31,392 nt of DNA, taken from positions 1 through 31,392 of IMG/VR virus record IMGVR_UViG_3300036719_001498; one strand, 5' to 3'. Below, piece after piece: positions 1-31,392 of this stretch. Origin of the DNA: a virus. The notes under the pieces are model-generated. The model worked only from the letters and a program-made list of their open reading frames with translations, was not told where the DNA came from and ran no database searches. Each line of letters opens with the position of its first letter. The stretch's first letter is position 1. Position numbers and translations under genes: made by a program.

Positions 1-11
1 ATTGCAAACGG

Positions 12-69
12 ATTGCCCACATTGCCCACAGGCATGCGGGCGTGGGCATTTGTGGGCAATGTGGGCAAT
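12..69. repeat. Perfect 19-bp inverted repeat made of paired iterons
   Basis: Positions 12-30 (two tandem ATTGCCCAC units plus A) are the exact reverse complement of 51-69. The 20-nt spacer 31-50 carries one more imperfect unit, GTGGGCATT, at 42-50. The arms can form a 19-bp cruciform or RNA hairpin. No T-tract follows on either strand, so a terminator is unlikely. The repeat is more probably a protein-binding site or origin structure. Confidence 0.85.
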
Positions 70-125
70 GTGGTCATGGAAAAAAAATTGATCCAGCGTC
101 TACAAATGCGCGTCACATATTCACA

Positions 126-145
126 TACTGTACGCCTATACAGTA
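126..145. promoter_or_regulatory. LexA-like SOS box
   Basis: The 20-bp site fits TACTG-N10-CAGTA, with CTGT at 128-131 and ACAG at 140-143. This is the symmetric layout of the LexA box known from gamma- and betaproteobacteria (CTGT-N8-ACAG). A consensus -10 hexamer TATAAT lies just downstream at 148-153, so a bound repressor would overlap the RNA polymerase footprint. The gene it controls is not clear: the first credible plus-strand start is at 398, and a gene left of the window cannot be excluded. Confidence 0.6.
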
Positions 146-147
146 CA

Positions 148-153
148 TATAAT
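148..153 (+). promoter_or_regulatory. Possible -10 element beside the LexA-like box
   Basis: TATAAT matches the sigma70 consensus. No good -35 hexamer lies 16-18 bp upstream, where the LexA-like box sits instead. If used, the transcript would run rightward through the second iteron cluster. Activity is uncertain and could depend on an activator or LexA release. Confidence 0.3.
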
Positions 154-177
154 TTTTATACTGTTAAATAAAAAGCA

Positions 178-283
178 TTACCCACATTACCCACAACGCA
201 TGTTTACGCCTATTTTTCTAGTCACTTGCGCGTGGGCAATTTGTCCGCGTTTCATTACCCACACCATTACCCACATTGCCCAC
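178..283. repeat. Second iteron cluster
   Basis: ATTACCCAC occurs in tandem at 178-186 and 187-195, then at 254-262 and 266-274, followed directly by ATTGCCCAC at 275-283. One inverted copy, GTGGGCAAT, lies at 232-240. Tandem copies are spaced 9 bp start to start (12 bp for one pair), close to one helical turn, which suits cooperative binding of one protein on one DNA face. The unit differs from the left cluster mainly by A or G at position 4. Confidence 0.85.
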
Positions 284-335
284 ACCTTGCCGCTGTCCGC
301 ACAGTGGCCGCATTTTACTATTTGTAAGAAATTGT

Positions 336-364
336 TTGACAACGTGGCGCGAAGCTGTTTTAAT
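336..364 (+). promoter_or_regulatory. Strong sigma70-type early promoter
   Basis: TTGACA at 336-341 is followed by a 17-bp spacer and TTTAAT at 359-364 (5 of 6 matches to TATAAT). The predicted start is near 371, about 27 bp before the ATG at 398 with its GGAG at 386-389. This is the best promoter in the window and sits just upstream of the plus-strand early operon, as expected for a host-polymerase early promoter. Confidence 0.75.
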
Positions 365-397
365 TGCTCCATCGACAACGTACCTGGAGCACTCACT

Positions 398-547
398 ATG
401 ACTCGCTACTCCCATGCCCTCGCCGCTATCGCTCTCCCCTGCCTACTCGCCGTGCCGTTCGTTGCCGTCGAGCTCCACATGCAAGTGTGGGCCGTCGGCG
501 CAAGTGCGGCGCTCTGCGCTGTCATCTTTCGCCTTGCAAACGATTGA
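398..547 (+). CDS. Small two-helix membrane protein, unknown function
   Basis: A 49-residue protein, first gene after the early promoter. The ATG at 398 has GGAG at 386-389, 8 nt upstream, which decides the start. A longer open frame from 200 would run through the iterons and is unlikely to be coding. Two hydrophobic stretches (about residues 8-26 and 31-45) suggest two membrane segments with short charged ends. It resembles the small inner-membrane early proteins many phages make, for instance for host takeover or superinfection exclusion, but no family is recognised and the role is open. Confidence 0.55.
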   Translation: MTRYSHALAAIALPCLLAVPFVAVELHMQVWAVGASAALCAVIFRLAND

Positions 548-599
548 CTGTCTACCGTAAACTAAAATCGTACAATCAACTAAACTGGAGTCCACAACC

Positions 600-1007
600 A
601 TGACAACTGCAACCACACTTGACCTTGCCGCCGACATCATCGACGTCCGCGACATCATCGCTCGCGTTGAAGACTTGGAAAGCGTGATCGACACCGCACC
701 CGAAGACAACATATGGACGCTGGAGGAGCAAGCTGAAGCCAACCGCGAACGGATCGCGCTAGAGGCCATCCTCGACGAACTCAAGGGCTATGGTGGCGAT
801 GAACAATGGCGCGGCGATTGGTACCCCGTGACGTTGATCGACGACGCTTATTTCGTGGACTACGTGCAAGATATGCTTGCCGATTGCGGCGTGGTGCCGC
901 GCGACCTACCGCACTATATCGAAATAGACTGGCGCGCCACGGCGCGCAACGTCCAGACGGATTATTCATCCGTTGAAATCGACGGCCGCACGTACTGGTA
1001 CCGCTAA
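600..1007 (+). CDS. Highly acidic early phage protein (possible DNA mimic)
   Basis: A 135-residue protein with GGAG at 587-590 before the ATG. By count it has 31 Asp/Glu and 11 Lys/Arg, so it is strongly negative. The first ~65 residues look helical. The C-terminal half resembles a small domain often seen in phage and plasmid hypothetical proteins, with the pattern YPVTLI..YF.DY...L..D.G followed by EIDW.ATA...Q.DYSSVE..G..Y..R. Position at the head of the early operon plus the charge suggest an antirestriction or DNA-mimic role, but that is inference; it is not recognisably ArdA or Ocr. Confidence 0.75.
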   Translation: MTTATTLDLAADIIDVRDIIARVEDLESVIDTAPEDNIWTLEEQAEANRERIALEAILDELKGYGGDEQWRGDWYPVTLIDDAYFVDYVQDMLADCGVVPRDLPHYIEIDWRATARNVQTDYSSVEIDGRTYWYR

Positions 1008-1008
1008 C

Positions 1009-1236
1009 ATGGACAGCCAACGATACGTAGTCCTAACCCTGTGCGGCCACCATTACGAAAACGTATGGGAGCTCGACGGCGAGCCGGAAGTTTTCGAAAG
1101 CGCCGGCGAGGCTGAGGCCGCATTGGCCGAACACTTGCGCGAGTGCCAGTGGGCCGTAGACGCCGGGCACCTTGACACCATGCCAACGCGCGATCAGTTC
1201 CACGTCGCGCCGTACGTGGGCGAGGTGGCCGCATGA
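1009..1236 (+). CDS. Small conserved-type phage protein, unknown function
   Basis: A 75-residue protein. The ATG at 1009 lies 1 bp after the previous stop and fits tight operon packing better than the in-frame ATG at 973, which would overlap the upstream gene. It is acidic and contains the pattern FESAGEAEAALAEHL near residues 28-42, followed by a region rich in Asp and Pro. Small phage proteins with an EAEAAL..HL helix are common but uncharacterised. Its stop overlaps the next ATG by 4 bp, implying translational coupling. Confidence 0.65.
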   Translation: MDSQRYVVLTLCGHHYENVWELDGEPEVFESAGEAEAALAEHLRECQWAVDAGHLDTMPTRDQFHVAPYVGEVAA

Positions 1237-1433
1237 GTAGCTACCGCGACGCTATCGAGCGTTACATGGATGAAGGTCTACGCCGCCACGCCGCTGAAAT
1301 TGAAGCGGCGTTGGATGACATCGGCCAACAACCAAAGCGCCGGCGGGGGTGGATAGACCCCCGCGACCCCGCCTACCCTTTTGACGATGACGACACGACA
1401 ACTAACCAACCAACTGGAGACAATAGACTATGA
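1233..1433 (+). CDS. Small hypothetical protein with acidic tail
   Basis: A 66-residue protein starting in an ATGA overlap with the preceding gene and ending in an ATGA overlap with the next. The N-terminal half is predicted helical (DAIERYMDEGLRRHAAEIEAAL). It is followed by a basic patch (KRRR near residue 36) and a D4-T3 low-complexity stretch. No family is recognised. The double overlap is the main support that it is translated. Confidence 0.55.
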   Translation: MSSYRDAIERYMDEGLRRHAAEIEAALDDIGQQPKRRRGWIDPRDPAYPFDDDDTTTNQPTGDNRL

Positions 1434-1786
1434 AAACTGCAATCATCACGGCCGTGCTGGCCGCTACACTCACCACGGCCGCACATGCGGACACGTTCGC
1501 CACGGCGGCCGTTAAAGGTGAGCCCAAAGGCAAGACGATCCTCACGACCGACGCGTGCACGCTCGCGCTCGACCCTGTGGTGCTAGGCACCACAGCCGGC
1601 AACCTTACCGGCATGCGCCGCGCGTTCTACTACACAGACGCCGGCGCGACGGAGGAGGGCTGCTGGAGGCACGACGCGGGCACGGTACTGCTAGCGTGGC
1701 CAGCGTCTAAGCTGCTGCGCCGTTGGCCCATCGCTAACTTCAAGCTCGCTGAGCGCAAGGACAACGCGTGGGAGGTGCTGCGATGA
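1430..1786 (+). CDS. Exported protein with Sec signal peptide, unknown function
   Basis: A 118-residue protein with a clear N-terminal Sec signal peptide: Lys at residue 2, a hydrophobic core of about 12 residues, and an AHA|D-type cleavage site near residue 21. The mature part has two Cys (C43 and C78), which could form a disulfide in the periplasm. The ATG overlaps the previous stop by 4 bp and has its own ACTGGAG Shine-Dalgarno, the same motif used at 398 and 600. An early phage gene sending a protein to the periplasm or envelope suggests exclusion or cell-surface change; no family is recognised. Confidence 0.65.
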   Translation: MKTAIITAVLAATLTTAAHADTFATAAVKGEPKGKTILTTDACTLALDPVVLGTTAGNLTGMRRAFYYTDAGATEEGCWRHDAGTVLLAWPASKLLRRWPIANFKLAERKDNAWEVLR

Positions 1787-2004
1787 GCGGCAAGCGTTGG
1801 GTCATTCAATATACCATCGGCGGCCCTGAGTACGAGGGCCGCTACCTAACACTCGACCGTGACGCTGAGGGCGCCTATACCGGCACGTCACGGCCGGTTG
1901 AGCGTGTTGAGGACGCGCTACGCATGACGCAGAGTCAAGCTGACGCGATCGTAGCGCTGGCCTTGGGCTGCAAGGCGATCGAGCTACCCGAGGGCGTAGC
2001 GTGA
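1783..2004 (+). CDS. Small hypothetical protein
   Basis: A 73-residue protein. The ATG at 1783 is chosen because GGAGG at 1771-1775 is well spaced and the start overlaps the upstream stop by 4 bp (ATGA). An in-frame start at 1768 lacks this support. The N-terminus looks beta-rich (WVIQYTIGG...YEGRYLTLD), followed by a helix with MTQSQADAIVALAL. This suggests a small alpha/beta fold. No family is recognised. Confidence 0.6.
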   Translation: MSGKRWVIQYTIGGPEYEGRYLTLDRDAEGAYTGTSRPVERVEDALRMTQSQADAIVALALGCKAIELPEGVA

Positions 2005-2132
2005 GCCGTTGGTTCGCGTGGCTGCGCACCGTGTTGCGTCGCATGGACGCCGCACGGCGTGACGAGTGGCGCCGCGTGCCGCCTCCAAACTGGGCGTGCA
2101 GTCGGCGGCGTTGGGGTGGTGACTACTGGTGA
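2001..2132 (+). CDS. Very small basic Trp/Arg-rich protein
   Basis: A 43-residue frame starting with GTG at 2001, inside a GTGA overlap with the preceding stop, and ending in a GTGA overlap with the next start. GAGGG at 1990-1994 can serve as the Shine-Dalgarno. The product is strongly basic with many Arg and five Trp, with little hydrophobic length, so nucleic-acid or membrane-surface binding is possible. Support comes from context (it exactly fills the gap between two genes), not from similarity. Confidence 0.5.
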   Translation: MSRWFAWLRTVLRRMDAARRDEWRRVPPPNWACSRRRWGGDYW

Positions 2133-2605
2133 GGACCATAACTATGGACATACGCATGACGTTCGATGAGTGGGACGCGTTCCAACGTGACATGGGCCGG
2201 CCGGCTGATCCATTTGAGAGTAAGCCGCCTATAGACCCCGAGACTATGTACCGAGCGCCCGAGAGCCGCTTGGAGCGCACCTGTAGGCTGACCAAAGAGG
2301 AGATCGACGCCGTGATGGCTGAGTACAACGCGTGGCCCTATGGGAGCGACAGTACGCACGCCGAGGCTGACAGTACGCCCGACGCGATCAACCCCGACCA
2401 TTACAAAGTCGGCGGTATTGAAACGATTGACTACATGAGGGCTAAGAGTACGCCCGAGGAGTTCGAGGGCTACTTGCGCCTATCGGCGCTCAAGTACCTT
2501 TCACGCGTCGGCCATAAGCACGGCGACCACGACGCCGCACGCGCTGAGGAGTATAGAAAAGCTCTGTGGTTCATTGATCGCCTAGTGCGAGAGGTGGAGC
2601 GATGA
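2129..2605 (+). CDS. DUF3310 domain protein
   Basis: A 158-residue protein. Residues ~85-155 match the DUF3310 pattern: NPDHYKVGGIETIDYMRAK, EEFEGYLRLSALKYLSRVGHK, then a KALWFIDRL helix. DUF3310 is found in many phages, including T7 gp1.7, a nucleotide kinase involved in dTMP/dGMP handling; whether this domain alone is catalytic here is unknown. The ~80-residue N-terminal part is acidic and not recognised. The start is GTG at 2129 (GTGA overlap) or ATG at 2144. A role in nucleotide metabolism is inferred. Confidence 0.8.
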   Translation: MRTITMDIRMTFDEWDAFQRDMGRPADPFESKPPIDPETMYRAPESRLERTCRLTKEEIDAVMAEYNAWPYGSDSTHAEADSTPDAINPDHYKVGGIETIDYMRAKSTPEEFEGYLRLSALKYLSRVGHKHGDHDAARAEEYRKALWFIDRLVREVER

Positions 2606-2796
2606 GCGACAACCTAACGCGCGATGACTACGGCCGCGTGGTGAAGCTTTACACGGAAGCAGTATACAAGCTGCTGCATTACGAGGCGGCGCTACACACC
2701 ATTGCTAACATGAGCCGCGATCAGTGCGAGGACGCGCACGCGATCGCCAGGCGCGCGCTGCAACGGGTAGACCGTGGCGCGGACAACACTCACTGA
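2602..2796 (+). CDS. Small helical protein, unknown function
   Basis: A 64-residue protein beginning in an ATGA overlap with the DUF3310 gene, with GAGG just upstream. It looks almost wholly alpha-helical (YGRVVKLYTEAVYKLLHYEAAL, then a second helix DAHAIARRALQRV). No family is recognised. Overlap coupling suggests co-expression with the DUF3310 protein. Confidence 0.55.
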   Translation: MSDNLTRDDYGRVVKLYTEAVYKLLHYEAALHTIANMSRDQCEDAHAIARRALQRVDRGADNTH

Positions 2797-2977
2797 CTGG
2801 TGGGTCCGGCGCATGTGGCGCTGGATCGACGTGGCGCGCAAGGACGTGCGCCAAGGCAAGGGGCGGCGCTACAAGGCGCCGACCGCCTTGCAGCATGTGA
2901 CCGCTCGATACAATCAACTAAAGGCCAATAAGCGTGACGTACTTACTCTTGACTATCGGCGCCGCCATCCTCGTTGA
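2774..2977 (+). CDS. Small basic hypothetical protein
   Basis: A frame of 67 residues from GTG 2774 (overlapping the upstream gene by 23 bp), or 54 residues from ATG 2813, which has GGTGGG about 8 nt upstream. It is rich in Arg, Lys and Trp (WVRRMWRW near the start, then KGRRYK). No family is recognised. It lies at the end of the early operon, and coding status is less sure than for its neighbours. Confidence 0.4.
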   Translation: MARTTLTDWWVRRMWRWIDVARKDVRQGKGRRYKAPTALQHVTARYNQLKANKRDVLTLDYRRRHPR

Positions 2978-2996
2978 CTGGCTACTTGACGACTGA
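2934..2996 (+). CDS. Possible 20-residue single-pass membrane peptide
   Basis: GTG at 2934 opens a 20-codon frame whose product is a short hydrophobic helix (LLLTIGAAILVDWLL) ending in Asp-Asp. It overlaps the end of the preceding frame and the 3' end of the convergent PrimPol gene. Peptides this small do occur in phages, but the only evidence is composition and position, so it could be chance. Confidence 0.25.
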   Translation: MTYLLLTIGAAILVDWLLDD

Positions 2997-5276
2997 CAAT
3001 GCAGGCGCCTTGTCCTCGGCCATGTGCCGGAGCTCCGACTTCGTGAGGCTCGCAAACTGCGGATGGCAGAACACATGCTTACGTGTCGGCCACTCGCGTG
3101 AGTGCAAGCGTCCACAATCGACCCACTCAGCCTCGCGTATCGCGTGCATGAGCGCCGGCGGTACGACCTTAACGCCCGTGGGCGCAAGGCCTTGCAGCCG
3201 ATCGCAGATGGCATAGAACGGTGAGGCGATCACGCCCTTGGCAAAGTCACCCTGCCGCGTGCGGATCATTTCGACTAGGAACGACTCGGCCGTACTCATG
3301 GCCGACTCGATCATAATCATTTTAGCCTCAGTCATCGGCGGCGCAGCGCCGGGGTTGAACGCCGACACGTCACGGGCATCAAGCCACGCGGCGACCGACT
3401 CAAACCCGCCGGACTTGTACCACGCCCAGATGTGCTCGGCGTCCTCGGGGCGCATGCGCTCGGCCTCAGACCACACGACGAACCAGCGGCGATCGTCTCG
3501 CGGTAGGCTGATGGCCGCGCGCTCGTTTGAGAACGACAGTACGAACACACGATTAAGCGCGTCGTACGGGTGCATGCCCTTACGGTTGACCGACAGTAGT
3601 TCAGGCGGCGCGGCGATCACGGGCTTCAAACTATTCTCAAGCGCGCGACGGTCTTTGGCCTCGGCCTGTCTGAGCTCGTTGATCACGATCACTTCAGACT
3701 CCAGCGCGTAGCCCCACTGCGAATTGAGTTCCTCGTTCTTGACGATCGCCACGTTAACGTGCGTATTGCCACCGATCGACCACAGGAACGGCGCCCAAAG
3801 CGTGTCCTTGCCGCTACCAGGACGACCGGCGTGCAGGACGGCGTGGTTGATCTTCTTCTCGGGGTGCTGGCGCTTGTAGGCCATCACGTTAAGCACATGC
3901 TCGCGCTCGATAGGGTCTGGGATCATGCGCTCGGCGTGCTGTAGCCAGATGGATACGTCGCCCTCGGCGGCGGTCGGGCGCGCGTCGCGCCAGCGGTTGC
4001 CGTAGACAAGGCCGTTGCGTGAGACAAGGATCGACTCGCCGGCGGCGAACGTGACGCCGACCAACGAGTGAGCGCCCATCGCCTGACGGTTCTCGTCAAA
4101 GCAGATGGAGGCTTCAATGTTGCGGTTTGAGCGGATGCTGCGGCATGGGATGTGACGGAACAACGCGTTAAACGTCTGCCGGCTGATCTCGCGCCGATCA
4201 ATCATGTCGAAGTAACTGTCATCGTCTTGGATGTAAGCAAAGCGTTCGTACCATTGCGATCGCTCGACGCGCCCGAGCTCGCGGCGCTCGACCTCCTCGA
4301 TCACCTTGGCGGCTTCGTCTGGGAACTCAGTTGTGGGCGTAATTTTACTCAACGCGGCCTCCATCTTTTTTGCGAGCAGGTCATCGCGCAGACCATAGCC
4401 CGTCTTGGGGCCGCCCTCGGCCTCGACCCATCGCAAAAATTTCTCGCTATTCCAGTCACCACAGTGACCGTGGAAGCAGGTGTAGCTACGGGATACGGGA
4501 TTGTAACGCCCGCCGGGGTCGCCCGTCGTGTGCGCCGCATGGTTAGGACACACTACGCCGTACCAGCCCTCGCCGTTGGCCTTATCGAGCAGCAGCCCGC
4601 GCTCGCGGACCCACTCTAGCACCGTGTCAAGGCCATCGTCCTCAAGGTATACGCCGCGTATATACGCCGTATCAACAGGACCGGGCGTGACGCCCAATGC
4701 TTGACAAATATGGGCCAGTGTGTACTCGCGCTCGGGGTGGAACTCGGTCAGGATGGAGGCGAAGTTGTGGCGCCCTTCCTTTAGGTTGATGCTGCCCTCG
4801 ATGCGGAAGTTGCGCACCGGGTTGATCGCGCCGGGGTCGGTGTAACCGGCTTCAGCGATCGCTTTGATCGCCGCGCTGAACTCGCCCTTGGTCGGCTGGT
4901 CATCGAGGCCGAACGTGTAGCCCCACTGATAGTTGCCGGGGCTCGTCTCCATCTTCCACGTCGGCTCCAACGGCGGCACCTTGGACTTGGTGCCGACATC
5001 ATCGAGCACCATGAACGCAACGCGCTCGCAGTTGGCCGCAGAGGCCGAGAGGCCATCGGCCATGCGATCGACGATGAAGCAACCGGTGTTGGCGTACCAC
5101 GCCCCTTGCGGGCGGCGCTGGTAACGGTCAAACAAGGCCGGCGGCCAGGTGTACTTCAGCGTGCCGTCGTTGTGTGCAAGCTGCTCGCCGTTACGCATGA
5201 GCGGCTTCTGACGGACGAACAGGATAACTTCCCCTTCTGGGGCGATGCTGTTAAGATAATCGGCGAATCTCATCAT
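2982..5276 (-). CDS. Primase-polymerase/helicase fusion (NrS-1-like PrimPol with DUF5906-type helicase)
   Basis: A 764-residue replication protein. The N-terminal third looks like a RepB/AEP-type primase, with a metal-site DD at ~92-93 (MVLDDVGTK) and a conserved RNFRIEGSIN strand at 155-164. A Cys/His cluster follows (C243, H246, H249; C267, H269, H271, C272) that could bind zinc. The C-terminal part is an SF3/D5-like helicase, with Walker A GRPGSGKD at 484-491, Walker B VIVINEL at 529-535, a sensor-like FSNE at ~582-585 and DDRRWF at 594-599. This order matches phage NrS-1-type proteins that start DNA chains and unwind. GGAG lies 7 nt before the ATG-ATG start. Confidence 0.85.
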   Translation of the reverse strand: MMRFADYLNSIAPEGEVILFVRQKPLMRNGEQLAHNDGTLKYTWPPALFDRYQRRPQGAWYANTGCFIVDRMADGLSASAANCERVAFMVLDDVGTKSKVPPLEPTWKMETSPGNYQWGYTFGLDDQPTKGEFSAAIKAIAEAGYTDPGAINPVRNFRIEGSINLKEGRHNFASILTEFHPEREYTLAHICQALGVTPGPVDTAYIRGVYLEDDGLDTVLEWVRERGLLLDKANGEGWYGVVCPNHAAHTTGDPGGRYNPVSRSYTCFHGHCGDWNSEKFLRWVEAEGGPKTGYGLRDDLLAKKMEAALSKITPTTEFPDEAAKVIEEVERRELGRVERSQWYERFAYIQDDDSYFDMIDRREISRQTFNALFRHIPCRSIRSNRNIEASICFDENRQAMGAHSLVGVTFAAGESILVSRNGLVYGNRWRDARPTAAEGDVSIWLQHAERMIPDPIEREHVLNVMAYKRQHPEKKINHAVLHAGRPGSGKDTLWAPFLWSIGGNTHVNVAIVKNEELNSQWGYALESEVIVINELRQAEAKDRRALENSLKPVIAAPPELLSVNRKGMHPYDALNRVFVLSFSNERAAISLPRDDRRWFVVWSEAERMRPEDAEHIWAWYKSGGFESVAAWLDARDVSAFNPGAAPPMTEAKMIMIESAMSTAESFLVEMIRTRQGDFAKGVIASPFYAICDRLQGLAPTGVKVVPPALMHAIREAEWVDCGRLHSREWPTRKHVFCHPQFASLTKSELRHMAEDKAPALSVVK

Positions 5277-5298
5277 GTGACTTCTCCAGTCCCCTATT

Positions 5299-5328
5299 AG
5301 CCCGGCCTAACCCGCCGGGCTTTTTTTT
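5299..5328 (+). terminator. Intrinsic terminator facing plus strand
   Basis: The arms AGCCCGGC (5299-5306) and GCCGGGCT (5314-5321) form an 8-bp GC-rich stem with a 7-nt loop, followed by a T8 run on the plus strand. It lies between two minus-strand genes, and minus-strand transcripts meet no U-tract after the stem. It would therefore stop rightward (antisense) transcription, for example read-through from the early operon. A second AGCCC at 5329-5333 can pair with GGGCT and offers an alternative small hairpin. Confidence 0.7.
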
Positions 5329-5335
5329 AGCCCTA

Positions 5336-5851
5336 TCAAACATGCCGCCAGCACATTCGTTTACGAATTGCAGCTACATGATCCTTTGAAACTTGGTACA
5401 TTTTTGCAAGCTCCGTACTAGTGCGGTTGCTTGATCGAATATGCGCCACCGCGTCTTCATCCAATTTAGCGCGCGGATGACTAGCACCAAACCGTTGCCG
5501 ACCATGACGTTTAGTATCTGCCACATTGTCGGCAGGAGTTCCGTAACGCAAATTGCTATAATGATTGTTTGCTTTGTCGCCATCGCTATGTAAAACGTGT
5601 AAGCCTATAGGGCACTCACCAATAAATGCCCGCGCGACTAAACGGTGTACAGCAATTTGCGGCCGGTTAACGCCATCCGTCAAAGTTACACAAAAATATC
5701 CGTTATTTTTTCTGACCGGGGCTAATGCGCGACCTTTACGGACAGCGGTTTTTCCGCTTTTGGCGCCAACAGTCATATCTTTAGACCGAATATCACCAAA
5801 TTCGCTGATTTTGTATCGCGTTTCCCAACCAGGTATATCGACCCATTTCAT
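5336..5851 (-). CDS. HNH homing-type endonuclease (NUMOD4-HNH)
   Basis: A 171-residue protein. NUMOD4-like N-terminus (WVDIPGWETRYKISEFGDIRS, residues 3-23), then an HNH core (VHRLVARAFIG ... LHSDGDKANNHYSNL, ~73-106) and a C-terminal helix-turn-helix-like segment (ELAKMYQVSKDHVAAIRK). This family nicks or cuts DNA and spreads its own gene. It starts in an ATGA overlap with the polymerase stop, so it is a free-standing gene and not inside an intron. The DNA is AT-richer than the neighbours, suggesting recent arrival. Confidence 0.9.
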   Translation of the reverse strand: MKWVDIPGWETRYKISEFGDIRSKDMTVGAKSGKTAVRKGRALAPVRKNNGYFCVTLTDGVNRPQIAVHRLVARAFIGECPIGLHVLHSDGDKANNHYSNLRYGTPADNVADTKRHGRQRFGASHPRAKLDEDAVAHIRSSNRTSTELAKMYQVSKDHVAAIRKRMCWRHV

Positions 5852-7806
5852 TTTCCGTAACGCTCCATAATTTTACATTCAGCTCGAAGCGGAAACCCCT
5901 GCGCCCAATCCGGCGAAGTTTGCATAATCGCCATTAAACGCTCTTTTGTACGTTCCGCTTCACTTATGGAACATTCTATCACTATCTCGTCATGTACTGT
6001 AAGGATAATAACATGCCCTTCAGCGTCTAACTCACGCAGACTGTGCCGCAGCAAATCATTGGCGGTGGCCTGTGTGATGTTCTCGCAAGCCAAGCCTTTC
6101 CACAGTCGCGCACGCGGCCATTCAGTCGCATCTTGCGCGGGCTTCCAAGCAGCTTTGAGATAACTCACACCGTCCGACTCCAGACGGGCGAACGGATAAC
6201 ATAGCACGCGGCCCGAGGGCAGGGCGTACCATAAATGCTGACCGTCGTACATGTACGCCACGCGGCCAGCTTTGAACTCAGTGTTGACATTTCGCATGGC
6301 GCGGGTGTAGGCGTCTTCTAATCTTTGCCAGTAGCGCACCGCCCACGGGTTCGCACGACGCCAGCGGTCAACAATACGCTGCGCCTCGGCCTCGCTCATG
6401 TTGACGCCATACGCGCGGCCCATCGCGCTGAACGCACCGACGCCGCCGGCAAAGCCTAGTGAAAGGATAGCGACCTTGCCGATCTGGCGCTGCTCGTCGT
6501 TGACCTCGGTAGGCCCGACGCCGTAGATGCCAGCGGCCTCACGCTTGTAGATGTCACCGCCGGTGCGGAAGATTTCAAGGACAGGCTCGGCGAGCGGGTC
6601 GGCTGAGAGCCACGCGGTCGCGCGGGCTTCGATCGCCGCCCAATCGGCCACGACGAACGCGTTGCCTTTAGCCGGGATCAGCGCCGGGCGTAGCATGGAC
6701 TTGAGCACGTCCGTGACGCGGATTCCGTATCGCGGAACGATCGCATGCCCGCGCACAAGCGCCTGGCGTACGGCCTCGGGCTCCTTGTGGCACTTGCGGG
6801 TGAAGTTGTGGACCTGCGCGCCGTAGCTCGACGCGCGGCCTGTGGCGCTGCCGCCTGCAAAGATAAACGCACCGCGCACGCGGGCGTCCTCGACATCGGC
6901 GAGTTGCTTCAAGCGGTTGAACTTAGCGACGGACGAGGCCCACAGGTCATCCGCACACTGCACGACATCGGCCACGTCGGGCGGCACTTCGTCGGCGTTG
7001 TCCATAGCGAGCAGGTTGGCCCGCACGGTCTTGTCAATGCTGTACTTCTTCTCACCGTCCTTGTAGACGGTCATCAGCTTCTTAGCCTCGGGGCCGACGC
7101 GCTCCAGCACCCACTCGCGCATTTTGGGCGAGCGAACGGTCTGTATCACACCTAGTGTGACCTCTGAGACGATCTTCTCAATCTCTTGCAGTTCGTCCTC
7201 GGCGTAGCGCACGGCGGCCTCGCAAAGCGGCACGTCTACCCTGACACCCGCGTCGTTGATCCGCTCGTTGACGTGGTAATCGGCAAGCTCGGTGTCTGAC
7301 AGGTCGCGCATCGCCTTGCTGATCTCGCGCATGGCGCGCACGTCCTGCTCGCAGTAGGCAATCATCTCGGCCATCAGCGCAGGGTCGTTGTTGAACGTCC
7401 CATCCGCGCGAGGGATGGAGAGTTGACGGATCAACTGCGAGCCGCGATGGTCCTTCTTCATCTTAGACGAGAGCGCACGGCCAATATCCTCAAGGCTACC
7501 GGGTAGACAGTTGGCCCGTGCCTGTGCGGCCGTGCAGTAAAACTGTGTCAAGTCGAAGTTGATCTGACACACGTACCAAAAGATGAGCCGCTCAAACGCA
7601 GCGTTGTGTGCGCGTATCTGACCCTTGAAGTTGGCCACGCGCTCGGGGAACGGATACTTGGGCAACCACGTTGCCACCTCGCCGTCATCGAACGCGTAGG
7701 ACATGCAAAGCACCTCGGTGCTCAAGTCTTGCGCGTAGTTGTACGCACCGGCTGACGGCAGGTCGCACCGGCTACGGGTTTCAAAGTCTATCCAAAGTAT
7801 TGCCAT
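5848..7806 (-). CDS. Family A DNA polymerase with 3'-5' exonuclease
   Basis: A 652-residue replicative polymerase, starting at ATG 7806 right before the exonuclease motif (MAILWIDFET; D7, E9). An upstream in-frame ATG at 7860 would add 18 residues inside the preceding gene. Exo II is HNAAFE (~67-72) and Exo III is YCEQDVRAM (~151-159). Polymerase motif A is VADWAAIEAR (D388), motif B is RQIGKVAILSLGF (~440-452), and motif C is HDE near the C-terminus. In motif B, the residue equal to E. coli Phe762/T7 Tyr526 is Leu. It resembles T7-like and environmental phage PolA and probably extends primers made by the PrimPol. Confidence 0.93.
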   Translation of the reverse strand: MAILWIDFETRSRCDLPSAGAYNYAQDLSTEVLCMSYAFDDGEVATWLPKYPFPERVANFKGQIRAHNAAFERLIFWYVCQINFDLTQFYCTAAQARANCLPGSLEDIGRALSSKMKKDHRGSQLIRQLSIPRADGTFNNDPALMAEMIAYCEQDVRAMREISKAMRDLSDTELADYHVNERINDAGVRVDVPLCEAAVRYAEDELQEIEKIVSEVTLGVIQTVRSPKMREWVLERVGPEAKKLMTVYKDGEKKYSIDKTVRANLLAMDNADEVPPDVADVVQCADDLWASSVAKFNRLKQLADVEDARVRGAFIFAGGSATGRASSYGAQVHNFTRKCHKEPEAVRQALVRGHAIVPRYGIRVTDVLKSMLRPALIPAKGNAFVVADWAAIEARATAWLSADPLAEPVLEIFRTGGDIYKREAAGIYGVGPTEVNDEQRQIGKVAILSLGFAGGVGAFSAMGRAYGVNMSEAEAQRIVDRWRRANPWAVRYWQRLEDAYTRAMRNVNTEFKAGRVAYMYDGQHLWYALPSGRVLCYPFARLESDGVSYLKAAWKPAQDATEWPRARLWKGLACENITQATANDLLRHSLRELDAEGHVIILTVHDEIVIECSISEAERTKERLMAIMQTSPDWAQGFPLRAECKIMERYGK

Positions 7807-8366
7807 TGCTCTGCCATCGCTTCCGCTATTCCAGTGTACGTAACGCTGCGCAGTTTCCATCTATCAGGAGACGGCGGCAGTTTGTGAACCCGCGCTTCTC
7901 GACCCTCTACAATGTTTGTCGGCTTTAATTTCGGTAGATTCTTTAGCCAGAGACACGTTGCCTTTGTTTCTCCGTGTCCAAACTGCCAAGGCTGAATGAC
8001 CTGATCCGGCTTTCGGATGCGCGAAGAAATAATGCTAACCGGATTTTCCAACGCAATACGCGGGATAGGTGCATCCAAAAGAAAACGTACAAACTCTAAG
8101 GCTTCCGCTTGCTCGGCTTGCTTGTTTTTAAACCATCGAGCTCCGCTTACGGCAAGGTGAGTGCACGGTGGATGTGCAATCATTAAGTCCCACGGCAAGA
8201 TTGCCCATGGCTTGCCTCTGCCTAAGACATTTCGCACGTCGTCTTGATAGTGGTACTCGCTACCGTCATCAGCGGGCAACAAGTCGCATGACCACGCGTC
8301 ATGCCCGCGCTTGCGAAAAGCATCGCGTACCACACCAGAAAATTCGCAGGCTACTAATACACGCAT
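7788..8366 (-). CDS. Short cytosine-5 DNA methyltransferase-like protein
   Basis: A 192-residue protein with a Rossmann-like start (MRVLVACEFSG, then SCDLLP), a PPC motif at 66-68 (IAHPPCTHLA) and ENP at 107-109. These match the SAM-site, PC and ENV positions of C5-cytosine methyltransferases. It is much shorter than active restriction-type enzymes and lacks an obvious target-recognition domain, so specificity is unclear. Similar short proteins are common in phages. It may methylate phage DNA for protection or may have a divergent function. The end overlaps the polymerase start by 19 bp. No clear Shine-Dalgarno is seen before the ATG. Confidence 0.65.
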   Translation of the reverse strand: MRVLVACEFSGVVRDAFRKRGHDAWSCDLLPADDGSEYHYQDDVRNVLGRGKPWAILPWDLMIAHPPCTHLAVSGARWFKNKQAEQAEALEFVRFLLDAPIPRIALENPVSIISSRIRKPDQVIQPWQFGHGETKATCLWLKNLPKLKPTNIVEGREARVHKLPPSPDRWKLRSVTYTGIAEAMAEQWQYFG

Positions 8367-8374
8367 TGAAGAAT

Positions 8375-8396
8375 CGGGGGCCGTTGCCGACCCCCG
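8375..8396. promoter_or_regulatory. GC-rich hairpin just upstream of the methyltransferase-like gene
   Basis: CGGGGG (8375-8380) pairs with CCCCCG (8391-8396) across a 10-nt loop. In the minus-strand RNA the hairpin ends about 8 nt before the ATG at 8366 and occupies the place where a Shine-Dalgarno is expected. No U-tract follows, so it may affect translation or RNA stability more than termination. Confidence 0.4.
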
Positions 8397-8401
8397 CTCC
8401 C

Positions 8402-9043
8402 TTACGCAGCGCGTCGCCGACGAGCCGAAGCGGCCGGTGGGGGCTCATCGCCCTCCGGTGCTGACGGACCCTCGCCATCCATGGACACCCAATCGACGAT
8501 CTCAAAGACCGGCGTGTAGATGCGGCCATAGGACTTGTGCTGGTAGTGCTCCTTCTTCAGAACCACGACCGGCACCGGCTTGCTCTGGTCACGCTCGACC
8601 TGGGCTGCGATGGCCGCCGCCAAGGCCTGCACGGCACGCTTGCCGCCCACCGACGTGGTGCTGTAACGAGCCTCAAGGCCCGCGTCCTCACCCGTGATGC
8701 ACTTCAAGCTCATGCCGACTTGCGTTTCCCAACCCTTCTTGCTCTGCGGGGGAGCCGGTTCAAGTTCCGGCAACGGCTGTGACACCGACACCATCTTCTC
8801 GCCAAGCACCTCGCCGTCGCCCCAAGCAATGAAGCCGTGAACGAACGAGAAAGGATTAACTGCCCACTTGCTGTTTTCCTCAGCCTCGGTTTGATCCGCG
8901 CCAAAGACCCAGTGACCCGTCTTATCCATCTTGAGGATCGCCGACCCGACCGGGCCGACCTCCACTTCGATGTTACGCAGGGCGGTGGACAGGGAAGACA
9001 CAGCGGGAAGACCCGCCTTACTGAACGCAGTGATATTGGACAT
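8402..9043 (-). CDS. Phage replication-region protein, possibly ssDNA-binding
   Basis: A 213-residue protein with a good Shine-Dalgarno (GGAG) before the ATG. It has alternating beta-like segments (IEVEVGPVGSAILKMD; HGFIAWGDGEVLGEKMV; PVVVLKKEHY; YTPVFEIVDWV) and a disordered tail rich in Pro, Glu and Arg. No family is recognised with certainty. Phages often put a single-stranded-DNA-binding protein beside a DUF2800 nuclease and polymerase, and the beta-rich core with a flexible tail fits. That role is inferred from context only. Confidence 0.6.
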   Translation of the reverse strand: MSNITAFSKAGLPAVSSLSTALRNIEVEVGPVGSAILKMDKTGHWVFGADQTEAEENSKWAVNPFSFVHGFIAWGDGEVLGEKMVSVSQPLPELEPAPPQSKKGWETQVGMSLKCITGEDAGLEARYSTTSVGGKRAVQALAAAIAAQVERDQSKPVPVVVLKKEHYQHKSYGRIYTPVFEIVDWVSMDGEGPSAPEGDEPPPAASARRRRAA

Positions 9044-9054
9044 TACTCTACTCC

Positions 9055-10179
9055 TTACACTAGTTTAGAAAGGGCCGCAGTTAACTGCTGCCCGATTTGC
9101 AACACGGCGGGCCGGGGATCGCTCTCCGGCGCCAACGTGGTGCCCGATGAGACGGAGATAATCTGATCGTCCGGCATGGGGAGCTTCAGCTTCTTCAGCT
9201 TCTTCTCCGCCTGTGCTGGCGAGATCAAATACGTCTCCATCACGTCAGTCATTGACAGGTGCTGCAAGAGCGCCTGTTTCGCTGATTCTTCGTCCTTCCA
9301 TTGACGCGTCGCGCGTTTCTGGACGAGCTTATAGCCCGGTACAGGATTGCCCGACTCTAACACTTGCAGCGCAAGCGCACGCAAGTCGCTGATCCAATCT
9401 TCAAGCACGTCCGCACGCTGGAGCATGTCACCAAGTTGCGTGACATCTAGCTCCTTAATCTGCGTCTGCGTCGCGCGATCGACCGCACCCGTCATCAGCG
9501 GGCAAATAGGCTTGGCTGCACACCAGCGGCAGTGATCGCCGATCTTGAGCGGCGCGTCGGGCTTGGCCGACTGTTTAACGGCATACGTTAACTCGCGCTC
9601 AAACTGTCGCACGCGATCAAACGATGTCACCCAACGCTTGATCTTCGGCGGCTGGACGATGATGCACTCGATTTCTTTGGCGTCCTTGAAGACCCATTCC
9701 AGCGCCGGCGTGCGGATCGCCGCAGCCGTATAGAATAGTAACTGAGAGTTTTCTTCAGCTTCGACGGCCACGCCGTCACCAAATTTCCAATCAAGTATGA
9801 TAGCGCGATCGCCAATGCGACCGATAAGATCACAAGAACCAAAAACACCCGGAATAAGATCACCGAAACTGACGGTTTGTTCGACTGCGAATTCAAGCTG
9901 TGCGTCTGGGTCGATTTCATTGATGGCGTCCAGTGCAGGGCGAACCTTCTCGTCGATCAGCTCGCCGGTGAGTTTGATGCCGTTGTACTCCATGTCGAGC
10001 ACATGGCGGAGTTCCTTGTCGCTGCCAAGCATCTCGGCCATGACGTTATGCAGCAGCGTGCCTTCGTCGGCGTACTTGCTGCTTGGCTTAGGCGGGACTT
10101 TTTGGCAGAGCGCGACACTGCCGGGGCAGTTGATCACGCGTTTGGCGGTGGACCCGCCAACGATATTGCTATGACTCAT
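9055..10179 (-). CDS. DUF2800 / Cas4-like PD-(D/E)XK exonuclease
   Basis: A 374-residue nuclease. It has an EGTLLH motif (~40-45), a catalytic pair GSCDLIGRIGDRAIILDWKFG (D...D-x-K), QLLFYTAA (the Q-x3-Y helix), and a likely Fe-S cluster built from C18 and CRWCAAKPIC (C-x2-C-x5-C). This is the RecB/Cas4-like arrangement found in phage DUF2800 proteins, thought to act as 5' exonucleases in recombination or end processing. AAAGGAG precedes the ATG. It is the first gene of the leftward replication cluster, divergent from the VRR-NUC gene. Confidence 0.85.
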   Translation of the reverse strand: MSHSNIVGGSTAKRVINCPGSVALCQKVPPKPSSKYADEGTLLHNVMAEMLGSDKELRHVLDMEYNGIKLTGELIDEKVRPALDAINEIDPDAQLEFAVEQTVSFGDLIPGVFGSCDLIGRIGDRAIILDWKFGDGVAVEAEENSQLLFYTAAAIRTPALEWVFKDAKEIECIIVQPPKIKRWVTSFDRVRQFERELTYAVKQSAKPDAPLKIGDHCRWCAAKPICPLMTGAVDRATQTQIKELDVTQLGDMLQRADVLEDWISDLRALALQVLESGNPVPGYKLVQKRATRQWKDEESAKQALLQHLSMTDVMETYLISPAQAEKKLKKLKLPMPDDQIISVSSGTTLAPESDPRPAVLQIGQQLTAALSKLV

Positions 10180-10266
10180 CGAGGACTCTCCTTTACTGTG
10201 TTTGCGCTAGCCTAGAGCCGGCTGATTTACTTGTCAAGCATTGTTTTATCGCATAGGATTCTCAAC
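10180..10266. promoter_or_regulatory. Divergent intergenic region with overlapping promoter-like elements
   Basis: This 87-bp gap separates divergent gene sets. On the minus strand, TTGACA (complement of 10232-10237) is a perfect -35, but the best -10 17 bp on is weak (TAGGCT). On the plus strand, TTGTCA at 10231-10236 precedes TAGGAT at 10254-10259 with a 17-bp spacer. The two share the same core and could compete. Both are candidates only. Confidence 0.35.
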
Positions 10267-10554
10267 ATGAGAGAGAAGACGATCGAGGAGTATTTGACCT
10301 GGGCGGTCGAGCGCGCCGGTGGCGTGACGTTTAAGTTCCGCTCGCCCTCGCAGCGCGGCGTTGCTGATCGGATCGTGTGCTTGCCGAACGGCGAGACGTG
10401 GTTCGTGGAACTGAAAGCCGAGCGCGGGCGGCTGTCGCCCTTGCAAAAGGTGTTTGCGTCCGTGATGGCGCAGACGAATCAGAAGTACAAAGTGCTGTAT
10501 CGCATAGAGGAAGTCGATGCTTTCGTTGCGTCCGTATCAAGAGAGCGCGGCTGA
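10267..10554 (+). CDS. VRR-NUC domain nuclease
   Basis: A 95-residue stand-alone VRR-NUC (PD-(D/E)XK) nuclease with GVADRI (D34), WFVELKAERGRLSPLQ (E48-x-K50, Q60). The ATG at 10267 has AGGA upstream. An earlier in-frame start at 10231 falls in the promoter region and is not favoured. Length and layout fit phage VRR-NUC proteins, which are thought to cut branched DNA like Holliday-junction resolvases. It overlaps the following helicase gene by 38 bp and probably works with it. Confidence 0.88.
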   Translation: MREKTIEEYLTWAVERAGGVTFKFRSPSQRGVADRIVCLPNGETWFVELKAERGRLSPLQKVFASVMAQTNQKYKVLYRIEEVDAFVASVSRERG

Positions 10555-11854
10555 CTTCCTGTACGAGCACGACCGCGCAATGGTGCTGGCGCCCGTAGGC
10601 GCTGGCAAGACGGCGCTCACCCTCACGGCCATGCAGGACGCCTTGCAAGACGGTGTGGTGTCACGCTGGCTGGTCGTGGCGCCGTTACGGGTAGCCCAGC
10701 ACGTTTGGCCGGTCGAGGCGACCAAGTGGGCACCCGGCCTCAAGCTCGCGGTAGCGATCGGTGCAGCCACTTGGCGGACTAAGGCGCTTGAGTCCGATGC
10801 CCGCGTGGTGGTCACGAACTACGATAACTTGCAGTGGCTCGCCAAGCAGAAGCTCGACTTTGACGGCGTGGTGTTCGACGAGCTCACGCGCCTCAAGAAC
10901 CCCTCGGGCGTGCGGTTTAAAGCGATTTTGAAGGCGCTGGAGCCGGTCAAGATTCGGTGGGGGCTGACGGGCAGCTTTACCTCAAACGGCCTAGAGGACG
11001 TGTTTGGGCAATGCAAGATCATCGACCAAAGCCTACTCGGCCGCAGCAAGGGCGCCTTTTTGCAGCAGTATTTTATCTGCCTCAACCGGGAGTATGGCGA
11101 GTGGATACCCGCTACCGGCGCGTTAGCACAGGTTATGGCGCGGATCAAGCCCGCGACGTTTGTGTTAGAGCCTGGCGAGTACAGCGACAAGTTGCCGCCC
11201 TTGCATACGGTGCAGATGCGTTGCGACCTGATTGACCGCGAGCCTTATGAGAAGATGCGCAAGGACTTCATGGTCGAGTTCCCTGACGCCAAGGCCATCG
11301 CCGTCAACGCTGCGGCGGTCACGTCCAAGCTACAGCAGATGGCCTCGGGGTTTGTCTACGAGACGACCCGCACGGCCTCGGATCGGCCGGGCAAGTTTGA
11401 CGTGTCGCAGAAGACGGTGTGGTTTTCTGACCACAAGCTAGAACTGCTCGACGAACTGCTAGAAGAAAACCAACGGGCCAATACGATAATCGTTTACAAT
11501 TATCAGGCCGAGCTCGCCGAGTTGCAGCGGCGATACCCCAAGGCGGCGACGATCGACCAGCCGGGTGTGATCGACGCGTGGAACCGAGGCGAGATCGAGT
11601 TGCTGTTGATTCACCCCAAGTCCGCAGGGCATGGGCTGAACTTGCAGCACGGTGGGTGCCGGATGGTGTTTCTGTCGCTGCCTTGGTCGTTGGAAGAATA
11701 CGAGCAAGTCATCGGTCGATTACACCGCAGCGGCCAGCGGCACGACGTATGGGTGTATGTGCTGCTGACGGACAAGACGATCGACGAGAAGATTTGGGCG
11801 GCGCTGCATGACAAGCGCGCCATGTCAGACGTAGCAATGTGGGAGCTGAAATGA
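10517..11854 (+). CDS. SNF2-like SF2 helicase
   Basis: A 445-residue protein. Helicase motifs appear in order: Q-like RPYQ (5-8), Walker A VGAGKT (27-32), WLVVAP (Ia, 51-56), FDELTRLKN (motif II, 120-128), GLTGSF (III, 149-154), then C-terminal SAGHGLNLQ (V) and QVIGRLHRSGQRHDVWVY (VI, ~397-414). This is the compact SNF2 layout common in phages beside VRR-NUC. It likely uses ATP to move along or remodel duplex DNA during replication or recombination. The ATG has GAGG 6 nt upstream. Motif II reads DELT where DEAH is typical, as often seen in phage forms. Confidence 0.9.
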   Translation: MLSLRPYQESAADFLYEHDRAMVLAPVGAGKTALTLTAMQDALQDGVVSRWLVVAPLRVAQHVWPVEATKWAPGLKLAVAIGAATWRTKALESDARVVVTNYDNLQWLAKQKLDFDGVVFDELTRLKNPSGVRFKAILKALEPVKIRWGLTGSFTSNGLEDVFGQCKIIDQSLLGRSKGAFLQQYFICLNREYGEWIPATGALAQVMARIKPATFVLEPGEYSDKLPPLHTVQMRCDLIDREPYEKMRKDFMVEFPDAKAIAVNAAAVTSKLQQMASGFVYETTRTASDRPGKFDVSQKTVWFSDHKLELLDELLEENQRANTIIVYNYQAELAELQRRYPKAATIDQPGVIDAWNRGEIELLLIHPKSAGHGLNLQHGGCRMVFLSLPWSLEEYEQVIGRLHRSGQRHDVWVYVLLTDKTIDEKIWAALHDKRAMSDVAMWELK

Positions 11855-12048
11855 ACTGGCGCGAACTAAACGCACAACTGAATCAGATGGCCGAAACTGA
11901 GGTCAAAGCCCTTCTTGACGCCGAGATGGCAGGCCGCCAGCGCGTCACCTTTGTCGAGCGACTGCACCAGCGTTACTGCGCCCTGCGCGCGACACGCGAG
12001 CGGGCTGAGATGATGGCCCTACTCGCCCCGCGCTCGCAAGTAGCGTAA
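11851..12048 (+). CDS. Small helical protein, unknown function
   Basis: A 65-residue protein. ATG 11851 overlaps the helicase stop (ATGA), and GGGAG lies just upstream. It seems to be one long helical hairpin (LNAQLNQMAETEVKALLDAEM, then QRYCALRATRERAEMMALL). It may be an accessory subunit of the helicase or nuclease, judged only by operon position. Its 3' end overlaps the convergent phosphoesterase gene by 30 bp, with no terminator visible. Confidence 0.6.
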   Translation: MNWRELNAQLNQMAETEVKALLDAEMAGRQRVTFVERLHQRYCALRATRERAEMMALLAPRSQVA

Positions 12049-13092
12049 ATATTCGGCGCCTTCTTCGGGCGTCCACCAGACCTTGACCATATCGGGATGG
12101 TCTGGCGGCAGGCTCGGGTTGATCGTCACTAGGGCGCAGGGACTGAACGCGTTGTCGCGGAAGCCTCGCTCCTTGGCGTAGCGATCGAACACTTTGTAGC
12201 TGGCGACCTTCATCGTGTGCATCGCAATACCCGTAATCGGGTCTTTGAGTACCGAGTAAGCCGATTCGTGTTTGTGCCCCGCGACGTAAATGTGGTCGCG
12301 GGTGCCCATAATCGCCGCCTTCATCGGCCCATGAGCCGGGTTCCAGATCGACGAGCCCGTGTGGTCGTGACGGCTGTTGACGCGCACCTCGACCCCGTTC
12401 GGAAAGCGCAGCGCGATGCGGGCTTCGCTTGACTTGTAGAGCGCGTCCTGTTGTTTGGCAATCCAACGCATCGGGTCGCCCGAGCCTGACCACAAATCGT
12501 GGTTGCCGCCGAGTATCCAGAGCCAGTTGCATCGGTTCACGAACCACTCGGCGAGGCGCCAGGCCTGCGCCGCTGACGTACTCTGCTCGCCGTAGAGCTT
12601 GGCCAGACGACCTACCCAGTTGTTCGTGGTATCGCCTACGTTGACGGCGAACAGCCCTTCGGTGTCTTGGACGAGCTTTGTGTGGCGCTCCAGCGCCTCG
12701 ATGTCGGTGCCGTCGTCATCGACATGCGGATCGCCAAAGAACAAGATGCCTATGGCGCCGGGTATTTTGATCCGAATTGGAATTAGTTTCGAGGCTTCTT
12801 CGTGGTCGCGCTTATGCGCAAACTGCCGTTTGCGGTGCTCGATAAGCTGCTCAATGGGTACGTCGTCATCGGGCAGCGGCGTAAATGAGTACCCCGGCTT
12901 TTCAACGGGCTGTTTTACAGAGTTAGAACGATACGTTGACTTCGGAATTGTGTATCCCTTGGCTGTCATCTTTTTTAGCCGCATCAACAGGCTTCGTTCG
13001 TTTAACCCCAGTTTAGCGGCGGCTACTGCTCGGATGCCGTTAGCGTCTTGTACTGCCTTTAGAATTTCATCATCAGTAGCTTTTGAATACAT
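12019..13092 (-). CDS. HTH-metallophosphoesterase fusion
   Basis: A 357-residue protein. The N-terminal ~47 residues form a Fis-type helix-turn-helix (AVQDANGIRAVAAAKLGLNERSLLMRLKK). A linker precedes a calcineurin-like phosphoesterase with its metal motifs: GDPH (120-123), VGDTTNN (152-158), GGNHD (195-199) and GHKH (272-275). This HTH-plus-phosphoesterase layout recurs in phages. The catalytic part may act on nucleic acids or small phosphoesters, and the HTH could bind DNA. Targets are unknown. GGAG precedes the ATG. Confidence 0.87.
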   Translation of the reverse strand: MYSKATDDEILKAVQDANGIRAVAAAKLGLNERSLLMRLKKMTAKGYTIPKSTYRSNSVKQPVEKPGYSFTPLPDDDVPIEQLIEHRKRQFAHKRDHEEASKLIPIRIKIPGAIGILFFGDPHVDDDGTDIEALERHTKLVQDTEGLFAVNVGDTTNNWVGRLAKLYGEQSTSAAQAWRLAEWFVNRCNWLWILGGNHDLWSGSGDPMRWIAKQQDALYKSSEARIALRFPNGVEVRVNSRHDHTGSSIWNPAHGPMKAAIMGTRDHIYVAGHKHESAYSVLKDPITGIAMHTMKVASYKVFDRYAKERGFRDNAFSPCALVTINPSLPPDHPDMVKVWWTPEEGAEYLRYLRARGE

Positions 13093-13095
13093 CGT

Positions 13096-13452
13096 TTACT
13101 CCATTGTTGTTAGCATCTGCTGCAACAAGTGCCCAAGCCGATCCACAAGCTGTTCGTCGCGGGACAAGTCATCATGCCCTGCCACGTCAAGCATGGCGTG
13201 GGTTGCTTCATGCGCCCACACCTGTTGGCGATTCGTGCCTTTACAAGAACTTAGAATATGGATTTCATATTTGTCTGGAAGCCACATTCCAACACAATTT
13301 TTGCCATGCCGCCACTTTGAGGGCGGAATGACTTTTACTTTGATCGTGTGGCCGGCAAGTTGAAAGTGCGCCGGGATACCGTCAGCGCGTGCTACGGACT
13401 TGGTGTCGCCCACCGTTGCAACGCTCGCAGCTTGGCGTTTTGCGCGTCGCAT
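13096..13452 (-). CDS. Small HExxH metallopeptidase-like protein
   Basis: A 118-residue frame with HEATH at 81-85 and a following acidic helix (DEQLVDRL, ~99-106) that could supply the third ligand, as in minimal zincin or ImmA/IrrE-like proteins. The start is uncertain: ATG 13452 overlaps the Rz gene by 61 bp and has a weak ribosome site. A GTG near 13408, just before the Rz stop, is another option. Function could be cleavage of a host or phage regulator; the substrate is unknown. It lies between the lysis genes and the phosphoesterase gene. Confidence 0.6.
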   Translation of the reverse strand: MRRAKRQAASVATVGDTKSVARADGIPAHFQLAGHTIKVKVIPPSKWRHGKNCVGMWLPDKYEIHILSSCKGTNRQQVWAHEATHAMLDVAGHDDLSRDEQLVDRLGHLLQQMLTTME

Positions 13453-13853
13453 TGCGCCGCTAGCTCGCGGAGTTCGGGGCCGATGTCTGGCCCTTGTTCA
13501 AAATTTGTTCCAGCCGATCCTGCATCGCTCCCGGCGGCGGGGGCGGCTCCAGCAGTTCCTTCGGCGGCATTGCCGGCTGGCACTGCGGCGGGCTCGCGGC
13601 ACAGCCGGACAGGAGCAGTGCGAACAGGACGGCGAGCAAGAGCAGCCAGTTCGGATGCGTACGCATTTGAAGCCACTTCAGCACGTATGCGATTAGCACG
13701 CTCGGTCCGTAGTTCAGCTTCCAAACGCTCCACTTGAGGGCGTATTTCTTCACGACCTTGCTCCCGAAAAGTGTGTACCGCATAGACTGCCAGAAGGCCC
13801 AAGCCTGCCGTCAAGATCAAATGTGGTGCGTATTTCAGTAACCAGTAAGGCAC
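13392..13853 (-). CDS. Rz-like inner-membrane spanin
   Basis: A 153-residue protein. It has an N-terminal membrane helix (LILTAGLGLLAVYAV, ~12-26) followed by a long charged coiled coil (EEIRPQVERLEAELRTERAN, ~35-54), the usual i-spanin plan. The tail is rich in Ala, Gly and Pro. It starts with GTG in a one-base TAGTG overlap with the endolysin stop. An Rz1-like lipoprotein is nested inside in another frame, which strongly supports the call. It fuses inner and outer membranes in the last step of lysis. Confidence 0.85.
   Translation of the reverse strand: MPYWLLKYAPHLILTAGLGLLAVYAVHTFREQGREEIRPQVERLEAELRTERANRIRAEVASNAYASELAALARRPVRTAPVRLCREPAAVPAGNAAEGTAGAAPAAGSDAGSAGTNFEQGPDIGPELRELAAQCDAQNAKLRALQRWATPSP
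13460..13666 (-). CDS. Rz1-like outer-membrane spanin lipoprotein (nested)
   Basis: A 68-residue frame fully inside Rz in a different frame. From ATG 13666 it has a Sec/lipoprotein signal (WLLLLAVLFALLLSGC, lipobox LSGC with Cys at ~22) and a Pro-rich mature part (PPQCQPAMPPKELLEPPPPPG). This is the classic Rz1 design. A longer frame from 13783 is not favoured because it would bury the signal peptide. It pairs with Rz across the periplasm. Confidence 0.87.
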   Translation of the reverse strand: MRTHPNWLLLLAVLFALLLSGCAASPPQCQPAMPPKELLEPPPPPGAMQDRLEQILNKGQTSAPNSAS

Positions 13854-14194
13854 TACTTTACACCATTGTGCTCAAAAGAGTAGTGGTTCCCATCATTGAA
13901 GCGGCCGCCCCATCGGGCGAGGGGGTGCTGCTGCTCCCACCATTCGCCTAGCGGGCGATGATCCTCGGACTGCTCCAAGAATTCGCCGTCTTTGAACAGG
14001 TTAAGGTCAATGGCCAGCCGAATCTTGTGGGCGCTGTTTGGGTGGCTGTAGGACTTACGGACGCCCATAGCGCCGTGTACGCGAGGGTCACGGAAGGCGT
14101 CGCCTAACGACACCTCAAACCCTAACTCATACGCTTTGTCGATCAGTCTGGCCACTAGGCGGGCAAACTGCCGCTGCTTCTGGCCTAACGTCAC
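13853..14194 (-). CDS. M15-family peptidase endolysin
   Basis: A 113-residue peptidase of the M15 (VanY/L-Ala-D-Glu type) family. Zinc-ligand pattern: SAHKIRLAID (H56, D63) and a second His in GNHYSF (H104). It lacks a signal peptide, so it needs a holin for release to the cell wall, where it would cut peptidoglycan cross-bridges or stem peptides. The start is GTG at 14194 in a GTGA overlap with the upstream gene. Confidence 0.88.
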   Translation of the reverse strand: MTLGQKQRQFARLVARLIDKAYELGFEVSLGDAFRDPRVHGAMGVRKSYSHPNSAHKIRLAIDLNLFKDGEFLEQSEDHRPLGEWWEQQHPLARWGGRFNDGNHYSFEHNGVK

Positions 14195-14418
14195 GGCTTG
14201 TCGGCCTTGTCGTCCAGCTTGTCGTTTATTCGCATCAACATTGTTTTGATTTCATCAATATCGGCGCGATAGTCGGCACGGGTCACGTACGTCAACGGCA
14301 TGTTGCGCACGTCCTTGTCGAGGCGCTCGATGCTGCGGCTGATATTGTTGAGAATCCATCCGCCAAACACGCCGGCGATGCCGACGATAATGTTGAATAG
14401 AATTTGCCCTTCGTCCAT
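14191..14418 (-). CDS. Small membrane protein with coiled-coil tail (lysis cassette)
   Basis: A 75-residue protein starting at ATG 14418 (TGATG overlap with the previous stop). A longer frame from 14478 would run through the upstream gene and is not favoured. One membrane helix (ILFNIIVGIAGVFGGWILNNI, ~6-26) is followed by a charged coiled coil (ADIDEIKTMLMRINDKLDDK). Similar small proteins sit in many podophage lysis cassettes. It may be a holin partner or antiholin, which is inferred from position. Confidence 0.65.
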   Translation of the reverse strand: MDEGQILFNIIVGIAGVFGGWILNNISRSIERLDKDVRNMPLTYVTRADYRADIDEIKTMLMRINDKLDDKADKP

Positions 14419-14597
14419 CACATGCTCCGTAGCACTAGGGTTACAAGCCAACTGATCAGTGCTCCGGCGGACAGCCATAGCAACTTCTCAACCCAATCAA
14501 CACGGCGCTCAAGCGAGCGCAACTTCGTCTCCACTGCTCGGACACGATGGGTGTAATCGGTCTTGAGCAGCCGTAGGTCTTTGGTTTCGACCGTCAT
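14418..14597 (-). CDS. Small coiled-coil and tail-anchored membrane protein
   Basis: A 59-residue protein with start ATG 14597 inside an ATGA overlap with the upstream holin-like gene and stop overlapping the downstream start by 1 base. The N-terminal part is a charged helix (TKDLRLLKTDYTHRVRAVETKLRSLERRVDWVEKLL) and the C-terminus is one membrane helix (LWLSAGALISWLVTLVL). Topology is the mirror image of the following gene's product, so the two could pair. No family is recognised. Confidence 0.6.
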   Translation of the reverse strand: MTVETKDLRLLKTDYTHRVRAVETKLRSLERRVDWVEKLLWLSAGALISWLVTLVLRSM

Positions 14598-14788
14598 TTC
14601 GCCGCGAGCGGTTGCGTCGTCACGGCGCGTAGCGCCAGGTTAGCGATCGCGCCTGACAGCATGATCGCGGCGGCAACCTGCGAGCCGAACAGCGTCGTCA
14701 GATGCGCGCCCATCAGTTCCAGACCGCCGAGGATGGCGATCAATACGTTGAACCATACCGTTTTGGATTTAAGTGCGCCTTTGAGCAT
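14594..14788 (-). CDS. Holin candidate
   Basis: A 64-residue protein with GGAG before the ATG. Two hydrophobic segments (VWFNVLIAILGGLELMGA, ~11-28; VAAAIMLSGAIANLALRAV, ~38-56) are separated by a short loop, and Lys residues lie at both ends. It is the first gene of an overlapping lysis block with endolysin and spanins, so a two-helix holin is the best reading. Confidence 0.75.
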   Translation of the reverse strand: MLKGALKSKTVWFNVLIAILGGLELMGAHLTTLFGSQVAAAIMLSGAIANLALRAVTTQPLAAK

Positions 14789-14798
14789 GATCGTCTCC

Positions 14799-16649
14799 TT
14801 ACGGGGCCATTTGATTGCGTCGCGCCTCAGCCCCAGCGAGCGCGTTTGTTACCACCACGGCCGGTGCGGCCGCACGTTGCGCGGCAGCGCCACCCGCACG
14901 GATAGCGCCGGTTGCGGTCTGGACCGCGCCAGCGCGACGCTGCGCAGCCTCAAGGGCTAGCGCCGCCGACTCCGGTTGCAACATGTCGGTAGCGATCTCG
15001 ATGGCGAGCTTGCGGTCAATCTTACCCGCGAGCCGCTTGAGGATGGCGTTGGCCACAGTCGTCACGCGGTTGAGCAACGTCGGCAACTGCGCGCCACCGG
15101 CCGCTTCAACCAAGAGCTCTGTACCGGCGCGCTCGGCGCTTGGGCCAGCAGGACGGGCTGCGCGGGCTTGCTCGCGGTACTTAGCCTGACGAGCCAAGTC
15201 GCTGCGGATGTCCTCAACGATCTTGACTTGATCCGGCGTCAGCACGTCAGAGAGCTTCTCATAGCGCGGCGCGCCAACGGTCGCCCGTTGGATCGTCTGC
15301 GGCGCGGCCTCGACAGCACCAGCAAACGCGGCGGGACGCAGCTTCTGCTCGCCTTGCAGCGCGGAGGTCAACTTGCTTTCAAGAAACTGACCGACTTCCA
15401 TCTGATTGATGGGCTTGCTGCGCGCTTGGAACGTGCTGCGAGCCGTGCCGTACTCCGGCACTTGACCTTCCAGCCAGTTGATGAAGTCTTTGCGAGTGCT
15501 TGCGATTTTGCTGGCTTCGACTTTGCCGATACCGTACGTGGCGGGGTTCTGGATAAGGTCATCCAGCGCCAACTTGACGTAGTGCATGTCGGCAGCGGTG
15601 TAGTTGCCGCCCGAACCAAACGATGCACCTTCTTCAGCGGCCAAAGTTTTAGCGCGTTCAAACGCTTGTTTCACTGACGGCCGCGCCTGCAAACTTTGCA
15701 GGGTGGCGTCCTCTACCACGGCCTTTGCGCCAGCTTGTCCGTACAACAGCCGCGCTTCGGCCGCGCGAGCGTTTCGAGCCGCAGTAAGCTGCGCCTCAGT
15801 GCCACCCACCTGACGCAGCGACGCCGCGCGAGCGGCATCTTGCGCCTGACGGCGAGCCATGTACTCAGACGGCAGAATCTTCTCAGCCGACTCTTGCAGC
15901 GCAGAAAAGCGCGTCGCGCCTACAGGCGCCGCAGCCTCACCGGCGGTCGGCACCGCGCCCGGCACGATCTCCGGCTGATTGCGCAGCGCGTTAATGATCT
16001 CCGGTGCGCGACCTTCAGCGGCTTCCAAGAGCACGTTGGCCTTACCGCCGATAGCCGTGCGCTCCAGCGCATTAAGGCCCGCGCGACCAGCGATAGCAGC
16101 GGGGGCCGTTACCACGCGCGTCGGGTCCGTAACCCGTGAAACGGTGCCGAGCACTTGACCGGTGCGGCCTGGCGCCGTAGCAGCCGCCGCACCTGTCAGC
16201 GTCGATACGTCGGCGGCAAAACCGACCGGATCGGTAGCAATCGTGTTCTTTAGCGCCTCGACGCTGCCGTAACGGTCGCGGTACAGGCCGCCTACCGCGT
16301 TGGCCTTTTGGATGAACTCCTCGGCCTTGTCGGGTCGAGCCATCCACTCGCGCGGGATGAACCGGGCATACGCGCCGGTCAACACTTCGCCGAGTTGCTC
16401 TAGCGTCTCACGCGGCCGGGTCACAGCCGTATACAGGCCGCCCAGCATCTGCATGCCGCTTTCGGGAATGTTGCTGATGGCCTCGCGGCCAACTTGCGCC
16501 CAAGTGCGGCCAGCGGGCTCTGCGCCTACCGCGCCGCGCCCTTCAGCTGAGTCCCACACCACTTTGTTAGGGTCAATTTCACGGTCGCCAATTTTAGTGA
16601 CGGTTACGGCAGGCTGATCCCATTTAACTTTATTTGGATCAATCGGCAT
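14799..16649 (-). CDS. Large internal virion / DNA ejection protein
   Basis: A 616-residue protein. The ATG at 16649 has GGGAG upstream and overlaps the previous gene by 11 bp; an earlier ATG at 16667 lacks that support. It is Ala/Arg/Glu-rich and mostly helical, with no enzyme motif. The N-terminus carries two copies of IDPNKVxWD, at residues 3-11 and 25-33. By gene order it holds the place of P22 gp16, the last of three ejection proteins. That it enters the cell with the DNA is inference from position and composition. Confidence 0.7.
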   Translation of the reverse strand: MPIDPNKVKWDQPAVTVTKIGDREIDPNKVVWDSAEGRGAVGAEPAGRTWAQVGREAISNIPESGMQMLGGLYTAVTRPRETLEQLGEVLTGAYARFIPREWMARPDKAEEFIQKANAVGGLYRDRYGSVEALKNTIATDPVGFAADVSTLTGAAAATAPGRTGQVLGTVSRVTDPTRVVTAPAAIAGRAGLNALERTAIGGKANVLLEAAEGRAPEIINALRNQPEIVPGAVPTAGEAAAPVGATRFSALQESAEKILPSEYMARRQAQDAARAASLRQVGGTEAQLTAARNARAAEARLLYGQAGAKAVVEDATLQSLQARPSVKQAFERAKTLAAEEGASFGSGGNYTAADMHYVKLALDDLIQNPATYGIGKVEASKIASTRKDFINWLEGQVPEYGTARSTFQARSKPINQMEVGQFLESKLTSALQGEQKLRPAAFAGAVEAAPQTIQRATVGAPRYEKLSDVLTPDQVKIVEDIRSDLARQAKYREQARAARPAGPSAERAGTELLVEAAGGAQLPTLLNRVTTVANAILKRLAGKIDRKLAIEIATDMLQPESAALALEAAQRRAGAVQTATGAIRAGGAAAQRAAAPAVVVTNALAGAEARRNQMAP

Positions 16650-17829
16650 ACTCAATGCTCCCGTCATCGTACATAACTACGCGGCGACCATCGACAGTGC
16701 CGGTGCGTTTGACTTGGCGAGCGACGGTGATTTCGGGATAGTAGTCCAACACTTCAGGTTCTTTTTCCGCCAACCGCGTACGCTCAGTGTTGTAACGATT
16801 GATGACGTTACGTGCGGACTCGGCGTTGATGCGGATGATGCGACGGATACCTTCGGTGGTAAGCGTTTCTTCACCGGCCGCAATTTTCTTAGCGAACTCA
16901 CGGTCAGCATCCGACAAGCCCGTACCGGCACCGAACGCGGTAATGCGCTCGGCAACCTGCTGGCCAACGCCAGCGAAGTACGCCTCGGTCGAAGCCACGT
17001 CGATACCCGCAGCCTTAGCCACAGCCAAGCGTGCGTTAGCCAACGTGCCGGAGATAAACTTCGGATCATCGAGCAGCGGCAGGAGTTGCTGCGCGGACTG
17101 CAACGTGGTGGCTGCCGACTCCGCCTTGTCGCGGAACGTATCCAACCGCTTGCCAGCCGTTTCGCCGAGCGTCTCGCTGAACTTCTTACCAGCGGGCGGC
17201 AAGTTGACCGTAGTGCGCGAGGCACCCGCACCGGCGATACGCGCCTTCTGCGCCTCAACGTCTGCCGACATCGGCACAAACAGCTTGGCGCGTTCAGCAG
17301 CCGGAATCTGCGCTAAGAATTGCCCGCGCAATGCCGCTTGCAGTTCTTCAGGATTATCGGGCAGCGCGTTGGCTGCATAGTCGCGGAACTGTGGCACAAT
17401 CGTGCCCTGCGCAATCATAAAGTCTACTTGATCAAGCACCTGCGCCTTAGTGGGCGGCGCTTCGCCGTATGCAAAGTCGCCGAGCATTTTTTGAAACCGG
17501 CCATAGTTTTCGTCGGCCAGTTTGGCTTGGGCGCCTTTAATTTCTAATCCCGTTTTCTCCGCCGTCGCACGTTTGCTAGCGAAGTCAGCCATTGACGTAG
17601 CTAATTCAGCACCAGGTTTGCCAAAACGCATAAGTTGGTTTTGAGCCTCGGGTGTGCTGAGATCGGCGGTAGAGAGAAAATTACGAAACTCCATCTCACG
17701 CTGCGCGGCCGCTAGCTCTTGCGCTTCTTTAGCGCGCTGCGTACGGGCCTGACGCCCAGCCTCAAGACCTTGCACGTATGAGCCAAGGACGTTGACGGGT
17801 TCCAGTTGGGTTGCACCGATGACAGCCAT
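16639..17829 (-). CDS. Internal virion / ejection protein
   Basis: A 396-residue, Ala-rich, mostly helical protein. The N-terminal ~110 residues are coiled-coil-like (GRQARTQRAKEAQELAAAQREMEF). A central conserved-looking stretch contains NLPPAGKKFSETLGE and SGTLANARLAVAKAAG, and the C-terminus is beta-like. It lies between two other ejection-type proteins, in the place of P22 gp20. No enzymatic motif is visible. Confidence 0.7.
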   Translation of the reverse strand: MAVIGATQLEPVNVLGSYVQGLEAGRQARTQRAKEAQELAAAQREMEFRNFLSTADLSTPEAQNQLMRFGKPGAELATSMADFASKRATAEKTGLEIKGAQAKLADENYGRFQKMLGDFAYGEAPPTKAQVLDQVDFMIAQGTIVPQFRDYAANALPDNPEELQAALRGQFLAQIPAAERAKLFVPMSADVEAQKARIAGAGASRTTVNLPPAGKKFSETLGETAGKRLDTFRDKAESAATTLQSAQQLLPLLDDPKFISGTLANARLAVAKAAGIDVASTEAYFAGVGQQVAERITAFGAGTGLSDADREFAKKIAAGEETLTTEGIRRIIRINAESARNVINRYNTERTRLAEKEPEVLDYYPEITVARQVKRTGTVDGRRVVMYDDGSIEYAD

Positions 17830-17831
17830 GA

Positions 17832-18599
17832 TTAACCTCCGGTTCCGTACTGACCGGTGTAGGGGATAGCCGACCCACCGTAAGGTCCGACACTACCCAC
17901 GCCTGTAGCCGCAGGTGCGCCAAAATACCCGCCCTTATAGAGTCCATAGCCCATTGCACCTTGGCCAAGAGCTTGCGCAAGAGCGTTAGACTGCCCAAGA
18001 TAGCCCGAGGCACGCGCCTGACCACCCTGCATGAGCAGGTTGCCGACGTTGGCGCCCATCTGACCAGCCTGACCAGCGACCTGTTGGGTTGCCGTCTGAC
18101 CGGCGCCGTAAAGGCTGCCGAGTGCGCCAAGGCGGTTGCCGAGCAACGCCTGAGCGCGGTTAAAGGCGTTCATATATTCCTGTGAGCCCATCTCTTGACC
18201 GTAGCGCGTACCGGCGCGGATAGCTCCGCCGCCAAGGTACTGACCGCGTGCAGCCTGCATGCGCTCTAGCGCTTTTTCGCCTTCGGCAAGACGGAACGCG
18301 TAGCCGGGGTCCATCTGCATCTGCTCCGCAGTAAAGGGCTGGCCCAGCGTGCCGTAGCCTGCCGTGCCCGGCTCACCGCCAATACCCAGCATCCGCATAA
18401 GTTCATTCTGCGATGCGATGCCGGCTTGGCGAAACGGCTCTTGTAGCTCTACCTGCCGCTCAAAGGTTTCACGCTGTAACTGCGCGGCCTGATCGGCGGC
18501 TTGCGTTTGTGCGCGGGCGGCCTTGCTGGCCCCCCGCGACGCGACGGCACCGCCAATAACGGCGCTACCTAGGATTGCTGCTGCGGTTCCAATGGCCAT
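17832..18599 (-). CDS. Gly/Ala-rich internal virion protein (gp7-like position)
   Basis: A 255-residue protein. The N-terminus has a small hydrophobic Gly/Ala stretch (AAAILGSAVIGGAVA, ~6-20), then a Gln/Glu coiled-coil region (~30-55), the pattern MDPGYAFRLAEGEKALE (~95-111), and a Gly/Gln/Ala-rich C-terminal half. Proteins with the DPGYAFRL motif are found in podophages as structural or DNA-transfer proteins. It sits first in the ejection trio, like P22 gp7. It starts in a one-base TAATG overlap with the acetyltransferase gene. Confidence 0.72.
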   Translation of the reverse strand: MAIGTAAAILGSAVIGGAVASRGASKAARAQTQAADQAAQLQRETFERQVELQEPFRQAGIASQNELMRMLGIGGEPGTAGYGTLGQPFTAEQMQMDPGYAFRLAEGEKALERMQAARGQYLGGGAIRAGTRYGQEMGSQEYMNAFNRAQALLGNRLGALGSLYGAGQTATQQVAGQAGQMGANVGNLLMQGGQARASGYLGQSNALAQALGQGAMGYGLYKGGYFGAPAATGVGSVGPYGGSAIPYTGQYGTGG

Positions 18600-19057
18600 T
18601 ACGCCACCTCTCTCATAAACGTGCGTTCCATAGGACGAAACCCTTTGCGTGCATAAAGATTAGCCATCTTGCCTGCGCGCTCATCTTCAAGGGCAATCAT
18701 AAAAATAGCGGTTGCATTTTTTGCGATTGCCCACGATTCGATCATATCGTACATGGCTTGACCTGCCCCTTTGCCTCGCGCTACGGGCGTCAGCCACCAC
18801 CACAACTCCTGCACTACCATACTGGAAGGGCTGAAGTACATAGGGTAAAACAATGCGCCGGCGATTCCAATAATTTCACCGTCGTCTTCGGCCAGCCACA
18901 CACCGATGTTAGGGTTTTGCACGGCCTGTAAGAAAAAGTCGGCATACCCCTCGTCGTCAAACGGGATAACGCCATGCACCGGGGACGCCGCGTGAAACGC
19001 CTGCGCCAGTGGCAGGTATCGCGGGAAGTCCTCGGCGATCGCGTTGCGTACGATCAC
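18599..19057 (-). CDS. GNAT-family N-acetyltransferase
   Basis: A 152-residue GNAT protein. The acetyl-CoA motif is WWLTPVARGKGAGQAMYDMI (R/K-G-K-G-A-G loop, ~88-107), followed by the usual strand and a C-terminal KMANLYARKGFRPME segment (~129-143). It starts with GTG in a GTGA overlap with the 111-residue protein gene. It lies between tail-fibre genes and ejection genes, so it is expressed late. The target is unknown; modification of a virion or host surface protein is possible. Confidence 0.87.
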   Translation of the reverse strand: MIVRNAIAEDFPRYLPLAQAFHAASPVHGVIPFDDEGYADFFLQAVQNPNIGVWLAEDDGEIIGIAGALFYPMYFSPSSMVVQELWWWLTPVARGKGAGQAMYDMIESWAIAKNATAIFMIALEDERAGKMANLYARKGFRPMERTFMREVA

Positions 19058-19389
19058 GACACTTCTCGACCGCTAGCACGAATGTTAATTGCCGAGGCGG
19101 CGCTAGCAATCGTGGAGATATACCCGCCGGGAGCCAATATGTGCCCGACTAGCTCAGGGAATGTGTACGTCTCCGACGGTAGCAAGGTCTTGGCCTTGAC
19201 GATTAAATTCTGGTTTCCGGCGTTATCAAACCCGGTCACAAGATTGACCGAGATCGTTCGGGCCGTGGTGTCGTAATTCGTAGCCGTAAACTTGTCGATA
19301 ATGGTTGACACGTTCGTGGCGACGTACTGGGTTGTTTGGCTAGACTCGGCAATTTTTGCCGGAATTAAGACCTTGATGTTAACTGCCAT
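19054..19389 (-). CDS. Small virion-module protein, beta-rich
   Basis: A 111-residue beta-rich protein lacking Cys. Repeated Thr/Val/Ile strands (TTQYVATNVSTIIDKFTATN, then ISVNLVTGF, YTFPELVGHIL) suggest a beta-sandwich. Similar small proteins occur beside podophage fibre genes, but no function is established. A fibre accessory or virion decoration role is inferred from location. Confidence 0.6.
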   Translation of the reverse strand: MAVNIKVLIPAKIAESSQTTQYVATNVSTIIDKFTATNYDTTARTISVNLVTGFDNAGNQNLIVKAKTLLPSETYTFPELVGHILAPGGYISTIASAASAINIRASGREVS

Positions 19390-19397
19390 GCGTCACC

Positions 19398-20030
19398 TTA
19401 GAATGTAAAGACCATGCGCACGCGGCCATTCTGGCCGGGATTGCCGTCAAAAAAGAAGCCGCCATCGCCGCCAGCACCCGCCGTCAGCGACCCTACTCCC
19501 GCAACGCCCGCGGCACCCGCTTGCTCGTACGCCGCACCACCGTTGCCGGTCGTGTTGGTCGTATTGCCGCCGGTTGCCGTGCCGCCCGGCCCTTGAATGG
19601 GGTAGCTGCCGTACGTACCGCCACCGCCAGGATTGGCGGTCATTGTCGTAATTGTATACGTGCCGCTATAAACGTTGGAGAACGTGCCGTAGCTGCCATC
19701 TAGCGTGGAACTGGTTGCGCCCGCGCCGCCAGAGCCAACGGTAAAGTTAATGGTTTTGCCAGGATCGCCTACGCCAAGCACCAAAATGGTTTTGCTGTAG
19801 CCACCACCACCGCCACCGCCACCGGGGAACACTTCAGGCTCGCCCGGTGCGATAAAGCCAAAGTAGCCGTAGCCACCGCCACCACCCGCACCCCAGCATT
19901 CGATCGTCACGCCCGTCGCCGATGCCGGGATCGTAACCGACCCCATGCCCGGTTCAGACGCGTCATAGACGCCCGCACCAGCACCGCCGGTCGTGCCGTT
20001 AATAAACGCTGCTAGAGTCGCGCCGCCCAT
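19398..20030 (-). CDS. Glycine-rich tail/adhesin-like protein
   Basis: A 210-residue protein dominated by Gly, Thr and Ala, with poly-Gly runs (for example G5Y near 70 and a G8 run near residue 92). A beta-type segment (ATGVTIECWGAGGGGG) introduces the repeats, a pattern shared with phage glycine-rich adhesins that form polyglycine-II-type tips. It starts in a TAATG overlap with the fibre gene. It may be a receptor-binding tip or fibre assembly factor; this is inference from composition. Confidence 0.6.
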   Translation of the reverse strand: MGGATLAAFINGTTGGAGAGVYDASEPGMGSVTIPASATGVTIECWGAGGGGGYGYFGFIAPGEPEVFPGGGGGGGGYSKTILVLGVGDPGKTINFTVGSGGAGATSSTLDGSYGTFSNVYSGTYTITTMTANPGGGGTYGSYPIQGPGGTATGGNTTNTTGNGGAAYEQAGAAGVAGVGSLTAGAGGDGGFFFDGNPGQNGRVRMVFTF

Positions 20031-20830
20031 TAGGTCAAGCCTGCTCCGCTAATCAGCCATGAAGTCGCGCCGATCTTGATACAGGTTGCCACGCCGTTTC
20101 GCGCCAAAGTGCGCGTGCCGGTCGAGGTGCTGTTTACGAGCGTCAGCGTGTCTGAGGTTATGGCAATTGAGAGTGCCGTAGCGTTGACGTTGATAATAAT
20201 TACGACCGTGCCAACCGCGAACGGCACCGACGCGTTGGCCGGAATCGTCAGCGTACCGCTAGTCGCGTTCATCACGACGGACTTGGCCGCATCAGCCGCA
20301 ATCAGCGTGTAGTTGCCGGTTTGGCTATTCTGAGGCGCGTCTCGATACCCTACCGCATAGTTAGTGCTAGACGGCGCGTTGTCGGGAATTAACGCCGTAC
20401 CCGTAAACGTCGGGCTGGCCTTCGGCGCATACGTTGCCGCAGCCGTGGCCGCAGACAATGCGTCGGTAATGCCGTAGCCCGAAAGGGTCGTCGGCGTGCC
20501 GATTATGTCCGACCAGTTAATGCCTTCGATGCTGAAGTCGTTAACACCGGCAATATCGTCATACGTGCCGATCACGACGTTCGCTGAGGTCATCAGCACA
20601 AACTTGTACGACACGCCCTCGGTCAGCCAAATGGCCTGCGCTGTCCGCCCTGCGGCGTTTAGGACAATCGGGTTCGTGTTCGGCGTGCCGCCGGACGAGT
20701 CCGTGTAGGTCGCCTGCGGCGTCGTGGTGCCAGCGGTATAGGTCCAGAGCTTACCGCCCGACAAAATGTTGCCATTGTTGTCGAAGAACTGCGCTCCGGC
20801 ACCGGCAAAAGATGAAAGAAATACGCTCAT
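20030..20830 (-). CDS. Tail fibre protein with adaptor-like N-terminus
   Basis: A 266-residue protein. The N-terminal ~105 residues show the podophage fibre pattern: QFFDNNGNILSGGKLWTYTAGT, NPIVLNAAGRTAQAIWL, YKFVLMTS and YDDIAGVND, typical of domains that attach fibres to the tail. A short GTPTTLSGYGIT repeat-like linker follows, then a beta-rich C-terminal domain. It probably contacts the host surface or links to another receptor-binding protein. Confidence 0.75.
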   Translation of the reverse strand: MSVFLSSFAGAGAQFFDNNGNILSGGKLWTYTAGTTTPQATYTDSSGGTPNTNPIVLNAAGRTAQAIWLTEGVSYKFVLMTSANVVIGTYDDIAGVNDFSIEGINWSDIIGTPTTLSGYGITDALSAATAAATYAPKASPTFTGTALIPDNAPSSTNYAVGYRDAPQNSQTGNYTLIAADAAKSVVMNATSGTLTIPANASVPFAVGTVVIIINVNATALSIAITSDTLTLVNSTSTGTRTLARNGVATCIKIGATSWLISGAGLT

Positions 20831-21528
20831 ATATTCACCTGATTAACGGTAAGAATGACCGACGGAATGCCAGGATGCGGCGCGGCAGCTGCTTCTGCTA
20901 ATAACTGAATGGTTGTCGTATCGGCTGCCCACATCAACTCAAAATAGTCACCGTTCGACATCTCAAAAAACAAATTAGCAGCGCAGAAAATTTCGCCGTT
21001 GTTGCCTTGGATGCGAACTTGAGATGCCGTGTTAGCCACATCGGCCCCATTCAGCCGCGCCCAAACATACGCAAGCCCTGTGCCGCCAGCGGTTTTATCA
21101 AACTGAATTGAAAATGCAAAGTTATAAACGCCGGGGCGATTTGCGTATATACGAGATGTCGGCGACCCACGGCGCACGCCCTTTGAGTAAACCGTCGTGT
21201 TAAAAGTAATTGCATAAGCCGTGTTAATTGCGGCTGCAACTTGAGTGGTTGTATCGTAAAACGAGCCGTAATCCGACGGCACAAACGGCTCAACCGGCGG
21301 CAATAACTGCAACGCTTGAATATCTTTCTCAATCTCAGGAATGACATCCTCAGTCGTTGCCGCCAACGCAGGGGTCAATTCCAAGTCAGCCGTGCTAATC
21401 TGGGTCGTACCACCGCCCGTCAACTGGAACTGGTTATTGAGAAACCGGAACCACTCACGAGAAATCAGCCCGGTGCGCTCGTCAATGAACGGAACGCGGG
21501 GTGCGGGAATGTTGGTCGTATTGCTCAT
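20827..21528 (-). CDS. Tail protein at the needle position, C1q/jelly-roll-like C-terminus
   Basis: A 233-residue protein. It starts with a pattern seen in podophage tail modules (VPFIDERTGLISREWFRFLN), followed by a short helix and a C-terminal ~130-residue beta domain (GVYNFAFSIQFDKT, YVWARLNGADV, YFELMWAADT) resembling a C1q/TNF-like jelly roll. By order it lies where P22 has the tail needle gp26, but it lacks the long coiled coil of gp26. A tail-tip or fibre role is inferred. Confidence 0.62.
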   Translation of the reverse strand: MSNTTNIPAPRVPFIDERTGLISREWFRFLNNQFQLTGGGTTQISTADLELTPALAATTEDVIPEIEKDIQALQLLPPVEPFVPSDYGSFYDTTTQVAAAINTAYAITFNTTVYSKGVRRGSPTSRIYANRPGVYNFAFSIQFDKTAGGTGLAYVWARLNGADVANTASQVRIQGNNGEIFCAANLFFEMSNGDYFELMWAADTTTIQLLAEAAAAPHPGIPSVILTVNQVNI

Positions 21529-23045
21529 TAGGCTGCCGTCGGTGAGAGCCGCAGTTCAGCGCCCATAATAGCCGTTACCATAGGATCGGCGGCTGTGAGC
21601 TCGTACACCCGGTCGCGGGACTTCAGCGTTGCGCCCAAGCGACGCCAAATAACGCGCGTTTGGGTGGCGCCAATGGGCCCAAGCGACTCCCATCGCTCAT
21701 GGCTCCACGTATGGCCGCCATCGTCCGACCAGCGCAGCATGACCTGCGGTAGCGGCACGCTGTTGTTAGGCTCGCCCTCAACAATGATGCTGCTGTTGTT
21801 TTGCTGCAACACCAAACCTGGCGCCTGCTGCGCAAGGAACGACGGGTCGTCGTACAGTCCGCCCACACCGGTCTGGCAGTCCAACTGCAACTGGTGATGG
21901 ATGGTACGCGTCAAGTTATTGGCGCCTGTCGGCAGCGCGCGCCAGCGGCGCATCCAACGCTGCTCCTGCTCGTCGTCGCGGAAGTACCGCAGGTCGAACT
22001 GATAGAGCTTGCCGTTTTGGTAATCGCCGACCGTCGGCTGGCCTTTGAAGCGAGCATGGCAGTTAGAGCGATGGCGCTTAAATCTGCCTTTGGCAAACCC
22101 CGCCCGCTCATGCCACGCGCCGGTCGCGGCATCGTATACCCATGTGGTTTCCGCACTCGGGAAGATAAGTACGTAAAACGCATGGCCGTCTTGCTGGTAC
22201 GTGTATGCCAGCGCGTCGGACATGTTGGCGTACTGCTGGATGGCGAACTCAACCGCATGGGTTGAGACGCGCACGCCTTGGTAGCCCTGCGCCCGGTAGA
22301 CAACACCCTGACCGCGAGCGTCTGAGCCAAGCCAGAACACGCTGTTGTCGAGCTTGGCGACCGAGTAAGGGGCCAAGCAGCCGATCTCGTTGTAAGCGCC
22401 CTGGATGCGCTCCAGCGGGAAGTCGGGGTTGCCGGAGTTGTACCAGACCTCGACCGAGTTCGTGCCGAATAGCCACGCCTCGCGGTGGTCGATAATGATC
22501 GACACCAAGCCGTCCGGTGAGCCCTCGGCGCTCGCAAAGTCAAGCGGGTCGATGGAAAGGCCATCAAGCAGCGCCGTCACCCAGATGCGCTGGCTGTTCG
22601 GTTCGTTGAAGACGAAATAGCCGTCTAGGTAGCCGACCGTCACCGCGCCGGGGAAGTCAGGATCGGTGATCTTTTGGAAGACGTTGGTATTGCTGTTGTA
22701 GATGTATCCATCAGGGTTACAGGCTACAAAAATTTGAATACCGTTGTCCGCCATCGACACCGGGCCGGTGCCCGTAATGTCGCCGAGCTTGGTAACATTT
22801 AAGTTACCGTCAACCTTGTAGAACTCGCTCCCCGAGGCGACGTACAGGCTGTCTCCCAAAGGATACAGTCCACGGATGGGGCCAGAGCCCACCTCCATGT
22901 ACTGCCGCAAGCCGGGGCACCGCTGAAGGTACGCCGGCTCCTTGCCAGCCTCGGGGATGACCTCTGGGTAGAGATTCACCATCCGAGCGTCGGCGGCGTT
23001 TACGCTGCGTGCAACGTAAGACGAGCCTAGGATCGGCGTTTTCAT
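21528..23045 (-). CDS. P22 gp10-like tail hub / DNA stabilisation protein
   Basis: A 505-residue protein. The N-terminal pattern SSYVARSVNAADARMVNLYPE and repeated beta-blade-like segments (LYVASGSEFYKVDGN, YFVFNEPNSQRIWVT, EAWLFGTNSVEVWYNSG) match the Phage_stabilise family of P22 gp10. That protein closes the portal channel after packaging. It follows the gp4-like gene, as in P22. C-terminal residues give a beta-rich end (VMLRWSDDGGHTWSHERW). Confidence 0.8.
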   Translation of the reverse strand: MKTPILGSSYVARSVNAADARMVNLYPEVIPEAGKEPAYLQRCPGLRQYMEVGSGPIRGLYPLGDSLYVASGSEFYKVDGNLNVTKLGDITGTGPVSMADNGIQIFVACNPDGYIYNSNTNVFQKITDPDFPGAVTVGYLDGYFVFNEPNSQRIWVTALLDGLSIDPLDFASAEGSPDGLVSIIIDHREAWLFGTNSVEVWYNSGNPDFPLERIQGAYNEIGCLAPYSVAKLDNSVFWLGSDARGQGVVYRAQGYQGVRVSTHAVEFAIQQYANMSDALAYTYQQDGHAFYVLIFPSAETTWVYDAATGAWHERAGFAKGRFKRHRSNCHARFKGQPTVGDYQNGKLYQFDLRYFRDDEQEQRWMRRWRALPTGANNLTRTIHHQLQLDCQTGVGGLYDDPSFLAQQAPGLVLQQNNSSIIVEGEPNNSVPLPQVMLRWSDDGGHTWSHERWESLGPIGATQTRVIWRRLGATLKSRDRVYELTAADPMVTAIMGAELRLSPTAA

Positions 23046-23842
23046 TAAAAGTTACCGGCGTAAATGTTGTACCGATTACGACGGGCGATGATGCTGTAAG
23101 GCATCGCCATGACGTTGTAGGGGTTGTTAATGCGCTTGAGATTGCGCTTGCTGTACATCGCTACGCGACGCACTTCAGGCGCAGGCTCAACGCCAAACTC
23201 CGGCGCCAGTTCCAGCGCCAAGTTATACCGGAACGCCCGCAGGTAGCCCGGCGGCATGAGGATTTCCGTACTGAGCGACGCGGGGTCCAACAGCCGCTGC
23301 ACCGAAATAAAGTGGAACTCCAGCACCCGATTTGGCACCGGATAGACCGACATGGAGATGTTCGGAAACGTATTGTTGACGAACATCACCTGCGGATAGG
23401 TGCTCTGCACGGTCTTGACTGCAATGTTGTTGTACTGCAGCTGGTTGATGAACTTGATGCCGTACGACACGTTCGTAGACGGGTCGCGGAAAAAAGTCGA
23501 GTCATCAAGCAAAATTGGACGCTGCTGTGCCGGAACGGGGTTGCCGTCTTCCAAGGACAGATAGTCGTCGTCTTGCGTAATAATCGGCACTTCAGACTGT
23601 GTGCCAAGGACATAAACGAAATCGCCCGTCGGGCCGAGCGTTTGAATACGCGCGCCGGCAGGCCACATGTAGGTCTGGTCTTGCGTACAGAACACGGCGA
23701 GACGCTCAGTGTTCCAGCTATCCACCATCTGATCGAACGCCGAAAGTGCGTCCTGTGCCATCGAAGCCGACGGCGTTTCGCCCTCAGCCAAGATGCCCAG
23801 CAGACGCAGCGCCCCGTTGATTTGATCGCCCGCTGTCGCCAT
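23045..23842 (-). CDS. P22 gp4-like head-tail adaptor
   Basis: A 265-residue protein with AAGGAG before the ATG. Its N-terminal helical region (GDQINGALRLLGILAEGE, then AQDALSAFDQMVDSWN) is typical of P22 gp4-type tail accessory factors that bind the portal ring. It is longer than P22 gp4 (about 166 residues) and has a mixed alpha/beta C-terminal extension ending in a basic segment. The next gene is gp10-like, which supports the call. Confidence 0.78.
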   Translation of the reverse strand: MATAGDQINGALRLLGILAEGETPSASMAQDALSAFDQMVDSWNTERLAVFCTQDQTYMWPAGARIQTLGPTGDFVYVLGTQSEVPIITQDDDYLSLEDGNPVPAQQRPILLDDSTFFRDPSTNVSYGIKFINQLQYNNIAVKTVQSTYPQVMFVNNTFPNISMSVYPVPNRVLEFHFISVQRLLDPASLSTEILMPPGYLRAFRYNLALELAPEFGVEPAPEVRRVAMYSKRNLKRINNPYNVMAMPYSIIARRNRYNIYAGNF

Positions 23843-23845
23843 GGC

Positions 23846-24043
23846 TTACTCCTTCCGCTTTCGACGCGCCTTTAGCTCGTTAACGACCGGCATAGGTTCC
23901 GGCGACGCAGCAGGGTCTTCCTCCTGCGCCGCCGGTTCCATTGGGTCATATTCTTCCCACCCGTGCTCATAGTCCATAGCCGCTTCCAAATCGGAAATGG
24001 CTATCTTTAGCCCATGCACGGGATGGCGAAGATATATGTTCAT
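23846..24043 (-). CDS. Small charged virion-module protein
   Basis: A 65-residue protein. The start is beta-like (MNIYLRHPVHGLKIAI), then comes an acidic, Pro/Glu-rich middle and a basic tail (KARRKRKE). Similar short proteins are seen between coat and adaptor genes in podophages, but no function is known. It is tightly packed between the adaptor and the 106-residue protein. Confidence 0.6.
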   Translation of the reverse strand: MNIYLRHPVHGLKIAISDLEAAMDYEHGWEEYDPMEPAAQEEDPAASPEPMPVVNELKARRKRKE

Positions 24044-24045
24044 AG

Positions 24046-24366
24046 TTACGGCAGAAGCCCGTAAGCCTGAAACCGCGACTCCAACTGAGCAACGCGAGTC
24101 TGGAGATTTGCAATCACCGACAGCACCGTGTTGCCTTCGTTTTTAGTAACAAAGCCAAACGGGGTCGTCTGAGTCAAATCCTGAATCGCAAAGTCGGCCG
24201 GAGACGGAGCCGTGGACGTAATCGTCGTAAGCTGGGCCGTAAGAGCCGCACCTTCGGAAACCGGCGTCGTGCCGAAGAATCCGACCGTACCGCCCGCAGC
24301 GCCAATTACTGCACCGTCAAGCTCTGGGTCCGAGAACGCAACACCAACCGCCTTTGTATTAGGCAT
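24046..24366 (-). CDS. Small virion protein with trimeric coiled-coil end (head-fibre-like)
   Basis: A 106-residue protein. A Gly/Ala-rich N-terminal part (GVAFSDPELDGAVIGAAGGT) leads to a C-terminal coiled coil (VLSVIANLQTRVAQLESRF). That coiled coil resembles the oligomerising end of short head fibres or decoration proteins. Location directly after the coat-proximal genes fits a capsid decoration role, which is inferred. Confidence 0.6.
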   Translation of the reverse strand: MPNTKAVGVAFSDPELDGAVIGAAGGTVGFFGTTPVSEGAALTAQLTTITSTAPSPADFAIQDLTQTTPFGFVTKNEGNTVLSVIANLQTRVAQLESRFQAYGLLP

Positions 24367-24387
24367 AGAAATACTCCTATGAGCAGT

Positions 24388-24415
24388 GCCCCCTACGGTA
24401 TCACCCGTAGGGGGC
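24388..24415. promoter_or_regulatory. Strong intergenic hairpin, no U-tract
   Basis: The arms GCCCCCTACGG (24388-24398) and CCGTAGGGGGC (24405-24415) form a perfect 11-bp stem with a 6-nt loop, in the 57-bp gap between two virion genes. Neither strand has a T-run after the stem, so a classical terminator is unlikely. It may stabilise or process the mRNA downstream of the coat genes, raising their dose. Confidence 0.5.
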
Positions 24416-24423
24416 GTTTGCTA

Positions 24424-24831
24424 TTACGAAATGCGGTAGCAAGTCCAGGTCGCGTCGCCGGTCTTGCGAGCGCGGAAGTGTGCCGACGTACCGTCAGCCA
24501 CCACCGCCGAACCCACAAGCGTCCAGCCCGTGCCCGAGAACGTCACGTCGTTTCCTGCGTCGTCACCGAGGTTGACGCAGAAGAAATCAAACGTGCTGCC
24601 CACGCGGGCGCTCGCCACAGCGGCGTCCACAAGGGACGCAGCCGCGAACGAGTAGGTGCCCGCAGACGTGCTGCCTGAGTCCACCGAGAAGACGCCGTTC
24701 ACAAGATCGGCGACCGCGATGGTGCCCGAAGCGCCGGCGTACGCCGTCACCGGGCCGAGAACGCCCATGATTGGCTCGGCAGAATTGCCGGCGCCAACCT
24801 GATAGCCACTAGTACCGTTAGGAAGTGCCAT
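24424..24831 (-). CDS. Capsid-adjacent beta-rich protein (possible decoration protein)
   Basis: A 135-residue, Gly/Ala/Thr-rich, beta-type protein with GGAG upstream of the ATG. It follows the coat gene by 30 bp. Segments such as TFDFFCVNLGDDAGNDVTFSG and HFRARKTGDATWTCYRI suggest a sandwich fold. A capsid decoration or cement role is inferred from position. Confidence 0.6.
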   Translation of the reverse strand: MALPNGTSGYQVGAGNSAEPIMGVLGPVTAYAGASGTIAVADLVNGVFSVDSGSTSAGTYSFAAASLVDAAVASARVGSTFDFFCVNLGDDAGNDVTFSGTGWTLVGSAVVADGTSAHFRARKTGDATWTCYRIS

Positions 24832-24861
24832 TTTTAGTTACTCCGTGAATAAGGTTAAGAA

Positions 24862-26073
24862 TTAGCCCCAGATGCGGCAGGCCATCTGCGGACGGATCAC
24901 CGAGTAGCCATACAGCACGTCGATACGGCAGGGCATACGGTCGTTGTTGATGTCGTACTGACGGACAACGCGCATGGAGATGCCGTTGTGGACCTGACGC
25001 GACGCCATGTCAACGCCCTGCGGGAGCAGGAGGTCGGCGGTGGCAAACGTGATCGCGTCCTTGTGGTACACAAGGTTCTGAGCGTACTGGCCGCTAGCGG
25101 CACCCACGTAGGTCACGACATCGCTGGCGGTCGGCAGCTTGCTGACCGTGGCGAGGGCGTGCGTCGGGCCGTAGACCGCCGGCAGGAACTCCACATCCAC
25201 GAACTCCGTAGAGGCCGAGGTGACGGTGTTCTGCACAACGAACTGCTGCAACGCGCCAGTGGACTCGCGGGTCTGCGGGTTGACCGCATACACGCCAGCG
25301 ATCGTGAACACGTCGCCCGGGACGAGGGTGAGGCCGTCGGTCACGTTGTCGAGCGTCAGCTTGGTCGCACCGTTGGCGAGCGTCGTCTTCACGATCGGGG
25401 TGTCCGCGCGTGAGGCCGAGCCGTTGGTGTGCTGCTTGATCGACTGAGACATGTTGATCTCGTCGTAGCCGAGGATGCCTTCGCCCATCATGCCGTTCTT
25501 GAACTGACGGCTGATGGAGTCCACCGGGTTGAACAAGCCCTTCATGCCTTCGACGAGGCCAGCGTTGGCAGCCGGGTTAACGGTTGCGTAGCGCGGGGCC
25601 ATGCCGGCGGCGGCTTCGTTCAGCTTCTGCTGGGCCTGCAAGAGAACCAGCGAGGTGCCGGGGGTGACGCCAGGCGTACCGACCGACTGGTAGATTTTCT
25701 TGAAGCTGTTGGCCACATCGGCGTCGATGCTGGACGCCAACTGGCTGATACGCGGCTTGAGCACGCGCTCGGCGAAGTCGTCCAACTGGAGGGCCATTTC
25801 GGCGCTGGTGAAGTTGACGCCAATGTGCTTCTGCGAGGCGACGGTGAGCGTGGTGAACTGCTCGTTGTCGTCCTGCACCTGAAGCGCGGCGCCGTCGGTC
25901 ACAAGGGCGCGATCCGGCAGACGGATGCGGAGGGTCGAACCGATCTTGGCACCTTCGACAGCAAAGCTGTCGTCGTACTGACGGTTGACGTTGCGGGTGA
26001 TCACAAGGTTGTTCTCAAGGATTTCGAGAGCCTTCCTCGTGATCATGTCAATAGTAAGAAGTGTATTAGCCAC
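24862..26073 (-). CDS. Major capsid protein, P22 gp5-like
   Basis: A 403-residue coat protein. Its N-terminal pattern (LTIDMITRKALEILENNLVI, then GSTLRIRLP), central TPGVTPGT and DSISRQFKNGMMGE segments, and its C-terminal CRIDVLYGYSVIRPQMACRI are of the P22 coat family (HK97 fold with an inserted domain). It starts with GTG at 26073, with GGAG 8 nt upstream; no in-frame ATG is better placed. The scaffold gene lies immediately upstream, as expected. Confidence 0.88.
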   Translation of the reverse strand: MANTLLTIDMITRKALEILENNLVITRNVNRQYDDSFAVEGAKIGSTLRIRLPDRALVTDGAALQVQDDNEQFTTLTVASQKHIGVNFTSAEMALQLDDFAERVLKPRISQLASSIDADVANSFKKIYQSVGTPGVTPGTSLVLLQAQQKLNEAAAGMAPRYATVNPAANAGLVEGMKGLFNPVDSISRQFKNGMMGEGILGYDEINMSQSIKQHTNGSASRADTPIVKTTLANGATKLTLDNVTDGLTLVPGDVFTIAGVYAVNPQTRESTGALQQFVVQNTVTSASTEFVDVEFLPAVYGPTHALATVSKLPTASDVVTYVGAASGQYAQNLVYHKDAITFATADLLLPQGVDMASRQVHNGISMRVVRQYDINNDRMPCRIDVLYGYSVIRPQMACRIWG

Positions 26074-26093
26074 AATATGTCTCCAAAAAGAAG

Positions 26094-26870
26094 TTAGCGG
26101 TTACGTCGCGCTTCCCACTGCTTAATCTGTCGCAGACGCTCGGCTTCGATCCACTCTGACGTGCTCATGTCCTTGACAGAGCGTGGGTCAGTCGTGTCTC
26201 GGGCCGGTGCGCCGACGGTTTTAGCCGTCACAGGCTTAATCGGCGGGGGCGCATTGGTTGTCCTTTTAACCGGCGGATTGTCGGCCAATCTGACCTCAAT
26301 CTTGCCGATCTCCTTGGCTTGCAGGTATGGCGACAAGCGGGAAATACGTTCAGCTTCGCGGGGGTTGGAACCTAAGTAGTACGCTACGTCGGGTCCAAGC
26401 TCCGAAGCCTGAATCGTCTCGGCCATCACGTTCGTAATTGGCAGCGCCTTGTTGTACACGACTTGCTCAAAGTCGTCGTACTTCTCAAAGGCCGCTTCCT
26501 CACGTTCCTTATAGGCCGTCAATAGCTCGCGCTGTTGCCGTTCTGCCTCACGCTGGGCTAGCAACTCCTCGGCTTTGCGGGCCGCAAGGGCTTCCGCATA
26601 CGCGTCGGGGTCAGTGTCCCGGTCAGGCAGCGTGGCGGGCGTCTGGGCTTGTGGCTCAGGCGCTTTTAACGCTTGCTCTCGCTCCCACTTGCGACGTTCC
26701 CGTGCAAGTCGTTTACCTACCAGCGCGTCGAGCTCCTCTTGGGAGAACGTTTTGGCAGGCTTTTCCTCCGGCTGTACTGCCTCTTGGGCAACAACTTCGG
26801 GTTCCGGTGCAGCCGTAGCAACCGGTTCCGGCGCGGGTACTTGTTCCGCTACTACTTCAGTTTCAGACAT
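26094..26870 (-). CDS. Scaffolding protein
   Basis: A 258-residue acidic-then-basic helical protein. The ATG at 26870 has AGGA 6 nt upstream; an earlier in-frame start at 26903 lacks a ribosome site. The N-terminus is rich in Glu, Pro and Ala, followed by FSQEELDALVGKRLARERRKWE and a long coiled coil (RKAEELLAQREAERQQRELLTAYKE). The C-terminus is basic (RLRQIKQWEARRNR), the usual coat-binding end of scaffolds. It directly precedes the coat gene. Confidence 0.8.
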   Translation of the reverse strand: MSETEVVAEQVPAPEPVATAAPEPEVVAQEAVQPEEKPAKTFSQEELDALVGKRLARERRKWEREQALKAPEPQAQTPATLPDRDTDPDAYAEALAARKAEELLAQREAERQQRELLTAYKEREEAAFEKYDDFEQVVYNKALPITNVMAETIQASELGPDVAYYLGSNPREAERISRLSPYLQAKEIGKIEVRLADNPPVKRTTNAPPPIKPVTAKTVGAPARDTTDPRSVKDMSTSEWIEAERLRQIKQWEARRNR

Positions 26871-26963
26871 TTTGATTCCTGATGAATCCCTGGTGAACTG
26901 CACCAGTACAGGTAAATCTTACGTTGTTGCGTCAAAACGTCAAGTAATTATGAGTTTGACCTA
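26871..26963 (-). promoter_or_regulatory. Candidate late promoter and leader hairpin before the scaffold gene
   Basis: In the minus direction, TTGACG (complement of 26938-26943) is followed 16 bp later by TAAGAT (complement of 26916-26921). A perfect 6-bp hairpin lies in the leader, with CTGGTG at 26890-26895 and CACCAG at 26901-26906. This would separate scaffold-coat expression from the tailspike genes upstream. The matches are partial, so it is a candidate only. Confidence 0.4.
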
Positions 26964-28433
26964 TTACGAAATTGGATAGGTTAAAGTTATCAATAACTCG
27001 TCGTTTGCGGCCCATGAAAACGGAATAGTCGGGCTAAAAGAACTGCCATTGTTATTAGTGTAACAACCAAGATTGCTGCCCGCTGACACTTTGCACGCGC
27101 CGATGTAATACGCCGTTCCAGAGTCGAGCGCCCACACTGAGCCTACTGCCGGACCTGTAGACGGAATAGGAAGCGAAAATAACCATTCGCCAGTTCCGAA
27201 AGTTGTGGTGCTACCGGCCGTTAAAGAAATTGTGTAGTGGCAAAGCCCGTTCACAACATCGTAATTTGAAGTAAGGGCGCCGTTTCCAATCGCCGGGGCA
27301 ACGGTTGTTGCTGTCCACGTTACCGCTTGGTTTCGTTTTGCATCGCCAAGGTAAAACTTTGTTGGAATCGTTGAATTAAACGCAAAGTTTTTGCCGCTTG
27401 TAAAATTCAAAATTCCTTTTGACGCATACGACGCGGTGATTTCAACGGGTGTAGCCTGGGCATCGCATGACCCAGATAGCGTAATGTCATAAACCAAATT
27501 CGACGATGCAGCCGAAGTTGGGCTGCCGCCAGAACCAGAATAATTTATAAAGTTAACCGGCGAATACGCCGCAGAAGACTCAATATCTAAGTCTATCTTA
27601 ATGCCGCTGATCGTTCCACCAAGCAAATCAATGTGGTTGATGTTTACATGGTTGATTGGCGTTGCGGTGTTATCTCTTGAAACATAGCTGACTTCAATGC
27701 CTTGTGTATCAAGGCCGCCTGGAGATCGGCTAATGTTGACCGCGCCTGAAGTGCTGCGATTAGCGCGGTTAAATATCTTTACTTTATGACCTGTCGCACC
27801 GTATACGAAATACGGGCGATAATTTTGGAAGGCAATCAAATTGTCTATTTTTACGCCGTCGCCTTGGTTTTGCGAATTAAAACCGTAGTAGCAGTTATTT
27901 GAGAATAACTGCTTAATGTGTATACCGCGTACTCGTGCAGAACTATCGCCGCCACTTAAAACCACACACGCAACTAATCCGTCGCAGAATATGGAATCAA
28001 AAACTACGTCGCCCCAGCCGCCAGTTCCAGGGAGCGCCTCTAGTTGAAACGCAAAAGCACCGCGAAAGTTTACATTCGGGTCATATCCGGTATCAGTAAA
28101 TTTGATAGGCCCGCAAGTAAAGTGGCTGTTGTTAAGAAGATAGAAAAACTTGGGGATAACACTTGCGGTTGTTTGGCAACGTAATTCAACAGATTTATCC
28201 GTTAAAACCGATATGTTGCTGCCCAAACTGGATAGATCAATAATTATTTCGGACGTAGAGTATTGACCCAACCAGTAAACGCCGGACGGAAAATAGACTT
28301 TTTTTGCACCTGAATTGAAAGCGGCCTGTATTGCAGCCCTATCGTTAGCAACGCCGTCACCCACCGCGCCAAAGTCTTTGACGTTGGCAGGTGCGCCGTC
28401 AATTAGAGCATAAGTTGCTTTAGTTAAGGCCAT
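26964..28433 (-). CDS. Beta-helix tailspike-like protein without a long anchor domain
   Basis: A 489-residue protein from ATG 28433; a longer frame from 28505 has no matching ribosome site. The start of the pectate-lyase-3 pattern VKDFGAVGDGVANDRAAIQA lies at about residues 18-37, so only a short N-terminal piece precedes the right-handed beta-helix. The C-terminal part is Ser/Thr/Gly-rich beta sheet. It probably binds or cuts host surface glycans; no catalytic residues can be named. Base composition is AT-richer than the head genes. Confidence 0.75.
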   Translation of the reverse strand: MALTKATYALIDGAPANVKDFGAVGDGVANDRAAIQAAFNSGAKKVYFPSGVYWLGQYSTSEIIIDLSSLGSNISVLTDKSVELRCQTTASVIPKFFYLLNNSHFTCGPIKFTDTGYDPNVNFRGAFAFQLEALPGTGGWGDVVFDSIFCDGLVACVVLSGGDSSARVRGIHIKQLFSNNCYYGFNSQNQGDGVKIDNLIAFQNYRPYFVYGATGHKVKIFNRANRSTSGAVNISRSPGGLDTQGIEVSYVSRDNTATPINHVNINHIDLLGGTISGIKIDLDIESSAAYSPVNFINYSGSGGSPTSAASSNLVYDITLSGSCDAQATPVEITASYASKGILNFTSGKNFAFNSTIPTKFYLGDAKRNQAVTWTATTVAPAIGNGALTSNYDVVNGLCHYTISLTAGSTTTFGTGEWLFSLPIPSTGPAVGSVWALDSGTAYYIGACKVSAGSNLGCYTNNNGSSFSPTIPFSWAANDELLITLTYPIS

Positions 28434-28508
28434 TTTATTTGCTCTCTTAAACAGTAAACAAACTTTTAATCTTAAATCGACGATATGTTTTTTGACGCGC
28501 AACAATAG
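28434..28508 (-). promoter_or_regulatory. AT-rich leader between two receptor-binding genes
   Basis: This 75-bp gap is larger than others in this tightly packed cluster and contains AT-rich runs, but no clear -35/-10 pair at normal spacing is seen. A separate promoter for the second tailspike gene cannot be shown. Confidence 0.15.
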
Positions 28509-29405
28509 TTAAACTTGGTAAGTCAACGTAAATCTCAGATCGACGCTGCCACCCGACGGCATATCTGCGGAGTCTATGAAATCGCCGTTTTGGCCGCTCC
28601 CGGATGCGTAAATAAGAACCAAAGATGGAGCCCCATCTTCTATTGACGCAACAAAATTAGTGTAATTTGCTTTTGTTATGCCTTGAAAATATAGCGCACC
28701 AAGGTTTTGCCGCCCAGCCGCATTAGTTGCCGTAAACGGAATGCCGGTAATGGCTAAATACCCTGACGCAGTAGAGTGCGTAAAGGCTGAGGTTTTAACA
28801 AATCCTTGCAAGATTACGCGGTTGCCGATTCGAGTGTAAGCTCCAGCTTGAGTAGTGTAGGTTACAGACAAATCGCCGGGCGTTTGAAAAGTAATTGCCG
28901 GCGTCCAAGTGCCTTCCTCGTACCAGTTCAGCAACTCGCTGGTCATTCCCGCCGCGTGGGTGTTAGCGGAGAAGTCGATGCCTTTGGCGGCGGTGCCGAC
29001 AATAAAGTTTCCTTGAACTGCGCGAACATTTTGACTTGAATCTGCACGCAACACTTCTTTGCTGGCGGTATCGTCATACAACGACCATTCGCCATTGCCG
29101 ATCACATAGTTGTTGCCGATGCGCCAAGTACGTCCGTTAGCGGCGGAATTGGTCATCGCAAACGAAGTGCCGTTTGAAGACGACGACGAAATACGGCTTT
29201 GAACGCCAGTTGAGTTGTCTGTTACGTCAAGCGCGTAAGTCGGGCTCATGCCCAAACCAAGCTTGGTAGCAGAAACGGTGCGCCCCGCCGTAAGATCAGA
29301 GACGGCGACTTTTACAGTGCTGCCGCTTTGCACAATTGGCAAAACTTCTGTGCCAGCAAGCGGCGTGGTTGCGCCAGTTAATTGCGAGATTTTTTTGTCT
29401 GCCAT
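28509..29405 (-). CDS. Tail fibre-like protein
   Basis: A 298-residue protein with AAGGAAG before the ATG. The N-terminus (KKISQLTGATTPLAGTEVLPIVQ, then GSTVKVAVSDLTAG) is an anchor motif shared with the neighbouring large tailspike (VKISDLPLVDSPVEGTDLF). The remainder is beta-rich: a middle part of Ser/Asn-rich repeats and a C-terminal jelly-roll-like segment (WTPAITFQTPGDLSVTYTTQ). It probably forms part of the receptor-binding apparatus. Confidence 0.7.
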   Translation of the reverse strand: MADKKISQLTGATTPLAGTEVLPIVQSGSTVKVAVSDLTAGRTVSATKLGLGMSPTYALDVTDNSTGVQSRISSSSSNGTSFAMTNSAANGRTWRIGNNYVIGNGEWSLYDDTASKEVLRADSSQNVRAVQGNFIVGTAAKGIDFSANTHAAGMTSELLNWYEEGTWTPAITFQTPGDLSVTYTTQAGAYTRIGNRVILQGFVKTSAFTHSTASGYLAITGIPFTATNAAGRQNLGALYFQGITKANYTNFVASIEDGAPSLVLIYASGSGQNGDFIDSADMPSGGSVDLRFTLTYQV

Positions 29406-29417
29406 GTTGATACTTCC

Positions 29418-31343
29418 TTAAGTAATCTGTTTCCAATCAGAGGGAGCAGACGTTCCAACTGCAATGTACGCGTCCGTTCCAACTACCGCAAGTTGACCGA
29501 TATATTCAGGATTAGACGCAATGGTTGTTTCTGCTCCGGTTTGACCAAATGCTTTCCAAGTGCCTGGAGAACCCGACGTTACACAAACCCATCCAACTGG
29601 CGAACCTTCATTTGGCTGGTCTTTCCATACAACGTCGCCACGAGTCCACTTTCCCGTTGAGGGAATGTTAACGCTCCAATCTATTCGAGGTGCGGCGTAG
29701 CGGGACATCGTATTGCCAAATGCCACGACGCCCGATGCAATGTTGAAATACGTGGTTGCCCCAGAGGCGTAATACACGTCGTTGTTGTAAAACGTGTTCT
29801 CGTCTCCAAGCACGTTAATGCCGTACTGCATACCTCCGGCAAAGTTTTGTTCAATGCAGTTATTAGAAATGTTGTTAAAAACGCTTCCTGCGTTAATTCT
29901 AATTCCGCTATAAATTGACCCATCTGTTGAATACAGCGCGTTTACGCAATTAATGTTGTTTCCAACAATTTGGTTACGCAACGCATTATTAGTTAGCAAA
30001 ATACCGTCAGCGCGTACAAAGTGAATGTTGTTGTTTGCAATCAACAACCCATCAGCGCCATCAATGTAAATTCCCCAACCATCCAAAAACGCGCTAGTAA
30101 ATGTGCCGCTAATATCGCCAATCACATTGTTAGTTACAGACCCGGATACCAAATCAGACGTATCGCCAGAGTCTTGAATCTTAATAGCTGTTTTTCTGTT
30201 GCGCTGAATTAAATTGTTAGATACTTGGCTTCCGTGACCTAATGCACCATCAAAAAAGAATTTGCAGTCATCCGCGTAGTTGTTGATGACTTGGTTTAAA
30301 ATGGCAACTACGGAAACAAACTTAATTGCTGTAGCGTTTGCAACAGACGAATTTGTAGATACGCCGCCTATGATATGAAAGCGGTTTCCATCAATTACAT
30401 GCCCGCGAAATTCTGTCGATCCTCGGCGATCTAAGTAAACGCCGTATATGCTTCGCTGGAAAGTATTGTTGTGGATTTTAAGGTTTGCGCCTGTTCCCTT
30501 AACGCCAACCGCAAGTTGGTCAAAAAAACAGCCTGTAACTTCAGAATCAATGTCTTTACTGCCGTCGTTTCTAAAGAATACCGCGCCACCGCAGGTCGTA
30601 TTTTCGCCAAATACTGACGTTGTTTCGTATCCTTGAAACACCAGATTGCTAATAAAAACGCCGTAACTGCCAATCGTTAAAATGTCAAAATTTGGAGCGC
30701 CAGCTTTGAGCATTGTGCCATTCAAGTACGCCGCGTCACCATACAACCGAATAGTGTTGGTAGATACCGTCAAACCGGACGTTATTAAATAAGTTCCAGC
30801 GGGAAAATAAACCCCGCCGCCAGATGTTGCGGCGTTGATTGCGGCTTGAACAGCAGCGGTATCGTTTGTGACGCCATCGCCAACAGCTCCAAAGTCTTTA
30901 ACGCTAACAATGTCGCGTTCTTTAGACTGCACGCTACGCGCAACCGCTCCCGTGCCAGCTTGCAGGAACGTCACTGCGCCCGCGTTAGCAACAGAAGACG
31001 TTTGCGTCTGTACGGTTGAAAACTTAACGACAGCGCCTAAATGCAACCCTTGGGTAAACGTAACGGTATTGTTATCGGTTTCTGTATACGCCAACCCTTC
31101 GTATTGGTTTACGCCGTCAACAAACACTTGTAAGTTGTTTGCGCCAGCCGCATAGGTCATTGTCGTAAGGTTAAAAACCGTCTGACCGGCGGTCGCGTAT
31201 TGGACTTCTTCGAAGCCCACATAGGTCTGAATGTCGCTAGCGTACGCCTTCTTTGTCACGTTGTCTTGAACGACAACGAACAGATCGGTGCCTTCGACCG
31301 GCGAGTCTACGAGCGGAAGGTCTGAAATCTTAACGATTGCCAT
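29418..31343 (-). CDS. Large pectate-lyase-fold tailspike
   Basis: A 641-residue tailspike. Residues 1-~30 carry the KISDLPLVDSPVEGTDLF anchor. A beta-rich head-binding segment follows (~45-120). The beta-helix begins with IVSVKDFGAVGDGVTNDTAAV (~145-165) and shows repeated Asn-rich coils (for example NNTFQ, NNLIQ, NNNIHF, NNINC). The C-terminal ~90 residues are a separate domain (WTRGDVVWKDQPNEG). GGAG lies 7 nt before the ATG. It likely degrades or binds host polysaccharide; which sugar cannot be told. Confidence 0.8.
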   Translation of the reverse strand: MAIVKISDLPLVDSPVEGTDLFVVVQDNVTKKAYASDIQTYVGFEEVQYATAGQTVFNLTTMTYAAGANNLQVFVDGVNQYEGLAYTETDNNTVTFTQGLHLGAVVKFSTVQTQTSSVANAGAVTFLQAGTGAVARSVQSKERDIVSVKDFGAVGDGVTNDTAAVQAAINAATSGGGVYFPAGTYLITSGLTVSTNTIRLYGDAAYLNGTMLKAGAPNFDILTIGSYGVFISNLVFQGYETTSVFGENTTCGGAVFFRNDGSKDIDSEVTGCFFDQLAVGVKGTGANLKIHNNTFQRSIYGVYLDRRGSTEFRGHVIDGNRFHIIGGVSTNSSVANATAIKFVSVVAILNQVINNYADDCKFFFDGALGHGSQVSNNLIQRNRKTAIKIQDSGDTSDLVSGSVTNNVIGDISGTFTSAFLDGWGIYIDGADGLLIANNNIHFVRADGILLTNNALRNQIVGNNINCVNALYSTDGSIYSGIRINAGSVFNNISNNCIEQNFAGGMQYGINVLGDENTFYNNDVYYASGATTYFNIASGVVAFGNTMSRYAAPRIDWSVNIPSTGKWTRGDVVWKDQPNEGSPVGWVCVTSGSPGTWKAFGQTGAETTIASNPEYIGQLAVVGTDAYIAVGTSAPSDWKQIT

Positions 31344-31346
31344 TCA

Positions 31347-31392
31347 TCACTCCAACAGCAGCAAGCCGCCGTTCTCTTGCACCAAGTTTTCG
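31347..31392 (-). CDS. C-terminal end of a truncated gene (partial)
   Basis: The window cuts a minus-strand gene. The last 14 visible residues are ENLVQENGGLLLLE, then TGA. Phage structural proteins often end in a similar NG-LLxLE string. The stop lies 3 bp before the tailspike ATG, so the two are probably in one operon. The function of the missing part is unknown. Confidence 0.5.
   Translation of the reverse strand, partial: ENLVQENGGLLLLE

Follow-up and report, generated by a model that had tools for sequence, protein, structure and literature searches.

The first 283 bases of a viral contig carry a dense cluster of short repeats, which raises the question of whether the phage starts its replication there and, if so, which of its proteins reads the repeats. 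The contig is an IMG/VR record (IMGVR_UViG_3300036719_001498) of 31,392 bases, and 'the window' refers here to the whole of it.

The window begins within an iteron array

We found that the motif ATTRCCCAC (TGTGGGYAAT in reverse) occurs 11 times at positions 12–283 and in both orientations, ten of the copies being exact and one (42–50) having a single mismatch. Copies on the plus strand start at positions 12, 21, 177, 186, 254, 266 and 275, and those on the minus strand at 42 (the imperfect copy), 52, 61 and 232. Four neighbouring pairs (12/21, 52/61, 177/186 and 266/275) are spaced by exactly 9 bp. In 2,000 dinucleotide shuffles of bases 1–300, the mean number of exact iterons was 0.03 and the maximum was 2. 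Between the facing pairs at 52–69 and 177–194 lies a spacer (70–176, unstranded) that is a candidate DNA-unwinding element; its AT content is 67% across bases 71–176, compared with 43% for the whole window. The original prediction had described 11 copies of the repeat, one of them imperfect, running in both directions with 9-bp tandem steps and flanking about 100 bp of AT-rich DNA, and the recount and shuffles confirm this description. The region is thus a compact noncoding one with multiple short repeats and an adjoining AT-rich element, as iteron origins have.

The record ends within the array, so the window contains only part of it. In a near-identical contig (L018), the array extends by three more exact copies, and these are followed by terS and terL. 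Small early genes (600–2977, plus strand), including those at 600–1007 and a DUF3310 gene at 2129–2605, are transcribed away from the array. The product of the gene at 600–1007, the first sizeable one beside the array, is weakly ArdA-like (Pfam E 0.001) and is a possible anti-restriction protein.

A primase-helicase with a predicted C-terminal winged helix

The proposed initiator is a PrimPol-helicase of 764 amino acids (2982–5276, minus strand). Its N-terminal primase domain (approximately residues 1–230; 4587–5276, minus strand) is RepB_primase-like in the family: PF16793 was detected in 42 of the 55 aligned members, with a best E of 6.6e-8, and the window protein does not itself reach the threshold. 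The SF3/AAA+ helicase core, DUF5906 (residues 484–597; 3486–3827, minus strand), is present in all 55. By Pfam and Foldseek, a primase and an SF3 helicase are therefore combined in one polypeptide, as in P4 alpha and SaPI PriRep.

In AlphaFold2 models the protein has a predicted C-terminal winged-helix domain (residues 661–740; 3057–3296, minus strand), which is the proposed iteron binder. Two helices (687–697 and 706–715) precede a beta-hairpin (719–724/733–737) in a winged-helix arrangement, and residues 725, 727 and 730 are located at the tip of this hairpin. The wing tip (residues 725–731; 3084–3104, minus strand) reads HSREWPT in the window and is variable in the family, with the helix at 708–716 being nearly invariant (residues 708–712 almost invariant). 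The isolated C-terminal model gave no significant match against the PDB (best E 0.31). The winged-helix label is thus a tentative one, drawn from the predicted secondary structure together with weak matches to proteins of that fold.

A family A DNA polymerase, PolA (5848–7860, minus strand; PF00476 E 3e-25, phrog_17 E 3e-96), is the expected extender of the primers. Between the PolA and PrimPol genes is a gene (5336–5851, minus strand) for an HNH endonuclease with a NUMOD4 motif, likely a homing endonuclease.

The array keeps its place and much of its layout while its sequence drifts

Relatives were collected from PrimPol scans and comprised two sets of 80 viral loci, with few in common, and one genome-contig locus. 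The order of PrimPol, small early genes, noncoding gap, terS and terL is conserved among them. The array is found upstream of terS in almost every relative, and the 9-bp tandem steps are retained. The original prediction had named relatives that keep the PrimPol but lack iterons as the pattern that would speak against it; we found instead that, where the contig reaches the gap before terS, this gap mostly holds a repeat array in the PrimPol-bearing relatives.

The repeat itself differs by lineage, with TGTGGGCAAT, TGTGGACAAT, TGTTGGCTAT, TGTGGACCAT, TTTGGGTCAT, TGTTAGTCAT and others being observed. A template-free motif caller, applied to the DNA from PrimPol to terS (or to the contig end), still picked out the array in most loci. 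When viral contigs were scanned for the tandem 18-mer, 111 stretches were returned, and 69 of the 78 new loci examined adjoin a terminase and/or PrimPol gene of the same family. The remaining nine, with no relative detected nearby, were read as mostly chance matches or fragments.

Many lineages share a common frame, in which a direct pair is followed by ∼100 bp of AT-rich DNA and then by a facing inverted pair. Most relatives have such a spacer of about 100 bp, enclosed by facing pairs, and beyond the facing pair further direct and inverted pairs are found at similar distances across clades. The geometry is largely kept while the bases drift, as would be expected for protein-bound sites.

Other repeats occupy the array position in a few relatives (L068, L078, L085 and L086). 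A second repeat class, GTTAGTGAG / CTCACTAAC, is present upstream of terS in L199, L203, L226, L230 and L154, either beside the iterons or replacing them. In L102, L113 and L134, repeats of the CAATTTGACC / GGTCAAATTG type stand upstream of terS in place of the usual iteron; the wings of these three relatives read ASHDYPSKKH or ASHDFPSKKH and have no R727. A different phage record (L232), whose TerS is 40% alike, has a similar array, of TGTGGGCAA repeats in 10-bp steps, at 9866–10300. No PrimPol relative, DUF5906 or D5_N helicase was detected in this record, which may be a fragment.

Iteron bases covary with three residues of the predicted wing

To compare repeats with proteins, iterons were registered to a 10-base frame in 82 loci that had been collected solely for the similarity of their PrimPol, and the 44 lineages with PrimPol sequences differing by more than 6% were kept. 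Arginine was found at residue 727 in all 34 lineages with G2 and in only one of the ten without it (Fisher, 1.4e-8). Aspartate at residue 730 accompanied A6 in 16 of 16 lineages and was seen in 2 of the 28 that lack this base (Fisher, 3.7e-10). Residue 725 was lysine or histidine in 24 of the 28 lineages with G4, compared with 1 of 16 without (Fisher, 2.3e-7). The exceptions to this code are L058, which has A725 with G4, L116 and L100, which have D730 without A6, and L109/L120 at base 2.

Co-change was then scored on a tree built from PrimPol residues 1–640, from which the C-terminus was excluded. Changes at residue 727 and base 2 fell on the same branch in seven of seven cases (P 1.5e-9), those at residue 730 and base 6 in 10 of 11 (P 3.4e-11) and those at residue 725 and base 4 in 10 of 12 (P 1.2e-9). 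These P values are approximate, all branches being treated as equal, and despite this the contrast of 725, 727 and 730 with every other column is large. Unguided scans, each of ∼1,250 residue tests, placed R727 (for G2), K725 (for G4) and D730 (for A6) at the top, the best P among PolA, TerS and TerL residues in the same scans being 1.1e-3. By adjusted mutual information, residues 725 and 730 ranked first and second of 472 variable columns (0.57 and 0.44), and the best values elsewhere were 0.39 in PolA, 0.30 in TerS and 0.31 in TerL. Two other approaches were set aside. A partial Mantel correlation of whole-protein distances could not tell the candidates apart, being too weak for so star-like a tree, and was replaced by per-column tests; a first ranking by mutual information, in which rare singletons raised the scores, gave way to adjusted mutual information, deduplicated lineages and tree-based co-change.

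Primases retrieved by the iteron pattern alone carried R727 in 29 of 29 cases. The relatives L150 and L159 are 95% identical over residues 1–640 and 79% identical over the C-terminus, and the differences between their iterons match those predicted from their wings. Because bases 2, 4 and 6 covary with the wing tip, the PrimPol-helicase is the likely reader of the iterons, and the link that the original prediction had drawn between the two is supported at the level of single residues and bases. The relatives thereby provide a natural recognition code, with seven independent switches at one base, each accompanied by a switch at one residue, and two further pairs that are similar. Initiator–origin specificity in primase-helicases thus becomes open to direct test by a few single substitutions.

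A probable origin and its proposed binder, the PrimPol-helicase

From the sequences and models, we consider it very probable that the array is the replication origin of the phage, and that its iterons are bound as duplex DNA by the C-terminal winged helix of the PrimPol-helicase. Of the bases of TGTGGGCAAT, the conserved T3, G5, A9 and T10 would be read by the near-invariant recognition helix and the variable ones by the wing tip, R727 going with G2, residue 725 (K or H) with G4 and D730 with A6; the combination of a constant helix and a variable tip fits such a division. Protein assembled at the two facing pairs would melt the AT-rich DNA between them, and the SF3 helicase would load there and open it. 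Primers from the N-terminal primase would then be extended by the phage PolA, so that replication would start at the array. The anatomy of the array, its conserved place and the covariation all favour the iteron origin originally predicted, whereas the GC-skew check gave no support, the skew having no turning point there. The exceptions to the code, the few relatives with other repeats in this place and the similar array of L232 also count against it. The proposal provides a widespread family of uncultured podophages with a candidate origin at a defined site and with a specific protein as its probable initiator.

The position just upstream of terS, seen in almost every relative, could also be that of a packaging site (pac or cos) with repeats bound by TerS, and some pac and cosB sites are known to have repeats close to terS. 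However, neither TerS nor TerL has columns that track the iteron bases (their lowest P values being 1.1e-3 and 7.5e-3, compared with 3.4e-11 for D730 of the PrimPol) and their adjusted mutual information reaches only 0.30–0.31, against 0.57 in the PrimPol; a packaging site is therefore highly improbable. It is very unlikely, too, that the array is a regulatory operator only, at which the PrimPol-helicase or another early protein controls the flanking promoters while replication starts elsewhere. Its location between divergent transcription units and the LexA-like box within it would suit such a role, and initiators often autoregulate. However, the apparent reader is a helicase-primase, an AT-rich spacer flanked by facing iteron pairs is the anatomy of an origin, and a scan for promoters of the sigma-70 type, the only type covered, found none across the array.

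Two further readings concern how the repeats are recognized. Some relatives carry TTGTCCACA, a DnaA box of high-GC bacteria, and TTATCCACA-like sites, as though host DnaA bound the array. We regard this as extremely improbable, since the TTRCCCACA of the window and the variants ATAGCCAAC and ATGACCCAA deviate from DnaA boxes, and a conserved host protein would leave unexplained a drift that follows the PrimPol wing. The other reading is that of the original prediction, in which the primase part recognizes its template in the manner of NrS-1. NrS-1 polymerase recognizes an 8-nt template sequence present in two copies per genome (PMC7102993), and TTTGGTTA or GTGG has been given as the sequence recognized on the template (PMC8718748). 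The iterons would then be single-strand start sites for the primase/helix-bundle part; the reverse iteron GTGGGYAAT does include GTGG, an efficient NrSPol start site (PMC8718748), and the variants TTTGGGTCAT and TGTTGGCTAT resemble TTTGGTTA. This is scarcely credible as the main function, as only the C-terminal wing shows the covariation, with no N-terminal residue coming near; an extra priming role for the iterons after melting is possible. The prediction of NrS-1-type recognition thus gives way to one of duplex origin binding, as by P4 alpha or SaPI Rep, to which the location of the covarying residues in the predicted winged helix points.

A small protein with a DnaA domain IV helix-turn-helix was found in only four phage records among the 49 records searched (L085, 7083–7379, minus strand, and the records of L068, L078 and L086). 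All four have atypical repeats in their arrays (GTTTACATAAAC, AATTGTCAC and ATTGTCATG), and this protein is perhaps a different initiator in those phages.

Comparison with known systems

P4 alpha has a primase and an SF3 helicase, binds its origin repeats through a C-terminal winged helix, and then both unwinds and primes (PMC4234260). The phage protein likewise unites a primase, an SF3 helicase and, by prediction, a C-terminal winged helix. The type I repeats of P4, which read TGTGAACAGT / GGTGAACAGT, run in both directions and are 9 bp apart in crr. TGTGAACAGT shares 8 of 10 bases with the TGTGGACAAT of the phage family, and the crr repeats TGTGAACAG, in 9-bp steps, are also close to TGTGGACAAT. 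The two systems differ in that the P4 primase is Toprim-type (PMC4234260), whereas that of the phage is RepB-primase-like; this phage has PolA, whereas P4, a satellite, has no polymerase of its own; and the origin proposed here adjoins terS rather than the initiator gene. Comparison with P4 alpha by hhalign gave no significant similarity (E 0.09 over 41 columns), and so did not place the two proteins in one sequence family. The kinship of the C-terminal domain to that of P4 is a candidate likeness of predicted fold.

In self-loading primase-helicases and helicases of the SaPI Rep type, the C-terminal domain recognizes short iterons downstream of the protein's own gene (PMC7581432). A C-terminal domain that reads short iterons, as proposed here, is a feature of SaPI5-type PriRep, SaPI Rep and SCCmec Cch2, and the Foldseek matches of the full model include the SaPI5 and PriRep1 structures (7ola and 7pds). 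Those systems, however, belong to satellite or cassette elements of staphylococci and have different iterons, and the array here lies beside terS, at a distance of at least ∼2.7 kb from the initiator gene. In its way of working the phage seems to resemble P4 alpha and SaPI Rep, with a primase module different from that of P4, its own PolA and a remote origin.

The likeness to NrS-1 polymerase is limited to the helicase region, where the PDB profile match has an E of 4e-11. The top Foldseek match of the full model is the NrS-1 C-terminal region (E 1.8e-19). The N-terminal PrimPol and helix bundle of NrS-1 had no match in the sequence-profile search, family members matching RepB_primase instead. 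NrS-1 also has no iteron array, whereas one is present here. The replication proteins of pRN1 (ORF904) and phage BIP-1 have a similar build of AEP primase, SF3 helicase and C-terminal winged helix (PMC4234260). Stem-loop recognition has been suggested for proteins of this type and no iteron origin reported (PMC4234260), in contrast to the clear iteron array found here. The present proposal thus runs counter to the suggestion that AEP–SF3–winged-helix replication proteins act at stem-loops and not at iterons (PMC4234260).

A LexA-like palindrome in the spacer

The spacer contains a LexA/SOS-box-like palindrome, CTGTACGCCTATACAG (128–143, unstranded), which is the sole CTGT-N8-ACAG in the window. 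A CTGT-N8-ACAG is found near mid-spacer in at least five clades (L069, L106, L153, L159 and the window clade), with an offset from the first iteron of 130–141 bp across them; in L159 it reads CTGTATATATATACAG. A more speculative proposal, which we consider doubtful, is that the origin is both reprogrammable, three wing residues setting the iteron by a simple residue-to-base code, and gated by a host LexA or LexA-like repressor that would sit on the palindrome and block unwinding until SOS. If true, replication of the phage would be coupled to DNA damage in its host. CTGT-N8-ACAG palindromes are also located near the centre of the spacer in L013, L017, L025 and L031.
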